DNA of 64,000 bases from Terriglobia bacterium. GTDB lineage: Bacteria; Acidobacteriota; Terriglobia; Terriglobales; Acidobacteriaceae. The stretch is from NCBI GenBank assembly GCA_020072585.1, contig JAIQGL010000004.1, positions 310,001 through 374,000 of the forward strand. Direction: 5' to 3'. Positions 1-64,000 of the stretch are shown here, in pieces. The position numbers were made by a program, and so were the translations under genes. The notes under the pieces were generated by a model that was not told the origin of the DNA, did not search any database, and was given only the letters and a program-made list of their open reading frames with translations. How positions within the stretch are numbered: the stretch's first letter is position 1; the number at the start of each line of letters is the position of its first letter.

Positions 1-1175
1 AACATGCAGTCTCCATAGGAGAAGAACCTGTATTTTTCTTTGACTGCGTGCTCGTAGGCCTTCAACACATTTTCCCGCCCGGCAAAGGCCGAAACCAGCA
101 TCAGCAGAGTGGATTTAGGTAGATGGAAATTAGTCAGCAATGCGCCCACCACGCGGAACTTGAAACCAGGGTAGATAAAGATGTCAGCCTCGCCGGAGCC
201 GGCCTGTATGCGCGCGATTCCACTCGGCCCCGGCTGGCTCTGGCTGGCCGCAAACTCCAGAGTCCTGACAGTTGTGGTACCCACAGCTACCACCCGCCGC
301 TTTTCTTCCAGCGCCTGGTTAATCTGCGCAGCGGCAGCTTCGGAGATTGAAAAACGTTCACGATGCAGCTTGTGCTCTTCCACATTCTCCACATGCACCG
401 GCTGAAAAGTCCCTAGCCCCACATGCAGAGTTAGCTCGGCAATCTCAATGCCACGCTCACGTAGCTCTGAGAGAACTTGCGGCGTAAAGTGCAAACCTGC
501 TGTGGGGGCGGCAACGCTGCCAATAGCTTCAGGGCGAGCATAAACCGTCTGGTAGCGCTCGCGGTCATCCTGCCGGTCTTCGCGGGCGATATACGGCGGC
601 AAAGGCACATGGCCCAGCTTTTCCACCAGGGCAAAAAAATCAGGCACGGGTTCAAAGCGCAGAGTACGTTCGCCAAACTCGCCGCGTGCAATCACCTGGG
701 CTATTAGTTCGGTGCTTTGCTTTTTAGCGGGCTCGCCGGGAGCGCCTGCTTCAGAAAAAGACCGAGCTGAAGAAACCGAGCCCGAATCCGCAGCTGAGAA
801 AAAGATCTTTTCTCCCACCCCAATCTTTCTGCCTGGACGCACCAGCGCCTGCCACTCCAGTGGCCCAAGTTGGCGTGTGAGCATGACCTCAACGCGACCA
901 TGAAGAAAGTCACGCGCGGCGGGATTCCTGGGGCTGACAGGCTGGGCGTGCAGTCCGGCGCGGCGTCCGTAAAGGCGTGCGGGAAAAACACGGCTGTTGT
1001 TCACCACCAGCAGGTCGCCCTGGCGCAGCAGGCCCGGAAAATCAATGAACTTTCGATCTTCAAAGTTGCCGCTTGATCGCGAGAGATGCAGCAACCGGGA
1101 GCCGCTGCGGTCGGCAAGCGCTTCCTGGGCGATCAGCTCTTCCGGGAGGTAGAAATCAAAGTCAGAAACCAGCAC
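1..1175 (-). CDS. queA: tRNA preQ1(34) S-adenosylmethionine ribosyltransferase-isomerase QueA (3' end outside window)
   Basis: QueA transfers and isomerises the ribosyl part of S-adenosylmethionine onto preQ1 in the wobble position of tRNA, forming epoxyqueuosine. The minus-strand reading frame is open from a GTG at 1173-1175 to the window edge. It begins [17 protein letters not shown] and carries the family blocks [31 protein letters not shown] and [17 protein letters not shown]. The edge falls within the C-terminal RFFSYGDCM motif, so only the last roughly 15-20 residues are missing. Residues about 125-154 form an Ala/Ser/Glu-rich insertion compared with the E. coli protein. The frame is unbroken and the identification is secure. 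Confidence 0.95.
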
Positions 1176-1314
1176 TAGCTGGGATTATAAGAGCACAACA
1201 CATTTGAGGCCTTGTGTTGGTTCTGACCCTTTCCCGGATCGGATGAATAAATACTTGATATTTGATTTTTATTGTATTAACATTATTACAAGGTTATGTA
1301 ACTAATAGGAGGCT

Positions 1315-1827
1315 ATGGCAAAGACATCGACCGGCTCCGTTATTGAAAAAAAGTTAAAGGTTGCCGATGAAGTCTGGATCGCAACCGCCTTGCTCCATCG
1401 TGAGCACCCAGAACAACCGGATTTCGCGATCGAGCAAATCGTTGAGCGAGCACAAAAAGAAGCGCTGCACCAGCCGCTGCGGCCCGGAGTTTACGTTCAT
1501 GTCGTTCAACATTGCGTGGCCAATCGACCTCCCAATCCAGGCCGCTATCGCATGATCTTTGAAACGTCTGATGGGAAGCGCAGGCTTTTCCGTAAGGGAG
1601 ATTCATTTCACCCAGAACGTGCGGAAGGGAAAATTACACCGAATCGAGATGACCTTCCCACCGGATATTCGGGTTTGTTGAATTGGTATGACGAATGGTC
1701 ATCTGCAGGCGGCGCCAATCCTAAAAAAGAAGATCCCTTACTGTCGTTGCGAGGTTCCGGCAAACATCTTTGGGCAAGCGAGCATGCTGATGATTACGTC
1801 CGTCGTTTGCGCGAGGGCTGGGAATGA
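1315..1827 (+). CDS. hypothetical protein upstream of a PIN toxin (putative antitoxin)
   Basis: A 170-residue protein that I do not recognise. The N-terminal half (VADEVWIATALLHREHP, then an acidic helix) looks helical. The middle (YRMIFETSDGKRRLFRKGD) looks like short beta strands followed by a PNRDDLP linker. There is no signal peptide or membrane segment. An AGGAGG at 1307-1312 lies only two bases before the ATG, which is close but usable. The stop overlaps the start of the following PIN-domain gene by ATGA, so the two are translationally coupled. By position it is the expected antitoxin, but it shows no known VapB, Phd or AbrB motif, so that role is inferred from context only. Confidence 0.75.
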   Translation: MAKTSTGSVIEKKLKVADEVWIATALLHREHPEQPDFAIEQIVERAQKEALHQPLRPGVYVHVVQHCVANRPPNPGRYRMIFETSDGKRRLFRKGDSFHPERAEGKITPNRDDLPTGYSGLLNWYDEWSSAGGANPKKEDPLLSLRGSGKHLWASEHADDYVRRLREGWE

Positions 1828-2246
1828 GCCGGGTCTTTTGGGACACGAATCTTTATATTTACCTGTTTGAAGACTATGGACAGTTTTCAAAATCGGTAAC
1901 CGCGCTTCGCTCGAGAATGATTGAGCGCGGTGATCAACTGCTAACCTCCACACTCTCGCTTGGAGAAATACTTGTAAAACCGGTTGAAGCAAATAACCGA
2001 GAGCTTTCAGACAAGTATGAAACTGCGATTAAGGCCACATCCATATTGCTGCCATTGGATATAAAGGCGGCCAGAATTTATGCCGCATTGCGCTCAGACC
2101 GCGCGCTTCGGGCTCCTGATGCAATTCAACTTGCATGCGCGGCAAGCGCAGGAATCGACTTGTTCGTCACCAACGATGCACGGCTACACGGCAAACACGT
2201 GGACGGAATCCAGTTCATCGTTCCGCTTGATCGTGTACCAATCTAA
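1824..2246 (+). CDS. PIN-domain ribonuclease, VapC-like toxin
   Basis: A 140-residue PIN-domain protein. The acidic residues expected to bind the catalytic metal are visible: the first Asp in VFWDTNLYIYLFED near the N-terminus, a Glu in TLSLGEILVKP, and the pair in RAPDAIQLACA and FVTNDARLHG near the C-terminus. VapC-family proteins of this kind cleave RNA, usually tRNA or rRNA, and are held inactive by a co-transcribed antitoxin. The start codon overlaps the stop of the upstream gene by four bases. The length is normal and the catalytic set is complete, so it is probably active. Its target cannot be read from sequence. Confidence 0.87.
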   Translation: MSRVFWDTNLYIYLFEDYGQFSKSVTALRSRMIERGDQLLTSTLSLGEILVKPVEANNRELSDKYETAIKATSILLPLDIKAARIYAALRSDRALRAPDAIQLACAASAGIDLFVTNDARLHGKHVDGIQFIVPLDRVPI

Positions 2247-2258
2247 TTTCCAGAAAAC

Positions 2259-2291
2259 AAAAAGGGCCGCCTGCTGAGGGCCGCCCTTTTC
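2259..2291. terminator. bidirectional Rho-independent terminator
   Basis: An AAAAGGGC at 2260-2267 pairs with GCCCTTTT at 2283-2290, with an A-rich side upstream and a T-rich side downstream. It lies between the converging PIN gene and cspA and can serve both. Confidence 0.7.
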
Positions 2292-2308
2292 TCAGAAATT
2301 GTTTAGAG

Positions 2309-2509
2309 TTACAGCACTTGCACGTTTTCTGCTTGCCACCCCTTTGGACCTTTGACGACGTTAAACGTCACCGGCTGGCCCTCCTTCAGACTGCGGAAAC
2401 CATTCGACTGAATGGCGGAGAAGTGTACAAAAACATCTTCACCGTTTTCCCTGGAGATAAAGCCATACCCCTTCGCGTCATTGAACCACTTCACTGTTCC
2501 TTGTTCCAT
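2309..2509 (-). CDS. cspA: cold-shock protein, CspA family
   Basis: A 66-residue single cold-shock domain that binds single-stranded RNA and DNA as an RNA chaperone. Both RNA-binding motifs are present: KGYGFI (RNP1) and VFVHF (RNP2). [18 protein letters not shown] is the classical opening of the family and the length is typical. Transcription would start about 110 bases upstream, from a promoter at 2623-2651, leaving a long 5' leader as is common for cold-shock genes. Convergent with the PIN toxin gene and divergent from acpS. Confidence 0.97.
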
Positions 2510-2622
2510 GTGTTACACGCATTCCTTGTTCCTGAAATTTGCGCCTTTCTGAGGGTTAGTGCAGGCAGGTAGCAGGTGGGTGCATTGCTGCTGTATAACG
2601 CTTCCGAAACAACGCGAGGGAC

Positions 2623-2651
2623 ATTATACCCTCGGGAATCCTGAGTTGTCT
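2623..2651 (-). promoter_or_regulatory. predicted cspA promoter with dyad over the -10 box
   Basis: Read on the minus strand, a perfect TATAAT occupies 2623-2628. A weak -35 (AGACAA) lies 17 bases upstream at 2646-2651. CGAGGG and CCCTCG flank the -10 symmetrically, so the box sits inside a six-base inverted repeat that could be an operator. Confidence 0.6.
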
Positions 2652-2667
2652 TTAAAAAATAAGACAA
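2646..2667. promoter_or_regulatory. perfect dyad in the cspA/acpS divergent region
   Basis: TTGTCTT (2646-2652) and AAGACAA (2661-2667) form a perfect seven-base inverted repeat with an eight-base AT-only spacer. It overlaps the -35 position predicted for cspA and lies about 50 bases upstream of acpS. This suits a protein-binding site serving both directions. No regulator is identified. Confidence 0.5.
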
Positions 2668-2717
2668 ACCTTAGAATAGATTAAAGGGCGATATGATACC
2701 TTGGCATGGAGACGTAA

Positions 2718-3098
2718 ATGATTGTAGGCACAGGAGTTGACATCGCTGAAGTCGACCGGATTGAAGCCGCGCTGAAGCGCTTTGGTGACCGTTTTCTTAA
2801 GCGAGTATTCACCCCAGACGAGGTCCGGTACTGCCTGGGCAAGCCAAATACCACTGAGCGTCTGGCTGCACGTTTTGCCGCGAAAGAGGCCGGAATGAAG
2901 GCCATTGGAACGGGCCTGCGCCACGGCATCACATGGCATGACGTAGAAGTTGTCCGCCTGCCAGGCAAACGTCCCATTTTGAAATTCAGCGGTAAGGCCG
3001 CGGAGTTTGCGAACCGGATGGGATGTAAGCGGACCCACCTCTCCCTCTCTCACACCGCCGACCAGGCCATTGCTCATGTGATCCTGGAAAGCGACTAG
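2718..3098 (+). CDS. acpS: holo-[acyl-carrier-protein] synthase AcpS
   Basis: AcpS transfers 4'-phosphopantetheine from coenzyme A onto a serine of acyl carrier protein, activating it for fatty-acid synthesis. The 126-residue protein begins MIVGTGVDIAEVDRI, contains the magnesium-binding GVDI aspartate and the RFAAKEAGMKAIG block with the catalytic KE pair, and ends in the conserved LSLSHTADQAIAHV strand. Length is standard. The next gene starts seven bases downstream and is probably co-transcribed, although its role is not obviously related. Confidence 0.95.
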   Translation: MIVGTGVDIAEVDRIEAALKRFGDRFLKRVFTPDEVRYCLGKPNTTERLAARFAAKEAGMKAIGTGLRHGITWHDVEVVRLPGKRPILKFSGKAAEFANRMGCKRTHLSLSHTADQAIAHVILESD

Positions 3099-3105
3099 CC
3101 ATCCT

Positions 3106-5583
3106 TTGCAAACTGACGCGCCTGTGAGACCCTTAAACCGAATGAGCCTAACCGCTGTTGTATCTGAGCCCCAAACTTCCTCTAATCCAATGCCACTTCG
3201 GGCCGTAATGCTGGCCGTAGCCCTGGTCAGCCTTGCCAGCCTGCTGCTGGAACTGGCCCTTACCCGGCTTTTCAGTGTAGTGCTCTTCTATCATTTCGCA
3301 TTTTTTGCCATCTCTGTAGCGCTTCTGGGGCTTGGTTCGGGCGGGGTTTTTGCTCACATCCGGCGGGAATGGCTTGAGCGATTTGATATGCGCGCTCTTG
3401 GCGCCCGGCTCTGCCTTCTGAACTCAATCTTCATTCTGGCCTCAGTGGAAGTAGTGCTGCATACGCCGGTATCGCTTGAGGTCACGGGACAAAACTTCGG
3501 CAAGCTGACCATCATCTATCTGGCGGCTGCGGTCCCATTTTTTCTGACCGGTCTGCTTTTTTCAGTGCTCTTTGCCCGGTCATCGGGCCAGATCCCTCAT
3601 CTTTACGGCGCTGATCTTGCCGGCGGCGCTTCCGCCTGCCTGCTGGTGGTGCCTTTGCTGAACCTGATCGGTGCTCCCAATGCGCTCTTGCTGGCCTCGG
3701 CTTTCATGGCACTGGCAGCCGCGTTGTGGGCATCAACGATCAAACTCCGCCGCGCGGGCTATGCACTGGCCACGATCTTCGTACTGCTGATCGCAGCCAA
3801 CTATTCTGGCGGAATCATCGATGTAATCTACGCCAAGGGCGCATATCGCGACCCCAAGTGGGTTGAATATGCCCGCTGGAATGCCATCTCACGCATTGAG
3901 GTCAACACCCAGCTCGGCGGACGCTACGTGGTAATTGACGCTGACGCCACTACGGCCATCATGAATGTTGACCCTAAACATTGGGACCAGGACGGCGCTC
4001 CCACGCCCACGCACACTGGTCTTCCCGCAAAGCCAGGGTTTAACTGGAAAAAGAGTCTGATGGCAGCGGCGCCCTCGGTGGCCAATGTGCTGCGACCGCA
4101 CGGCGACTTTGCAATCATCGGCCCGGGCGGCGGCGTGGATGTAATGCGGGCCGTAGCCAACGGCAGCCCCAGCGTGACTGGAATTGAGATCAATCCCACT
4201 ATCGTCAACAACGTGATGCGCGGCCGCTATGCCGACTACACTTTCCACCTCTACGACCTGCCCCAGGTCCACATTCACGTTCAGGATGGGCGGTCTTATA
4301 TCCGCAGTTCGCACGATCAATATGACGTAGTGCAAATGACGCTGGTCGACACGTGGGCCTCCACCGCAGCCGGTGCATTCGCGTTGAGTGAGAACAATCT
4401 CTACACCATTGAGGCGTTCCGGGAATACTTTGACCACCTGAAACCCGACGGCATGATCGCAATCACCCGCTGGGAGTTCAAGCAGCCGCGTGAGGCGCTG
4501 CGGGTGGTTTCGCAGGCAATTGAATCGCTGCACCAGATCGGCATTGCGGACCCCAGACAGCATTTTGTTCTGATAGCCGATGGCGGCCTGGACGAAGATG
4601 GCAGACCGGTGCTGGTCCTTGCCAAAAAAGCGCCCTTCACTGCGGCTGAGTATGCGGCAGTGGCGGCGCATGTGCGCGAGAATCCCAACCTGGTCTGGCT
4701 GAATCCCGCTCCCGATTATGCCGGGATGCAGCCTCTTCCACCCGCAGCTCTGGCCTTCCGCAGCCTCATAGAGTCGAACGACCCTGTGCACTTCGCGCAG
4801 GGTTACTCCTACAACGTCTCCCCCGTAAGTGACAGCGCGCCGTTTTTCTTTTTCACCCTCAAGACGCGGTACGTGATTCAGAACATCCTGGCCGGGACCG
4901 GCCGCGGCATGGACTGGCGCATCAACCTCGGCGTTGTTGTGTTGGGAATGGTGCTGATTATCTCGATCGTGGCCGTGCTGGCGTTTCTGATTCTGCCTCT
5001 GGCACTACATCGGCGGCATGAGAGCGATGGAAGAACCAGCATCCTCGCCTTGCTGTTTTTCATTGCCGTTGGCTTTGGCTATATTTTGGTGGAAATCTCC
5101 CTGATCCAGCGCTTCGTGCTTTTTCTGGGCCATCCTACGTATGCGCTTACGGTGGTTGTTTTTCTTCTGCTGCTCTCCAGCGGTATCGGCAGTGTGGCGG
5201 CACGGCGGTGGATCTCTGACAGCAACCGGATCTTGCCCCTGCTGGGACTTATTGCCGGTTTGATTCTGCTGAATGTGCTCGTGCTTCCCTGGTTGCTATC
5301 AGTGGCGGTAGGCCTGCCGTTCTTTATTAAATTGTTATTAAGCGGTCTGGTCCTTGCGCCTCTGGGCTTTCTGATGGGTATGCCTTTTCCCTCGGGGTTG
5401 CGACTGGTAAAGACCGTGGAATGGGCATGGGCCTTGAATGCTGCAGCCAGCGTACTGGGGTCGGTAATGGCAATGATCATCGCCATTCACTATGGCCTGA
5501 CGGTCACCCTGGTTTGCGCGGCTGTTGCCTATCTGCTGGCGGCCTTATGCTCCAGGACCTGGAAAAGAATCGCCGTGATTTAG
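3106..5583 (+). CDS. integral membrane protein with spermidine synthase-like domain
   Basis: About 825 residues in three parts. An N-terminal bundle of hydrophobic helices covers roughly residues 28-235. A soluble Rossmann domain follows, in which IIGPGGGVDVMRAVA, VTGIEINPTIV and DGRSYIR match the methyltransferase-like fold of spermidine synthases. A C-terminal membrane bundle covers about 610-820 (GFGYILVEISLIQRF, then GMPFPSGLRL). This is the fused transporter/spermine-synthase-like family, found widely in soil bacteria and of uncertain substrate. The first possible start is a TTG at 3106. An ATG at 3142 (MSLTAVV) is equally plausible and costs only twelve residues. Probably in an operon with acpS. 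Confidence 0.85.
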   Translation: MQTDAPVRPLNRMSLTAVVSEPQTSSNPMPLRAVMLAVALVSLASLLLELALTRLFSVVLFYHFAFFAISVALLGLGSGGVFAHIRREWLERFDMRALGARLCLLNSIFILASVEVVLHTPVSLEVTGQNFGKLTIIYLAAAVPFFLTGLLFSVLFARSSGQIPHLYGADLAGGASACLLVVPLLNLIGAPNALLLASAFMALAAALWASTIKLRRAGYALATIFVLLIAANYSGGIIDVIYAKGAYRDPKWVEYARWNAISRIEVNTQLGGRYVVIDADATTAIMNVDPKHWDQDGAPTPTHTGLPAKPGFNWKKSLMAAAPSVANVLRPHGDFAIIGPGGGVDVMRAVANGSPSVTGIEINPTIVNNVMRGRYADYTFHLYDLPQVHIHVQDGRSYIRSSHDQYDVVQMTLVDTWASTAAGAFALSENNLYTIEAFREYFDHLKPDGMIAITRWEFKQPREALRVVSQAIESLHQIGIADPRQHFVLIADGGLDEDGRPVLVLAKKAPFTAAEYAAVAAHVRENPNLVWLNPAPDYAGMQPLPPAALAFRSLIESNDPVHFAQGYSYNVSPVSDSAPFFFFTLKTRYVIQNILAGTGRGMDWRINLGVVVLGMVLIISIVAVLAFLILPLALHRRHESDGRTSILALLFFIAVGFGYILVEISLIQRFVLFLGHPTYALTVVVFLLLLSSGIGSVAARRWISDSNRILPLLGLIAGLILLNVLVLPWLLSVAVGLPFFIKLLLSGLVLAPLGFLMGMPFPSGLRLVKTVEWAWALNAAASVLGSVMAMIIAIHYGLTVTLVCAAVAYLLAALCSRTWKRIAVI

Positions 5584-5732
5584 GTACCCGTGATTTAGGT
5601 ACCTTAGATTAAGATAGATCTTAGATGTCTCCCGGTGCTACCAGACCCCGGATATCGTCACTGAAAACTGCCCTTTTCTAGTGACTTGCAGGAGCATCTG
5701 CTATCATTTTCGCGTAGTTACCTACAACTCAA

Positions 5733-6815
5733 TTGCCAAGTCAAAAGCAGCTTAGGTGGTCAGAACTCAAGGTCGGGATAACCGTAATCGTCGGTTCGGT
5801 GACCCTGGCCCTCCTCGTTTTCCTCATTAGCGGGACCGGTGGGCTTTTCACCAGAAAAATTACTCTCACCACTCATTTTGACAATGCTGAAGGTCTTCGC
5901 CCCGGACAGCCGGTTGATCTGCAAGGCCTTCCTATTGGCAATGTTCAATCCATTCGCGTGGTTCCGGTGACTCCAGATCGTCCAAAGAGCCCGATTGAAG
6001 TGACCATGCGGGTAAACGCAAAATATCAGCCATTCATTCACAAAGATTCAAAAGCCACGATTGAGACGGCCGGTGTGCTCGGTGAGTCCTTTGTCGATAT
6101 CGACAGCCTGGGTGCGAAGGGTGCAATCGTTGGAGATCATGATGAATTACAACCCGGCAATGCTCCCGGAATCCAGGATGTGGTCAAGAGCAGTCAGACT
6201 TCGCTGCAGAACATTGACGTCCTGGTAAAACGGGCTGACCAGATTCTCGCGGAAATACAGAGCGGTAAGGGCACGCTTGGCCAGGTCATCAGCGATCCCA
6301 CCATGATCAACAAGATTAATGGCATCCTGAATCAGGTGAAGGCATTGCTGAATGATATAAGCAATGGAAAAGGCACTATCGGCAAGTTTTTTGTTGACGA
6401 CAGTCTTTACCGCAAAGCCAATGACGCTGTGGATAAAATCGACCGCATGGTGGATGAGATCAATACCGGCAAAGGCAATCTGGGCAAGCTGGTGAAAGAC
6501 GATAGTCTTTACAACAACGCAAACCAGACCATCGCCAAGGCCAACAGGCTGATGGACGATCTCAATGCCGGCCATGGCGTCGCCGGCAAGCTATTAAAGG
6601 ACGAAGAATTTGCCCGCAAGCTGCACAACACCATTGACAAGCTTTCCGCCATTGCTGACCGGCTTGAAGCAGGCGAAGGCAGCGCCGGCAGGCTGCTGAG
6701 GGACCCGTCCATCTACAACAATACCGATCAAATGCTGGTGGAGACGCGGAACCTGGTCAAAGCAATCCGTGAGAACCCCAAGAAATATCTCACCATCCGC
6801 TTCCGCGTATTTTGA
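5733..6815 (+). CDS. MlaD/MCE-domain lipid-transport protein with C-terminal repeats
   Basis: A 360-residue membrane-anchored MCE protein. Residues about 12-32 form one transmembrane helix (VGITVIVGSVTLALLVFLIS). An MCE domain follows at about 40-125 (DNAEGLRPGQPVDLQGLPIG, ATIETAGVLGESFVDI), the beta-barrel used to pass phospholipids between membranes. The rest is five imperfect repeats of about 38-45 residues, each built on an N/SGKGT-x-G-K-L-x-x-D-x-x-Y-x-x-A/T pattern, probably a long helical needle or tunnel. The start is TTG. No MlaE permease or MlaF ATPase gene lies beside it, so its partners must be elsewhere. Confidence 0.87.
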   Translation: MPSQKQLRWSELKVGITVIVGSVTLALLVFLISGTGGLFTRKITLTTHFDNAEGLRPGQPVDLQGLPIGNVQSIRVVPVTPDRPKSPIEVTMRVNAKYQPFIHKDSKATIETAGVLGESFVDIDSLGAKGAIVGDHDELQPGNAPGIQDVVKSSQTSLQNIDVLVKRADQILAEIQSGKGTLGQVISDPTMINKINGILNQVKALLNDISNGKGTIGKFFVDDSLYRKANDAVDKIDRMVDEINTGKGNLGKLVKDDSLYNNANQTIAKANRLMDDLNAGHGVAGKLLKDEEFARKLHNTIDKLSAIADRLEAGEGSAGRLLRDPSIYNNTDQMLVETRNLVKAIRENPKKYLTIRFRVF

Positions 6816-6947
6816 TGGGACCGCTGCCGGCTCCACATAAATTGCCGGCTGAAAGTGGAAAACTAGTTCTTTGATGTTCACGCGCTGTTTCTCGTTTTTT
6901 TGCACGCCGAAAACCGCTTTGTAGAATCTTGAAGTGAGGACACACAC

Positions 6948-8981
6948 ATGCGTTTATTCCGATTTCTAGTGGCAGCCCTTGTACTGGCAGGCCTGACCGC
7001 CACGGCAGCCTTCGCCCAGGAGAGCAAAGAGGCAGCCAATCATCTTGTCTCCGCACTGGATAAGACTGCCGACCCTTGCGTGGACTTTTACCAGTTCGCT
7101 TGCGGCTCGTGGAAGAAAAATAATCCTATCCCTTCTGATCAATCCATCTGGAGCCGCTTTGGAGAGTTGGCGGAGCGCAACCGCACCGTCTTGCGCGGCA
7201 TTCTGGAAAACGCCGCCCAAGCGGCGAACCGCAGCGCCAATGAGCAGAAGATCGGCGACTATTACTCCACGTGCATTAATGAAGACGCCATCAACAAGAA
7301 AGGTGTTGCCGTCCTCAAACCTGAATTTGACCGAATCAATGCGCTCAAGGACAAAGCCGGCCTTCCCGCTCTGCTCGCCCACTTGCACGGCCAGGGGATT
7401 GAAGGCGTGTTCAGCTTCTATTCCGGCGCTGATTTCAAGAATGCAAAAGAAGTGATTGCACAAGCGGACCAGGGCGGAATTTCCCTGCCGGACCGTGATT
7501 ATTACCTCAAAGATGACGCCGCTTCATTAGAGCTGCGCAAAGCGTATGTCGAACACTTAGCCAATACCTTTAAGCTCCTGGGAGATTCGCCGGAAAAAGC
7601 TTCCGCGGAAGCCAAAGCCGTGATGGAAATCGAAACCGCCTTGGCCAAAGGCTCCATGGACCGCGTGGAGCGGCGCGAGCCGGAGAAGATCTACCACAAG
7701 ATTTCCCAGCAGGAGTGGCAGGCGCTGACGCCTTCCTTCTCATTCACAAAGTATCTCGCTGATTTGGGGACGCCCGCCTTCTCCAGTATCAACGTGGCTA
7801 CGCTGGATTTCTTCAAGGCGCTCGACGCTGAACTGAAGAACGTGAATCTGGATGATCTGAAGACTTATCTGCGCTGGCATCTGGTCCGCTCGCAGAGCCA
7901 GTCACTGCCCAAGGCTTTTGTGGATGAGGACTTTAATTTTTATGGCAAGACGTTGCAGGGAACCAAAGAGCTCCAGGCCCGCTGGAAGCGCTGCGTTGCC
8001 GCCACCGATGGAGACCTGGGAGAAGCGCTGGGCCAGGTCTTTGTAGAAAAGTACTATCCGCCGGAAGCAAAAGAGCGCACGCTGAAGATGGTGAATCAGC
8101 TGGAAGCCGCTCTGCGTCAGGACATCAGCGAGCTTCCCTGGATGTCCGAGGCCACCAAAAAGCAGGCGCTGGTCAAGCTGGATGCCATCCAGAACAAGAT
8201 CGGCTACCCCACCAAGTGGCGCGACTACAGCGCTCTGAAGATTGAAAAGGGAGACGCTCTGGGCAACTCGCTGCGCGCGAATGCATTTGAAATCCATCGC
8301 CAGCTTGCCAAGATCGGCAAGCCCCTGGACAAGCAGGAATGGCAGATGACACCGCCAACGGTGAATGCTTATTACGATCCTACGGAAAACGACATCAACT
8401 TCCCCGCCGGAATCCTGCAACCGCCGTTTTATGACTTCAAAGCCGATGACGCTCTTAATTTTGGCGGTATGGGCGCCGTGATTGGCCACGAACTCACGCA
8501 CGGCTTTGACGATCAGGGAGCGCTCTTCGATCCAGAGGGCAACCTTAAGAACTGGTGGACTCCCGAAGACGAGAAAGCTTTCAAAGAGCGCACGCAGTGC
8601 ATTGTGGATGAGTATGACCAGTTTGTCGCCGTCGGCGACCTTCATGTGCGGGGCAAGCTCACATTGGGTGAGAACACCGCGGACAACGGCGGGCTGCGTA
8701 TCGCGCATATGGCTTTGATGAAGTCGCTGGCCGATTCAGGCAAGCATCTGGAAAAGATTGACGGCTTCACGCCGGAACAGCGCTTCTTCATCGGTTGGGG
8801 ACAGATCTGGTGCCAGAACCAGACAGAGCAGATGGCCCGCCTGCTCGCCACGAATAACGAGCACTCGCCCGGAAATTTCCGCACCAACGGCGTGGTGCAG
8901 AACATGCCTGAGTTCCAGAAAGCCTGGGGATGCAAGGCCGGACAGCCCATGGTGCGGGCCAACGCTTGTCACGTGTGGTAA
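6948..8981 (+). CDS. secreted M13 family zinc metallopeptidase (neprilysin-like)
   Basis: A 677-residue peptidase with a signal peptide (MRLFRFLVAALVLAGLTATAAFA, then QES). The N-terminal PCVDFYQFACGSW and the catalytic block VIGHELTHGFDDQG near residue 513 define family M13. The two histidines of HELTH bind zinc with Glu as base, and GENTADNGG near residue 573 supplies the third ligand region. The C-terminal CxVW motif (NACHVW) is also present. The family length is normal. It should degrade peptides in the periplasm or outside the cell. A strong terminator follows directly. Confidence 0.95.
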   Translation: MRLFRFLVAALVLAGLTATAAFAQESKEAANHLVSALDKTADPCVDFYQFACGSWKKNNPIPSDQSIWSRFGELAERNRTVLRGILENAAQAANRSANEQKIGDYYSTCINEDAINKKGVAVLKPEFDRINALKDKAGLPALLAHLHGQGIEGVFSFYSGADFKNAKEVIAQADQGGISLPDRDYYLKDDAASLELRKAYVEHLANTFKLLGDSPEKASAEAKAVMEIETALAKGSMDRVERREPEKIYHKISQQEWQALTPSFSFTKYLADLGTPAFSSINVATLDFFKALDAELKNVNLDDLKTYLRWHLVRSQSQSLPKAFVDEDFNFYGKTLQGTKELQARWKRCVAATDGDLGEALGQVFVEKYYPPEAKERTLKMVNQLEAALRQDISELPWMSEATKKQALVKLDAIQNKIGYPTKWRDYSALKIEKGDALGNSLRANAFEIHRQLAKIGKPLDKQEWQMTPPTVNAYYDPTENDINFPAGILQPPFYDFKADDALNFGGMGAVIGHELTHGFDDQGALFDPEGNLKNWWTPEDEKAFKERTQCIVDEYDQFVAVGDLHVRGKLTLGENTADNGGLRIAHMALMKSLADSGKHLEKIDGFTPEQRFFIGWGQIWCQNQTEQMARLLATNNEHSPGNFRTNGVVQNMPEFQKAWGCKAGQPMVRANACHVW

Positions 8982-9012
8982 ATAACGGTACGGTACGGAG
9001 TTTAATTCAAGG

Positions 9013-9040
9013 AAAGCCCGGTTAAAAACCGGGCTTTTTT
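9013..9040 (+). terminator. Rho-independent terminator after the M13 peptidase gene
   Basis: AAAGCCCGGTT (9013-9023) pairs perfectly with AACCGGGCTTT (9027-9037) around a three-base loop, followed by a run of T. Confidence 0.92.
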
Positions 9041-9168
9041 TATTGTGATAAGAGCTGATCAAGCGGCGAGGAGCCGAGCCACAGGCTACGGTTTTATAGC
9101 GGCAAAGCCGGCTCGAGCACTGAGCCGCCTGTCACAGGAGCACCGGTCTTCAACCACGCAACAAGCTC

Positions 9169-10101
9169 TTAAGCGGTGTGGAGTGGAGCGACATGAATAA
9201 GCCCGGTGCTCTCCGCCTGTTCATGCGCGTGATAAGAAGAACGCACCAGCGGGCCGGATTCAACATGGCGGAAGCCCATCTTCAGAGCTTCAGTTTTGAG
9301 GAAGGAAAATTCTTCAGGGGTGTAGTAGCGCGTCATGGGCAGATGGTCTTTTGACGGCCTCAGATATTGCCCGATGGTCAAAATATCCACTTTGCGCGCG
9401 GCAAGGTCGCGGAAAACTTCCAGCAGTTCGTCCGTGGTCTCACCGATCCCTACCATGACGCCAGTCTTTGAAACCATCCCCGGAGCAAAGCGCTTTACGT
9501 TGCTGAGCAGGTCCAGTGTGCGTTCATAGCGCGCGCCGGAGCGCACCGCGCGATAAAGACGCGGCACCGTTTCCGTATTGTGATTCAACACCTCAGGTTT
9601 GGCTTCAACCACAACTTGCAGGCAGTCTTCACGCCCCTGAAAATCAGGGATCAGCACTTCAATCTGGCAGCCGGGCGCCTGACGGTGAACCTCGCGGATG
9701 GTCTCGGCAAAAATCCTGGCGCCGCCCATATTGTCGTCATCGCGATTCACGCTGGTGACTACGGCATGTTTCAGCCCCAGAGCAGCCACAGCTTCTGCAA
9801 CGCGGCGTGGCTCATCCAGGTCCAGCGGCTCAGGCTTGCCCTTGGGCACGGCGCAGAAACCGCATCGCCGAGTGCACAGGTTGCCCAGCAGCATGAACGT
9901 GGCGGTCTTGTGGTTCCAGCACTCGCCAATATTCGGGCACTGCGCTGACTCACAAACCGTGTGCAGATCGAGCGTCCGCGCCAGCTTCTTGAGTTCGTGG
10001 TAATTGTCGCCCATGGGCGCGCGGGCCTTCAGCCATGCGGGCTTGGGCTGCGGACGCCGGGGGGCAAGGTCAATCTGGACGAGTTCTGCGGGGCTGGCCA
10101 T
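9169..10101 (-). CDS. lipA: lipoyl synthase LipA
   Basis: LipA is a radical-SAM enzyme that inserts two sulfurs into octanoyl groups on lipoyl domains. The 310-residue protein has both cluster motifs: the auxiliary cluster cysteines C50, C55 and C61 (CESAQCPNIGEC) and the radical-SAM C76-x3-C80-x2-C83 (CTRRCGFC). The conserved C-terminal RSSYHA serine that ligates the auxiliary cluster is present. Length is typical. There is no lipB beside it. The downstream side is convergent with the M13 gene. Confidence 0.97.
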   Translation of the reverse strand: MASPAELVQIDLAPRRPQPKPAWLKARAPMGDNYHELKKLARTLDLHTVCESAQCPNIGECWNHKTATFMLLGNLCTRRCGFCAVPKGKPEPLDLDEPRRVAEAVAALGLKHAVVTSVNRDDDNMGGARIFAETIREVHRQAPGCQIEVLIPDFQGREDCLQVVVEAKPEVLNHNTETVPRLYRAVRSGARYERTLDLLSNVKRFAPGMVSKTGVMVGIGETTDELLEVFRDLAARKVDILTIGQYLRPSKDHLPMTRYYTPEEFSFLKTEALKMGFRHVESGPLVRSSYHAHEQAESTGLIHVAPLHTA

Positions 10102-10262
10102 CTGGATATTGAATGTCCGTCTTTATTGTACGATGCAGCGGGCCATCCATGCGATTCAGACACTCAAGTAATGCTTCTGGAAGGCCCGCTTCTGGTTATT
10201 ATCACTGGTGAAAGGACGGGGCAGCATTAACCTGCTGTCCGAAGAGATCTAAAGTACAGGAT

Positions 10263-10817
10263 ATGTCGGAATGGTATGACATTTTGACGGAAAACTGGCG
10301 ACTTCGGCTGCAACAGCTTCTTCTGCTATTCAGCCTGAAGCGGCCCTGGGCACCCGTACTATGTGCCGGCCTTGCATTCGGCGCCAGTTTCATTCAATCG
10401 ACGATAATACGTATAGCAACCACCGGTGCGGCCATCATCCTATTTCTGATCGCTGCTACCGAGGTTGCTCTCTACCTGGTGGAAGAGGACCGTGGCCCCT
10501 CCAATCCTCTCCGGCCTTCGCGAAGAGTTCCAGTAACGCCGCTTCAGATCATCCTCGCGGGAGTGATGGGAGCGATTTATACGTTCCTGATTCTTGGAGC
10601 ATTGCAGCCACTGGTGTCCCTTCTGGCTCGTCCTACGCTGTGGGCGATTGTTGTCATCGTACCTGCAATTTTTCTCATTGCGTGTCTGGTGGCGTGGCGC
10701 AATGTGCGCCTCTGGTCCTATGAGGCCGAGGAATACGGGGACCGTTTCACAGAGCGGCAAAACGAGCTGGCAGAAAAAGAACGGTTGAAGAAAATGCGTC
10801 TGCCGAGCTCGTACTAG
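10263..10817 (+). CDS. hypothetical multi-pass membrane protein
   Basis: A 184-residue protein of unknown function. The N-terminal 30 residues are amphipathic (SEWYDILTENWRLRLQQLLL). Four hydrophobic stretches then follow at roughly 35-50, 53-75, 97-120 and 127-145. The tail is highly charged and probably cytoplasmic (RFTERQNELAEKERLKKMR). It is separated from lipA by a divergent region of about 160 bases and converges with the cytochrome gene. No family assigned. Confidence 0.7.
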   Translation: MSEWYDILTENWRLRLQQLLLLFSLKRPWAPVLCAGLAFGASFIQSTIIRIATTGAAIILFLIAATEVALYLVEEDRGPSNPLRPSRRVPVTPLQIILAGVMGAIYTFLILGALQPLVSLLARPTLWAIVVIVPAIFLIACLVAWRNVRLWSYEAEEYGDRFTERQNELAEKERLKKMRLPSSY

Positions 10818-10852
10818 GATCATCCACGGGGGTAAGCGCCAATCCTGGCGGC

Positions 10853-11212
10853 TTACAACGTGTGCAGATACGCCACCAGGTCCTGCATTTCCTGCTGATC
10901 AATCTGGTCGGCGAACCGCGGCATCATGCCTCGCCCGCGGAAAATGCTCTGCATTACGTGGTCATCCGTGGCCGTGAGCCCGCTGGGCAGGTATTGTTTC
11001 TGATAAAGCTTTTTCAGCCCCGGTCCCTTGTTCCCGTGGGAAGAATACGCGGGATGGCAGTTAAGACAGTAGATATTGTAGACCTTGCGGCCATGGGACT
11101 GCTGCACGTTCAGTCCCAGTTCGGCATCGCTCATCTGAGCTGGATCTTTTCCGCAACCGGACAGCAGCCCGGCCACGGTCATCATCAGAAAAATGGACGC
11201 TATTCGCTTCAA
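10853..11212 (-). CDS. class I c-type cytochrome lipoprotein
   Basis: The best start is the TTG at 11210-11212, giving 119 residues: MKRIASIFLMMTVAGLLSGC. It has a lipobox with the lipidated cysteine at residue 20. The haem-binding CLNCH is at residues 49-53 (YNIYCLNCHPAYSS), and a Met in GRGMMPRF about 45 residues later is the likely sixth ligand, as in class I cytochromes c. The frame remains open further upstream but that part is not typical of a leader. It is an electron carrier anchored to a membrane on the periplasmic side. Its partner oxidase is not in the window. Confidence 0.87.
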   Translation of the reverse strand: MKRIASIFLMMTVAGLLSGCGKDPAQMSDAELGLNVQQSHGRKVYNIYCLNCHPAYSSHGNKGPGLKKLYQKQYLPSGLTATDDHVMQSIFRGRGMMPRFADQIDQQEMQDLVAYLHTL

Positions 11213-11275
11213 ATGACTATTATGTCTGTAGCGTAGCGTTTTGAAAACCCCCTGGAGAAAAGTAACTGCCGCGCA

Positions 11276-11704
11276 ATGCCGGTTGAGATCAAACGCGCCT
11301 ACGATAAACCCTCTCTCTCTGACGGCCAACGTGTGCTGGTTGACCGCCTGTGGCCGCGCGGCGTCAAGAAAGCAGGCGCCCGCATCGACCATTGGCTCAA
11401 GAACCTGGCCCCATCTGAAGGCCTGCGAAAATGGTTCCACTCCAGCGCCAACTGGATCATCTTCAAAAAGCGCTACTTCAAGGAGCTGAGCACGCCGGAG
11501 GCCTCAGCCGATCTGCAAACGCTTTACGGGCTTTTGAACGAGCATGAGCGTGTAACCCTGATCTATGCGTCAAAGGACGCGGAGCGCAACAACGCCGCCG
11601 CGCTAAAAGAATTGCTGGACGGAATGAAGAAGCCCCCCTCCAGTAGCGGACCAGCCCGGGCCATGGCGGTCCCGCGACGCATCGCCAAACGGCGCCCAAG
11701 CTGA
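11276..11704 (+). CDS. DUF488 family protein
   Basis: A 142-residue protein of the DUF488 family, recognised from IKRAYD, RVLVDRLWPRGVKK, LAPSEGLRKWFHSS and the C-terminal VTLIYASKDAERNNAAALKELL. The biochemical activity of the family is not established. The tail is extended by a basic, proline-rich stretch. Its stop overlaps the start of the following DUF3891 gene (TGATG), so the two are translationally coupled. Confidence 0.88.
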   Translation: MPVEIKRAYDKPSLSDGQRVLVDRLWPRGVKKAGARIDHWLKNLAPSEGLRKWFHSSANWIIFKKRYFKELSTPEASADLQTLYGLLNEHERVTLIYASKDAERNNAAALKELLDGMKKPPSSSGPARAMAVPRRIAKRRPS

Positions 11705-12474
11705 TGGTTTTGCGTCCGCTGGAACCGGCTCCGCCCGCCAACCGGGATTACCTGCCTGCCTGGAAGGTAATTGAAAAAATTCAGAGGCAACACCATGAAG
11801 GTTGCTGGATGATTACCCAGCCCTCGCATGCCGCGCTGGCCGGGGAATTTGCCGCAAAGATGTACGGCACGCACGCACCGAAGCTGGATACCGCACTCAT
11901 ACGGGCCATTGCGCTGCACGATGCCGGCTGGGGTGTGCCCGACGCCCAGGCGATCATGCAGAGCCGCTCCGTAGGAAGGGGCGGTCCCAGGTCATTTATC
12001 GATTGCGCGGTAAGCGAGTTCGTGGAGGCATGGGAAAAATCCATTGATATAGCCGAGTCTGCTGGTCTTGCCGGCGGCTATATCGTAAGCCGTCACTTTT
12101 GCCGCATCGCGGAGAGTAGCACAGCACAGATTGCCGCTGATGATCGCCGGAGAGCAGCTCGCTTTCTGGAACATGAAGCCGCCAGGCAAAAGCAGCTCGC
12201 AGCGAAACAAGACCGCAGCGTGGAAGAACTGGAACTGCTGACCGACGTTTTGCAGTTTTGTGATCTGCTATCTCTCTACGTTTGCTCGGGCTCCCGTGAT
12301 AACGCCGAGTTCCCGGAATATTTCGGACTTAAGGTCCGCCTGACCGTGGATGAGGAGAGCTACAGGCTGGAGCCGCAGGTGATCGAGCCGGGAGCGGAGT
12401 TTGCTGTGGCCGCTTTGCGGCATCCAGCGACGAAGGAAGTTTCAGGGCGGGAGATCACGATCAAGATTTGGTAA
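11704..12474 (+). CDS. DUF3891 family protein
   Basis: A 256-residue protein that matches my recollection of DUF3891. It has QPSHAALAGEFAAKM near the N-terminus, then IRAIALHDAGWGVPDA, a later SRHFCRIA segment, and LLTDVLQFCDLLSLYVCSG. The pattern of histidines and aspartates (SH, LHDAG, then QFCD) resembles an HD-type metal site, so a phosphohydrolase-like fold is possible, but that is inference. Translationally coupled to the DUF488 gene. Confidence 0.8.
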   Translation: MVLRPLEPAPPANRDYLPAWKVIEKIQRQHHEGCWMITQPSHAALAGEFAAKMYGTHAPKLDTALIRAIALHDAGWGVPDAQAIMQSRSVGRGGPRSFIDCAVSEFVEAWEKSIDIAESAGLAGGYIVSRHFCRIAESSTAQIAADDRRRAARFLEHEAARQKQLAAKQDRSVEELELLTDVLQFCDLLSLYVCSGSRDNAEFPEYFGLKVRLTVDEESYRLEPQVIEPGAEFAVAALRHPATKEVSGREITIKIW

Positions 12475-12486
12475 TTGCTTTCTGAA

Positions 12487-12560
12487 ATCCCGAGCATAGC
12501 GAGGGATCCCTACCCTCTAACAGAATCGTTACCATAGGGCTCCCTCGCTACGCTCGGGAT
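12487..12560. repeat. long cruciform-type palindromic element
   Basis: A 20-base arm, ATCCCGAGCATAGCGAGGGA (12487-12506), is inverted at 12541-12560 with one mismatch. The 34-base loop contains a smaller CCCTA/TAGGG pair. A related 22-base palindrome occurs at 46194-46215, so this is a dispersed element. It lies between convergent genes and may also act in termination. Confidence 0.8.
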
Positions 12561-12570
12561 GTAATAAAAA

Positions 12571-13392
12571 TCAGTGTTTATGCTCCATCCCAGCCATGTC
12601 GCCGTGATCGTGGTGTTCTGAGCCGGGCTTGTCTTTGAGTTGGCGCTCCACGGACCATATCTCGTCCGGCGTCTTCTCCCAGGGATACATATGCACCATC
12701 CAGCCGAAAATGTGTGGCATAAACGTTCCACCGGCGGCGTCACAGGCTTCCTCCGTTGTGATGGAGCCATTCAGACCAAATTTTGCGTTCTTGCCCAGCG
12801 CTTCAATCTCCCGGCCCTTGGGCGGCTTGCACATGTTCACGTGCTGGTGCCACTGCGTCATGCTCAGGGGAATTCGTTCATTGAGTTGCTGCTCGCTGAA
12901 GCGTACCGGCGCAGTGTACATGGCGCCGATCAGCTTGTAATCGTCACCGTGTTTTTCATAAAGCAGTGAGGTAGGCTTGGTGGGGTCAAAGCGAAACGCT
13001 TCGCCGATGGCATATTGATAGTTAGTAAAGTGATACATCTTCTGCGGGACATTGGGCAGGAAAATCTTGAATCCGTCATCGAGCGCGACCTTATAGTCGC
13101 GATATCTTTCAATCGCGGGACGGGCCTGTTCCACAACCTCTTGCGCCTTAGCGGCGTCGCCCGGCTGCGCTTTCCGTAGATCGCTCATGTGCATGTGGGC
13201 GGCCATGTGCTCATGGTCTTCATGGTTATGCCCCCGGCCCATGGCTTCAGTGGTGGCATTTAACTCACCCTGGCCGCCAGCCGGCTGCTGCGCATGGTCG
13301 TGGCTATGCTCCTGGCTGAAAAGTCGCAGCCCCGTCACCATCAGACTGAACCCCAACAGACTGACCGCCGCCGCTGCAAGAAATTTCTTCAT
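12571..13392 (-). CDS. secreted histidine-rich protein of unknown function
   Basis: Starting at the ATG at 13392 gives 273 residues with a clear signal peptide (MKKFLAAAAVSLLGFSLMVTG). The mature N-terminus is very rich in His (HSHDHAQQ, then RGHNHEDHEHMAAHMHM), and the C-terminus repeats the theme (EHHDHGDMAGMEHKH), which suggests metal binding. The central 150 residues form a folded domain with YHFTNYQYAIGEAFRFDP, TQWHQHVNMC and PHIFGWMVHMYPWEK. I have seen similar unnamed proteins in Acidobacteria but know no function. It is divergent from the LTxxQ gene, with 122 bases between the two starts. Confidence 0.82.
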   Translation of the reverse strand: MKKFLAAAAVSLLGFSLMVTGLRLFSQEHSHDHAQQPAGGQGELNATTEAMGRGHNHEDHEHMAAHMHMSDLRKAQPGDAAKAQEVVEQARPAIERYRDYKVALDDGFKIFLPNVPQKMYHFTNYQYAIGEAFRFDPTKPTSLLYEKHGDDYKLIGAMYTAPVRFSEQQLNERIPLSMTQWHQHVNMCKPPKGREIEALGKNAKFGLNGSITTEEACDAAGGTFMPHIFGWMVHMYPWEKTPDEIWSVERQLKDKPGSEHHDHGDMAGMEHKH

Positions 13393-13514
13393 CGTGAATC
13401 CCCCACTCTCCCGACAAAAGTAGCAAACCCGAAAAGAAGCCAAAAGTTACCTTCGGGATGCAGAAAGGAACTTCTCTCTTCCCTGCGGGTTATTATCTGC
13501 CGAAGGGGAAAACC

Positions 13515-14075
13515 ATGCCACGATTCTTTCATCGCATTCTGTTTACAGCACTTACGGGCGCAATGCTCTTGCCGATGGCCGGCCAGGCGCAGCAAGCACC
13601 AGATGACAAAACAGGCCAGTCACAGACAGGCAGCCAAACTGACGGAAGGCAGCGCCGTGGCCGCCGCGGCGCAGGGATGCAGGGCCAACGCCAGCACATG
13701 GCCATGCTGGCCCAGAAGCTCAATCTCACTGACGCACAGAAAGAACAATTCCAGCAGATCGGCAGAGACATGCGGAAACAGGGAATGGCCATCCGGCAGG
13801 ATAGTTCCCTCACCGATGATCAGAAAAAAGAGAAGATGCAGTCCCTGCGCAAGCAGGCGCACCAGCAGATGTTCGGCGTTCTGACGCCGCAGCAAAAAGA
13901 CCAGCTTAAACAGCTGCGTGAACAGCACAAAAAAGACCAGGATGAAAAAAAATCGAGCGGCGATCAGGCTTCAACCAAAAAGAAAACAGGCAGCACGGCG
14001 GCGGACGATGACGATCCCTTTGCCGGCATGACCAGTGACGACGATGATGGCCCGGGCAACGGCGGCGGCTTTTAA
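13515..14075 (+). CDS. periplasmic LTxxQ-motif (Spy/CpxP/ZraP-like) protein with acidic tail
   Basis: The ATG at 13515, after an AAGGGGAAAACC ribosome site, gives 186 residues with a signal peptide (MPRFFHRILFTALTGAMLLP, cleaved near GQAQQ). Two LTxxQ motifs stand out: KLNLTDAQKEQFQQIG and VLTPQQKDQLKQLREQ. Long charged helices separate them, as in Spy, CpxP and ZraP, which are periplasmic chaperones or metal sensors. The tail is Asp-rich (AADDDDPFAGMTSDDDDG). It is divergent from the His-rich secreted protein, which supports a shared metal or envelope-stress role by inference. Confidence 0.82.
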   Translation: MPRFFHRILFTALTGAMLLPMAGQAQQAPDDKTGQSQTGSQTDGRQRRGRRGAGMQGQRQHMAMLAQKLNLTDAQKEQFQQIGRDMRKQGMAIRQDSSLTDDQKKEKMQSLRKQAHQQMFGVLTPQQKDQLKQLREQHKKDQDEKKSSGDQASTKKKTGSTAADDDDPFAGMTSDDDDGPGNGGGF

Positions 14076-14086
14076 GCTCCGTCGGC

Positions 14087-15610
14087 TTACGGTGTATGCA
14101 CGGGCTCTTCATGCTCGAAGAGCGGCTTCCAGGATTCGTCGAGTGAGACCCACTGGTCGAACTCCTGCCAGCTGGATTTCATCTCAGGCACATGGAGCAT
14201 GCCGTGGCCGTCAGAGCAAACCAGCTCTGTCCCCCACCAATCCAGCAGCAGGTAACTGGGCGTCCCTACGGACGCCTCATTGCCTAGACGCCGCAGGCAT
14301 AGGCGGCAGCGCCGTCCCTGATCATGCAGTGACCAGGAAAGCGCAACCATCGCCGTGACCAGGAAGAGCCAGGTGGAAAATGGCCCCACCAGCGGGTGCA
14401 CTGACCCCGTAAGCATGATGGAAACTTTGCCCGTGAGTTCCAGAGAGCCCACAAAGCAGATGGCCAGAAGCAAGAGGGTCTTCAGCGTGAAAAATCCCCA
14501 CCAGCGCATGGTGTGACGGAAGCTCAATTTGATTTTGCGCGTCTTGGCGCCACCCAGCCGGCTGCTGCCCAGCGCGATGCCTCCGAGCAATGAGAGCACG
14601 GTGAAGAACAGGTATAGCTTGGCGCCCTGATGCGCACGCGAGACAAATGATTCCATCTGCGGTTTGCCGTAGCCATCAAAATCCGTGAAGCGCTGAAATT
14701 CCTCTTTTGCCTGCGACAACGTCACGTGCGGTCCCATGCGCAGGACTGCGCCTGTTCGGTCGGCAAAATTGTTGGTGGTGGTGCCCCAGCGCGGCAGCAG
14801 CCAGACAGAAACTTCTGGAAAGGTGAAAACAAAGCTTTCCGGCAGCACGCCAATCACGGTGCCAGGACGGCCATCCACCGAGATGGTCATGCCAATAATG
14901 TTGCGGTCAGAATTGAATTCTGAGGCCCACAAACGATGCGTAATCACTACACATTGCGGGCAGTTTGCCTCGTCCGCAGGCGTAAACAGCCTGCCCATCG
15001 CCGCCTTATTGCCCAGCAGTTCAAAGAAGTTCGGTGAAACCCGCGCGCTGATGTCGCTCACCACGTCATTGGGGAAAATCAGCGACACCGGATGCCAGGA
15101 GTATGCGGCCACCATTTCCGCGGTCTTGCTTCGCTCCGCCCATTGCCCGGCAGCACGGAACAGGTTCTCTTCGTCGTACTTGTTGAACCCGCCGTACATG
15201 GAAAGATAGGCCAAGCGGTCAGGCTGGTGGAATGGCAGCGGCTTGAATCCTGCACGGATGGTCGGCGCAAGCCCTGTTACCAGAACTACGAGTATAAGAA
15301 CAGTAAAGATCGCGCCCAGACAGAAACGCGCCGTACGCGGTACTTCATCAAAGATGCGAATAACTTTTTTCTGGCTGAAGCGGTGCCAGGCCGCATCAGG
15401 AAACGCACCCCAGCAATGCCGCGCCAGTTCCATGGATGTCTGCGCACTCAGCCGTCCGGACTCAGCCAGAAAGTGGAGCCAATGCCAGATCTCTCCATAC
15501 CACTCCTGGTACCAATGGGCACGCTGCGGTTTGGGGACCAGCAGGCTGGCAGTGCGCAACAGGAACTTACATTGCCAGATTAGGGGACGGATTTGAGAGT
15601 GAGGTTGCAC
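14087..15610 (-). CDS. MacB-like periplasmic-core membrane protein, permease-related
   Basis: A 507-residue protein. A cytoplasmic N-terminal part (WYQEWYGEIWHWLHFLAE) resembles the prefix domain of acidobacterial ABC permeases. A transmembrane helix follows near 95-115. A MacB-type periplasmic core covers about 120-345 (LPFHQPDRLAYLS, RVSPNFFELLGNKAAMGRLF, DGRPGTVIGVLP), then three helices at about 345-440. The C-terminus adds a CRLCLRRLG zinc-knuckle-like element instead of the usual permease bundle. It forms a pair with the PadR gene ten bases upstream. It may be an accessory or sensor unit of the divergent ABC transporter, but this is inferred. Confidence 0.78.
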   Translation of the reverse strand: MQPHSQIRPLIWQCKFLLRTASLLVPKPQRAHWYQEWYGEIWHWLHFLAESGRLSAQTSMELARHCWGAFPDAAWHRFSQKKVIRIFDEVPRTARFCLGAIFTVLILVVLVTGLAPTIRAGFKPLPFHQPDRLAYLSMYGGFNKYDEENLFRAAGQWAERSKTAEMVAAYSWHPVSLIFPNDVVSDISARVSPNFFELLGNKAAMGRLFTPADEANCPQCVVITHRLWASEFNSDRNIIGMTISVDGRPGTVIGVLPESFVFTFPEVSVWLLPRWGTTTNNFADRTGAVLRMGPHVTLSQAKEEFQRFTDFDGYGKPQMESFVSRAHQGAKLYLFFTVLSLLGGIALGSSRLGGAKTRKIKLSFRHTMRWWGFFTLKTLLLLAICFVGSLELTGKVSIMLTGSVHPLVGPFSTWLFLVTAMVALSWSLHDQGRRCRLCLRRLGNEASVGTPSYLLLDWWGTELVCSDGHGMLHVPEMKSSWQEFDQWVSLDESWKPLFEHEEPVHTP

Positions 15611-15620
15611 AGCATGCTCT

Positions 15621-15938
15621 CTATCGCCGGGTCGCCTTCTCTTCCGGAGCCAGCTTTGCCAGCAAGGGATAACGTTCTACCGCGCAGGCCAGCGCATCCT
15701 TGCCCTGGCGTGTGAGTTTGTAATAGCGCCGGGGCGGGCGGTCCTGGCGAAATGCGATCTTGCTGTCCTCCCAGTCGCCGCGCACCAGTGAATCTTTCTC
15801 CAGGCGGCGCAGCGCGGGATAGATCGTGCCGCTGGGCAGCCCCGTGACCTCCATGATGTCAAACCCGTAAATATAGCCTGACCGGATGGTCTGCAGGATC
15901 AACCCCGAAGTGTGGGAGATTCTAACCGCGGTTTCCAT
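15621..15938 (-). CDS. PadR family transcriptional regulator
   Basis: A 105-residue winged-helix repressor. The typical PadR elements are all present: SGYIYGFDIMEVTGLPSGTI, then YPALRRLEKDSLVRGDWE, and RRYYKLTRQGKDAL. The protein lacks a long C-terminal dimerisation domain, as in the short PadR-s1 group. It is co-directional with the MacB-like gene (ten-base gap) and divergent from the ABC ATPase. The tandem repeat at 15955-15984 just upstream is the probable autoregulatory operator. Confidence 0.92.
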   Translation of the reverse strand: METAVRISHTSGLILQTIRSGYIYGFDIMEVTGLPSGTIYPALRRLEKDSLVRGDWEDSKIAFRQDRPPRRYYKLTRQGKDALACAVERYPLLAKLAPEEKATRR

Positions 15939-15954
15939 GTCGCTGTATCTACCC

Positions 15955-15984
15955 TATGTAGTATTCTTTATATGTAGTATTCTT
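15955..15984. promoter_or_regulatory. tandem TATGTAGTATTCTT operator candidate
   Basis: The 14-base word TATGTAGTATTCTT occurs twice, at 15955-15968 and 15971-15984, with a 16-base period. It lies 17-46 bases upstream of padR and about 130 bases upstream of the ABC ATPase gene. The same-face spacing of exact copies suits tandem binding of a dimeric repressor such as the adjacent PadR. Confidence 0.7.
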
Positions 15985-16115
15985 GGATAGAACCCTACAC
16001 GGCTGATTTTACCGGATTTCCCGCGGGGCCGCGCAGGATTATTTACCAGTATTCTCTGAAACTTCGTGGTTGGGCCCGGTGTCTTACTTCAAGATTGCTC
16101 TTTGCGAGGCGCCTT

Positions 16116-16883
16116 ATGCTGGAAGCCAGAGGACTTACCAAGTGTTACGCCACCATTCCCGCCGTGAGCAATGTGAACTTTACGGTCCGGTCCGGAGAAA
16201 TTTTGGGCTATCTGGGCCCGAACGGCTCGGGAAAGAGCACCACGGTAAAAATGATCACAGGCCTGATGGAACCCACCAGCGGCCAGGTCCTGTATCACGG
16301 CGTCAATATCAAGGATGAACTGCCCGCCTATAAGAAGGTGCTGGGTTACGTGCCGGAAGAAGCTCTGCTCTACCCTTACCTGACCGGCTGGGAATACCTG
16401 GAGTTTGTGGGCATTCTGCGCGGCATGGACAAAAAGCTGTTGCGCAAACGCGCGGACGCACTGCTGCAGCTCTTTCTCCTTTTCCCTTATCGCCACGCCA
16501 CCATCGCGTCTTACTCCAAGGGAATGCGCCAACGTGTGCTGCTGATTGCCTCGCTGATGCACGACCCGGAGATTCTAGTGTTTGATGAGCCGCTCTCCGG
16601 ATTGGATGTGACCTCAGCCGTGATCTTCAGGAAGGTGGTGAAGTCGCTGAGCGAGCAGGGAAAGATCATTTTCTATTGTTCGCACGTGCTGGAAGTGGTG
16701 GAAAAACTTTCCTCGCACCTGCTGATCCTGAGTAAAGGAAATCTTGTGGCCCACGGCTCAGTCAGCGACGTGCGCAAGATGACCGGTCTGGCAACGTTGG
16801 AAGATTCATTCTCTCATCTTGTGCAGGAGCGGGACGCCGAGCAAATTGCACATGACATTGTGGAAGTGATGGCCACACCGTGA
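16116..16883 (+). CDS. ABC transporter ATP-binding protein
   Basis: The ATG at 16116 (MLEARGLTKCYA) gives 255 residues, the usual size. Walker A is GPNGSGKST at about residues 35-43, the signature is YSKGMRQRV, Walker B is ILVFDEPLSGLD near 153-164, and the switch histidine is in FYCSHVLEVVE. It belongs to the CcmA/NatA-like exporter group (DRA type). Its last codons overlap the GTG of the permease gene by four bases, so the two form one transporter. Confidence 0.95.
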   Translation: MLEARGLTKCYATIPAVSNVNFTVRSGEILGYLGPNGSGKSTTVKMITGLMEPTSGQVLYHGVNIKDELPAYKKVLGYVPEEALLYPYLTGWEYLEFVGILRGMDKKLLRKRADALLQLFLLFPYRHATIASYSKGMRQRVLLIASLMHDPEILVFDEPLSGLDVTSAVIFRKVVKSLSEQGKIIFYCSHVLEVVEKLSSHLLILSKGNLVAHGSVSDVRKMTGLATLEDSFSHLVQERDAEQIAHDIVEVMATP

Positions 16884-18637
16884 TTGCCGCCTGCCGTGAA
16901 GCGCTTCGCAAACACAGGGCGCTCATGCTGGAGCGCCCGTTCTGGCGCCTGGTTGCGCACTTTGGCATGCGGCTGTTTTCCGGCGGCGGAGAAGGCGGGC
17001 TGGAACTCGGGATGGGCGCGATTCTGGCGCTGCTGGCCGCTCCCGGCGCATTTATCTCTATTCTTCTGCTCGACAAGTATTCCGGCCTGCTCCGCTATTT
17101 CCGCGGGAACCACGCTTTTGATGCATACGCTTCCTCACTCCCTGACCAGTATTTCTTTCTGACTTTCTCCATGGCAATCACCGGTATTGTGACCGTGCTC
17201 AAGTGGGACAGCATTTTTCCTGATCGTCGTGACTACATGAACCTGTCGCCGCTGCCCATCACCACGCGGCGGATCTTCTTAGCCAATATCACGGCAATTA
17301 TCCTGATAGCGGTGGCGTTTGCCGTGGACGTGAACGCCGTTTCCTCACTCTTTTTCCCCTTGATCGTCACCATGGAAGAACCTAAATTTTCCGCTTATCT
17401 GCAATTTACGCGCTCTCATTTTGCCGGAGTGCTGCTGGCCAGCCTGTTCGTATTCTTCGCCATGTTCGCCGTGATTGGCACTTTGATGGTCGCACTTCCT
17501 GACAGCGTCTTTCGCCGGATCTCAATCTATCTTCGCGTACTGGTAGTGGTCTTGCTCCTCGGGTTGCTGTGCTCCACTTTTGCCGTGGCGCCAATGCTCC
17601 AGACGCCTCCGGGCGATCCGCGTTCGCTGCTGCAATGGCTTCCGCCTATGTGGTTTCTGGGATTGTCGCGGACGATCCTGGGGAAAGCCGACGCAACTCT
17701 GGCACAGATGGGAATGATCGGCGTGCGGGCAATCATCGGAGTAACTCTGCTGGCGCCGATGGTTTATGTGTTGAGCTACTATCGCTACTTCATCCGCATT
17801 CCAGAGACGCTTGATACCACGCTGAAAAACCGGGCACCCAGGGTTCTGTTCCCCACGCGGCTGATGGACCGCCTTATGCTGCGCTCTGGATTTGAACGCG
17901 GCATCTACCGGTTCGCAATGAAGACGCTTCTGCGCAATGACCGCCATTCCCTGATCTTTGGCGCGTTTGCCGGCCTGGGCCTGGTGCTTGCTTCACAGAC
18001 TCTGGTTTCAGTATTCAACCAGAGGCCGGGCGCCACGGATTCAGTGCCCAGCGCGGACCTGCTCTCAGTACCCTTTGTCCTGGCTTATTTCCTGATCTGC
18101 GGGCTGCGCTTTGTCTTTGATTTACCGGCGGAGCTCAACGCGAACTGGGTGCACAAAGTGGTCCTGGACCGCGAATCAGCTCTGTCTGCTGCCGGCATTG
18201 CCAGGAAAATTATTTTGACTTTCGTGCTGCCCTGGATTCTGGCGGCTTGTCTGCCGCTGTATTTATATCTCTGGGGCGGAGTCATTGGCGGCGCACTGAT
18301 TGCTGTGCTGCTTGCAGGATGTTCTCTGCTGGCCACCCTGCTGTTGCGGCGGTTCCGCAAGGTACCATTTGCCTGCGCTTATCCTGCATGGAAGCAAAGC
18401 GCCACCGTCACTGTGTTGCTATACGTCCTGGGATTATGGGCATTTGCTTTCCTTCTGCCTGCGTTGGAACGTGCCTTATTGCTAAGAAGCCAGTGGTATC
18501 TCTGGGTTCTGGCCGCGATGCTCCTGACAGCTCAGTTGCTGGTACGCAAGCTGCGCGAAGACGATGACAACTCCGGACTGGTCTTTGAAGAGATTCCTGA
18601 CCCTCCATTTGAATGGCTTAATCTTTCCGGACGCTGA
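16880..18637 (+). CDS. ABC transporter permease
   Basis: A 585-residue membrane protein starting at a GTG that overlaps the ATPase stop by four bases. About 12 hydrophobic segments are visible, in two halves: residues roughly 45-310 and 355-555. They are separated by a basic cytoplasmic loop (LDTTLKNRAPRVLFPTRLMDRLML). The end is acidic and cytoplasmic. It fits a large export permease working with the upstream ATPase. The substrate is unknown. The nearby PadR regulator makes drug or antimicrobial-peptide export plausible, by analogy only. Confidence 0.87.
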   Translation: MIAACREALRKHRALMLERPFWRLVAHFGMRLFSGGGEGGLELGMGAILALLAAPGAFISILLLDKYSGLLRYFRGNHAFDAYASSLPDQYFFLTFSMAITGIVTVLKWDSIFPDRRDYMNLSPLPITTRRIFLANITAIILIAVAFAVDVNAVSSLFFPLIVTMEEPKFSAYLQFTRSHFAGVLLASLFVFFAMFAVIGTLMVALPDSVFRRISIYLRVLVVVLLLGLLCSTFAVAPMLQTPPGDPRSLLQWLPPMWFLGLSRTILGKADATLAQMGMIGVRAIIGVTLLAPMVYVLSYYRYFIRIPETLDTTLKNRAPRVLFPTRLMDRLMLRSGFERGIYRFAMKTLLRNDRHSLIFGAFAGLGLVLASQTLVSVFNQRPGATDSVPSADLLSVPFVLAYFLICGLRFVFDLPAELNANWVHKVVLDRESALSAAGIARKIILTFVLPWILAACLPLYLYLWGGVIGGALIAVLLAGCSLLATLLLRRFRKVPFACAYPAWKQSATVTVLLYVLGLWAFAFLLPALERALLLRSQWYLWVLAAMLLTAQLLVRKLREDDDNSGLVFEEIPDPPFEWLNLSGR

Positions 18638-18753
18638 CTCCAGTCGAATTCCCCACCTTTTGAAACGCTGGGACCAATTTGGTCACTAGTTACATGTACG
18701 CCCATTCGGGAAAGCAAACGGCACCCGAGCAATGAGTGCTGGAAGGAGTTTTT

Positions 18754-19704
18754 ATGTCCAGGGTCCGTCAACTGATTGCTGTCATGCTCTGTCTTGTACT
18801 GCTCAGTTCCACGTCTCACGCCTGGTTTGGTTTTGGACACATGGCCGTGGCTTATGTGGCTTACCAGAAGCTTACCGCGGAGAAAAAAGCCCGGGTCGCC
18901 GTGTTGCTTAAGAAAAACCCGTACTACAACAACAAATGGAAGGCCATGATCCCGGCCGGCACTCCTGCGGACCAGCGGGACCTGGTGTTATTCATGATCG
19001 CCGCCACGTGGCCGGACCAGATCAAGGGTGACTCGAAATATGCCGATGACGGGCTCGCTGGAGGGAACGTCCCTGCTCCCGGTCCGCTGGCATGGCAAAA
19101 TATTGGATACAGCGACCTGAATCGGCACAAGTACTGGCATTTTATCGACACGCCATTCACCCAGGACGGCACGTCGCCTTTGACCGCGATTCCTTCACCC
19201 AACGCGGAAACCGAGATCGCCATCTTCCGCCAGACGCTGACATCCAACAGTAATGACAAACTTAAATCCTATGATCTGGTCTGGTTATTGCACCTGGTAG
19301 GCGATGTTCACCAGCCACTCCATTCCACCACCCGGGTCAGCGCGGTTGATCCACAGGGCGATAATGGCGGCAATTCCGTCAAATTGTCCGATCCGCGCAA
19401 GGAGCTACATGCCTTTTGGGATGGCCTGCCGGGTGACAGCGACGTAATCGCTGATGTAATCACTTATGGAAAGTCGCTGGCCGCGGCTGATCCAGTTCTG
19501 GCAAAAAAAGCTGACGCTTCCGATTGGATCAACGAAAGCTTTGACATCGCTGAGAAGGTTGTGTATTCCGCTCCGATTGGAGCCGGCAATGGCCCTTTTG
19601 CCGTAACCTCGGACTACAGGGACAACGCAAAGAAAATTGCCGATCAGAGAGTGACCCTAGCGGGCGAGCGCCTGGCGAACTTGATCAATGACGAATTCAA
19701 GTAG
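18754..19704 (+). CDS. secreted S1/P1 family nuclease
   Basis: The ATG at 18754 (MSRVRQLIAVMLCLVLLSS), preceded by GGAAGGAG, gives 316 residues. Signal cleavage after SHA would expose Trp as residue 1 of the mature enzyme. This is diagnostic for S1/P1 nucleases, because the Trp amino group binds zinc. The remaining zinc ligands sit in GFGHMAVAY, YWHFIDTPF, LHLVGDVHQPLHS, GDNGGNS and LHAFWDGL. These enzymes cut single-stranded DNA and RNA in the periplasm or medium, often for phosphate or nucleoside scavenging. All ligand blocks are intact. Confidence 0.94.
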   Translation: MSRVRQLIAVMLCLVLLSSTSHAWFGFGHMAVAYVAYQKLTAEKKARVAVLLKKNPYYNNKWKAMIPAGTPADQRDLVLFMIAATWPDQIKGDSKYADDGLAGGNVPAPGPLAWQNIGYSDLNRHKYWHFIDTPFTQDGTSPLTAIPSPNAETEIAIFRQTLTSNSNDKLKSYDLVWLLHLVGDVHQPLHSTTRVSAVDPQGDNGGNSVKLSDPRKELHAFWDGLPGDSDVIADVITYGKSLAAADPVLAKKADASDWINESFDIAEKVVYSAPIGAGNGPFAVTSDYRDNAKKIADQRVTLAGERLANLINDEFK

Positions 19705-19952
19705 CTGCTTCCTCAGGGCACGTGAAACTAATTGCACAACAGTGGAGACTCGCAATTTCCCGCTAGATTTGAGTTTTCGCGAAAAACAACTGCGAATCGG
19801 CCTGTCAGCCCTGGAATCAATGGGCTAAAGCTGTCAAATAAAAATATTTGAAGCGATGTCGATATCAGCACCGTCTAAACGTCATATATGTGTACGCGCC
19901 ACTGAAACCGTTTGCCCATTTTTTACGTACAGCAGGTAGGGGAGTTTTTGAA

Positions 19953-20537
19953 ATGTTTCGCCGTAGACGCAAACAGCGTGCCCATGAACGTTCCACCGAA
20001 TACGCAAGCTGCAAGGACTTTCAGGAAATTTTTGCAGAGGACATGGCAGGCCTGCACCAGCTTGCATTTCTCCTGACGGCTGACCAGGCCAAAGCGGAGC
20101 AGTGCTTTGTAGCCGGTCTGGACGATAGCATCCGTGGCAATCCTGTATTCCGGCAGTGGGCGCGGGCGTGGAGCAAACGCGCCATCATTCAGAATGCCAT
20201 CAAGACCATTGCACCGGTGCCGACGCGGCCCAGCACGATAGACGGAACATATATCGTCAGCATGCAAAATGGCAGTAGCGCGAAGAATATCGCAATCCAC
20301 GTCACCCCAGACGTAGCTTCATGGGAGCCGTTTGAAAGATTTGTTTTTGTAATGGCTGTGCTAGAAGGTTATTCCCTGCGTGAGTGTTCAACGCTGCTTG
20401 GATGCCAGGTGCAGGATGTCATGGTTGCAAAATCACTGGCGCTGCAACGACTGGCAGAGCAGCCCGTGAAAGAATCTGCCACTGAGAGTGCTGATCTCCA
20501 GTGGACCGCCAGACTGGCACGCGCGCAGGTTGCGTAA
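19953..20537 (+). CDS. sigma-70-like (ECF-related) hypothetical protein
   Basis: The ATG at 19953 follows a TAGGGGAG ribosome site and gives 194 residues. It begins with a basic stretch (MFRRRRKQRAHERS). The region FQEIFAEDMAGLHQLAFLLTADQAKAEQCFVAGLDD looks like a divergent sigma region 2. FVFVMAVLEGYSLRECSTLLGCQVQDVMVAKSLALQRL matches sigma region 4 with a helix-turn-helix. The linker is atypical, and no anti-sigma gene is adjacent. I recall similar unnamed proteins in Acidobacteria. It may be a degenerate or specialised sigma factor. Confidence 0.75.
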   Translation: MFRRRRKQRAHERSTEYASCKDFQEIFAEDMAGLHQLAFLLTADQAKAEQCFVAGLDDSIRGNPVFRQWARAWSKRAIIQNAIKTIAPVPTRPSTIDGTYIVSMQNGSSAKNIAIHVTPDVASWEPFERFVFVMAVLEGYSLRECSTLLGCQVQDVMVAKSLALQRLAEQPVKESATESADLQWTARLARAQVA

Positions 20538-20801
20538 TCCTCCAATTGAGCTGAAGTGGTTAGAACAGGCATTCGGAGATATTCAGGAATGCGCCGGTGG
20601 CAGAAGTCTTACTCGGGACAGTTGTAAAGTTGCGGGCGCCCGTGCAATCGTCGCGTGAAAGTTATTAGACCGGAAACTGCGCGACATCCTGCCTTTAAAC
20701 TCTAACGTTGCACTGGCACCCTCAACATCTTAAAAAACTTCCTGTGACAGAATCTTCGTGCGGACCATTTTGAAATCCGCAAGCTGCTATCTATCCCACT
20801 C

Positions 20802-20915
20802 TTACAGTGCGAGCAGAATATAACCCGCGCCGGACCAGACTGCGAAAACCGCCGCCGTAAGTGCCAACCGGAAAGACAAACTATCAAGAATGCGATTATT
20901 TTTGCCGTCGAACAT
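20802..20915 (-). CDS. small single-pass membrane protein (37 residues)
   Basis: A short frame with an unusually good ribosome site: AGGAG six bases before the ATG at 20915. It encodes a charged head (MFDGKNNRILDSLSFR) and one hydrophobic helix (LALTAAVFAVWSGAGYILLA). I know no homologue. The reading is supported only by the ribosome site and the sensible topology, so it is tentative. Confidence 0.45.
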   Translation of the reverse strand: MFDGKNNRILDSLSFRLALTAAVFAVWSGAGYILLAL

Positions 20916-21246
20916 TTTGAACTCCTGATCCCAACATCTTGGAATTTTGAAATCACGGCAAGTTGCGCCGCTGATTCCCTCTACAAGTAATGGCATCTGC
21001 CGTGCCAAATCTGCTTCACCATGTAAACCATTGAAATCACGGAAGAAACGGAGGGGCAAGCTGCTGTGAACAAGAAAACCGTGTGTTCACTTTCGGCATC
21101 ACAGTGTTCGCGAATGAACACCTGTTATGAGCGCATATTTACAGGCGATTTCTTGCTATCCTTTAATCTGGGGCGTTTAGAAAGCCGCATCAGCCGCAAT
21201 TTGCCACATAGCCTTCCAGGTATTCGGCACTCGGGTAAAATCATGA
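20916..21246. other. intergenic region without a recognisable gene
   Basis: About 330 bases between the small membrane protein and the P450 gene. Short frames occur but none has convincing composition and ribosome site. It probably holds the promoters of both neighbours. Confidence 0.5.
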
Positions 21247-22602
21247 GTGTTGACTCGCTCTCGCCAGTTCAGTAAAGCTCCCGGGCCTCCAACACTTCAG
21301 TTTTTTCTGAACCTGACACAGTTTCGCAAAGACCCGCTGGGCGGCTTCTTTCATGCGGCCCTGACCTATGGCGACGTAGTCCGTTACCGTGGCATGTGGG
21401 TCTCTCACCAACTGAGCCACCCTGACCATATCCAGCATGTGCTGCAAGGCAACTTCGCCAACTATCGCAAAGGGCGCGGCTACAAGATTCTGAAGCTCTC
21501 ACTTGGTGAAGGACTGCTGACCAGCGAAGGCGCTCTCTGGCAGCGGCAACGGAAGATGACGCAGCCTTCGTTTCAGGGGCAGCAGGTGGCTTCTTTTGTT
21601 CCAACAATGGCTGAGAACTCTCTGACGATGCTTCGCCGATGGGAAGAGAGCGCCAGGCAAGGCGAAGTCTTTGATGTAGTGCCGGATTTCATGCGCCTTA
21701 CTCTCAACATTGCCGCCGAGGTGCTTTTTACCACCAATCTGGAAGCAGACGCCGAGTCGATCCGACGGACGCTTGATATTGGCCGTGACTATTCGGTGGA
21801 ACGTGCATGGTCAATCTTTCCGCCGCCGCTGAGCTTCCCCACGAAACGAAATCGCGAATACCGCGGCGCTCTGGCCAATATTCATGGAATCATTGACCGC
21901 ATCATTGCCGAGCGGCGCAGGGCTCCGGGGCGCATCGCCGATCTGCTAACCATGCTGATGGAGGCGCGCGATGAGAACGGCGCACCCATGTCTGACAAGC
22001 AGCTTCGTGATGAAGTCATTACGCTGCTTACCGCCGGACATGAGACAACAACGCTCGCGCTTGCCTGGACGTGCTTTCTGATCGCCACGCGACCTGATGT
22101 GGTGGAGCGCATGACGGCTGAAGCGGCATTTCTCAACGGCCGAAGTCCCAACTATGACGACCTGATGAAGCTGCGTTATTCGCGCATGGTGGTGGAGGAG
22201 AGCATGCGTCTTTATCCGCCGGTGTGGACGCTGGCGCGCACTGCAGTGAATGAAGACGAGATCGGCGGCTATCGCATTTCTGCGGGATCAGAAATTCTGA
22301 TTTTCCCTTATATCACGCAACGCCATCCCAAATGGTGGCAGGACCCAGACGTTTTTCGTCCGGAGCGCTTTGCGCCGGAGAACTCAGCAGCGCGGCCGCG
22401 CTATGCGTATCTGCCGTTTGGCGCCGGGCCGCGCACGTGTATCGGCCTGAATTTTGCGATGACCGAGATTCTGGTGGCGCTAACGCTGCTGTTGCAACGC
22501 TTTCGTTTGAAGCTGGCGATCGATCCCGCTGAGGTGCGTCCTGATCCATCGGTTACATTGCAGCCAAGGCCGGGAGTGCCGGTAAAGCTGGAGACAATCT
22601 AG
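21247..22602 (+). CDS. cytochrome P450
   Basis: A 451-residue P450 beginning at a GTG. The I-helix oxygen-activation motif is AGHETT near residue 264, the K-helix ExxR is ESMR near 317, and the haem-binding loop FGAGPRTCIG carries the thiolate cysteine near residue 398. It lacks an N-terminal membrane anchor, so it is soluble. The sequence resembles the CYP102/CYP110-like bacterial fatty-acid and alkane hydroxylases, but the substrate is not predictable. It converges with the acyl-CoA synthetase gene, leaving six bases between stops. No ferredoxin or reductase gene is adjacent. Confidence 0.95.
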   Translation: MLTRSRQFSKAPGPPTLQFFLNLTQFRKDPLGGFFHAALTYGDVVRYRGMWVSHQLSHPDHIQHVLQGNFANYRKGRGYKILKLSLGEGLLTSEGALWQRQRKMTQPSFQGQQVASFVPTMAENSLTMLRRWEESARQGEVFDVVPDFMRLTLNIAAEVLFTTNLEADAESIRRTLDIGRDYSVERAWSIFPPPLSFPTKRNREYRGALANIHGIIDRIIAERRRAPGRIADLLTMLMEARDENGAPMSDKQLRDEVITLLTAGHETTTLALAWTCFLIATRPDVVERMTAEAAFLNGRSPNYDDLMKLRYSRMVVEESMRLYPPVWTLARTAVNEDEIGGYRISAGSEILIFPYITQRHPKWWQDPDVFRPERFAPENSAARPRYAYLPFGAGPRTCIGLNFAMTEILVALTLLLQRFRLKLAIDPAEVRPDPSVTLQPRPGVPVKLETI

Positions 22603-22608
22603 AATCGG

Positions 22609-24237
22609 CTAGCTCAATTTCGCCTTCTCCCATTGCCAATTTGCAAAGCGCTTGCGCAGCTCCAGCTTTGATAACTTTCCAGTCGATGTGTGCGGGAGTT
22701 CGTCAAGAAAGACGAAGGCATCAGGCAGCTGCCATTTGGCGAAGCGGGAAGAAAGAAATCCGCGCAGCTCTTCTGATGTGGCAGTGGCTCCCGAACGCAG
22801 CACCACAACCGCAACCGGGCGCTCATCCCACTTGGGATGGGGCACCGCAATCACGCCTGCTTCGCGCACTGCCGGATGGCCGACCAGAGCATTTTCCAGG
22901 TCAACCGAGCTGATCCACTCGCCGCCCGACTTGATCAGATCTTTGGAGCGGTCGGCAATTTGCACATAACCTTCCGCATCAATCGTGGCAATGTCGCCCG
23001 TGCGCAGCCAGCCGTCAGCGGTCCAGCGGTCTTCTGTACCGGGTGCGTTGAAATAGCTGGAAGCAACCCACGGTCCGCGCACATGCAGCTCACCCAGGGT
23101 GGCTCCGTCCCAGGGTGCTTCGCCATGGTCATTCACGACGCGAACCTCCATGAATGGCAGAGCGCGACCCTGTCGAACACGCATGCGATATTGCTCGTCT
23201 TCACTCCATTCACGCATGTGCGATTTCAGCGTGGAACAGACTGCAACCGGCGTGGTTTCCGTCATGCCCCAGACCTGTATGAGCCGCAGGCCATGCTGAT
23301 CGAGCTTGCGCACCAGCGCTTCCGGCACAGCCGTGCCGCCGACAAAGCCTCGAAATGCCGGAGCCAGGTTCCAACGGCCTGGATCTTTTTCCAGGCTTTC
23401 GAGAATGCCCGCCCACACCGTAGGCACGGCCGTGGCAATCGTGACCTGCTCAGAGCTGAAGAGATCCAGAATGGACTGTGGATCAAGCTGGCGGCCCGGC
23501 AACACCAGCTTGCAGCCAAGCATGATAGCCACATGCGGCAGCCCATGCGCGTTGGCATGGAACATGGGCGCCAGAGCCATGGCCACGTCATGCTGCGAAA
23601 CGCAGAATGAATCAGGCAGGGAAAAAGCCAATGCATGCAGGACCAGAGCGCGATGCGAATAGAGCACGCCTTTGGAATTGCCGGTGGTGCCGGAGGTAAA
23701 ACACATGGCTGCGGCATCATTTTCTTGAGAGCAGGGAAATTCGTAGCCGCCGCGGGCGGTCAACAACAGATCTTCGTAATCCTCAGTGCCTGGAGGCAGC
23801 ATCTCATTCTGATGCCGGACAATAAAGACGCGCTCAGGATTCACCTTGTCACGAAACTGTTCAAACAAGGGCAGCAGCACGTCATCGACAATCAGAAAAC
23901 GGTCCTGCGCATGATTCACAATGTACGCCAGCTCTTGCGCATGCAGCCGCAAGTTGAGCGTATGCACCACGCCTCCGGCGGCAGGCACTCCGAAATAAGC
24001 TTCCAGGTGTGCGTAGTGGTTCCAGCAGAGAGTGCCCACGCGGTCTCCAGGCTGGAGCCCAGCGCGATGCAACGCTTCCGCCAGCGCCTTTGCGCGGCGA
24101 TAGAAATCGAGGTAGGTATAACGGTGCAGGCTGCCGTTGGGCAGGCGAGAAACGATTTCCACTGCCGGATAAATTTTTGGGATGCGCTCCAGGATTGCCT
24201 GCAAATTAAGCGGGGAATCCATCATGGAACCCTTCAT
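22609..24237 (-). CDS. AMP-forming acyl-CoA synthetase (fatty-acid:CoA ligase-like)
   Basis: Starting at the ATG at 24237, eight bases after an AGGAGG, gives 542 residues. The adenylate-forming motifs are intact: CFTSGTTGNSKGVLYSH (P-loop-like A3), VWGMTETTP (A5), DGWLRTGD (A7), DRSKDLIKSGGEWIS (A8) and the catalytic Lys in TSTGKLSKLELR (A10). The overall pattern matches medium/long-chain fatty-acid CoA ligases of the AlkK type. It would activate a carboxylic acid as acyl-AMP, then acyl-CoA. With the neighbouring P450 it could be part of fatty-acid or alkane use, though they are on opposite strands. Confidence 0.93.
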   Translation of the reverse strand: MKGSMMDSPLNLQAILERIPKIYPAVEIVSRLPNGSLHRYTYLDFYRRAKALAEALHRAGLQPGDRVGTLCWNHYAHLEAYFGVPAAGGVVHTLNLRLHAQELAYIVNHAQDRFLIVDDVLLPLFEQFRDKVNPERVFIVRHQNEMLPPGTEDYEDLLLTARGGYEFPCSQENDAAAMCFTSGTTGNSKGVLYSHRALVLHALAFSLPDSFCVSQHDVAMALAPMFHANAHGLPHVAIMLGCKLVLPGRQLDPQSILDLFSSEQVTIATAVPTVWAGILESLEKDPGRWNLAPAFRGFVGGTAVPEALVRKLDQHGLRLIQVWGMTETTPVAVCSTLKSHMREWSEDEQYRMRVRQGRALPFMEVRVVNDHGEAPWDGATLGELHVRGPWVASSYFNAPGTEDRWTADGWLRTGDIATIDAEGYVQIADRSKDLIKSGGEWISSVDLENALVGHPAVREAGVIAVPHPKWDERPVAVVVLRSGATATSEELRGFLSSRFAKWQLPDAFVFLDELPHTSTGKLSKLELRKRFANWQWEKAKLS

Positions 24238-24351
24238 ATGCATGCCCTCCTGAACATGGAGTAGAGACGGTTGAAATGCACAAAGCGCGCCTATCCTAGC
24301 ACAAAGGATTTCCAGCAGTTCTGCCCCGCTGTGGCTTATACTGCTCCCGCT

Positions 24352-25407
24352 ATGAAACTCAGCCGCCTTCTCTGCCTGTTGTTGATGAGCGCCTTCTGTT
24401 CCGCCGCGATGCTGGCGCAAAACAGTTTTACTCTCGGTAATGCAACGGCCGCGCCGGGGCAAAAAGCTACCGGCATTCTGGAAGTGCCCGCCGGAGTGGA
24501 CGCCGCAACTTCCATTCCGGTGGTAGTTGTCCGTGGCGCCAAGCCTGGACCGGTGCTGGCGCTGGTTTCCGGCGCACACGGAACGGAGTATGCCTCCATT
24601 ATTGCGCTGGAAAAAGTGATTCAGGTGCTGGACCCCGCGCAGATTTCAGGCACGGTCATCATCGTGCCGCTGCTCAACATCGCTTCTTTCGAGCAGAAGG
24701 TCCCGCACGTAAACCCGGTGGACGGCAAAAGCATGAACCGTTTCTATCCCGGCAAACAGGATGGCACTCAGACGGAGCGCGCTTCATACGTGATCACAAA
24801 ACAGGTGGTTGAGCGGTGTGACTATCTTGTGGATTACCACGGCGGCGACCTGGATGAGAACCTGCGTCCGTATGCTTACTGGCCCAAGTCCGGCGATGCC
24901 CGGCATGACGCCATCACGCGCGATATGGTCCTTGCCTTTGGGCTTGACCACGTCATCATCTGGAGTGACCGCCCTAAAGATCCCGCGGCATCGCGCTATC
25001 TAGACAATACTGCCAACACGCGCGGCAAACCGGCCATTGCCGTGGAGGCCGGATACTCAGGGACAGTCCAGCCGGACGATGTTGCGCTGCTGACAAACGG
25101 CACGCTGAGCCTGATGCGCTATCTGAAGATGCTGCCCGGTGCGCCCACAGTTGTGGAACATCCCGTGTGGCTGGGAAAAGTTGATACAGTCTCCAGCGAG
25201 CAGCCGGGGATTTTCTATCCGGTGGTGCAGCGTGGGACCTATGTTGAAGCCGGAATGAAGATCGGCTATGTGACCGACTACTTCGGCAAGACAATCTATG
25301 AAGCCCGCGCGCCGGCAGCCGGAGTGGTGCTATACATCTGCGGGGTGCCGTCGATGAAGAAAGGTGACACGGTGGCGAACATCGGCGAGATCACGACCAA
25401 CCCGTAA
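24352..25407 (+). CDS. secreted succinylglutamate desuccinylase/aspartoacylase-like hydrolase
   Basis: The ATG at 24352 gives 351 residues with a signal peptide (MKLSRLLCLLLMSAFCSAAMLA). The zinc-site motif of the M14-like AstE/AspA family is visible in LVSGAHGTEYAS (the expected HxxE) and in LVDYHGGDLDENL (the third ligand). The substrate-side Arg/Asn block is in GKSMNRFYPGK, and a C-terminal beta domain ends in VANIGEITT. It should hydrolyse an amide or peptide bond outside the cytoplasm. That is unusual for classical AstE, so the substrate is unknown. Confidence 0.88.
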   Translation: MKLSRLLCLLLMSAFCSAAMLAQNSFTLGNATAAPGQKATGILEVPAGVDAATSIPVVVVRGAKPGPVLALVSGAHGTEYASIIALEKVIQVLDPAQISGTVIIVPLLNIASFEQKVPHVNPVDGKSMNRFYPGKQDGTQTERASYVITKQVVERCDYLVDYHGGDLDENLRPYAYWPKSGDARHDAITRDMVLAFGLDHVIIWSDRPKDPAASRYLDNTANTRGKPAIAVEAGYSGTVQPDDVALLTNGTLSLMRYLKMLPGAPTVVEHPVWLGKVDTVSSEQPGIFYPVVQRGTYVEAGMKIGYVTDYFGKTIYEARAPAAGVVLYICGVPSMKKGDTVANIGEITTNP

Positions 25408-25419
25408 ACCGGCAGAGTG

Positions 25420-26028
25420 TCACAAGCCAGAGCGTTTGGCCATCCAGCTGTGATAGAAGTAGAGCAACCATTGCACCAGGGCAATTCCACCCATGATGAC
25501 GGCGACATCCGGACTGCTCTTGAAGAGCCAGACCACCTTGTGGTTCTGAATGGTAAACAGGAACGGCATGATGGTGTAAAACAACGCCATCCACAGGAAT
25601 TTGACGCGCAAAGGCAGCGGAGTCTTGCGTTTGCGCGTATAGAGGTAGAACAACCAGAACAACACAGCTGTCGCGGCAAAAATGACTCCCGTGATAGACG
25701 ATTTGGTCCAGAGGACCCAGACGATCTTGTGGTCCTGAATACGAAACAGAAACAACATCAGCGTAAAAAGCACGGCCAGCAATAGAAAAGAGCTGCGGGT
25801 CTCCACCACCAGACGGGCGCGCTCCAGGGCAAGCTTTTCCTTCCCGGGGTCAAGCGCGGGAGCCGCGACTTTCAAACCTTCCAGCGGGCCGGCAGCGCCG
25901 CGGGCAAACTTCTCAAAATCCGGGTCCTGGCGAAAATAATCTTCCACCAGCGTGCGCGTGGCCGCACTGGCCTCACCGGAGAAGTAGGCCGGCAATAGAT
26001 CAACAATAACGTCCCGCTCGAGTTTCAT
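25420..26028 (-). CDS. probable anti-sigma membrane protein
   Basis: A 202-residue protein encoded immediately after, and overlapping by four bases, the ECF sigma gene. Its N-terminus (VIVDLLPAYFSGEASAATRTLVEDYFRQDP) has the helical shape of anti-sigma domains but lacks the zinc-binding His/Cys of the ZAS type. Four hydrophobic helices follow in two similar halves: each has a FLFRIQDHKIVW- or FLFTIQNHKVVW-like loop, suggesting an internal duplication. The cytoplasmic N-terminal domain would hold the sigma factor at the membrane until a signal arrives. The role is inferred from gene order. Confidence 0.78.
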   Translation of the reverse strand: MKLERDVIVDLLPAYFSGEASAATRTLVEDYFRQDPDFEKFARGAAGPLEGLKVAAPALDPGKEKLALERARLVVETRSSFLLLAVLFTLMLFLFRIQDHKIVWVLWTKSSITGVIFAATAVLFWLFYLYTRKRKTPLPLRVKFLWMALFYTIMPFLFTIQNHKVVWLFKSSPDVAVIMGGIALVQWLLYFYHSWMAKRSGL

Positions 26029-26516
26029 GGACGCACCTCCTGGAATTTCTCTCTGGCATGCATGAGCTTCAACCGTGCACGATGCACTTTGACCTTAACC
26101 GTGGTCACGGGCAGATTCAGCGTCTGCGCAATTTCTTCATACGGCATTTCTTCCTGCACCCGCATGAGCAGCGCCGCGCGGTCCACCTCAGAGAGCTGGC
26201 GCAACGCAGCCATTACGGCATTTAATTCGGCTTTGTGTTCCGTCCGCGTAGCCAACCCAATGGCAGGATCGGGCATGGACTCTTCCAATTCAGCAAGGCG
26301 GTTGCTTCGGCGCAGATGATCGCGGTACAGATTGCGCGCGATTGTGAACAAGTAAGCTTTGACCGTTGCTTCCCTGATCTTGCCGCGCGAGGTCCAGGCA
26401 CGCACAAATGTCTCTGATGTAACGTCGTCGGCCAGCGTGGCGTCACCGCAAAGGAACAGCACAAAGCGATGCACCTGTGGCGCATAGCTCTGGTAGAGGC
26501 TGTGGAAGTCCATCAT
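26025..26516 (-). CDS. ECF-type RNA polymerase sigma factor
   Basis: The start at 26516 (MMDFHSLYQSYAPQVHRFVL) gives 163 residues. Region 2 is clear (DATLADDVTSETFVRAWTSR, then AYLFTIARNLYRDHLRR), as is region 4 with its helix-turn-helix (MPYEEIAQTLNLPVTTVKVK). Such sigma factors direct RNA polymerase to a small regulon after release from an anti-sigma factor. The stop overlaps the next start (ATGA), so the pair is translationally coupled. A longer upstream extension of the frame is not sigma-like and was left out. Confidence 0.93.
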   Translation of the reverse strand: MMDFHSLYQSYAPQVHRFVLFLCGDATLADDVTSETFVRAWTSRGKIREATVKAYLFTIARNLYRDHLRRSNRLAELEESMPDPAIGLATRTEHKAELNAVMAALRQLSEVDRAALLMRVQEEMPYEEIAQTLNLPVTTVKVKVHRARLKLMHAREKFQEVRP

Positions 26517-26744
26517 CGGCGGCTGGTCGGTAATAATACGCAGAAATGATGCAGAAGTTACGCGGACAAGAATAGAAGCAGCCGGCGGCAAGTGGGCAAA
26601 TGGAGGGGCAACACAAGAAAGACAAAAGACTTGCACCTGAAAAGAATTCTGAAACAGGAGCCGGGACTGGTAACGGCCCGGCCCCTGTTATGCCATTTCC
26701 TCCCCCAGGAAATAGCAACACTTCATCTGTTTACCCCCATCCAT

Positions 26745-27161
26745 TTACCAAAGAGGCCTGCCCTTGGGATCGCGGAAGTTAAAGGTGTCACGGCCAACGA
26801 CTACTGACCTGGCGATCAATGCGGGCTTGCCATCAAAGGTGATACGCGAACCAAAAATCGTGACTTTTTCATTCTTGCGGATCGCGATCTCATACTGCTT
26901 CATGAATGAGGCCGGGGCAAGATGAACCTCAATATCTCCCCCATCCGCTTTTACCGTGATGTGTGAGCCAACAGTACCGCTCACTGGACAGTTATAGTCC
27001 CTGGTGTCCACTACCAGGCCTTCCACTTTTTCCAAAGTGGTCTGATCATAGGCATGGTTATGTAGCGGCTGGGATGGAGCCTTCTCCTGCGAGATGAGCG
27101 TGGAAGCGCCAGCCAGCACAAGCAGCAGTAGCGTCCCTAAGAGGATTTTGATTTCTTTCAT
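26745..27161 (-). CDS. secreted small protein of unknown function
   Basis: A 138-residue protein with a signal peptide (MKEIKILLGTLLLLVLAGAS). The mature part has beta-strand character (KVEGLVVDTRDYNCPVSG, HITVKADGGDIEVHLAPASF, KVTIFGSRITFDGKPALIAR) and looks like a compact OB- or NfeD-like barrel of the kind seen in unnamed acidobacterial exported proteins. It is co-directional with the sigma/anti-sigma pair, but more than 200 bases upstream of the sigma start. Function unknown. Confidence 0.78.
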   Translation of the reverse strand: MKEIKILLGTLLLLVLAGASTLISQEKAPSQPLHNHAYDQTTLEKVEGLVVDTRDYNCPVSGTVGSHITVKADGGDIEVHLAPASFMKQYEIAIRKNEKVTIFGSRITFDGKPALIARSVVVGRDTFNFRDPKGRPLW

Positions 27162-27319
27162 CGTTGCCTCCCGAAAGTAGGAGTATCAACGAAAGCGCGC
27201 TTCCAGCGCTGTGACTAAGGTCACACAGAAAACTGGCGTGGCGACAATGGATTACAGCTGAACTGCGAATCCGGTTGGCAGCGAGAGCACAAAGCGAAAT
27301 GGTCGCGGCTCCGAGCGTT

Positions 27320-29251
27320 TTACCAGCCACCGCCGCCTCCACCTCCACCACCGCCGCCGGAGGAGCCGCCTCCACCGGAGCCCGAAGATGACCCAGGCGC
27401 GGTGGAAGAGGAAGAGATGGCGCTTGAAAATGAACTGCTGAAACCTGAGGTAAACTCTGACGCCGAGAATGAGGTGAAACCTCCTCCGGAATACCATGAC
27501 GGCGAATAGCCTGTGTCACGGCCCGAACTGTCTACCGTTGCGGCGCGCGCCAATATCTGGGCAAACTGCTCCGACCAGGCATGTTCAACACCCAAAGCAA
27601 GAGCAAAGGGAAGAAAGCGCTCAAAGAGCTGTGGCGTCTTGTCAGGGGGAATCATGGTTTGCAGGCGATCGGCGTCCACCGCCGTGAGAAAAGCCTTGAA
27701 ACCGTCAACCCGATCCATGAGCGCCCTTCCTGCAAGCGTGGGCGCTTTCAATAGATGGTGAAAAATTACGTTGATGCTGATAGCAGCCACGATAATCCCG
27801 AACCCGGCTGCGCCGCAGGCCCAGAACAGCATGGCTAGTCCAAAGCACTCTCCAGCCAAAAAGGGAAGACTAAACAGGGTAAGAAATCCAGCCTGGCCTG
27901 TGCCCAGAATTCCTTCCGTTCTTGCGCTTTTCCATGCGCGGACCACGCTGCTCAACAGCGCATACACGCCAAAGCTCCAGCCCGTAAGCCAGACGGACAT
28001 GAACAACGCCACTCCGATTTGTGAACCACCACTTTTGATCAGCATGGCGACGATGGTCAACAGTGACAAAACAATACCGGGCCACAGATAACGGCTGTTG
28101 GTGATAAAGCAATTTGTCTCAATCGTGGCATGCAGATTGTTTTCCAGGCTTTTCCGGGCCCGAGTCAGCAGCTCATGATGCGTGTTGGTAAGGACCAGCG
28201 GGCTGCCATCTTCAAAGAGAGCACGCGCCAGGCTCTTTTCGTCGCCAGAGAGACTTTCCATGCCGGACGCATTGTTCTTGCGCACCAGCTTGTACGTTTT
28301 GGATTCATCCTGCTCAATGGTGAGAAAGCCTTTTGCGGCCAGGCCCATGATTCCGGCGGTAAAAGCTTTTTGATCAAACCCCATGCGCTCAAGAAACCGT
28401 ATGGCGGCAGGGGACATGTTGTCCGGCGGCTCATAGAGCGGCACAATCGTTCCGTGCGCGGGATCTCTGCCAAACATGCCCCAGATCATCAGGTAGTAGA
28501 GAAAGACCACAACCAGTCCGGCGAGGCCGAGGATGGCCGGTTTGTTATCGGCGATGAACCATGCGCGCTTCTGTTCCGCCGTGGGCGGAGCAATGAGCCC
28601 TTTGGGCCATGTGACCACAATGGAGAGTCCTTGTCCGGGCCCAAAATTTTCCGCGCGAAACATGGGATTGCCATCCTCATCGCGCTTTGCCGTGTATGCC
28701 TGGCCTTTTTCGCCTTCGTCGCCGGTGTAGCCGCCCAGGCTGGTCACCCTACTGCGAACATTCGCTGGCAGCAGCACTGTCGCTGTGGCCACGTCGATGG
28801 GAAATTTCCAGCCGTTGCCGGTCACATTCCAGTAGAGTTCGTCGTGGTCAGGGAAGAAGCCGAGCTGGCGGTTTGTGCGATAGACAAACTGATAGCTGTG
28901 TGGCCCCGGTGGAAGGTCATAACTGGAGCTGCCAAAATAGACACGAACCCCGTTATTCCGGTCTTCAGTATGGTAGGGCTCAGAATTTCCGTCGCGGCGG
29001 AGACTGATGACCTCAAAGAGCACGGAATAGTTATTGCCGGCGCGGTCCTTGTAACGCGTGGGAAAATCGCGGTAAATTCCGTGAACGATATCGACGCCTT
29101 CAGATTCAATCTCGATTGTTTCTGTCACCTGCATGCTGCCGTCTGAATTGACGGCGATCTGCGAGTCAAAGGAGGGGATCCGCTCTCTCTGGGCCGCGGC
29201 CGGGGCGGCCAACAGGAAGGCAAGGCAAACCGTTAACAAGAGGTTCTTCAT
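27320..29251 (-). CDS. DUF2207 family membrane protein with glycine-rich C-terminus
   Basis: A 643-residue protein with a signal peptide (MKNLLLTVCLAFLLAAPAAA). The extracytoplasmic DUF2207 domain follows (RIPSFDSQIAVNSDGSMQVT, HGIYRDFPTRYKDR, YRTNRQLGFFPDHDELYWNV). A transmembrane helix lies near 240, with a cytoplasmic winged-helix-like part (MGFDQKAFTAGIMGLAAKGF) after it. Two or more helices lie at about 390-490. The tail is a Ser-rich, then polyglycine stretch ending in GGW, typical of the family (compare YciQ). Function unknown. The polyglycine run is coded by GC-rich triplet repeats prone to length change. Confidence 0.92.
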   Translation of the reverse strand: MKNLLLTVCLAFLLAAPAAAQRERIPSFDSQIAVNSDGSMQVTETIEIESEGVDIVHGIYRDFPTRYKDRAGNNYSVLFEVISLRRDGNSEPYHTEDRNNGVRVYFGSSSYDLPPGPHSYQFVYRTNRQLGFFPDHDELYWNVTGNGWKFPIDVATATVLLPANVRSRVTSLGGYTGDEGEKGQAYTAKRDEDGNPMFRAENFGPGQGLSIVVTWPKGLIAPPTAEQKRAWFIADNKPAILGLAGLVVVFLYYLMIWGMFGRDPAHGTIVPLYEPPDNMSPAAIRFLERMGFDQKAFTAGIMGLAAKGFLTIEQDESKTYKLVRKNNASGMESLSGDEKSLARALFEDGSPLVLTNTHHELLTRARKSLENNLHATIETNCFITNSRYLWPGIVLSLLTIVAMLIKSGGSQIGVALFMSVWLTGWSFGVYALLSSVVRAWKSARTEGILGTGQAGFLTLFSLPFLAGECFGLAMLFWACGAAGFGIIVAAISINVIFHHLLKAPTLAGRALMDRVDGFKAFLTAVDADRLQTMIPPDKTPQLFERFLPFALALGVEHAWSEQFAQILARAATVDSSGRDTGYSPSWYSGGGFTSFSASEFTSGFSSSFSSAISSSSTAPGSSSGSGGGGSSGGGGGGGGGGGW

Positions 29252-29312
29252 GAAGTTAGTGATTGACTATAGCCTCGCCAGCGCGTAACGAAAAGAACAA
29301 AGTGCCTGGATC

Positions 29313-29810
29313 TCAAAACTCTCGTACCGGAGCAGACTGGTCCTGGCCCACGCGGCCAGCAACAATCTCCGCACGAAAGTAATTTTCTCCCCGCATTGGG
29401 CAGCCGGCCATGCGGCGAAGGATGGCTAACTGGCCGGTGTGTGTGAGTGCGTCCGCCACCGGGCCTTGAAATAGTTTTTCAGGAGAAACAGCGAGCGGCG
29501 CATCGGAAGCAAGGTAATCGTCAAAAGCCTGCAACGTTTTGAAAAAACGTTCTGCTTCCCGGGGCCAGGACTGCGGTGTAGAGTCATGCCACTCCTGCTT
29601 GCCCTTGGCGATGGAGAGGGCCCAATCAAAGAGATCTCCCATGTGGGCCAGAATGTGCCCGGGCGTTCTACCCTTTTCGCCAGTACTGAACGTAGCAAAG
29701 CTATCCGGAGCATCGCGCACGGTCTTTCCGGCGCGATAAGCCAGGGTAGCCAGGGTGTGGCGCAGCAGTTGACGGCTGGAGCCGGCTGCCGAGGACGATG
29801 TTGTTGCCAT
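29313..29810 (-). CDS. DinB-like four-helix protein
   Basis: The ATG at 29810, with AGGAG nine bases upstream, gives 165 residues. It shows the DinB superfamily pattern: QLLRHTLATLAYRAGKTV, then GRTPGHILAHMGDLFDWAL with the first metal-binding His, and a C-terminal LTHTGQLAILRRMAG with further His. The fold is a four-helix bundle that binds metal. Relatives include bacillithiol- and mycothiol-dependent transferases, but no specific activity is predictable. Divergent from the ICMT gene. Confidence 0.83.
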   Translation of the reverse strand: MATTSSSAAGSSRQLLRHTLATLAYRAGKTVRDAPDSFATFSTGEKGRTPGHILAHMGDLFDWALSIAKGKQEWHDSTPQSWPREAERFFKTLQAFDDYLASDAPLAVSPEKLFQGPVADALTHTGQLAILRRMAGCPMRGENYFRAEIVAGRVGQDQSAPVREF

Positions 29811-29941
29811 GCTGGTGCTCCTTTTTGACGAGAAATCCAAGCAAGGATGATAAGACAAAAAAGCATCTACGTGAGACGACATCGGCGATGAAATATTTCG
29901 GGGCACGGCAACAAATCAGTCAAAGCAACATAGAATGAAGC

Positions 29942-30586
29942 ATGCCCGTGGAACTGGTTTTTAAACTGGCCTTTGTGGCGCTATTTGCCGGAGCGGTGAG
30001 CGTCCGGGTGCACTACCAGCGCCTGGCCGGAACGTACCGGGAAGGCGTGGGCCGCCATGCTGAAACGCATCTGGCACATGAAGCGCGTCCCCTGCTGATC
30101 ATCCGTCCGCTGCTGGGAATTCCCTGGTATGCGGTGGTGGTGCTGTGGTTCTTCGCACCGCAATGGATTGCGTGGTGCCAGATGCCCCTGCCGCTATGGC
30201 TGCGTTTGGGCGGCATAGCTATGGGCGTGGCAGGACTGATGCTCCTGTGGAGAAGCCATTACGCTCTGGGCCGTAATTTTCGACCTACCCTTGAAGTCTT
30301 CAGCGAGCAGCAACTTGTGAGAACTGGCCCTTACGGTATGGTGAGGCATCCGATGTACATTGCCTTTCTGATCATGCTTGCCTCCACGGGTTTGATCTCT
30401 GCAAACTGGTTTATAGGTATCGTGGGAGTCCTTCTTGTTGCCTCAATCACGTTGGTGCGCATACCGCGTGAAGAGGCGCTGTTACGCGATCGGTTTGGCG
30501 CGGCTTATACCAGCTACATTCAGACAACGCCTGCCGTAGCGCCCATACAGGTATTCCGTGGAGACCGCCGCTCAATCCAGGACTGA
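29942..30586 (+). CDS. isoprenylcysteine carboxyl methyltransferase (ICMT) family membrane protein
   Basis: A 214-residue membrane protein with about five hydrophobic helices. The C-terminal catalytic region is typical: LVRTGPYGMVRHPMYIAFLI, the helix-turn pair that binds S-adenosylmethionine, and the closing IPREEALLRDRFGAAYTSYI. In eukaryotes the family methylates prenylated cysteine. Bacterial members act on other small or lipid substrates that are mostly unknown. Standard length, no odd features. Confidence 0.9.
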   Translation: MPVELVFKLAFVALFAGAVSVRVHYQRLAGTYREGVGRHAETHLAHEARPLLIIRPLLGIPWYAVVVLWFFAPQWIAWCQMPLPLWLRLGGIAMGVAGLMLLWRSHYALGRNFRPTLEVFSEQQLVRTGPYGMVRHPMYIAFLIMLASTGLISANWFIGIVGVLLVASITLVRIPREEALLRDRFGAAYTSYIQTTPAVAPIQVFRGDRRSIQD

Positions 30587-30731
30587 AGTTTTCCCTGCCG
30601 ATAAACAAACCGGCAGAGTATGCACAAATGGAGCGTTCGCCCAGTTCGTTAGAAGAGGTGCAGCTCGGCGGGATAGCTCGAGCCTCGCAGGCTCGATGTA
30701 ACCACATAATGAGAGATCTGTAAGCGGACAG

Positions 30732-30995
30732 CTAGGGTGCAACGATGGAACCTTCCTCTTCTTCGTCCGCGACGGGCAGCGCATAGAGCGCAACTTTGAA
30801 CGGGGTCAGAGTGATGTCTGCCGCGCGCCGCACCAGCTCAAAGTAGACCGAATCTTCGCATTTAGCGCAGCGGGGAAATAGCTGGTCGCGCAGCAGAGTA
30901 ACCTCATGCGGCAACCTATGTTTGCTGTGCCGGACGAGATAAATTCCGCTCTCAGAGATCCTGTCACCGCAAAGAAACTGTCTTTTCCTTGACAT
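30732..30995 (-). CDS. small conserved protein with a CxxC motif
   Basis: An 87-residue protein whose pattern ESGIYLVRHSKHRLPHEVTL, then LFPRCAKCEDSVYFELVR, fits a short unnamed family I associate with Acidobacteria, with two His around an HRLPHE motif and a CxxC pair that could hold zinc. There is no signal peptide and no strong ribosome site. The composition is coding-like compared with the alternative frames here. Function unknown. Confidence 0.6.
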   Translation of the reverse strand: MSRKRQFLCGDRISESGIYLVRHSKHRLPHEVTLLRDQLFPRCAKCEDSVYFELVRRAADITLTPFKVALYALPVADEEEEGSIVAP

Positions 30996-31236
30996 ATTGT
31001 GAGGACATAACCGCTAGCTACATACACGCGCAGACCATTTCGTCTAGCGATACGTCCAGTTTTAGATGCGGCTGCGACCGGGTAAAGTTGCGTTAAGGCC
31101 ACAAAGCAATCTGATTGCGCTCTACTGATTGATTTAAGCTGCTTAGAGGCAAAGCAACTTTATTCAAAAGAAGCCCATCAAAATTTTCCGGGGAGAACCT
31201 AATTCATCTTTACCCAAAGGAGAAAGCGATTTTTTA

Positions 31237-31482
31237 ATGAGCGACCTGAAGAAAGAAATACCTTGTGCAGAAGCGGCATCGGCCGTGCCTACAGCCAAAA
31301 AAGTCCGCAGTTCGCGGTATGAGTGGGAAAACAAATCCAGCGAAAGTGAAAGTAAACCCGATGCATCCAAAACGACCCAGCGTTCCCTGCTGACCTCACT
31401 TGGAGCGTGGGCGAAAAAGTTCTTCCTGGGAGGCCGTGACCTCTTTGACAATGACGATGACGCCAGCCCCAGCGCGGCATGA
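31237..31482 (+). CDS. small hydrophilic hypothetical protein
   Basis: An 81-residue protein with a Lys/Ser/Glu-rich middle (KKVRSSRYEWENKSSESESK), a short hydrophobic patch (LLTSLGAWAKKFFLGG) and an acidic end (DLFDNDDDASP). An AAAGGAG lies about 14 bases before the ATG, a long gap. I do not recognise it. It may be real, since the region otherwise lacks genes, but support is modest. Confidence 0.5.
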   Translation: MSDLKKEIPCAEAASAVPTAKKVRSSRYEWENKSSESESKPDASKTTQRSLLTSLGAWAKKFFLGGRDLFDNDDDASPSAA

Positions 31483-31510
31483 TCTTGAACAAAAGCAGCC
31501 GGGATCAGTC

Positions 31511-32515
31511 CTAGTGCAATAGCCTGTTCAGCATGGCAGTGCGGTCCTGGCTAAGCCAGACTTTCCAGCTCTGTTCGGTTACGCGCGGATACTTCTGCCT
31601 GCCAAAGGAGATCCAGGCGTCGCAATAACGGCGCCATTCATCCTCACTCGTTTTTACGCTCTCGCGGGTCACGGTCCCCCACCGCGACACGCTGCCATTT
31701 TGTGTCTGCATGAATGCGGCGCGCTCAGCGGCTTGCGCGCGTTGAAGTTCATCAGCAGAGTGGCGAGGAAGCTCGCCGCGCTCGAACCCTTCCAGGGTAG
31801 AAAGCAGGCGCTCTATGAGAGAAGCCTCCTCCTGTACTTCAAATGTACCCTCCAGATTCACGGCATTGCTGGCCTGCACTTTGAAGAACCTCTCTGCTTC
31901 GCTCCACAACGTATGGAATGCCTTTTTGTCTTGCCCGCTCCAGCCAGCGGTGAGTTTCTGAAGCTGCTGATCGCGCTCAATTTTGTCAAACCTCTCCTGC
32001 AGAATGGCACACTGCTCATAAAGATCACGGCCACTGCTGTGATCGCATATTTTGAAGTTGTAGCCAGAGAGGTTGCTCTTCTTCATGCGGTCAATCTGGT
32101 GGATGCGGCCTGCTGCGTCGCCCGGCGCGTCGCCCATGGTGCAGCTGAGCTTGAGTGCCACATCGTAATTGCGCGCCACGCCTTGGCCGTTGGCATAGAC
32201 CATCGCCAGGATTGCTTTGCCACTGAGTGCGCTCTTCGCACCGCGGTCCATCTCCGCATAAGCGCATTTGCGTGCTTTCACCGGATCCGCGGGCTGCCCG
32301 AATCCGTAATAAGCATCCACTGAAGCGCAATTCGCCAGGGATTTTTCCTCAGCGGCAGTGGGACGGTCAGCAGCCGGGAGCTCGACTTGCTCAACACTGG
32401 CGCAGATCTGTTTGGCGCCGGGATCGGTGATCTGGCTCTGCGAGATAGCTGAAGAACACGCCAGACTGAAGAGAACGGAACAAAGAGCAAGATGGGATTG
32501 GGGCATTGATGCCAT
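31511..32515 (-). CDS. secreted protein with LprI-like (DUF1311) domain
   Basis: Starting at the ATG at 32515 gives 334 residues with a signal peptide (MASMPQSHLALCSVLFSLAC). A Sel1-like segment follows (YGFGQPADPVKARKCAY, AILAMVYANGQGVARNYDVA). The last 150 residues fit the DUF1311/LprI domain (YEQCAILQERFDKIERDQQL, LWSEAERFFKVQASNAVN). In mycobacteria LprI inhibits lysozyme, but most members are uncharacterised. Its 5' end lies antisense to a noncoding upstream stretch of the zinc peptidase gene. Confidence 0.8.
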   Translation of the reverse strand: MASMPQSHLALCSVLFSLACSSAISQSQITDPGAKQICASVEQVELPAADRPTAAEEKSLANCASVDAYYGFGQPADPVKARKCAYAEMDRGAKSALSGKAILAMVYANGQGVARNYDVALKLSCTMGDAPGDAAGRIHQIDRMKKSNLSGYNFKICDHSSGRDLYEQCAILQERFDKIERDQQLQKLTAGWSGQDKKAFHTLWSEAERFFKVQASNAVNLEGTFEVQEEASLIERLLSTLEGFERGELPRHSADELQRAQAAERAAFMQTQNGSVSRWGTVTRESVKTSEDEWRRYCDAWISFGRQKYPRVTEQSWKVWLSQDRTAMLNRLLH

Positions 32516-32621
32516 TGTCTCCAAAAGGCCGCCGGTAAGCAATCTCCTTTGCGAAGCTGGGCTTGCAGGCGCTCATTCTGGCCATTCCAGAGGGTATGTC
32601 CGGAGCCACTGCTCCCGGGAA

Positions 32622-33671
32622 ATGCGCCTGTGCTACTCTTTTTGCGGAGTCTGCTTGCGCGCCGCCTTTGAAAAAGCACCACCGGAAGTCCAGGAGATCC
32701 TGGGCAAACCCATTCGCGACCTTGGACTCAAGCTGGAAGGGTCCCCGCTGGAGCGCTTTGTGTTTCAGCTCTATCGCGAGCTTGACCGTAAAGGGCTGAA
32801 GAAATTCCGCCCGGCATGCTACCTCACCGATGAATGGGGATGTCCTTCCGGCGAGCCGATCATCGGCATTCCGTTTTATCTGGCCGATCCAAAACTGGCG
32901 CGCCTGGAGAAGGAGATGAATGATCTGGAAGATTCGCGCCAGATCATGATGTACCTGCGTCATGAGGCCGGACACGCCATTAATTACGCTTACGCGCTAC
33001 ACAAAACACCGGAGTGGAAGCAGATGTTCGGGCCGTATCGCAAGCCTTATCGCGATGCTTACCGCCCCATTCCGTTTTCGCGCAGCTTTGTTCGCCATAT
33101 GGAAGGCTGGTACGCGCAGAAGCATCCTGATGAAGATTTTGCCGAGACCTTTGCGGTATGGCTCACACCGGGCTCACGCTGGCGGCAGAAATATAAAGGT
33201 TGGCCGGCCCTGGAGAAGCTTCGCTACGTGGACCGGACATTCAGAAAGTTTGGCAAGACTGATCCTATACGCCCGCGCGGGCGCACTGATATCACGGTGG
33301 AAGAGATGGACACCACCGTGGGAGAATTCTATGAGGCCGCGCTGAGCGAACAGCCTTCGCCGGGCGAACTGCTGATGGACGCCGATCTACAGGACATCTT
33401 TAAGGTCGGGCGCAAGAGAAAGAAAGGTGTGAGGCCGGCGGTGGAGTTGCTCCAGGAAAACCATAAGTCACTGGTGGATAAACTCACTTACTGGAGCGGG
33501 GTGCCACGTCCGCTGATCAGAAAACTGGTAGAGTCGATTGAAACGCGGGTTGGTGAAATGGACCTGCGCGCTAACGTAAAACTGGAAAAAGATTATCTGA
33601 CGGAAATCACGGTGTACGCGACGGCGCTGGCCATGAATTATGTAACACGCGGAAAGTTCGTGCAGACATGA
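32622..33671 (+). CDS. putative zinc-binding metallopeptidase
   Basis: About 349 residues. The catalytic motif is LRHEAGHAINYAYAL, an HExxH zinc site, and a later DEDFAETFAVWLTPG provides the likely third ligand. The N-terminal IRDLGLKLEGSPLERFVFQLYRELD and YLTDEWGCPSGEPIIGIPFYL are hallmarks of the unnamed zinc-binding peptidase family often found beside ATP-grasp enzymes. The start is unclear: ATG at 32622, or TTG at 32655 with GGAG five bases upstream. Frames further upstream only mirror the opposite gene. An ATP-grasp ligase gene follows after 65 bases. Confidence 0.85.
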   Translation: MRLCYSFCGVCLRAAFEKAPPEVQEILGKPIRDLGLKLEGSPLERFVFQLYRELDRKGLKKFRPACYLTDEWGCPSGEPIIGIPFYLADPKLARLEKEMNDLEDSRQIMMYLRHEAGHAINYAYALHKTPEWKQMFGPYRKPYRDAYRPIPFSRSFVRHMEGWYAQKHPDEDFAETFAVWLTPGSRWRQKYKGWPALEKLRYVDRTFRKFGKTDPIRPRGRTDITVEEMDTTVGEFYEAALSEQPSPGELLMDADLQDIFKVGRKRKKGVRPAVELLQENHKSLVDKLTYWSGVPRPLIRKLVESIETRVGEMDLRANVKLEKDYLTEITVYATALAMNYVTRGKFVQT

Positions 33672-33736
33672 ACTCAATCCGGAAAGTTCGAATGGTCCGC
33701 TGCTATAACCAACAATAAGACCCGGGTGGAAGTGAT

Positions 33737-34795
33737 ATGGACAGTAAATTAAAAATCACGGTCCTTTATGAGAGCTGGGGAGAAGAAGAGGAGACCGCCC
33801 CGGAGCCGGCAAAGAAAAAGCGCGGCAGCTCCAAGCGGCGCAAGAAGAGAGAGAAGCACGACCGCGAAGAGATATTTGAAGCGCTGGAAAAGCTCGGCCA
33901 TGAGCCCACATATATGGTGTTGGATGGAGGAGACAAATCTCTAACCGCATTGGCCAAGCATGAAACTGATCTGTTCTTCAACCTGGTGGAATCCTACGCG
34001 GGCGACGATACCATGGAGATGCACGTTGCCGCTTTCCTGGACCTGTTGGGACGTCCTTATACAGGCGCCGGCCCCCAAGGTCTGTACCTGGCGCAAGACA
34101 AAGGCGTAGCCAAAAAGCTTTTTCAGTTTTACGGAATTCGCACGCCATACTTCGCCACCTGCTATCAAGGGAAGCTGGACCATTCGCAGGACATCGCGTT
34201 TCCACTGATGGTCAAGCCGGTGTCTGAAGATGGATCGCTGGGGATTGACAAGGATTCCGTGGTGTCAAGCGTGAAAGAACTAATGGAACGCATCCACTAC
34301 GTGCAGGAGGAGTTCAACTCGCCGGCGTTGATTGAAGAGTATATTGAGGGCCGCGAGATTTACGCCGGCATACTCGGCAACCAGAACCCAGAGGTGTTGC
34401 CGATGGTCGAGCTTGATCTTTCGCGTTTGCCGGAGGGCATGCCGAAGGTCGCCGGCACAGAAGTGAAGTGGGAGAAGGACAGTGAGGCGTACAAAGTCAC
34501 CAAGTCCGCACCAGCCGAAGACCTGAAAGAGGAGACGCAGGAACTTCTCGCATCGACGGCGCTCACAGCCTACCGAATCCTCAAGTTGAGAGATTACGGC
34601 CGGATCGACATGCGGCTTACCGACAAGGGTGAGGTCTATGTGATCGAGGCCAACCCTAATCCATGGCTCTCCAGCAACTCAGAATTTTTTATGGCCGCAA
34701 AAAAATCCGGACGCTCTTACGCGGACATGATCGCGGAGATCATACATTTCGCCCGCACGGACCGGCGCCAGCGCGACAAGCTGCATTTATCCTGA
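33737..34795 (+). CDS. ATP-grasp ligase, D-alanine--D-alanine ligase-like
   Basis: A 352-residue ATP-grasp enzyme. Recognisable parts are LFFNLVESYAGDDTMEMHVA, LGRPYTGAGPQGLYLAQDKG, the ATP-binding FPLMVKPVSEDGSLGI, ALIEEYIEGREIYAGILG, and the metal-binding VYVIEANPNPWLS. It differs from true Ddl by a strongly basic insertion near residues 24-45 (AKKKRGSSKRRKKREKHDRE) and an altered N-terminal substrate domain. It would join a carboxylate to an amine using ATP. With the zinc peptidase gene just upstream, it suggests a small peptide-making or tailoring pair. This is inferred from conserved neighbourhood, not proven. Confidence 0.87.
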   Translation: MDSKLKITVLYESWGEEEETAPEPAKKKRGSSKRRKKREKHDREEIFEALEKLGHEPTYMVLDGGDKSLTALAKHETDLFFNLVESYAGDDTMEMHVAAFLDLLGRPYTGAGPQGLYLAQDKGVAKKLFQFYGIRTPYFATCYQGKLDHSQDIAFPLMVKPVSEDGSLGIDKDSVVSSVKELMERIHYVQEEFNSPALIEEYIEGREIYAGILGNQNPEVLPMVELDLSRLPEGMPKVAGTEVKWEKDSEAYKVTKSAPAEDLKEETQELLASTALTAYRILKLRDYGRIDMRLTDKGEVYVIEANPNPWLSSNSEFFMAAKKSGRSYADMIAEIIHFARTDRRQRDKLHLS

Positions 34796-34912
34796 CGCAG
34801 ACTTTCTCCGTCTGCAAGCTCGCGAGTGCATCTCATCCCACTCTTGCTGCATGCGGCCCAATGAGTGTTACATTCTTCTCAACGAAAAGTCCGCCTGCTG
34901 GAGGAGGATGTT

Positions 34913-35644
34913 GTGAAGATCAGATTTCTTGTCGCGGTATTACTGACGGCGGCAGTCGCCGTTGCGCTGCATGGCTCACCTGATGAACCCGCTATTACAC
35001 AGAATGAGCTGGTCCAAAGGACCCAGGAGATTTTTGACGCAGCTGCCCCAGGTAACCAGGAGCCATTCAAGAAATATTTTGCTGAAGACGTACTGTTCTC
35101 TGACGAAAAGGGCAGGAGCATGGATAAAGCCGCATTGGTGAAAGATGTCCAGCCACTGCCTCAGGGCTATTCCGGATCGATCAAGATTGTCCGGCCCAAG
35201 AGCCATATTGAAAATAACGTTGCCATTCTCAGCTACGATCTGGATGAAATCGAAATTGTGTTTGGGCAGAATTTATCGGCGCGCTACCACGAAACCGATA
35301 CCTGGATGCGCCGTGCAGGAAAATGGCAGATCGTGGCTGCACAAGTGCTGCGCTATTACGAAGATCCGGCGCCGGGCCGCGCTGACACGGGCAAGTTCCA
35401 GGCTTACATAGGAACCTATCAGCTTGGGCCAGAGCGAACCATGACTGTAACTTCAGAAAATGGCCGCCTTTTCTCTCAGCGTAACAGCCGACCAAAAGAA
35501 GAACTGGTGCCGGAAGCTAGCGACATATTCTTCCGCAAAGGCGTGGAAGGAAGAATTCTGTTTGGTTCTGCCGATGACGGCAAGACAGGAACACTCATCG
35601 ATCGCAGAAACAACGAAGACATTGTGTGGAAGAAGGTTAAGTGA
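34913..35644 (+). CDS. secreted NTF2-like (DUF4440) protein
   Basis: A GTG at 34913, eight bases after GGAGGATG, gives 243 residues. The signal peptide is MKIRFLVAVLLTAAVAVALH. An NTF2-like domain follows at about 30-145 (ITQNELVQRTQEIFDAAAPG, KYFAEDVLFSDEKG, YHETDTWMRRAGKWQIVAAQ), then a C-terminal beta domain about residues 160-243 (YIGTYQLGPERTMTVTSENG). Such exported proteins bind small ligands or act as scaffolds. No function can be assigned. Confidence 0.82.
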   Translation: MKIRFLVAVLLTAAVAVALHGSPDEPAITQNELVQRTQEIFDAAAPGNQEPFKKYFAEDVLFSDEKGRSMDKAALVKDVQPLPQGYSGSIKIVRPKSHIENNVAILSYDLDEIEIVFGQNLSARYHETDTWMRRAGKWQIVAAQVLRYYEDPAPGRADTGKFQAYIGTYQLGPERTMTVTSENGRLFSQRNSRPKEELVPEASDIFFRKGVEGRILFGSADDGKTGTLIDRRNNEDIVWKKVK

Positions 35645-35689
35645 AGAACTCAGCTATCTTCCGATTCAGAATTCCCAGCCCGCGCGTGG

Positions 35690-36715
35690 CTATTTTTCAG
35701 ATCCGCCGGGGCGCGCAGTTTTGAAAGACATAGTTATCCGGGAATTGACTTGTACCGGTTTCCCGTTCACAAGATAGGGGGTAAAACGCATCGTAGAGAT
35801 CGCTTTTCTGGCGGCGTCAGCCAAGGCCGGATTGTCGCTGACAATAGTGCCTATCTCTCGGACTTTGCCCTCGCGGTCTACGACGACCTCGGTTGTGAGA
35901 ACGCCTTGCTGCGGGCCATTTTGAACGGCCGGCCAAGTGACTGGGGAAGGCTGCAGGAGTTGTTTCCGCAGCGAAAGCTCATCCACCATAACAGTTTCAA
36001 TGGGATTCGCGTCGGCCCCGGTTGCCTGAGCATTGAAGAACTCTGCAGGCACGTCTATCAGGTCCTCCAGGGTTACTATCCTGGCGGTGACCTCGGGTGA
36101 TCCAGCCCCGACGATCCGCCCCACCATGCGGTCATGGAACTTTCTGTAGTCGCGGTAGATCGCTCCCCAACCGGGTGCTCCGCAGTAAAAAAGCAGACCA
36201 GTGCTGTCGGTTAGTGCCACGGTTGCCCCAATTCCCTTTTGCACGTTGCCATCTGAACTCATGACTGACCACTCGTAGTAGGTCGATCCCATGAGCTTTT
36301 TCACATCGGCTTCTTCAACCATCTTGAGAACTTCCTCAAGAGACGGGACAGGCCGAACCAGGGCAACCGCCGTCTGGCGCAACCAGTCAGGAAAGTAATC
36401 CCCTTCGTTTTTCTGCCAGCGGTGCTCACCATCCACGATTTCAATCTGATGGAACTCCGGCGAGCGCAGTTCGCGACGGAAGCGGGTAGGCGATTGCCAC
36501 CAGATCTCGATCTCTCCTGTGCGACCGGAATCGCGGTCGCGCTCCCGCGTCGGAGCGAGCACGGCCTTCAGGTGGAAAGGCTTCGTGCCGGGTTGATCCA
36601 GAGTGCTCCGCTCCACCGCTTTTCGAACCCTTGCGGAGTCATCCTCGCTCCGGGCGTGAATGGGTGAAGCAAAAAGCAGAGCACCAAGTAAAACGCCAAT
36701 CATGGGGAATCGCAT
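35690..36715 (-). CDS. TonB C-terminal domain protein, secreted
   Basis: The ATG at 36715 (MRFPMIGVLLGALLFASPIH) gives 341 residues with a signal peptide. The central 200 residues form a beta-rich domain (RTGEIEIWWQSPTRFRRELR, IEIVDGEHRWQKNEGDYFPD) resembling outer-membrane lipoprotein-sorting folds. The last 80 residues are a TonB C-terminal domain (GVLTTEVVVDREGKVREI, FTPYLVNGKPVQVNSRITMS). It has no N-terminal TonB transmembrane/proline module, so it is not a classical energy transducer. Common in Acidobacteria; role unknown. Confidence 0.85.
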   Translation of the reverse strand: MRFPMIGVLLGALLFASPIHARSEDDSARVRKAVERSTLDQPGTKPFHLKAVLAPTRERDRDSGRTGEIEIWWQSPTRFRRELRSPEFHQIEIVDGEHRWQKNEGDYFPDWLRQTAVALVRPVPSLEEVLKMVEEADVKKLMGSTYYEWSVMSSDGNVQKGIGATVALTDSTGLLFYCGAPGWGAIYRDYRKFHDRMVGRIVGAGSPEVTARIVTLEDLIDVPAEFFNAQATGADANPIETVMVDELSLRKQLLQPSPVTWPAVQNGPQQGVLTTEVVVDREGKVREIGTIVSDNPALADAARKAISTMRFTPYLVNGKPVQVNSRITMSFKTARPGGSEK

Positions 36716-36984
36716 GCTGATTAATGTATATGGAGCAGCAGACAATGAAAATAGCTGTTGCGAGTCTTCCAGGCGAGCGTGCAGCTGCTGCGCACTTCAT
36801 CGTCAATCCTTCCACGTTTTGTTGGCCGCAGCGGGCGTGTGTCCGGTCAAACACATCGTGGCTTGCACAGCACACACGCTTGCGGATCTTTACCCTCTAA
36901 CCTCATTAGAATCAGCTGCTCAGTCAATGGCTATCTCTTTGCACTTGCCATGGGCGCTGCTTAGGCAGCGGAGGTGAAACAAAC

Positions 36985-37875
36985 ATGGCAGATCTGAAGT
37001 CTTTCAATGCAAGTCCAATCGTGAGTGGTTCGACCAAGCGGGCGCGGATGATCGGTGGCGCGGCCACGGCTGCCGCCACGGCAGTGTTGGCGCTGATGTT
37101 CGTGCTTGACTTTAACGGCTGTTCAAGAGGTAAAGAAAAGAACGCCCAAGCGAACCCGGGCAGCCAGAACAGCTCGGCCTCAAACGCCGGCAATCCAGGC
37201 ACCGTAGCGTCAACCCAGCCGGCAACGCTGGAAAACAAGATCGAGGCGGTGATCGAGAAAAAGAAAGCGATCAAGCGCGCTTCGACCGCTACTTACAAGA
37301 ACAGCACTTATGGCGTTTCATTCCGGTATCCCAAAACCTACACGATGTTGACCCCGGAAAAGGACAGCAAGGAGTCCGCGTGGCCTGATCCAGTGGCGAT
37401 GAACTTTGCGGGGCCCGGCGGAGAAACGCTGACCACGCTGGTTCTGCCCGGCACGCGGGCATCGTCATTCTTCAAAGCCAGCGTGCTCAAAGGCGTGAGC
37501 GCGGAGCAGTGCGGCAAGTTCGCCAGCACACCGGAGCTGACTGAAGTTTCAACCAATCCACCGGTTGACGCAGAGGACGACTCCATTGTGCCGGTGAAAG
37601 CCAACATTCTGGGCGTGGAGTTTGCCAAGACGGAAAACGTTACTGACCAGAGCGAGGCGCGCTATTACCATCACTTTGAAAACGGCGCGTGCTACGAGTT
37701 TGCTCTTGGTGTGGAAGATGCTCCGGGAACCACCAAGCCCGTTGATCACCTGCAAGTGTTCGACAGGCTGGAGCGGATCATGACCACGGTAAAGATTAAA
37801 CCTGAACCAGCGCCAGTGGTAACGGTAAGCGAAGCCGGCTCTCAGCTCACTCCTGGCAGCAATCCGCAACAGTAA
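36985..37875 (+). CDS. membrane-anchored hypothetical protein
   Basis: A 296-residue protein after a GGAGG ribosome site. A basic cytoplasmic head (STKRARMIGGA) leads into a single hydrophobic segment (about 24-45). A low-complexity linker follows (NPGSQNSSASNAGNPGTVAS). The extracytoplasmic domain has a YKNSTYGVSFRYPKTYTML start, recalling PsbP-like folds in which a surface-exposed domain recognises a ligand. A C-terminal LERIMTTVKI strand closes it. The upstream 240 bases are divergent with the TonB-like gene. Function unknown. Confidence 0.78.
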   Translation: MADLKSFNASPIVSGSTKRARMIGGAATAAATAVLALMFVLDFNGCSRGKEKNAQANPGSQNSSASNAGNPGTVASTQPATLENKIEAVIEKKKAIKRASTATYKNSTYGVSFRYPKTYTMLTPEKDSKESAWPDPVAMNFAGPGGETLTTLVLPGTRASSFFKASVLKGVSAEQCGKFASTPELTEVSTNPPVDAEDDSIVPVKANILGVEFAKTENVTDQSEARYYHHFENGACYEFALGVEDAPGTTKPVDHLQVFDRLERIMTTVKIKPEPAPVVTVSEAGSQLTPGSNPQQ

Positions 37876-37906
37876 GGAGCAACACAGTGAAAAACAGCGG
37901 TGACAC

Positions 37907-37944
37907 GCAGGCCAGGTTCTTCCGGGAGCCTGGCCTGCTTTTTT
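37907..37944 (+). terminator. Rho-independent terminator
   Basis: GCAGGCCAGG (37907-37916) pairs with CCTGGCCTGC (37929-37938) perfectly, followed by six T. It ends the gene at 36985-37875 and, read from the other side, lies just beyond the stop of the GlsB-like gene. Confidence 0.92.
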
Positions 37945-37954
37945 AGATTCAGGC

Positions 37955-38263
37955 CTACGCTGCTCGCCTGCCACGATCGATTGTTGTACCTGTGCCTGTT
38001 CCCTTTCCGCGGCCCACAAACATCCGGTACAGGAACAGTAGAAGAATGGCACCGCCGATTGCCAGGGCAAAGCTGCCGATACTCCAGTCGTTGACTCCGG
38101 TGCTGCCCCAGATTGCCCTTCCGATAAACCCGCCGACCAGAGCCCCGCCGATTCCGAGCAGTATAGTTACGAAAATACCGCCTGGGTCACGACCGGGCAT
38201 GAGCATTTTCGCGATCACTCCGGCGATCAAACCAAAAATAATCCAGCCGATGATAGCTCCCAT
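37955..38263 (-). CDS. GlsB/YeaQ/YmgE family stress-response membrane protein
   Basis: A 102-residue protein with three hydrophobic helices and the family signature: IIGWIIFGLIAGVIAKMLMP, GRDPGG, ILLGIGGALVGGFIGRAI. A basic, glycine/threonine-rich tail (VGRGKGTGTGTTIDRGRRAA) extends beyond the normal end of about 85 residues. Members are small inner-membrane proteins often induced by general stress. Biochemical role unknown. Confidence 0.92.
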   Translation of the reverse strand: MGAIIGWIIFGLIAGVIAKMLMPGRDPGGIFVTILLGIGGALVGGFIGRAIWGSTGVNDWSIGSFALAIGGAILLLFLYRMFVGRGKGTGTGTTIDRGRRAA

Positions 38264-38422
38264 AGTCTCCTCCTTGGGTCCATAAAGAATTAGGTGCCAC
38301 CATGCTTTGGAGCAGTTGTCTCACTAAGGTCAAAGATGCAAGGATGCAGCTACTTCCAATCCCTGCACTGAAAAGCGAGGAATCTGAAGAGGGGAACGCA
38401 GAGCGCCGGGCAGTCCGTCCAC

Positions 38423-39232
38423 TCATTTGAGACGTGATTGGTTGCGCAAACCCCTCTGCGTCATGAATCCGGCAAGCCGTGTGGCGGCGGCAGGGAAACT
38501 TCCTGCAAGTTTTGCCAGCAGGCCCCGCGGGCGGGGCACTATAGTTTCCATGGGGCGCTTGACCAGCGCACGATCGACAATCGCACGCACTACCTGCTCT
38601 GTCGTCAGCAGGGGCACGCTGAAAATCAGCGCGGCCTTTTCCTTGTGCTTGTAAGGCCCCACCAAGGGAGTGTCAGCCCCGGATGGGCAGACGACAGTGA
38701 TGGAGATTGCGTACTGCTTGAGCTCGTGCGCAATGGCGAGCGAATAGCCCCGCAGCGCGAATTTTGAAGCGGTATAAACCGCAAGGCCAGGCACCGGCGC
38801 GATACCGGCCATGGACGCGATGTTGATAATGTGCCCGCGACCATTTTCGTCGGCCTGATGGCGCATGACCCGAAAAGCGGCCTGGGTGCCGTGGATGGCA
38901 CCCTTTGTATTGACGTCGAAAGTGAGATCGATATCGGCGCTTTGAATGTCGGCGACGAAGTCTGGCCGCAGGACGCCGGCAACGTTCATGACCGTGTCAA
39001 TTCTGGGCCAGAGCTGGGCGGCGGCCTGCATGGTCTGCTCCCACTGTGCGGGATCGCGAACATCGAGCTGGCGGATGTTGAGTTGCGCGGGCGCAGTGGC
39101 GAAGGCGCGGAGCTGCTCCATGGGCGCAGCGTTGATGTCGCACGCCATGACCGCGTCACCGCGGGCGAGAAGAGTGCGCGCCAAAGCAAAGCCGAATCCG
39201 CTGGCGGCGCCGGTGATCAAGTAGTGTTTCAT
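38423..39232 (-). CDS. short-chain dehydrogenase/reductase (SDR)
   Basis: A 269-residue classical SDR. It has the cofactor loop ITGAASGFGFALA, the structural NVAGVL near residue 88 (replacing NAG), the catalytic Ser in IINIASMAG and the YTASK catalytic Tyr/Lys. ACDINAAPMEQL after strand 2 starts with Asp, which favours NAD over NADP. It would oxidise or reduce an alcohol/ketone. The substrate cannot be predicted. It stands alone, downstream of the PadR/membrane-protein pair. Confidence 0.93.
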   Translation of the reverse strand: MKHYLITGAASGFGFALARTLLARGDAVMACDINAAPMEQLRAFATAPAQLNIRQLDVRDPAQWEQTMQAAAQLWPRIDTVMNVAGVLRPDFVADIQSADIDLTFDVNTKGAIHGTQAAFRVMRHQADENGRGHIINIASMAGIAPVPGLAVYTASKFALRGYSLAIAHELKQYAISITVVCPSGADTPLVGPYKHKEKAALIFSVPLLTTEQVVRAIVDRALVKRPMETIVPRPRGLLAKLAGSFPAAATRLAGFMTQRGLRNQSRLK

Positions 39233-39349
39233 GGGAAAGATATTAGCCGCGAATCATGCGGGAATGAAGACGAAATCGAATCTTATTCGTGAACTTTCAG
39301 AGAGAGGCGGAACTGCTGTGAGAAGAGGCTGTCTGCGAAAAATCGAAGA

Positions 39350-40135
39350 TCAGGCGGCTGCCGGCTTAGTACGCTGGGCGCGATTCAGAAGAGATGCGCC
39401 GCCGATCAACAGCGCCATTACAACGATCCATCCGCCCAGGACCATACGCCAGAGCAGGCTTTCCTGCTCTTCTACCAGCCGCAGGGACCGTCCAGCAAGG
39501 ACGAATCCGGGCGTCTTGCTGTTGACGTGCCGGATGACGCTGGCAATGCGAACGCCAGGACGCGGCTGCCATGTGACGTTTTCACTGCCGTGGCTGCGAA
39601 CAAAGTCGAACACGCCGGAAGGCGGAGTGGGCACGCTCTGGTCAAGATATCCGGTGGCTGGGCCTGGTTTGCCCTGCTCGTCATAAAAGATCACGAATGG
39701 CTGCAAGCTGCGCTCAAGATCCACATAGCCCTGCGGAATCACGTTACCGGGAGCTTCACCGGCGATGATCTCTCCGGCGTACCAGTCCGCCATGTCAATC
39801 TGCGGCTGGTTGGCGCCGCGCCTGAGCATCTGCTGCATGGTAACCGCGGCCGCGCCGCCCAGCAGCGTAAGGACCAACGCAAGAGCCGCAGTGTGAAATA
39901 CAACAGGAGTTTTGAAAATCAGATCGCGCGTCATATTCAAGCGCTCCGTGAATGAAGATTGCAGAAGGTCCTTATAGACGCGAAACCAGAAATGCAGGGC
40001 AGGAATGCGGCGATCCTGGTAGGCATCGCGCAGTGTCTGCAACATCTGGTCGCGATATTCAGAACGCAGGCGCAGAGGATACATCACCAGTGTGGCGCGA
40101 TACAGCCAGAGCATCGGCCTGGGGGGCTTCTTCAC
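39350..40135 (-). CDS. bitopic membrane protein with permease-prefix domain, PadR-linked
   Basis: A 261-residue protein. The N-terminal cytoplasmic part (LYRATLVMYPLRLRSEYRDQ, MLQTLRDAYQD, FWFRVYKDLLQS) is the prefix domain found on acidobacterial MacB-like ABC permeases. Here it is fused not to a permease but to two transmembrane helices (about 80-100 and 235-255) that bracket an extracytoplasmic domain with FVIFYDEQGKPGPATGYLD. The shape is that of a sensor. Its start overlaps the upstream PadR stop by four bases, so regulator and sensor-like protein are made together. Confidence 0.78.
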   Translation of the reverse strand: MKKPPRPMLWLYRATLVMYPLRLRSEYRDQMLQTLRDAYQDRRIPALHFWFRVYKDLLQSSFTERLNMTRDLIFKTPVVFHTAALALVLTLLGGAAAVTMQQMLRRGANQPQIDMADWYAGEIIAGEAPGNVIPQGYVDLERSLQPFVIFYDEQGKPGPATGYLDQSVPTPPSGVFDFVRSHGSENVTWQPRPGVRIASVIRHVNSKTPGFVLAGRSLRLVEEQESLLWRMVLGGWIVVMALLIGGASLLNRAQRTKPAAA

Positions 40136-40485
40136 TGGCGGGCCCCTTCCAGCAAGGCCTTGCGCCGGACTGTATTCATCACGCGGGCAAGACGGGCCGC
40201 TTCCGCGCTGAAAACCTCACTGCCGAACTTTGTAATGCGGTAGTAGCGGCGGCGCTCATTGTCAGTGAAGCCGGTCTCTTCGACCAGGCCGCTGCGCATC
40301 ATGCGGTCAAGCGATCCATACAGCGTTCCCGGCCCCATGGTGACCCCGCCGCCTTCAGGCAACGCAGCTTCTTTCATGATGGCGTAACCATGTTTCTCCG
40401 AGCCGGCCAGCACCAGCAGAATGGAAAAGACCACCGGACTCAGAGGCAGCAAGCTGTTGGGGTCGGGATTATCTGCTTTGCCCAT
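40132..40485 (-). CDS. PadR family transcriptional regulator
   Basis: The ATG at 40485 (MGKADNPDPNSLLPLSPVVF) gives 117 residues. It shows the PadR winged helix: HGYAIMKEA, MGPGTLYGSLDRMMRSGLVE, RRRYYRITKFGSEVFSAE. A perfect ATATATC/GATATAT dyad lies directly upstream at 40494-40514 and overlaps its ribosome-binding region, so autorepression is likely. Coupled by a four-base overlap to the prefix-domain membrane protein. Confidence 0.92.
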   Translation of the reverse strand: MGKADNPDPNSLLPLSPVVFSILLVLAGSEKHGYAIMKEAALPEGGGVTMGPGTLYGSLDRMMRSGLVEETGFTDNERRRYYRITKFGSEVFSAEAARLARVMNTVRRKALLEGARQ

Positions 40486-40493
40486 GGCCAGCA

Positions 40494-40514
40494 ATATATC
40501 ACTTACGGATATAT
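40494..40514. promoter_or_regulatory. perfect dyad upstream of padR
   Basis: ATATATC (40494-40500) and GATATAT (40508-40514) are perfect inverted repeats with a seven-base spacer, nine bases from the padR start codon. This suits an autoregulatory PadR operator. Confidence 0.65.
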
Positions 40515-40696
40515 CTAGTAAAGTAATAATTGCGCCAGGGCGCAAGTACAGCGATCAGGTAGAAGCGGGGTTTATGCACTGGCCGCGAATCATGCGAATG
40601 AGTCCTTTGAGAAAGAAGGCGGGAGTTTCGAACGAAGGCTTGACGGCCGAAGATTTCCATCATCGACCGCCAGATCCTTGAACAGATTCGCAAAGC

Positions 40697-40906
40697 TTAC
40701 CGGGATGCAGGTTTGGCTGCGGGGGGAAGTTCACTGACACAGAACCCCTTGTAGCAGAAACAGGTGCCGAAGCAGGTCACGGATGGACTGCATGTACCGT
40801 GGCAAACCCCCAGCGCCTTTGGAGATGTGCGCAGTTGTTGTGCTGAAATTACACTTGCTGATAAAACCGTCATAAAAGTGACCGCGAACAGAATCTTTTT
40901 CACCAT
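40697..40906 (-). CDS. small secreted cysteine-rich peptide with cystine-knot spacing
   Basis: A 69-residue protein with an excellent ribosome site: AAAGGAG nine bases before the ATG. The signal peptide is MVKKILFAVTFMTVLSASVI, cleaved near SA. The mature part holds exactly six cysteines, spaced C-x3-C-x5-C-x3-C-x1-C-x4-C, in a 22-residue core starting with CHGTC and ending with YKGFC. That spacing fits the inhibitor cystine-knot (knottin) pattern of plant cyclotides, squash inhibitors and albumin-1. A proline-rich tail (VSELPPAAKPASR) follows. No modification or export genes are adjacent. It lies about 300 bases from an IS1182-type transposase gene. I do not know a bacterial homologue, and the function is unknown. 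Confidence 0.78.
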   Translation of the reverse strand: MVKKILFAVTFMTVLSASVISAQQLRTSPKALGVCHGTCSPSVTCFGTCFCYKGFCVSELPPAAKPASR

Positions 40907-41121
40907 GTTGATTTGCTCCTTTCAGTGAACCCATAAGACTTGATCGATTCGCTAGCGAACTTGACTTCCACCGGCTCGCGTTTTGATCTCTGCATGTTCA
41001 GGCTTGTTAAGCTGCTGGATTCGCGGCGTCCCGCACATGCAATGACGAAAAACAAAATTTTAACAACACTCTTCGCGAGCTGGCGGGAATGTTCCTTGAA
41101 AAAAGAGAGAGACATTCGAGA

Positions 41122-42584
41122 CTGTTGAAAAACTCGGCTACGCAGTCGAGTTTTCTTGTTGGTGATGACCATCAAGTGTGCTACTCAGATGTTTAGGAGG
41201 AGCACACCGAATGATGGGTGAACAAGCGCGGACCGAGTCACTGTTCTACTACTTCCGCCTGGAGGAGCAGATTCCCGAAACTCACCTGCTGCGGCTGCTG
41301 GATCGCTATATCGATTTCAGCTTTGTGCGCGAGCGGTTGAGAGGCTTCTACAGTACGACCGGTCGCCCGTCGATTGATCCCGAGGTGCTGCTGCGCCTGT
41401 TGCTGGTCGGCTATCTGTACGGCATTACCAGCGAGCGGCGTCTGCTGGATGAAGTACGGATGCATCTAGCTTACCGATGGTTCACGCGCTTGGACCTCAA
41501 TGCCGAGATCCCCGACCACTCGACCTTCTCCAAGAATCGACATGGACGGTTTCGCCAATCCGGCGTGTTCCGAGAAGTGTTCGAGGAGATCGTGCGGCGC
41601 TGTGTCGAGGCCGGCCTAGTGGAAGGCGAGACTCTAGCCGTGGATGGAACCATGGTGGCAGCCGATGCCAGCCAGCACAGCCGGGTCCGGCGAGAGGAGT
41701 TGCAGAAGGCAGCGCAGGTCTCAAGGACGGTGCAACAGTATCTGGCCGAGTTGGAGCAAACGAATCCGGTCGCGGCTCCAGCGCTGGTTTCCACTACCGA
41801 TCCCGACGCACTTTTGGCAACCAAGGGTGGCGGATCAGTGCGGATGGCCTATTACGACAACTATCTCATCGACACCTCCAGTCGGGTGATTCTGGAAGTG
41901 GAAGCAACGCCCGCGCTCTTTCATCAGGAAACGGCAGCCGCGCGGAGGATGCTGGAGGGCATCGACAAGCTGGGTCTTCATTCCAAGAACCTCGCGGCCG
42001 ACAAGGCCTATGGAAGTGGAGAGTTTCTGGCTTGGGTGATGGCGCGGGGCGTGGAACCACACATTCCTGTCATTGATCGTCGCCATCAAACTGGTGGACG
42101 TTTCACCCACGACCAGTTTCGTTATGAACCTGCGGAGAATGCCTACTACTGTCCGGAAGGGAAAGCGCTGCGCTATCGCGGTCTAAAAATCAAGGCTCAA
42201 AGTTATTCGTATTGCTCCACCGAGGCGCAATGCGAAGGCTGTCCGCAGAAGAAGCGCTGCACATCAGGTGCCTACCGCGCGCTGTCGATCCACTGGGACG
42301 AAACAGCTCGGCAGGCCGTACGCGCTTTGGTGGGAACTCCAGCTTACCAGCGTTCACGGCGGGCCCGCTACAAGATCGAAGCACTCTTTGCCGAACTCAA
42401 GCAGCGGATGGGCCTGCGGCGGGTACGGCTGCGCCGATTGTGGAATGTTTCCGAACAGTTCCTTTTGGCCGCGACTGCCCAGAATCTGAAAAGGTTGGTG
42501 CGGTTCCTGGCGCAACGCAACCCTACGCCGGCATTAAGCGGCGCTTGAAGACATCAGAGAAAGCATGGCACATATTTGCTGAAC
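41122..42584 (+). mobile_element. IS1182-type insertion sequence (ends approximate)
   Basis: The transposase gene defines the element. The likely left end begins near 41122 with CTGTTGAAAAACTCGG, including an AAAACTCG/CGAGTTTT hairpin. I could not find a matching inverted copy at the right end, which must lie before the small membrane-protein gene at 42585. The right end may be diverged or lost, so both limits are estimates. Confidence 0.5.
41211..42548 (+). CDS. IS1182 family transposase
   Basis: The ATG at 41211 (MMGEQARTESLFYYFRLEEQ), eight bases after an AGGAGGAG, gives 445 residues, full length for the family. The N-terminal DUF772 domain is clear (STTGRPSIDPEVLLRLLLVG, YGITSERRLLDEV, IPDHSTFSKNR). 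The DDE core follows (AVDGTMVAADAS, NLAADKAYGSGEF). A zinc-ribbon-like stretch (YYCPEGKALRYRG, CEGCPQKKRC) and the C-terminal ALFAELKQRMGLRRVR block with the catalytic Glu complete it. The frame is intact, so the enzyme may be active. Confidence 0.94.
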   Translation: MMGEQARTESLFYYFRLEEQIPETHLLRLLDRYIDFSFVRERLRGFYSTTGRPSIDPEVLLRLLLVGYLYGITSERRLLDEVRMHLAYRWFTRLDLNAEIPDHSTFSKNRHGRFRQSGVFREVFEEIVRRCVEAGLVEGETLAVDGTMVAADASQHSRVRREELQKAAQVSRTVQQYLAELEQTNPVAAPALVSTTDPDALLATKGGGSVRMAYYDNYLIDTSSRVILEVEATPALFHQETAAARRMLEGIDKLGLHSKNLAADKAYGSGEFLAWVMARGVEPHIPVIDRRHQTGGRFTHDQFRYEPAENAYYCPEGKALRYRGLKIKAQSYSYCSTEAQCEGCPQKKRCTSGAYRALSIHWDETARQAVRALVGTPAYQRSRRARYKIEALFAELKQRMGLRRVRLRRLWNVSEQFLLAATAQNLKRLVRFLAQRNPTPALSGA

Positions 42585-42743
42585 CTAGTGAATGCCCGCG
42601 CAGCCATCACACATGAGCGCGAAGAGCACCGTCAGCAGGGTTGAGAGCACAATGGTCCAGCCTATGCTGCGCGTCCACATGCGAAGCATTGGGGCAAGGC
42701 TGCTCTGTATCTGGTTCGGAGTGGCTGATTCTGGTTGCATCAT
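42585..42743 (-). CDS. small single-pass membrane protein (52 residues)
   Basis: The start at 42743 follows a GGAGG nine bases upstream. The product has a polar N-terminal half (MMQPESATPNQIQSSLAPML), then one hydrophobic helix (GWTIVLSTLLTVLFALM) and a short Cys-containing end. No homologue is known to me. It borders the right side of the insertion sequence, and its intact frame limits where that element can end. Confidence 0.45.
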   Translation of the reverse strand: MMQPESATPNQIQSSLAPMLRMWTRSIGWTIVLSTLLTVLFALMCDGCAGIH

Positions 42744-43059
42744 GGCGGTCTGCCTCCGCTGCTGGTTGCAGCGCTCATCAGAGGAGCAGCCAGGCGGCCA
42801 GTCGCTAAGTAATTGAAAATACATGGGTTGTAAAGCGCTAAAATGCTGGAAATGTGGCTCGCGGAATACAGTGTGGCCAGCGGGACACGAAGGCTTACTG
42901 TGAGTCAAAATCGCTAAGGACGCATTCTGCGGATGAGTACAAGCCCTTGAGCCCGAACCCTGATTCGCATTTTTTATTCTTGTTGCCGCTCGAATTGCAG
43001 CGGAACCAAAGGCCGCAAGCACCGGAACGGCTAACGAAGAAGCAAGTTTAAAAATCGAC
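42744..43059. other. intergenic region without a recognisable gene
   Basis: About 315 bases between the small membrane protein and the end of the carbonic anhydrase gene. I see no convincing frame, RNA gene or terminator here. Confidence 0.5.
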
Positions 43060-43899
43060 CTAACGGTTTTCCACCGTCCGGCCGTTGAGTTCCTGAATGT
43101 CCCGGGCGTTGGGCAAGGGATAGCGTCTTGCAAACTCCTCGATCTCCGCGGGAGAGAATTTGATGGGAGTTTTCAACACGAAAAATGTAATGCCTTCCGT
43201 GCAGGGCGGCGTTGTGAGCGATCCTGGAAAACTGTAATAGCCGGCGTTTTGGTGGTCCGCGGGAAGCAGTCCATCGATTTCAATGGGAGTGCCTCCATCT
43301 GCCGCCGGCGGGGGAAAGCGCTCAAACAAAACCTTGAGCACTGCGGAGGTTTTTGCCGTGGGCTGGCCTTGCTCCACCAGAACGGAAATCACCACGGCAC
43401 ACTGGCCGGTAACGCAACCGGCTTTTTTATGCACCAGGTGAATCACCATGGGATAGCGGTGGTTATTCACTGCTTCTTCACTGGGACGATGGAAGTGAAA
43501 TTCTTCCAGATCATATTTTCCCAGGCCATAGATCTCAATCGAGGGCGGCCGCACCGGCGTATAGAGCTTCAGGTTGTTCGGGTTTTCCAGCGTGGTCTTC
43601 AGCGGTGTGGGCTGGTTATATCCCGTGAATCTGATAGCGGGAAGCGCGGGGTTCGGCTTGCCTTCAGGGATGTTGATGGGGGCCTGAAAATGCCGCTCCG
43701 CGGAATTGTTGCACACGCCACACCAGGTTGATTGTCCATTCGGCCCGTTATCGTAGGCATAAAGAGGATGTTTGTCGCATTCGGCAGCTGCTTTCGCGTT
43801 CATCGCTGGAGCTGTTGTTTGGGCGGATGCAGCAAGAGAAAGGGAGACAAGTAAGAACAGCCGTGAAAGCCGGCGGATTGCCGGGGGAACGAGATCCAT
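43060..43899 (-). CDS. alpha-class carbonic anhydrase, periplasmic
   Basis: The ATG at 43899 follows AGGAG and gives 279 residues with a signal peptide (DLVPPAIRRLSRLFLLVSLS, cleaved near ASA). Zinc-binding histidines are in LEEFHFHRPSEE (two) and MVIHLVHKKAG (third). The conserved LTTPPCTEGITFFVLKTPI closes the active site. The enzyme interconverts CO2 and bicarbonate in the periplasm. The N-terminal TWCGVCNNSAERHFQAPINI differs from common bacterial forms by a CxxC pair that could form a disulfide. Length is normal. Confidence 0.94.
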   Translation of the reverse strand: MDLVPPAIRRLSRLFLLVSLSLAASAQTTAPAMNAKAAAECDKHPLYAYDNGPNGQSTWCGVCNNSAERHFQAPINIPEGKPNPALPAIRFTGYNQPTPLKTTLENPNNLKLYTPVRPPSIEIYGLGKYDLEEFHFHRPSEEAVNNHRYPMVIHLVHKKAGCVTGQCAVVISVLVEQGQPTAKTSAVLKVLFERFPPPAADGGTPIEIDGLLPADHQNAGYYSFPGSLTTPPCTEGITFFVLKTPIKFSPAEIEEFARRYPLPNARDIQELNGRTVENR

Positions 43900-44364
43900 T
43901 AGTAACGCTCTCCTGTTGAGTCTCTGGTGAAGCTTCCGCTGGGTTCCAGCAGCAGAATAGTGATACCACAGAAGGAACCTGAAGCAACAGCCGTTTGATT
44001 TTGATCCATATCTAAGAATTCCAGCTCCTGGTCCCTGGCGCATCGGTGCCTTGACATCCCAGACAGAAAAGGCTCCATCATTATCAATGGCGCCTCTGAT
44101 TCAGGCGACCGTGGGTTTCAAGTCCGTGGAGTTCTCATTCGCTGACGTTCCGCTTGCAGTGCCGCCAGGCACAGACCCAGGAAAACAGTCACGACCACAA
44201 ACAGCACAGAAGCCACGCAGAAGCCGAGGGAGAGCTGTGGGGGCTGGAAGCCGGGCGGGTAAGACAGTGGAAAGAGGTGTGGAAACACGGCAGATCGTTA
44301 CCCTTTGGTGAATACATGACTTTAGTCACTGAATGGAAAACTGTCAATCCGAAAGTATGGGTAT
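43900..44364. other. intergenic region without a recognisable gene
   Basis: About 465 bases between carbonic anhydrase and the XRE gene. Frames exist on both strands but all have erratic composition and no ribosome site. Probably promoter and decayed sequence. Confidence 0.45.
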
Positions 44365-44631
44365 GTGGCAAAGCCAATTGGAGCGGACAAAAAGCGCGAA
44401 GCGAGGAACTTGGGCGAAGCGATCGGCTCCCTGGTGACGGACCTCAGGATTAAAAAGGGGTGGTCACAGCCTGAGTTAGCGCACCGGCTGGGCTTCAACG
44501 AGAGCACGATCCGCATCCTCGAAATGGCCACGAAGAGCCCTACTCTCCGGACTCTGGAAGCCGTCGCCCGGGCGTTTTCAATGGATATCCTAGATCTTAT
44601 TCGCGATGCCAAGCGGCGAATCAAGCGCTGA
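44365..44631 (+). CDS. XRE-type helix-turn-helix regulator
   Basis: An 88-residue protein starting at a GTG. LGEAIGSLVTDLRIKKGWSQ, then PELAHRLGFNESTIRILEMA and PTLRTLEAVARAFSM form a standard five-helix Cro/CI DNA-binding domain. It carries a basic tail (RDAKRRIKR). There is no second domain. It is a small DNA-binding regulator of unknown target, sitting alone upstream of the duplicated rRNA terminator. Confidence 0.85.
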   Translation: MAKPIGADKKREARNLGEAIGSLVTDLRIKKGWSQPELAHRLGFNESTIRILEMATKSPTLRTLEAVARAFSMDILDLIRDAKRRIKR

Positions 44632-44766
44632 CTTCAACCTTAGTGTGCACACTTGCGGGAACCAAGCGCAAGGTCCCTCCAGCCTACTCGCGCGCTGGAG
44701 AATGCGCGCGCTCGCTGGAACGGCTGTCGGGATGACGTATGTGAGTGTGGATGTGGGCAAAAACAC

Positions 44767-44800
44767 AAAAGGCTCCATTCATTTCTGAATGGAGCCTTTT
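44767..44800 (-). terminator. duplicated rRNA operon terminator (distal copy)
   Basis: AAAAGGCTCCATTCA (44767-44781) pairs perfectly with TGAATGGAGCCTTTT (44786-44800) around a four-base loop. It is the second copy of the hairpin found at 46018-46050 and is followed, as there, by a 5S-like sequence. Confidence 0.9.
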
Positions 44801-44806
44801 AGATTT

Positions 44807-44943
44807 AATGCGGCGACGACCTACTCTCCCACACACTTTCGCGTACAGCCCGGGTCCCCAATGCGCTAGCATTGGGATGGAGATCAATCGGCCCTGCGGG
44901 GCTTAACCTCCGTGTTCGGGTGGGAACGGGTGGAGCCCCAAAC
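44807..44943 (-). pseudogene. degenerate second 5S rRNA copy
   Basis: From 44807 to about 44848 this matches the 3' part of the 5S gene at 46056-46175 base for base (AATGCGGCGACGACCTACTC onward). A segment of about 35 bases with its own palindrome (CCCAATGCGCTAGCATTGGG) is then inserted. The middle resumes (CAATCGGCCCTGCGGGGCTT), and the 5' end is unrelated, so helix I cannot form. It directly precedes the start codon of the opposite-strand 342-residue gene. Confidence 0.85.
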
Positions 44944-44950
44944 ATAGAAT

Positions 44951-45979
44951 ATGAGATTCTCACGGCTGGTCATTCCTGGAGCTAAGGTTGCTTCGCTCAC
45001 TTGGTGTGGCGATGCGCTGGTGGATTGGGTAAGCGGTGGTGCCATCTTCCACCTAGATGGCCGGCGCCAAGAGTCACGTGTGTCATGGGGATTCCCGTTC
45101 GATGCGGCGTGCGCGACAGGTGACGGTCAGTACGCCGTGCTTTATCAGCGTACTGGAACCAAAGGGTTGCTGCTGCGCGGGGGCAAAATAGTGCGAGAGC
45201 TCAATCGCAGCTATTATCACGCCCACGTCTACGAGTACCCTATATGCATCTGGCGAGTTGCAGATGGTCGTACGTTGATCGCTCACTGCCCTGAGGAATA
45301 TTGCAGGATCGATATTGAGGACGCCGAGAGTGGTGCCCGGCTTACACAAGGCACTCGCGAGCCCCAGGATTTTTTTCACTCACGCCTCATGGTTAATGGT
45401 GCCGGCAACCGACTGCTGAGTGCTGGCTGGATCTGGCACCCTTGGAGCAGTGTTTGCTATTTCGATATCCGGGAGGCGCTCCGCGATCCGGCACACCTGG
45501 ACAAAGTTGACGACAAGGCCCCAGGCTCTTTCCATATTGGCTTGGCGGAACACGCTTCTGCCTGCTGGCAGACTAATGAGCGGGTGCTGCTTGGCGGATC
45601 GTCCGAGGAAGAAGATCGAATAGAGGTTGCCGAGACCAATGCTCCAGAATTGCGGCTGCGCCCTGCGGGCATCGCTGTCTACGACGTGGTGTCCCGATCC
45701 TATATCAGTTCAGTCGTGCCCGATGAATTGCCCGGAACAATGATGCCGCTCGGAGAAAGCCATGCTGTCTGCTTCTACAAACACCCTCGAGTCGTCTCGC
45801 TGGATTCAGGAGAGACAATCGCGCGCTGGGAGGAACTGGACACCGGTAAGCAAGTGAGCAGCATAATCTGGAGCACCAAGTTGCCGCCATTAGCGATCGA
45901 CGTGGCAAAGCATCGTTTCGCGGTTGCTGGCCCCGATAACATCACTGTTGTCCAGGTTGATTTGGTCGATTCACCTTAG
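44951..45979 (+). CDS. hypothetical protein, beta-propeller-like, lodged in the rRNA operon end
   Basis: A 342-residue protein beginning MRFSRLVIPGAKVASLTWCG. It has repeated beta-strand units with small-hydrophobic/Asp/Gly patterns (GDALVDWVSGGAIFHLDGR, ACATGDGQYAVLYQRTGTKG, RLMVNGAGNRLLSAGWIWHP, FDIREALRDPAHLD), suggestive of a WD40/YVTN-type propeller. There is no signal peptide. I recall similar unnamed proteins in other bacteria but know no function. Its strand is opposite to the rRNA genes. It lies between two copies of the 5S 3' end and terminator, as if it was inserted there. Confidence 0.82.
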   Translation: MRFSRLVIPGAKVASLTWCGDALVDWVSGGAIFHLDGRRQESRVSWGFPFDAACATGDGQYAVLYQRTGTKGLLLRGGKIVRELNRSYYHAHVYEYPICIWRVADGRTLIAHCPEEYCRIDIEDAESGARLTQGTREPQDFFHSRLMVNGAGNRLLSAGWIWHPWSSVCYFDIREALRDPAHLDKVDDKAPGSFHIGLAEHASACWQTNERVLLGGSSEEEDRIEVAETNAPELRLRPAGIAVYDVVSRSYISSVVPDELPGTMMPLGESHAVCFYKHPRVVSLDSGETIARWEELDTGKQVSSIIWSTKLPPLAIDVAKHRFAVAGPDNITVVQVDLVDSP

Positions 45980-46017
45980 CGCCAACCGGGGATGTCATCG
46001 TGTCGAACTGCAAACAC

Positions 46018-46050
46018 AAAAGGCCCCATCATTTCTGATGGAGCCTTTTA
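46018..46050 (-). terminator. rRNA operon terminator
   Basis: A hairpin of AAAAGGCCCCATCA and TGATGGAGCCTTTT with a four-base loop, one C-A mismatch in the stem, just beyond the 3' end of 5S rRNA. Same element as at 44767-44800. Confidence 0.87.
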
Positions 46051-46055
46051 GATTT

Positions 46056-46175
<120 letters not shown>

Positions 46176-46193
46176 CTTAGCGCTTGGCGCGAG

Positions 46194-46215
46194 ATCCCTC
46201 GACTTCGCTCGGGAT
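46194..46215. repeat. dispersed palindromic element, single copy
   Basis: ATCCCTCGACTTCGCTCGGG followed by AT, a 22-base imperfect palindrome related to the arms of the element at 12487-12560. It lies in the 5S-23S spacer. The rest of that spacer (to 46511) shows only small hairpins such as GCAGGC/GCCTGC near 46340. Confidence 0.7.
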
Positions 46216-46501
46216 TTCGGCTGGCGGCTCAAACGCCGCCAAAGCGCCTCAATATTGTCAATGCGCGGCGCGAGTCAGGTTCTACATCGTGTTGCGCGCA
46301 AGGGGCCTTTCACGAGGAAAGGCCAAGCTTGAGCCGTTATGCAGGCGTCCGAGCCTGCAGGCGAAATCCTCAAGCGCGCTTTTCTTTCTTTGCGCGAAGG
46401 ATCTCACGGCATTTTCAAAGATCATGAGGACGATGCCTCACAACTGAATAGATTGATTTTGTGTTACTAACTACATTGGCGCTTGCCATAAGTGCGCTGA
46501 G

Positions 46502-49250
<2,749 letters not shown>

Positions 49251-49260
<10 letters not shown>

Positions 49261-49753
49261 CTCAAAGCACGTCCGCGGCAAGCGGACGGATGCTTGACTT
49301 TCGCTGCCAGGCTTGCGCCTGATTGCGATTACCAACCATCAATTGCCAGAGAAATTCCATGACCTATGCGTCTGCTCATCGCGGGCCTGCCGTTTGCATT
49401 TCGGCTCCCACCCCAACAGACGTCTAAGGATACTCATAAAATTTTAACTCTTCGCCTTTGTAGTTATATCAATCTATTCAGTTGTCAAATATCGTCCTAC
49501 GGCTTATCTCTAAGCCTGCGCCGCCTGAGCGGCTATGGGCTGTCGTGGCTTCCGGTTTTACCCTTGCGGGCTTTCACCTTGCAACGATCGCTCAACGTAA
49601 GATGGAGTTGAACGATTGCTGCTCACCTGACCTGTCCAATGATCGGCGCCAAAACGACTTTGCGGGTTACCGTAATTTAAATAATGACGGTGTCGTGGTT
49701 GACGCCCAGCATTGGGCAGATGCGTTTTTTCTTCAGCAAAATTCCCCGTGATC
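49251..49753. other. 23S to tRNA-Ala spacer
   Basis: About 500 bases with no protein gene or further tRNA that I can find. It includes the outer part of the 23S stalk at 49251-49260. Confidence 0.6.
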
Positions 49754-49829
49754 TGGTGGAGCTGACCGGGATCGAACCGGTGACCTCCTGCTTGCAAAGC
49801 AGGCGCTCTCCCAATTGAGCTACAGCCCC
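49754..49829 (-). tRNA. tRNA-Ala (TGC anticodon)
   Basis: The minus strand folds as a standard cloverleaf: GGGGCTG acceptor arm, anticodon loop TTTGCAA with TGC, GGTTCGATCCC T-arm, and encoded CCA end. It is in the usual 16S-23S spacer location. Confidence 0.97.
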
Positions 49830-49916
49830 ATTTCTTCAAGGGCTGCGCAGCAAGCTGCTGCGCCCTCGCGATTTGCTCGCGCAATTCGGCGCTCGCAATC
49901 GCTCACCCTTTCATAT

Positions 49917-49993
49917 TGGTGGGCCTGGTTAGAATTGAACTAACGACCTCACCCTTATCAGGGGTGCGCTCTAGCCAACTGAGCTACAGGCCC
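49917..49993 (-). tRNA. tRNA-Ile (GAT anticodon)
   Basis: Minus-strand cloverleaf with GGGCCTG acceptor, anticodon GAT in the CTGATAAG loop, AGTTCAATTCT T-arm and encoded CCA. It is placed between 16S and tRNA-Ala, as in most bacteria. Confidence 0.97.
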
Positions 49994-50268
49994 GTTTCAC
50001 GAGCTAGTAGCTAGCAGCTAGAAAGCTAGTAGCTGGAATTTTTTTTCGAGGACGGGTTGAACGTGCGCACCGGTTAAACCGGTGCTTACCATCGTTGATA
50101 TAAACGAAGGAAAGAGAGGTCCGAATGAGGCTCCCTTTGATGTCTCGACCAGGTAAATGAGACTTAAGGGGTACATGGCAACGTCCCGCACAAACCATGG
50201 AATAGCCTTGCGAGTATTCTTCTGGCCGCTTCTACTGAAGCGTAAGTGCGAGTGCCATGACGTTCTCT

Positions 50269-51464
<1,196 letters not shown>

Positions 51465-52310
51465 AAACCTGTTCACTCCCCGACGGGTCGCCGGCTAACC
51501 TAACCGACACTCAGCTTTGCAGCCAAGCGCCTGTAGATATCCCGGCAATTACGGGGAGTTGCCATCGCGGCTAATAGGCATCGTAATTGATGCCCGGAAT
51601 TCGCCGGATGGCCCTGATTCTTGTGAGATCACTCGGGCCATAACCCTCGTTCAATCTCACGACTGGCACGTTCAACCATTTTGTCAAAGACCCGATTAGC
51701 ACTCCGCCTGAGCGGCGCTTTTCAGGTACCCCTGGGTTTACCTCGAAAGGAAACCCTGGAGCTCCTCGAAACTTGTTGCCTCACGGTGTCGCTTAGACAC
51801 CGGAGACGAACCTTTCAAACTTACCGCGAGTTGCCGCTTTCTGTCAATGTGGATATCGGTGGATATCCGGGGCGAATCCTTTTCGTCACTCACCTCGCGA
51901 CACTCGTCAACCCTGCAACCCCTCGCGGCAAAAACACACGCGAAAGCGCGGGCTTCTTTCAAATATTAAAAGATCATTTTGAGGTTTTTTTAGAACCCTT
52001 CGGAAATCTCAACGTTCCCGAATATTGCCCGCAGGACCTGCCTTGGGCTTTTTGGTGGCTTACCATTTGATTGACCCGGCATCGCAAAGGATTCAACCTT
52101 TATTCGCCCAGGCCCCTCGCTGCACAACACAGCGGCTGCCACATCTCTTACGTCCTCTATGAATGTATCAGGACAACCTGAATTGCGCAAGGCTTTGCGG
52201 TCATTATTTTCGGACAATGTGCATGCACCGAAGATGTGGTTTGGGTAGGCGTTTCCGTCCTGCCTTGATAGCGATTTTCAGGCCGCCTGACAAGGTCCGT
52301 CCCGTTCGCG
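51465..52310. other. rRNA leader and flanking region, no protein gene
   Basis: About 850 bases between 16S and the S41 peptidase region. On the minus strand it should hold the rRNA promoter and leader. An AT-rich tract at about 51957-51993 could be an upstream element, but I could not place a convincing -35/-10 pair. Frames on either strand look random. Confidence 0.5.
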
Positions 52311-52361
52311 CTATTCGTCCCGCAATGCGATGATCGGGTCCACGTGGGCGAAGTGCAAACC
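52311..52361 (-). pseudogene. C-terminal remnant of a MacB-like ABC permease
   Basis: Directly after the S41 peptidase stop, the minus strand reads ...HFAHVDPIIALRDE then stop. This matches the common C-terminal ending of acidobacterial MacB-like permeases (RVDPxxALRxE). Only these last 15 or so codons remain, with no start or body. It is a footprint of a lost gene. Confidence 0.55.
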
Positions 52362-52362
52362 G

Positions 52363-53766
52363 CTAATGGTTGCCTTTCTCCGCAATCATCTTCTTCAGCT
52401 CGTTCACCGCGGTCTCCAGCGCGGCATCTTTTCCCGCAAGCAAATCGCGGGCTGTGCGCGGAACCAGCACATCCGGCAAGACACCTTTGCCAATGATTCC
52501 AGCGCCTCCGGCGCCCACTTCCGTTGACGTCGATACCCGCGCCGAGCCGCCGCCCGGTAGCGCAAACGCGATCGGATCACCCGTACTGCCGCCCGTAGGC
52601 TCGCCCACGGTTTTACCGCGCTTCAGGCGCGAGAAGGTCTCGGCAAAGACATCGGTCGCGGAGAGCGAACGTGGGCCAATCAACATCACCACCGGCTTCA
52701 GGTAGGTTTCCGGCAGCTTGGCTTCCCAATCCGTAGGCTTGGGCTCGTACCAGCCGCCCGCAGTTCCCCAGGCGCGCAACGTTGCAACATACTCACGCGA
52801 CTTCCATGGCGGCGTGGAAAAATTCTTCCCGGTCAGATACGCAATGATGTTGTAAGCCATAACGCCGCTGCCGCCGTCATTTTCCCGGACGTCGATCACC
52901 AGCCCATCGCTCGCGCGAATCTCCGCCAGATGATTCACCAGCTCTTTCTGCACATCATCACTACCGAACGTGTTGATCGCCATATAGGCGAGGTTGCCGT
53001 CAAGCTTCCTGAACTCAAATACCGGATACGCCGCCACATCTTTATAGGGCGCTCGCGCAATCTGCTTCTCGAACACGCTGCCGTCTTTGCGGCGAAATTC
53101 AATCTTCACCGGCCGGTCACGCGGCCCGGCCAGCAATCCGTAAGCAAAGACCTTCAGCTCGGTATGCTGCGGAGAGTTGCTGGCTGTGTAAGGCCGCCGG
53201 TTCTTGTCGGCGTATTCGCGCACGGGAACTCCATCGATCTTCAGGACTTCAAGTCCCGCGGTAACGCCGGCGTCTGCGAGTGACTTGCTGCCTACAAACG
53301 TGACGAAGACGCGATTCTCAATCAGATCCAGCCGTAGCGGTGGAGCGGTGTTCATGCTCTCGGCCAGCTCTCGGGGAAGAAAGACGTCGGAGTGGCCGTC
53401 CTTGAGCAGAGCACACATTTTTTGCAGTTCGCGATAGTACTCATAGGTGCTCTTGGTCGCGCGGACGCGAGGCATGAACTCAAGATAGGTCTTGTCCCAA
53501 TCGAGCTCTGAAACTTCGGCGAAGCGCGGGAAGTTGATCTTGGCCTCCATCCAGAAGCGCGCAAGACCGGCAAGCTTCAGGTCTTCGCTGATGTTCTCCT
53601 GAAAGGGCGATCCCCAAACATCAGCGCTGCCCCAGACGATCCCGTCGCGTTCCAGCAGCTCCTTGCGCGAGGGCTGCGGCGCGCCGGTCGTCTGCGAAGT
53701 CTGGCCGTAAACCGGGAACTGGGTCACTAGCAGGAATGAAACAAGAATCACTCGAATGAGTGGCAC
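52363..53766 (-). CDS. secreted S41 family serine peptidase
   Basis: A 467-residue protein with a signal peptide (MPLIRVILVSFLLVTQFPVY, cleaved near GQ). It is a C-terminal-processing-peptidase (tail-specific) type enzyme. The N-terminal helical domain is LARFWMEAKINFPRFAEVSE, a PDZ-like region follows at 165-235 (GVTAGLEVLKIDGVPVREY), and the catalytic core has LVIDVRENDGGSG, the nucleophile Ser in GPRSLSATDVFAE and the Lys in LKRGKTVGEPTGGSTG. It should cut peptides in the periplasm. Length is normal. Confidence 0.92.
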   Translation of the reverse strand: MPLIRVILVSFLLVTQFPVYGQTSQTTGAPQPSRKELLERDGIVWGSADVWGSPFQENISEDLKLAGLARFWMEAKINFPRFAEVSELDWDKTYLEFMPRVRATKSTYEYYRELQKMCALLKDGHSDVFLPRELAESMNTAPPLRLDLIENRVFVTFVGSKSLADAGVTAGLEVLKIDGVPVREYADKNRRPYTASNSPQHTELKVFAYGLLAGPRDRPVKIEFRRKDGSVFEKQIARAPYKDVAAYPVFEFRKLDGNLAYMAINTFGSDDVQKELVNHLAEIRASDGLVIDVRENDGGSGVMAYNIIAYLTGKNFSTPPWKSREYVATLRAWGTAGGWYEPKPTDWEAKLPETYLKPVVMLIGPRSLSATDVFAETFSRLKRGKTVGEPTGGSTGDPIAFALPGGGSARVSTSTEVGAGGAGIIGKGVLPDVLVPRTARDLLAGKDAALETAVNELKKMIAEKGNH

Positions 53767-53893
53767 GTTTACGATGGCTCCTTTTGGTGAAAGTTTCTTG
53801 GACGGGGTAGCGCGCCGGCGGTTAGCAGGGGGGCGCGCTCTTTTTTCCCGACTGCCCCGCTGTTATCCAATCAACTTGCCTTATTCTTTTCCC

Positions 53894-54310
53894 ATGACTC
53901 ACCAGGAACAAATCTCTTTCCCCACAACCGGCCACGGTGACATGCATGACCTTACAGAAAAGATCGGCGCCATCGCCTCCACGTCCGGCATTCGCACCGG
54001 TCTGATTCACGTCTTCAACATCGGCAGCACCGCAGCGGTCGGCACGATTGAATTTGAGCCCGGACTCGAGCGCGACCTGCCCGAAATCCTCGACAAGCTG
54101 ATCCCGCCCAGCCGCCACTACGGACATGAACAGGCCTGGCACGACGGCAACGGCCACTCGCATCTTCAAGCCACGCTGCTTGGCCCTTCGCTGACCGTAC
54201 CGATCGCCGACGGCAAGCCTGTCCTCGGCACCTGGCAGCAGATCTTTCACCTGGAATGCGACGTTCGCGCCAGGCAGAGGACGGTGGTGGTGACGGTGTA
54301 TGGGGATTAA
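53894..54310 (+). CDS. YjbQ family protein (UPF0047)
   Basis: The ATG at 53894 (MTHQEQISFPTTGHGDMHDL) gives 138 residues. Family blocks are GLIHVFNIGSTAAVGTIEFE, YGHEQAWHDGNGHSHLQATL with the metal-binding His, and GTWQQIFHLECDVRARQRTV. The E. coli member YjbQ has weak thiamin-phosphate synthase activity, but the natural role is not settled. The fold is a trimeric beta-barrel. Divergent from the S41 gene. Confidence 0.93.
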   Translation: MTHQEQISFPTTGHGDMHDLTEKIGAIASTSGIRTGLIHVFNIGSTAAVGTIEFEPGLERDLPEILDKLIPPSRHYGHEQAWHDGNGHSHLQATLLGPSLTVPIADGKPVLGTWQQIFHLECDVRARQRTVVVTVYGD

Positions 54311-54449
54311 GGATGAGTGTTTGTTGCTCGATCCTGTCCCGCAGCTTAGCAATCCTGGCGTAGCGAAACTCGTGTGGGACGGCAGTCCCCGGGCGGCAAA
54401 GAAAAGCCTTCCCTCGCGCCTGCGGCTCGCGCGCAGCGCAGCGCGAAAG

Positions 54450-54698
54450 TCACGCGTTCAGGAACGCGTGCAACCTGCATTGAAGGGCGTCGATATCCTT
54501 CGTCCAGCATTCCCATATCGTAAGCACTTCCCAGCCTGATTCCCTCAGTTGCCTGCGGTTTCGCCTATCACGCTGTACATTCGACAGCCTTTTGGTATTC
54601 CAGAACTCCGCGTTTGTTGCAGGTACAACCCGTCCGTATTTGCAATTGTGGATATGCCAAAGACATCCATGGACAAAAATGAGCTTATTTCTGCTGGT
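54450..54698 (-). pseudogene. vsr: truncated very-short-patch-repair endonuclease (vsr)
   Basis: Right after the HNH gene the minus strand encodes the second half of a Vsr protein: KLIFVHGCLWHIHNC, VVPATNAEFWNTKRL, NVQRDRRNRRQLRESGWEV, LTIWECWTKDIDALQCRL, ending in a stop at 54450. The Vsr zinc-site HGCxWHxHxC and the closing WEVLxIWEC are unmistakable. The N-terminal half with the catalytic Asp is missing, and no start codon precedes the frame. Vsr normally repairs T:G mismatches made at 5-methylcytosine by a partner methylase, and none lies here. It is a remnant of a restriction-modification locus. Confidence 0.85.
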
Positions 54699-55477
54699 TA
54701 CTCAAAGATTGAAGTCCGATGATATTTCAAGCATTCTTCATCCGGCAGGAATCGTCCGGGTAAATTGATCCGCTGACCCTCCAATTCCAGAAAAGCCACT
54801 CGATGCAGAGGTGCAGGATTTGCTTTCTTCACTCGGCTTGAAATCAGCAAATGATGGTCTGCGCCTACGCTCATCAGTCCACGATCAAAGGCTCGATCGT
54901 GGAGAACACATAAGCAAAAGCCATTTCTCGGGTCAGCGCGCAGTTCAATTGACACATTCCACGGAATAATGTGGCTAGCGTTGAGCAACGCGCGAATCTC
55001 CAATGCGCAAAAGGAGCATTTGTATCCGTAGCTAGCAAGCACTGATTTCCTAAAAAAGCTTTGAACCAAGCGCATCGGGCGAGTTAGCTGCTTTTCCGTT
55101 GGTCCTTCCGGCAAAATGGGCTCTTGCTCCTCCGGCAGCTGCCCCAGAATAGCCAAGCGGTTGAACGCATCCTCACTCTGTTCTGCAATTTGATTAGGCT
55201 CCGCTTCGAATTCAGCCCAAAGAGCACGATCAAGCTTGCTGGCGTTAGCAAAACCTCTAACATTCCGCTGCTTATGAACGGGGTCGAAGCTCGCCAAGTT
55301 AACCAATTTCATGGCAACAGAACTGGCAGTTCGTCCAATTGCATTTGCAAATGCAATGATTTCCGGATTTCTGCTGTGCAATTTGCCAAAGGGAATCCGG
55401 CAGTAAAGGTTAAAGCACGCCAGTGTTTGCTCTCGCGTCCAATTTGGATTTTTCAAATATCCCTCGGCCGCCCTCAA
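54698..55477 (-). CDS. HNH endonuclease, restriction-like
   Basis: A 259-residue protein. The N-terminal helical DNA-recognition-like domain has NWTREQTLACFNLYCRIPFG and IGRTASSVAMKLVNLASFDP. The C-terminal HNH domain has CSFCALEIRALLNASHIIPW, then NGFCLCVLHDRAFDRGLMSV, giving the Cys pair, the catalytic His, the Asn and the final His. Proteins of this build are usually restriction endonucleases or modification-dependent nucleases. Its start overlaps the stop of the zinc-ribbon gene upstream (four bases), and a vsr remnant follows. Confidence 0.88.
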   Translation of the reverse strand: MRAAEGYLKNPNWTREQTLACFNLYCRIPFGKLHSRNPEIIAFANAIGRTASSVAMKLVNLASFDPVHKQRNVRGFANASKLDRALWAEFEAEPNQIAEQSEDAFNRLAILGQLPEEQEPILPEGPTEKQLTRPMRLVQSFFRKSVLASYGYKCSFCALEIRALLNASHIIPWNVSIELRADPRNGFCLCVLHDRAFDRGLMSVGADHHLLISSRVKKANPAPLHRVAFLELEGQRINLPGRFLPDEECLKYHRTSIFE

Positions 55478-55671
55478 AAGTCGAGGATCGGTTCAGGATC
55501 TAGTTTGGCAGAACAATTGGGGCAAGTGAATTGCATGTCTGTATTCCCCAGCCCTTCATCTTCTTCATAGGTGCCGGTCTTATCTTGGAACGTCTTGGTT
55601 CCCCAAATCTGATAGCTAACAGTTTGGAGCACAGCATTGCAATCAGGGCATCGTAGCGGGTTTTTTTTCAT
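55474..55671 (-). CDS. zinc-ribbon protein, copy B
   Basis: A 65-residue protein (start 55671, MKKNPLRCPDCNAVLQT). Two Cys pairs, CPDC near the start and CPNC near the end, would hold one zinc. YQIWGTKTF and the closing SAKLDPEPILDF are shared with the protein encoded 80 bases upstream at 55753-55983, with about half the residues identical, so the two are tandem duplicates. It overlaps the HNH start by four bases (ATGA) and is translationally coupled to it. I know no family for it. Confidence 0.75.
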   Translation of the reverse strand: MKKNPLRCPDCNAVLQTVSYQIWGTKTFQDKTGTYEEDEGLGNTDMQFTCPNCSAKLDPEPILDF

Positions 55672-55752
55672 AATAATTGAGCCCGTTTGGCTCAGATGGG
55701 ACACACTCATGCGTGTCTCATGCAGCACACGCTCAAATTCTTCAAACTCTTT

Positions 55753-55983
55753 TCATACTTGTAAAAAGTCGATTGCCGGATCTGGATCCAACGTGGCAGA
55801 ACAAACTGGACATGAAAGGTGCATCTCAGTACTCCCCCATGTTTTGTCATCTATATAATTGCAAGTTTCAGAATTGAACTTCTTTATTCCCCAAATCTCA
55901 TAATTAATGGTCAACAGGATGGCGTTGCACTCAGCACATATCAACGGTCTCTTAGCAATCGAGTTGCCCGGTGCGCCACTCAT
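55753..55983 (-). CDS. zinc-ribbon protein, copy A
   Basis: A 76-residue protein with two Cys pairs (CAECNAILLT, CPVCSATLDP) around a YEIWGIKKF core. Aligned to the downstream protein at 55474-55671, the first pair, the YxIWG, the second pair and the SAxLDPxPxxDF ending are all shared. Its start overlaps the stop of the upstream coiled-coil gene (ATGA). It is probably an accessory zinc-binding protein of the HNH operon. Function unknown. Confidence 0.75.
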   Translation of the reverse strand: MSGAPGNSIAKRPLICAECNAILLTINYEIWGIKKFNSETCNYIDDKTWGSTEMHLSCPVCSATLDPDPAIDFLQV

Positions 55984-56336
55984 CTGTCAACTCTCCGTTG
56001 CGTACTTTTCTTGCCCGCCCGCTTGGCTTTGCGCAACTTTTCCAGCCGCTTCTTTTCCCGCTCTTCTTCCAGCCAGCCGCCGTGCATTGGGTCTTCCGCC
56101 ATTTCCTGCCGGCGACGCTTGCCGAACAGCCGGCCGGACACGCGCTCTTCCTCGTCAGAAACAAGGCTGGTGACGTAACCGCTGACGGAGCTGCGCAGCT
56201 CCTCAAAGTATTCGGCCATGCGCTGGATCTCCGTGGCGCTCACCTTCTTAATCTGGGACATGCTATGGAGCGTGGCCACTCCCTGGTCGATGTGCAGGTT
56301 GAATTCGTGAAGCTTCTGATAAACGTCTGCGTGCAT
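55980..56336 (-). CDS. coiled-coil hypothetical protein, first gene of the HNH operon
   Basis: The ATG at 56336, seven bases after AAGGGGG, gives 118 residues (MHADVYQKLHEFNLHIDQGV). It is nearly all helical, with a coiled-coil-like middle (IQRMAEYFEELRSSVSGYVT) and a highly charged end (EEEREKKRLEKLRKAKRAGK). There is no membrane segment. It is a small DNA- or partner-binding accessory protein by appearance only. The stop overlaps the next start. Its divergent partner is the ribbon-helix-helix gene at 56452. Confidence 0.75.
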   Translation of the reverse strand: MHADVYQKLHEFNLHIDQGVATLHSMSQIKKVSATEIQRMAEYFEELRSSVSGYVTSLVSDEEERVSGRLFGKRRRQEMAEDPMHGGWLEEEREKKRLEKLRKAKRAGKKSTQRRVDR

Positions 56337-56376
56337 GACAATCCCCCTTTGATTGGAGACACCCATGGCGCACAGT

Positions 56377-56449
56377 GTATACTGTATATATTATGTATAC
56401 AAGATGCACGAATGAAAGATATATCACTTATATCTTGTATATTTCGTGC
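56377..56449. promoter_or_regulatory. AT-rich divergent control region with interleaved palindromes
   Basis: Between the divergent coiled-coil and ribbon-helix-helix genes. GTATAC occurs at 56377-56382 and 56395-56400. TATACAAGAT (56396-56405) is inverted as ATCTTGTATA (56432-56441). GCACGAA (56406-56412) is inverted as TTCGTGC (56443-56449). Clustered short palindromes of this type are typical operators of ribbon-helix-helix repressors, such as the one encoded right after. Confidence 0.65.
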
Positions 56450-56451
56450 CG

Positions 56452-56619
56452 ATGCCCCGGAAGAAGTCACTCTCCGCGCTCGTTCACCTTCGCCTGAAAA
56501 AGGAGTTGCGGGAGAGGATTGACGAATTCCGTTGGGAATACCGCTTTGAAGACCGCACCAAGGCCATCAACTGGCTGCTGGAGTATGCCCTGAACCAGAA
56601 ACCCAAGCCGAACAAATAA
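56452..56619 (+). CDS. ribbon-helix-helix DNA-binding protein (55 residues)
   Basis: A short gene of 55 codons. The N-terminal SLSALVHLRLKKELRERIDE gives the beta strand and helix A of a CopG/MetJ-type domain, and RFEDRTKAINWLLEYALNQK gives helix B. The strand is a little longer than usual and starts MPRKK, suiting DNA backbone contact. There is no co-directional partner, so if it is an antitoxin its toxin is absent. It may instead repress the divergent HNH operon through the palindromes at 56377-56449. Confidence 0.75.
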   Translation: MPRKKSLSALVHLRLKKELRERIDEFRWEYRFEDRTKAINWLLEYALNQKPKPNK

Positions 56620-56675
56620 GCAGCAGAAACGATTGTCAGGCGGGACTGGGCTACGAGACCATTATCTGACACGAA

Positions 56676-57353
56676 TCAACTTGTGAGACGTGGACGAGTC
56701 CCACCCGTAGCTTTGTGCAGCACTTCAACCAATTGCTTAGCCAATAGCCCTTCGATGAGTTGCTCCATTGCGCTCAGATCTGGCTGTCCCGTCTTTGCGA
56801 AACCCTGATCGGCCACCTCAAGAGCGCGATAATAAGGAGTTTTATCGTCGGCAATTTGTTCTGGAATGGTCCTTCGGCCTGGAAGGCGGTAACCCATACC
56901 CACACACAGTACAAGGTATGAAACTGCTCGCGCTGTTCGTCCATTTCCGTCCACAAACGGATGAATCCAGTTCAGCCGCCACAGCACATAAGCGCAAAGG
57001 TGGATGGGAGACTTTTTGCCCCAGTTGTCATTCACGTATTCAGTCATTTGTTCGACGAGTTCGGGAACAAGATGCGCGCCGACAGGATGGTGCTTGCTGC
57101 CCACAATCTCAATGCCGGCCGGACGATACGTTCCGGCTAGCCCTGTAAGTCCTTCAAGGGCGGTCCGGTTAAGGCCGAGAATTGCGGAAGGCCTCAATCT
57201 GAATGGGCGGTCAGGATCGAGCCAGTATTCGATCTGCTCAGCAACGGCATCAAATTGTTTGAGGCCGTTGCTGACTTCTTTTTGGGCCTTCAGGCCCGGG
57301 TCCGTGATTAACTCGGCATCCAGCGCGTGGCTATGCCGGTCTTCGTCTGTCAT
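56676..57353 (-). CDS. Fic family protein (AMP-transferase toxin)
   Basis: A 225-residue Fic protein. The catalytic loop HPFVDGNGRTAR matches HPFxxGNGRxxR completely. An upstream helix (LNRTALEGLTGLAGTYRPAG) and the flap (VGSKHHPVGAHLVPELVEQM) are present. Such proteins transfer AMP from ATP to a Tyr/Thr/Ser of a target, often gyrase. They need an inhibitory helix, which here lies in the small gene just upstream. The start overlaps the antitoxin stop by four bases (ATGA), a typical toxin-antitoxin arrangement. Confidence 0.94.
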   Translation of the reverse strand: MTDEDRHSHALDAELITDPGLKAQKEVSNGLKQFDAVAEQIEYWLDPDRPFRLRPSAILGLNRTALEGLTGLAGTYRPAGIEIVGSKHHPVGAHLVPELVEQMTEYVNDNWGKKSPIHLCAYVLWRLNWIHPFVDGNGRTARAVSYLVLCVGMGYRLPGRRTIPEQIADDKTPYYRALEVADQGFAKTGQPDLSAMEQLIEGLLAKQLVEVLHKATGGTRPRLTS

Positions 57354-57529
57354 TTGTTCTTGTCGTTAGTAAGACGGTCTGCTTCTTGATCCACCAGATC
57401 GCGCGTGATCCGGTCGTTTTCGATCTTTGTGTTGCCGTAGGCAAAGCTACGACGCTGCGCCTCTTTGTCGTCGGAGGTCAGGTCTGCTTTTTTTGCCGCT
57501 GCTAGCAGTTCGTTAAGTTCGTTGGACAT
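57350..57529 (-). CDS. antitoxin of the Fic module (VbhA/FicA-like)
   Basis: A 59-residue protein with GGAGG eight bases upstream of the ATG at 57529. It begins MSNELNELLAAAKKADLTSD. The central RRSFAYGNTKIENDRITRDL resembles the inhibitory helix of FicA/VbhA antitoxins, in which a Glu (here in KIEN) blocks the ATP site of Fic. The usual Ser/Thr four residues before that Glu is Asn here, and I mark this as a deviation. Translationally coupled to the Fic gene. Confidence 0.82.
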   Translation of the reverse strand: MSNELNELLAAAKKADLTSDDKEAQRRSFAYGNTKIENDRITRDLVDQEADRLTNDKNK

Positions 57530-57686
57530 TTGTCACCTCCGAAAAGTGCTAACACTGTAGCACACGATTTCGCTTCTTCATTCGCTTTGATTTCCACAAT
57601 GACTGTTCACAAGTTAGATGCTCTTAACACGTCACAGAGTTCGATCCACTCTAACTTCTTCACATCTTTTGCTTCCCTGTTTTCAT

Positions 57687-58736
57687 TCAGAGGCTACGCA
57701 CAATACGGCACAATTCAATGACCTCGAGAGTGTCCGGACACTCCCGCCAGTTATGCCGCCAGCACACAATCATGTCGCACCCCTTCGGATCGTGCCCATG
57801 CAAGAAAAAATTCTTGCTCTCGTATTCAAACTCAATCCGCAGATGCTGCCACCTCCCCGGAGCAACCTCGCGCTTGGCTATGCAGTCCGGAAACTTCCCC
57901 TGCAGTGACTCCACCTGAAACCCCATGTCCGCCGCCACCATCCCGAAAAGCAGCACCACCCCGAGCTCATTCATCGGCGCATTCGTCAGCGGAGACCTGT
58001 CAAACGGCGCCCCCATCACCGGCCTGTCTTTGTTTATGCCCTTTCCCCTTTGTGTTCCTTCGTGTCCATTGTGGTGAATTTCCTGATTTTGGTTTTTTCC
58101 AATTGCCATTTGCCAGTTGCTGTTTGGGAATTCCGGGCCTCCGGCAAACGCCGCTCTTGCGTTTGCTGGGCTGAGCAACGTATTCACCACCAGCTGCGCC
58201 ACCGCTTCTGTCACCCGGCGCTTTCCCGCCAGCGGTCCCGGAATTGCCGCAAGCGATGCCGCCCACCTGAATGCTGTCGCCTTGTCGCTGCTCTCAATCT
58301 CCCTTTGTGCCACTTCGTGTCCTTTGCGGTTCTCTGTCTTCAATTTTGGATTCTTTGGCACTTTTGGCATTTTTGGCAATCGGCCCCGAACTCTCCCCCA
58401 CGACCCAAACCGCATCACGAACGTCCCCGCGCTGTACCTTCCCTCCCGCACATACTCCGCCCGTGACGGCATTCTTCCCAGCTTCCTTCCTACTCTTTTC
58501 CAATCCTGAATCAGATCGGCCGTCGAAATCTTCTCGCCCTTCGGATTCGGCTCCAGCCCCGCCGCCCTCACCGCTTCTCGCAGGGTCTTAAACTCCGCCA
58601 GCACTCTGTAGTGGCTCACTCCGGTGATCCGCCTCAGCTCGCCCCGCGACGGCGCTCTTCCCAGCTCACTCGCCGCCTGCCGTATCGCCGCCAGAATTTC
58701 CTCTTTAACGCTCTCGTCTTTTTCTTCTTTCGCCAT
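57687..58736 (-). CDS. homing-endonuclease-repeat protein with PD-(D/E)xK-like C-terminus
   Basis: A 349-residue protein. Two N-terminal homing-endonuclease-associated repeats are visible: SELGRAPSRGELRRITGVSH, then RKLGRMPSRAEYVREGRYSA, each with the LGRxPSRxE core that binds DNA in HNH enzymes. The C-terminal 100 residues (FPDCIAKREVAPGRWQHLRI, EFEYESKNFF, CDMIVCWRHNW) look like a PD-(D/E)xK nuclease with D, ExE and K in order. The middle (about 130-245) is low complexity and carries stretches resembling dispersed noncoding repeats. It may be a restriction-like or repair nuclease. Confidence 0.78.
   Translation of the reverse strand: MAKEEKDESVKEEILAAIRQAASELGRAPSRGELRRITGVSHYRVLAEFKTLREAVRAAGLEPNPKGEKISTADLIQDWKRVGRKLGRMPSRAEYVREGRYSAGTFVMRFGSWGRVRGRLPKMPKVPKNPKLKTENRKGHEVAQREIESSDKATAFRWAASLAAIPGPLAGKRRVTEAVAQLVVNTLLSPANARAAFAGGPEFPNSNWQMAIGKNQNQEIHHNGHEGTQRGKGINKDRPVMGAPFDRSPLTNAPMNELGVVLLFGMVAADMGFQVESLQGKFPDCIAKREVAPGRWQHLRIEFEYESKNFFLHGHDPKGCDMIVCWRHNWRECPDTLEVIELCRIVRSL
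58046..58081. repeat. in-gene dispersed repeat, copy 1
   Basis: A TTTGTGTTCCTTCGTGTCC unit followed by ATTGTGG, inside the coding region of the homing-endonuclease-repeat protein. It encodes HHNGHEGTQRG in frame. A second related unit lies at 58303-58333. Confidence 0.6.
58303..58333. repeat. in-gene dispersed repeat, copy 2
   Basis: TTTGTGCCACTTCGTGTCC followed by TTTGCGG, similar to the unit at 58046-58081. It encodes RKGHEVAQRE in the same frame. Next to it lies a string of TTTGGCA-like repeats (58350-58380) coding for the PKMPKVPKNPK run. Confidence 0.6.
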
Positions 58737-58917
58737 CCGGGCTCGCCTTCAAACCGCAAGTCTTAATAGCGAATTTTAAGCGAAAGCACCACACGATTCA
58801 ATCCCAAAAATTGGCACAAGTCCGCGCCAATCCGCGTTTCGCCAAAAAAACTCGCTGGTAGTGGGTCAGTTTGGATATTGTTGGCAATACTGACCGGCTT
58901 CTTTCGCACTATAGATC

Positions 58918-58953
58918 TTCCGGTAGTGCGGAATGTTTTCTGCACTACCGGAA
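58918..58953. repeat. perfect 12-base inverted repeat
   Basis: TTCCGGTAGTGC (58918-58929) and GCACTACCGGAA (58942-58953) with a 12-base spacer. No T-run follows, so it is less like a terminator than an operator or element end. A GGTCAGT/ACTGACC pair lies just upstream (about 58864-58896). Confidence 0.75.
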
Positions 58954-59103
58954 ACTATTCCGCCTCTTCAAACTTGTGCGGAAAAAAGCTGAAGAAAAAC
59001 AAACCTTGTGAAAACAGCAGCGCAAACACGTTCCGTGACGCCCGATCAGCCGCAAGCCACGCTGCGGTCTGCCGTGCAGCAGACAGACGTGCCCTGGCCT
59101 CGG

Positions 59104-59226
59104 TTAGGCCGACTTCCTGGAGACCGGATGAAAGCCAATGACCTTGCCCCGCAGCTCCGCGGGTGTCCAGCGGGTCTTCGGCGGTTGAAAAGTTGCCGGA
59201 ACGTAAAATTCAATCAATTTCGCCAT
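59104..59226 (-). CDS. small conserved protein (40 residues)
   Basis: The ATG at 59226, with AAGGAGG five bases upstream, gives MAKLIEFYVPATFQPPKTRW and ends in LRGKVIGFHPVSRKSA. I recall very similar 40-residue proteins in Acidobacteria, with a short N-terminal strand, PPK(T)RW and a RGKVIxF ending. No function is known. An in-frame earlier start at 59304 also has a good ribosome site and would add 26 residues. Confidence 0.6.
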   Translation of the reverse strand: MAKLIEFYVPATFQPPKTRWTPAELRGKVIGFHPVSRKSA

Positions 59227-59690
59227 CGCGGCCTCCTTGCCGAGATCCGCATGCCATCCTGCGGTTTTAAGCCAGTGCAAAAATCTGGTCCAGGCCTTCT
59301 TCATCGCTTGCTCCCCTGGCATCCCGTCCTCATATATGAGCAAGTTGCTTGCCACCAAGATAAACACTGAAACCAAACTGGAGTTGTTCCGGCTGCGCCA
59401 AAGCACCTAACTTTTTGAGCTGGAGAGTGAATTAGCGCAAAGAAATGATAAGTTTTTCCGTTATGCCGGCAACGGAAAACAGCCTGTGGCGGCGCTGGCA
59501 AGGTTCCGGCCTGGAAGCATCGTTCCAGCTCCGGACCACGGCAGGTCCATTGCTGGAATCGGGCGGGATGAAAACCCTGGGACGAATCGCACTCGTCGAA
59601 TAAGGGTGGGGCGGAATAAGGTGGGACTCTTTTAAAATCGCTCGAACATCTTTTACATCGGCTCAACACTAGCAAAGCAATGGAGGAAAA
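59227..59690. other. intergenic region without a recognisable gene
   Basis: About 460 bases before the DoxX gene. Apart from the possible 26-codon extension of the small protein at its left edge, I see only random frames and no clear RNA or terminator. Confidence 0.5.
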
Positions 59691-60047
59691 ATGTCGAAGG
59701 GGAAAAAGATCGCACTGTGGGTGGTAAGCATTTTGCTGGCGGCCATGTTCCTGTTTTCCGGCGGTTCAAAATTGTTCGCGCTGGACAAAGTGAAACCCAT
59801 GTTTGTGCAATATGGATATCCGGCGTGGTTTGCAATATTGATTGGGACCAGTGAAGCGCTGGGCGCGCTCGGATTGCTGGTGCCTCGCCTGGCCGGCCTG
59901 GCCGCTGCCGGATTGAGCATCATCATGGTGGGCGCTGTGTATACCCATTTCTCCCACAATGAATTTACCCACGGACTGACACCGCTGGTGCTCCTGATCC
60001 TGCTGATCGGGGTCTGTTATGTGCGATTTACGGAAGCCAAGGCATAG
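59691..60047 (+). CDS. DoxX family membrane protein
   Basis: A 118-residue membrane protein with four hydrophobic helices and the DoxX opening KIALWVVSILLAAMFLFSGG, SKLFALDKV, then GYPAWFAILIGTSEALGALG and a final LVLLILLIGVCYVRF. DoxX-like proteins sit in the inner membrane and are linked to quinone redox or oxidative-stress systems in some bacteria. Role here not predictable. Confidence 0.9.
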   Translation: MSKGKKIALWVVSILLAAMFLFSGGSKLFALDKVKPMFVQYGYPAWFAILIGTSEALGALGLLVPRLAGLAAAGLSIIMVGAVYTHFSHNEFTHGLTPLVLLILLIGVCYVRFTEAKA

Positions 60048-60083
60048 CCCTGCCATCACTAAAGGCGGCCTTCGCTGGTTTCT

Positions 60084-62435
60084 TCAATACCTAAGCAGAT
60101 ATGACAGCTTGATGAATATTTGCCGTCCGTCATTGATGAAGCTGTTGCGCGTGCGCAGCAGGCCATCGGCGGTGAATTGCAGCCGGGGATCAAGGTTCTG
60201 CAAATTGCTGTTGTACCCGGCATAGATGGCCGTGCCGGGATTCACAAGATAGGTGAACAGCACATCGCCGTTGAAGCTCTTGGTGGTCTGCAATGTAGTG
60301 AGACCCGGATTGGAAATGGTGGTCACATACTGGCCGATCATGCGCAATGAGAATTCCTTGGTGAACTGGTAGTTCCACTTGGAGCGCATGATGTGGTTGT
60401 TGAAGATGTTGAGGTGCGTGTCCTGATCCAGCAGCCGCGTCATAATGTATGTGTTCTCGACCGTCAGGCCTTTCATCGGCCGGACCACGCCGCTCATAAA
60501 CGCGGTGTTCTGGTAGGCCAGCACGGGCGGCCCGGTGCGGGGAACAAAGTTGGTTGCCGTCCCCCAGTCCATCTCCAAAGTAAGGTTGATCCATTTGAAA
60601 TACTGGGTCCTTGCTTCCGCGGAGCCGATTACATGGGTATAGTCACGGTTCGCCGGCAGCGTGGAAAAATCAGACGGACGCAGGCGCTCATGCTCCCACA
60701 AAGCAGCGATGTTGAAGGAGCTGTTGCGCTGGAAGTTCCACTGGTAACTGGGATTGAGCTGGTGGTTCAGCCGCGTGCCGTTGTGGTCCCACAGGCTCAA
60801 CTGAAAGAGCCGCGGGCCGTGGGACGTAAGGTACGCGCCTTCAGGGTGAAAAGTCCGGCTGATGAAATTGCTAAACCGCCGGGTGTCAGTGCGGTTGATG
60901 AAGCCTGTTTCCGCATTGAACCCCTGCGCAATGTCCTGATACATGGTGTTGAATTCCAGGTTGCGGGAGCTGCGCTCCGCGTAGACCATGTAAGCCGGGC
61001 CGGCCTGGTGGGTGCCATCGCTGAACTTGGTTTCGCTGGTCACCGCCTGGCCCTGCAACTGCCAGTTTTGATTGATCTTGATCTGCGTATCCACTCCGCC
61101 CACGCGGTTGAACCCCACGTCGCAGCGCAGGGACGTGCAAAACGAGTTCGGCACCGTGTGCAACTCGCGGTCGGTATAGATCACGCCGACGCTGTTGTTC
61201 TTTCCCAGTTCGCGATTGACGCGCAGGATGCCAAAGTACGCGTTCTCTCCGGAAAGCGGGTCGGTCCCAATCACGCTCTTGCCCGGTGAGCGATCATTGG
61301 CCAGCATGGTGCCAATGGCCCACGGTCCTGCCTTGCCGGTAAGCCGCACGCCATACAGCGGGTCGCCGATGCGCCGGGTGAAGACCAGTTGCAGCGGCGT
61401 CTGGAAAAAATTGGAATTTTCCTGGAAGAAAGGCCGCTTCTCCGGAAAGAAAACTTCAAAGCGCTGGTTCACCGTGACCTGCGGGTCGTCGGATTCAATC
61501 TGGCCGAAGTCTGGGTTGATCGTGGTGTCCAGGACGAGGCTGTCCTTGATCACCACCTTGGAATCCAGGCCCGCCTTGGGTTGCAGATGCTTGCCGGTAA
61601 AGCGGTCGCCTGCGGGATCGCGTTCATCGAGCGCGCGGAACGCGCCCAGGGAGGTGTAAGGGATGAACTGTAGGTTCCGTCCCGGAGAGATTTCCTGGAA
61701 GCCGTTGAGCGTTCCTTCCTGCGTCAGCATTCCCTGCACGCGATTGGTGTTTTGCGGAAAAAATGAGTGCTCTGAATTGCGTGGGATGACGCGGATCAGA
61801 ATGATGCCCCAACTGACAGACGCCGTGGGCCTAAAGCGCAGTGACTTGAAAGGGACCTCAATGATCACCATGTAACCATTGCCGGTGATTTTGGTGGTGG
61901 TGTGCCAGACCGTATCAAACGAATTGTCCGGCCCGCCGTTTTCGGCCCACAGTCCATCCTGTTGTATGCCGTACGGGTTTGTGTAAAACATGTAGGCATG
62001 GCGATGGTCATGGAATGTATCCAGCCACATGCCCACCTGGTCGTCATCGTCAATCAGTTCGCGGCGCAGCATGCGGGCGCGCAGCTTCCTGGGGTTTTTA
62101 TCAAAAGCCAGAAACACGGCATAAAAGTTCTTGTCTGTATAGCCCAGGTAAGCTTCCGTCGGCTGGCTTACAGGCGCGCCGTCATGTGGTTCTTTTTGGG
62201 TGAACCTGGCAATCTTCAACATCTTTCGGGCCAGATCACTGGCCGGCTCCATGCCTTCAAAGTCCCCAAGCTTGGGAGCAGCCTGCAAGCGAGGAATGGT
62301 AAGTGAGCTGATCTCAGCGGTGAGATTAGGGGCAGGCAGGCTTGGGCCTTTCTGCTGCGCCCACAAAGATGTTGCCGCCAGAATGATGACCGCAAGCGTT
62401 CGGATGAAGTCGTGCAAGTGTCGCCGTTTTGCCAC
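60084..62435 (-). CDS. DUF5916 outer-membrane protein with carbohydrate-binding-like N-domain
   Basis: A 783-residue exported protein (signal peptide near FIRTLAVIILAATSLWA). A CBM9-like domain follows at about 55-235 (EAYLGYTDKNFYAVFLAFDK, DDDQVGMWLDTFHDHRHAYM, WHTTTKITGNGYMVIIEVPF). Then the DUF5916 beta-barrel region (TTINPDFGQIESDDPQVTVN, FEVFFPEKRPFFQENSNFFQ) extends to a C-terminal aromatic (KLSYLLRY), as in outer-membrane barrels. Likely a surface protein that binds glycan or another polymer. Frequent in Acidobacteria and Bacteroidetes. Confidence 0.92.
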   Translation of the reverse strand: MAKRRHLHDFIRTLAVIILAATSLWAQQKGPSLPAPNLTAEISSLTIPRLQAAPKLGDFEGMEPASDLARKMLKIARFTQKEPHDGAPVSQPTEAYLGYTDKNFYAVFLAFDKNPRKLRARMLRRELIDDDDQVGMWLDTFHDHRHAYMFYTNPYGIQQDGLWAENGGPDNSFDTVWHTTTKITGNGYMVIIEVPFKSLRFRPTASVSWGIILIRVIPRNSEHSFFPQNTNRVQGMLTQEGTLNGFQEISPGRNLQFIPYTSLGAFRALDERDPAGDRFTGKHLQPKAGLDSKVVIKDSLVLDTTINPDFGQIESDDPQVTVNQRFEVFFPEKRPFFQENSNFFQTPLQLVFTRRIGDPLYGVRLTGKAGPWAIGTMLANDRSPGKSVIGTDPLSGENAYFGILRVNRELGKNNSVGVIYTDRELHTVPNSFCTSLRCDVGFNRVGGVDTQIKINQNWQLQGQAVTSETKFSDGTHQAGPAYMVYAERSSRNLEFNTMYQDIAQGFNAETGFINRTDTRRFSNFISRTFHPEGAYLTSHGPRLFQLSLWDHNGTRLNHQLNPSYQWNFQRNSSFNIAALWEHERLRPSDFSTLPANRDYTHVIGSAEARTQYFKWINLTLEMDWGTATNFVPRTGPPVLAYQNTAFMSGVVRPMKGLTVENTYIMTRLLDQDTHLNIFNNHIMRSKWNYQFTKEFSLRMIGQYVTTISNPGLTTLQTTKSFNGDVLFTYLVNPGTAIYAGYNSNLQNLDPRLQFTADGLLRTRNSFINDGRQIFIKLSYLLRY

Positions 62436-62587
62436 GTCAATATATACCTGGGGTCCGTGATGGGGTTCCCAATTTTAGACTCAAACTGATAAGAAAGGTT
62501 AACTTTGGGCACTTACGAAGGGTCATTGTTTAACAAGATCGGCAGAATGTCTGGAAAAATACGGTGACTTTTCCAAAACGATTCACT

Positions 62588-63628
62588 CTAGAACAAGTCC
62601 GGCTGACGGCCATACTTGATGCCGAAATGCTCATAGGCCATTCGGGTGGCGACACGGCCACGCGGCGTGCGATCAAGAAACCCGATCTGAATCAGAAAAG
62701 GCTCGTATATCTCTTCCAACGCGTCCTGGTCTTCCGCCAGGGCGGCGGCCAGCGTGCTGAGTCCCACAGGTCCTCCGTTATATTTCTGGATAATCGTCAG
62801 CAGCAGGCGCCGGTCAATCTCGTCAAAACCGTGCTTGTCCACTTCCAGCATCTCCAGCGCGGCCTGTGCGGTGGCTTTGTCAATGCGGCCCTGCCCGCGA
62901 ACCTGGGCAAAGTCGCGCACCCGGCGCAACAGGCGGTTGGCGATGCGCGGTGTGCCGCGGGCACGGTGTGCCAGTTCGTCAGCCCCGGCATCGTCAATGG
63001 ACACTCCCAGTATTTCCGCAGAGCGTTCCACAACGAATTTGAGTTCCTCAGTGGTATAGAACTCCAGCCGCAAAAGGATGCCAAAGCGTGAGCGCAGTGG
63101 AGCGGAGAGCATACCGGCACGCGTGGTGGCCGCCACAAAGGTAAACGGACGCACGTCAATCGTGTGCGTTCTGGCGGAAGGCCCCTGCCCAATGATGATG
63201 TCCAGCTTGTAATCTTCCAGCGCCGAGTAAAGGATTTCTTCCAGTGCTGGCTGCAAGCGGTGGACTTCATCCAGAAACAGCACCTGCCGGTCGCGCAGGT
63301 TGGTAAGAATGGCAGTGAGATCGCCCTTGATCTGTATGGCTGGTCCAGCGCTCTGCTGGTAGGCCACGCCCATTTCATTGGCGATGATGGTGGCCAGCGT
63401 CGTCTTACCCAGCCCCGGCGGACCATAGAGCAAAACGTGGTCCAGGGCCTCACCGCGAGACTTGGCTGCCTCTATCGCCACAGACAGGTTTTCCTTGACC
63501 TTGTTCTGGCCGATGAATTCGCGCAGGTAGCGCGGACGCAGCTTTAACTCAAAAGAAGCATCGTCTTCCGCCTGCACGGCGGACACCAGGCGGTCTTTAT
63601 CAATCGATTTGTGCTCCGCGGCAGACAC
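62588..63628 (-). CDS. ruvB: Holliday junction branch-migration ATPase RuvB
   Basis: RuvB is the hexameric motor that, with RuvA, moves four-way junctions during recombination repair. The 346-residue protein has the Walker [10 protein letters not shown] at residues 69-77, the Walker B FLDEVHRL, the sensor block [16 protein letters not shown] and the arginine-finger region, then the C-terminal winged helix ([20 protein letters not shown]). Full length. Neither ruvA nor ruvC lies in the window, but queA, often found with ruvB, is at the other end about 61 kb away. Confidence 0.97.
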
Positions 63629-63826
63629 TCTGGCGATGGTAAAGCGAACTGGGAAAAAATGGAAGAACCGAGATGGAGAAAAGAGAGTGTTGCCGTTGGC
63701 AATCGGTTAGATCGATTCGCTGGGATCACTCAATTTCTAAACGGCTTAACCTCAAGATTTCAGCAACAGTTCCGGTAGGCGGCAGTTGTTGAAGGATGTG
63801 GTTCGCTATTTTCTTGTAACAAAGGA

Positions 63827-64000
63827 CTACCGTATCTTTGACAAACTGGCTCGTGAAAAATGGAGGTTGTATCTGGCGTTTACGCTATGTTCCTTGAGCT
63901 CTCGATATTCGGTCTTAATTCCCTTGAGATAATCGAGTTTTTTCACTTTCTCTGAGCGGGCCTGATGATCCGGCGGATGGATGGCGTGATTGTGGGCCAG
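63827..64000 (-). CDS. C-terminal end of an unrecognised protein (5' end outside window)
   Basis: The minus-strand frame enters from the right edge and stops at 63827-63829. The visible 57 residues are hydrophilic and helical (AHNHAIHPPDHQARSEKVKK, LDYLKGIKTEYRELKEHSVN, ARYNLHFSRASLSKIR). No family is recognised. Codon use and the length of the open frame make it probably real. Confidence 0.55.
   Translation of the reverse strand: MAHNHAIHPPDHQARSEKVKKLDYLKGIKTEYRELKEHSVNARYNLHFSRASLSKIR

What the first reader, a model, noticed from the sequence alone, without database searches (positions are those of the whole stretch)
40697..40906. A bacterial secreted peptide with cystine-knot (cyclotide/squash-inhibitor-like) cysteine spacing
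A strong ribosome site, a clean signal peptide and a mature peptide with six cysteines spaced C-x3-C-x5-C-x3-C-x1-C-x4-C. Plant cyclotides have loops of 3,4,4-7,1,4-5 and squash inhibitors 6,5,3,1,5, so the match with the last four loops is close. Knottins are known mainly from plants, animals and fungi. In this position, next to an insertion sequence and without processing genes, it could be a bacterial toxin, protease inhibitor or signalling peptide.
Basis: partly seen in the sequence, partly recalled or inferred. Interest (0 to 1): 0.78.

Follow-up and report, generated by a model that had tools for sequence, protein, structure and literature searches.

The report
Bacterial knottin-like peptide gene family
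A bacterium of the phylum Acidobacteriota carries a family of small secreted six-cysteine peptides that look like plant and animal 'knottins', mostly in tandem arrays directly behind a gene for a disulfide-handling enzyme, a pairing that recurs across the phylum and appears undescribed.

Summary
On the minus strand at 40697-40906 lies a 69-codon ORF with an AAAGGAG site, a Sec-type signal peptide and six cysteines spaced 3,5,3,1,4. It is a real gene: 25 further members occur in this genome and three congeneric species, mostly in tandem arrays. All 26 keep the secreted layout, 25 keep the cysteine framework, and dN<dS in all mature-region comparisons. Two non-overlapping profiles pick eukaryotic knottins as best PDB matches (Evasin-3, E 0.0009; MCoCC-1, E 0.0019). 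AlphaFold gives modest-confidence cores whose best, non-significant matches include many knottins. The 'cyclotide' likeness is incidental: the 4-residue last loop is unique to the window copy (relatives 9-12). 'Without processing genes' is true only of this stray copy. The array locus starts with a membrane-anchored TlpA/ResA-like CxxC protein, 15-23 bp upstream, present in exactly the four congeners with the peptides. Its homologues elsewhere sit beside other secreted six-cysteine peptides far more often than control redoxins do (10/13 least biased loci versus 0/30). Best reading: exported knottin-like effector peptides with a dedicated disulfide-folding partner. Target, disulfide map and expression are unknown.

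The parts
40697..40906 (-). Peptide gene, 69 codons plus TAA
   Evidence: 25 relatives
40841..40906 (-). Sec-type signal peptide, 22 aa (MVKKILFAVTFMTVLSASVISA); cleavage point inferred from the family alignment
   Evidence: Family alignment: invariant Ser just before a conserved [R/H/Q]QL; no signal-peptide predictor was available
40700..40840 (-). Predicted mature peptide, 47 aa, net charge about +4
40739..40804 (-). Six-cysteine core C-x3-C-x5-C-x3-C-x1-C-x4-C
   Evidence: AlphaFold core pLDDT 75-81; knottin profile matches
40916..40922 (-). Ribosome-binding site AAAGGAG
   Evidence: Sequence; nearly every family member has a comparable site
40530..40545 (-). Terminator-like hairpin plus T-run downstream of the gene
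   Evidence: a consensus match only (3 found against 0.8 expected in the region)
40132..40485 (-). PadR-type regulator downstream of the peptide gene (neighbour; functional link not shown)
   Evidence: PF03551 E 5e-13
41178..42548 (+). Insertion-sequence transposase (DUF772/DDE), divergent neighbour
   Evidence: a hairpin at 41129-41154 lies at its near side

Best explanation
The gene is a stray copy from a lineage-specific family of Sec-exported, six-cysteine peptides that most likely fold as inhibitor cystine knots. In the main locus the peptides form a tandem operon behind a membrane-anchored TlpA/ResA-like thiol-disulfide oxidoreductase. Inferred mechanism: Sec export, signal-peptide cleavage in the periplasm, formation or shuffling of three disulfides with help from that oxidoreductase, and release of very stable mini-proteins whose variable loops bind targets outside the cell (competing microbes or predators, or their enzymes). 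Shown here: gene family, signal peptide plus cysteine framework, synteny, operon-like layout, co-occurrence with the oxidoreductase, conservation. Inferred: knot topology, the oxidoreductase's action on these peptides, secretion beyond the periplasm, and the effector role.
For: 26 members in 4 species, framework consensus 3,5,3,1,10. Mature-region profile best hits in PDB are Evasin-3 (E 0.0009, 0.0011), and with the full-length profile also leginsulin and PA1b at weak E. An independent profile of cassette peptides from other genera and families gives MCoCC-1 at E 0.0019, then weak leginsulin and squash trypsin inhibitor; the two profiles align at E 4.7e-7. AlphaFold cores pLDDT 75-85 with short beta strands; Foldseek lists are rich in knottins though non-significant. 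The oxidoreductase lies 15-23 bp upstream of the first array gene in all 4 species, is present in those 4 and not found in the 5 other congeners, with conserved CxxC. Its homologues elsewhere sit beside a secreted six-cysteine ORF in 10/13 least biased loci, 25/43 overall and 14/27 phylum-wide, against 0/30 control redoxin loci from the same group of genomes. dN<dS.
Against: No disulfide map or structure; whole-model pLDDT only 67-70 and no structural match is statistically significant. PDB profile E-values near 0.001 rest largely on cysteine spacing. The window copy itself has no oxidoreductase beside it, nor do the second-site copies. More distant homologues of the oxidoreductase partner peptides with other frameworks, so it is not knottin-specific. 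No immunity gene, exporter or target was identified.
Confidence: 0.6

Rival explanations
1. Secreted or periplasmic protease inhibitors: knottin-fold peptides that block proteases of predators, competitors or the cell itself, like carboxypeptidase or trypsin knottins.
For: The window copy's best Pfam hit is the potato carboxypeptidase inhibitor family, E 0.003-0.01; protease inhibition is a common knottin role (PMC5171801).
Against: Score 17.7 is below Pfam's cut-off of 25 and only 2 of 26 members hit it; no conserved reactive-site loop across paralogues.
Confidence: 0.2
2. Small redox or metal-handling periplasmic proteins that are substrates or partners of a TlpA/MauD-like protein, not knotted effectors.
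For: The partner resembles ResA (3.5e-11) and MauD (4e-9) models, which serve cytochrome c or methylamine dehydrogenase maturation (roles from general knowledge).
Against: No conserved His, Met or CxxC metal site; what is conserved is an ICK-type framework with variable loops; tandem paralogy of 5-7 divergent copies is unusual for a redox carrier; partner scores are far below NCBIfam cut-offs.
Confidence: 0.12
3. Bacterial CS-alpha-beta defensins like those described in myxobacteria and actinobacteria.
For: Secreted, six cysteines, clustered paralogues, one acidobacterial class IV defensin reported (PMC11561630).
Against: None of the 26 members matches the published cis-defensin pattern; the predicted fold has no helix.
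Confidence: 0.04
4. The window copy alone is a decaying relic: a transposed, loop-deleted copy without its folding partner (the family as a whole being functional).
For: It sits in a segment absent beside the orthologous SDR gene in four congeners and next to an insertion sequence; it has lost five or more residues of the last loop; decayed copies exist elsewhere in the family; no sigma-70-like promoter was found.
Against: Intact ribosome site, signal peptide and all six cysteines; against G007's copy the mature region has pN 0.30 and pS 0.77, so change has been constrained.
Confidence: 0.25

Closest known systems
MCoCC-1 (Momordica cochinchinensis seed knottin, PDB 2knp)
   Same: Spacing 4,5,3,1,10, almost the family consensus 3,5,3,1,10; top PDB hit of the cassette-peptide profile and top Foldseek hit of an array member
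   Different: Plant peptide; no evidence of common descent; knot not verified here
Class B evasins / Evasin-3 (tick knottins, PDB 6i31)
   Same: Six cysteines, C-x3-C...C-x1-C-x10-C layout, best PDB profile match
   Different: Published motif requires x6-10 in loop 2; only 1 of 26 members fits; tick chemokine binders, no functional link
Cyclotides and squash trypsin inhibitors
   Same: Cystine-knot type with a one-residue loop 4; the window model has kalata and MCTI-A among weak structural hits
   Different: Loops 2 and 3 (cyclotide) or 1 (squash) differ; no Asn/Asp ligation site at the C-terminus; the short last loop is not shared by relatives
Bacterial cis-defensins (actinomycesin, xanthusin-1)
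   Same: Secreted six-cysteine bacterial peptides in paralogous clusters (PMC8819291, PMC11561630)
   Different: Different cysteine pattern and fold
Sublancin system with BdbB
   Same: Secreted disulfide-containing peptide associated with a thiol-disulfide oxidoreductase (papers listed; details from general knowledge)
   Different: Glycocin with ABC exporter and immunity protein in a Gram-positive; none of those found here
ResA / TlpA / MauD thiol-disulfide oxidoreductases
   Same: Membrane anchor plus thioredoxin-like domain with CxxC
   Different: Far below NCBIfam cut-offs; genomic partner is a cysteine-rich peptide

Membership tests
Inhibitor cystine knot (knottin) | Six cysteines with ICK-compatible spacing in a secreted mini-protein | tested here: met
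   25 of 26 members by pattern
Inhibitor cystine knot (knottin) | Disulfides 1-4, 2-5, 3-6 with the third threading the ring | not testable with these tools
Inhibitor cystine knot (knottin) | Small antiparallel beta sheet fold | tested here: inconclusive
   Short strands predicted, core pLDDT 75-85, overall 67-70; knottins frequent among hits but none significant
Cyclotide | Loops 3,4,4-7,1,4-5 | tested here: not met
   Window is 3,5,3,1,4; no member matches
Cyclotide | C-terminal Asn/Asp processing site for head-to-tail cyclisation | tested here: not met
   Mature peptide ends ...AAKPASR, without Asn or Asp after the last cysteine; cyclisation itself not testable
Squash trypsin inhibitor | Loops 6,5,3,1,5 | tested here: not met
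   no member
Class B evasin | C-x3-C-x6,10-C-x3,6-C-x1-C-x10,11-C (PMC8569228) | tested here: not met
   1 of 26 members, not the window copy
Carboxypeptidase A inhibitor PF02977 | Score above Pfam gathering cut-off | tested here: not met
   16.1-17.7 bits against 25
Bacterial cis-defensin | CX(2,18)CX3CX(2,12)CX(4,17)CXC (PMC11561630) | tested here: not met
   0 of 26
TlpA/ResA-like oxidoreductase (partner protein) | N-terminal anchor, thioredoxin-like domain, CxxC | tested here: met
   PF00578 E 1e-6 to 3e-7; CxxC invariant in the four genus proteins
ResA or MauD equivalog (partner protein) | NCBIfam cut-off score | tested here: not met
   43 bits against 170 and 36 against 189

The most novel reading that the evidence does not exclude
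Acidobacteriota possess a phylum-wide, undescribed system for making secreted disulfide-rich mini-proteins: a TlpA-like oxidoreductase paired with rapidly diversifying cysteine-rich peptides, of which knottin-fold peptides (here amplified into venom-like tandem arrays) are one branch.
Probability: 0.55. Interest if true: 0.85.

Novelty: new variant of a known kind. Interest (0 to 1): 0.72.

Why it matters
Knottins are described as widely found in eukaryotes (PMC6643034), and the library held no paper using the phrase 'bacterial knottin'. A bacterial multigene family with its own putative folding enzyme would give a prokaryotic, possibly independent, origin of the fold, a genetically tractable way to study how cystine knots form, and a source of stable binding scaffolds and folding partners. 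It also points to an unexplored class of secreted peptides in a large, poorly cultured bacterial phylum.

Tried and rejected
Chance ORF or artefact: rejected (paralogues, synteny, dN<dS). Cyclotide/squash membership: rejected by spacing and by family comparison. Defensin: AtDEF-like Pfam hits (E 7e-4) came from full-length sequences and vanished with mature sequences. Phage or plasmid origin: viral-contig scan found no relative, plasmid search only an E 0.3 hit. Single-protein PDB search found nothing useful. VIA-align second look: no match with Z 2 or more. Inverted-repeat search for IS ends found nothing. Literature searches for TlpA/MauD with small cysteine-rich peptides, and for acidobacterial cysteine-rich peptides, found no description of this pairing, though the library is open-access only. 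A family-level search of 398 genomes found the peptides only in the four congeners, but just 14 candidates per genome were scored.

Full report
OBSERVATION. The 69-residue ORF is at 40697-40906 on the minus strand. It has an AAAGGAG site before the ATG, a 22-residue hydrophobic signal peptide and a 47-residue mature part with cysteine loops 3,5,3,1,4.

IT IS A REAL GENE FAMILY. The window's own genome (74 contigs, 6.9 Mb) holds eight further members: five in tandem on contig C13, two on C62 and one on C23. Three of eight congeneric species in the collection also carry members: G004 seven in one array plus two elsewhere, G006 four array copies plus one elsewhere, G007 one plus two. One congeneric contig is publicly titled 'Acidobacteriaceae bacterium'. 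All 26 share a signal peptide ending in a ...S[A/V/I][R/H/Q]QL-like motif and 25 keep the six framework cysteines. One G006 copy has Cys5 changed to Arg, and further copies are frame-broken, a birth-and-death pattern. In all 14 compared pairs the mature region has dN below dS (for example 0.06/0.17, 0.16/0.97, 0.15/0.62; saturated dS for the window/G007 pair), so the proteins are constrained. There is no sign of positive selection in these simple pairwise counts.

THE CYCLOTIDE LIKENESS IS INCIDENTAL. Every relative with the full framework has 9 to 12 residues between Cys5 and Cys6; only the window copy has 4. The family framework is 3,5,3,1,10 with small variations. No member fits the cyclotide or squash-inhibitor pattern, one fits the published class B evasin pattern, and none fits the published bacterial cis-defensin pattern (patterns from the finding, PMC8569228 and PMC11561630).

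FOLD EVIDENCE. A profile of the 26 mature sequences finds Evasin-3, a crystallographically proven knottin (PMC6643034), as best hit among all PDB sequences (E 0.0009 and 0.0011); with full-length sequences leginsulin and PA1b follow weakly. A second profile, built only from peptides of other genera and families described below, finds the knottin MCoCC-1 (E 0.0019), then weakly leginsulin and a squash trypsin inhibitor. The two profiles align with each other (E 4.7e-7), largely through the cysteines. AlphaFold models have core pLDDT 75-85 but overall 67-70. Foldseek gives no significant match, yet many of the listed chains are cyclotides, squash inhibitors, Evasin-3, MCoCC-1 and similar ICK toxins; VIA-align reported nothing. 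Knot topology is therefore likely but unproven.

THE PARTNER GENE. In all four species the main array lies directly downstream (15-23 bp) and on the same strand of a conserved membrane-anchored protein with a thioredoxin-like domain and invariant CxxC. Array genes follow each other at 28-57 bp, apart from one 607-bp gap in G004, so they look like one operon. The protein is nearest to ResA, MauD and StoA models but far below their cut-offs. It occurs in exactly the four species with the peptides and was not found in the other five congeners at E 1e-20. A second syntenic site, beside glmM-like and other housekeeping genes, carries a distinct peptide subfamily without an adjacent oxidoreductase.

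THE PAIRING RECURS. Four weaker homologues in another family of the order also have a secreted six-cysteine peptide next door: one has loops 3,5,3,1,9, and one is joined to or overlaps the oxidoreductase frame. A search of 298 genomes of the order, with a profile not selected for peptide linkage, gave 13 new loci, 10 of which have such an ORF within 700 bp. Adding the earlier four and the class-level loci gives 25 of 43 (two places are counted twice), 13 with ICK-like spacing; phylum-wide 14 of 27, mostly with other cysteine frameworks. Thirty control redoxin loci from the same group of genomes gave none. Fisher's p is 3e-8 for 25/43 versus 0/30, ignoring phylogenetic non-independence and the fact that the controls are the strongest redoxin matches. 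The class and phylum profiles did include peptide-linked loci, so the 10/13 figure is the least biased.

THE WINDOW COPY. It sits apart from any oxidoreductase. The neighbouring SDR gene is conserved in four congeners, but the PadR gene, the adjacent membrane-protein gene and the peptide are absent within about 1.5 kb of it there. A transposase gene lies on the other side. Its closest relative is the single array gene of G007 (61% in the mature part). It is best read as a relocated copy that lost part of its last loop; whether it still works is open.

MECHANISM. Shown: family, framework, operon layout, co-occurrence. Inferred: Sec export, periplasmic oxidation assisted by the TlpA-like protein, release, and an effector role against neighbours or predators. 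The genus peptides are all net positive (+1 to +6, mean +3.2) whereas those of other genera are mostly slightly negative, so a single membrane-disrupting mode is unlikely for the whole class. Protease inhibition is the main functional rival.

PRIOR WORK. Bacterial defensins are known from myxobacteria, actinobacteria and a single acidobacterial sequence among others (PMC8819291, PMC11561630). No paper found in the library described bacterial knottins or this gene pairing; subscription literature was not searchable.

Noticed in passing
L068 (G004:C6) about 13290-13840: Between two array genes lie short frames with double-glycine-type leaders (for example ...ARDITAEEADRITGGLQAGT...), possibly unrelated secreted peptides.
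   Followed up: no
L109/L138 (G004:C19 near 59.2 kb): A second TlpA-like gene in the same species has an upstream secreted peptide with about ten cysteines and a different framework.
   Followed up: partly
L086, L087, L088: In the second family of the order, the oxidoreductase-peptide pair is followed by a large secreted protein that looks like the acidobacterial VWFA type (judged from sequence, not scanned).
   Followed up: no
L175-L201: Phylum-wide oxidoreductase homologues neighbour several other cysteine-rich peptide frameworks (for example vicinal CC types).
   Followed up: partly
L070, L073, L075, L076: A second conserved site between glmM-like and other housekeeping genes carries a distinct peptide subfamily (CGSxC...KPCxCF...GVCQPEGP) without an adjacent oxidoreductase; one copy has eight cysteines.
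   Followed up: partly
window 43060-44043 (-): Eukaryotic-type (alpha) carbonic anhydrase with an apparent signal peptide, PF00194 E 1e-32.
   Followed up: no
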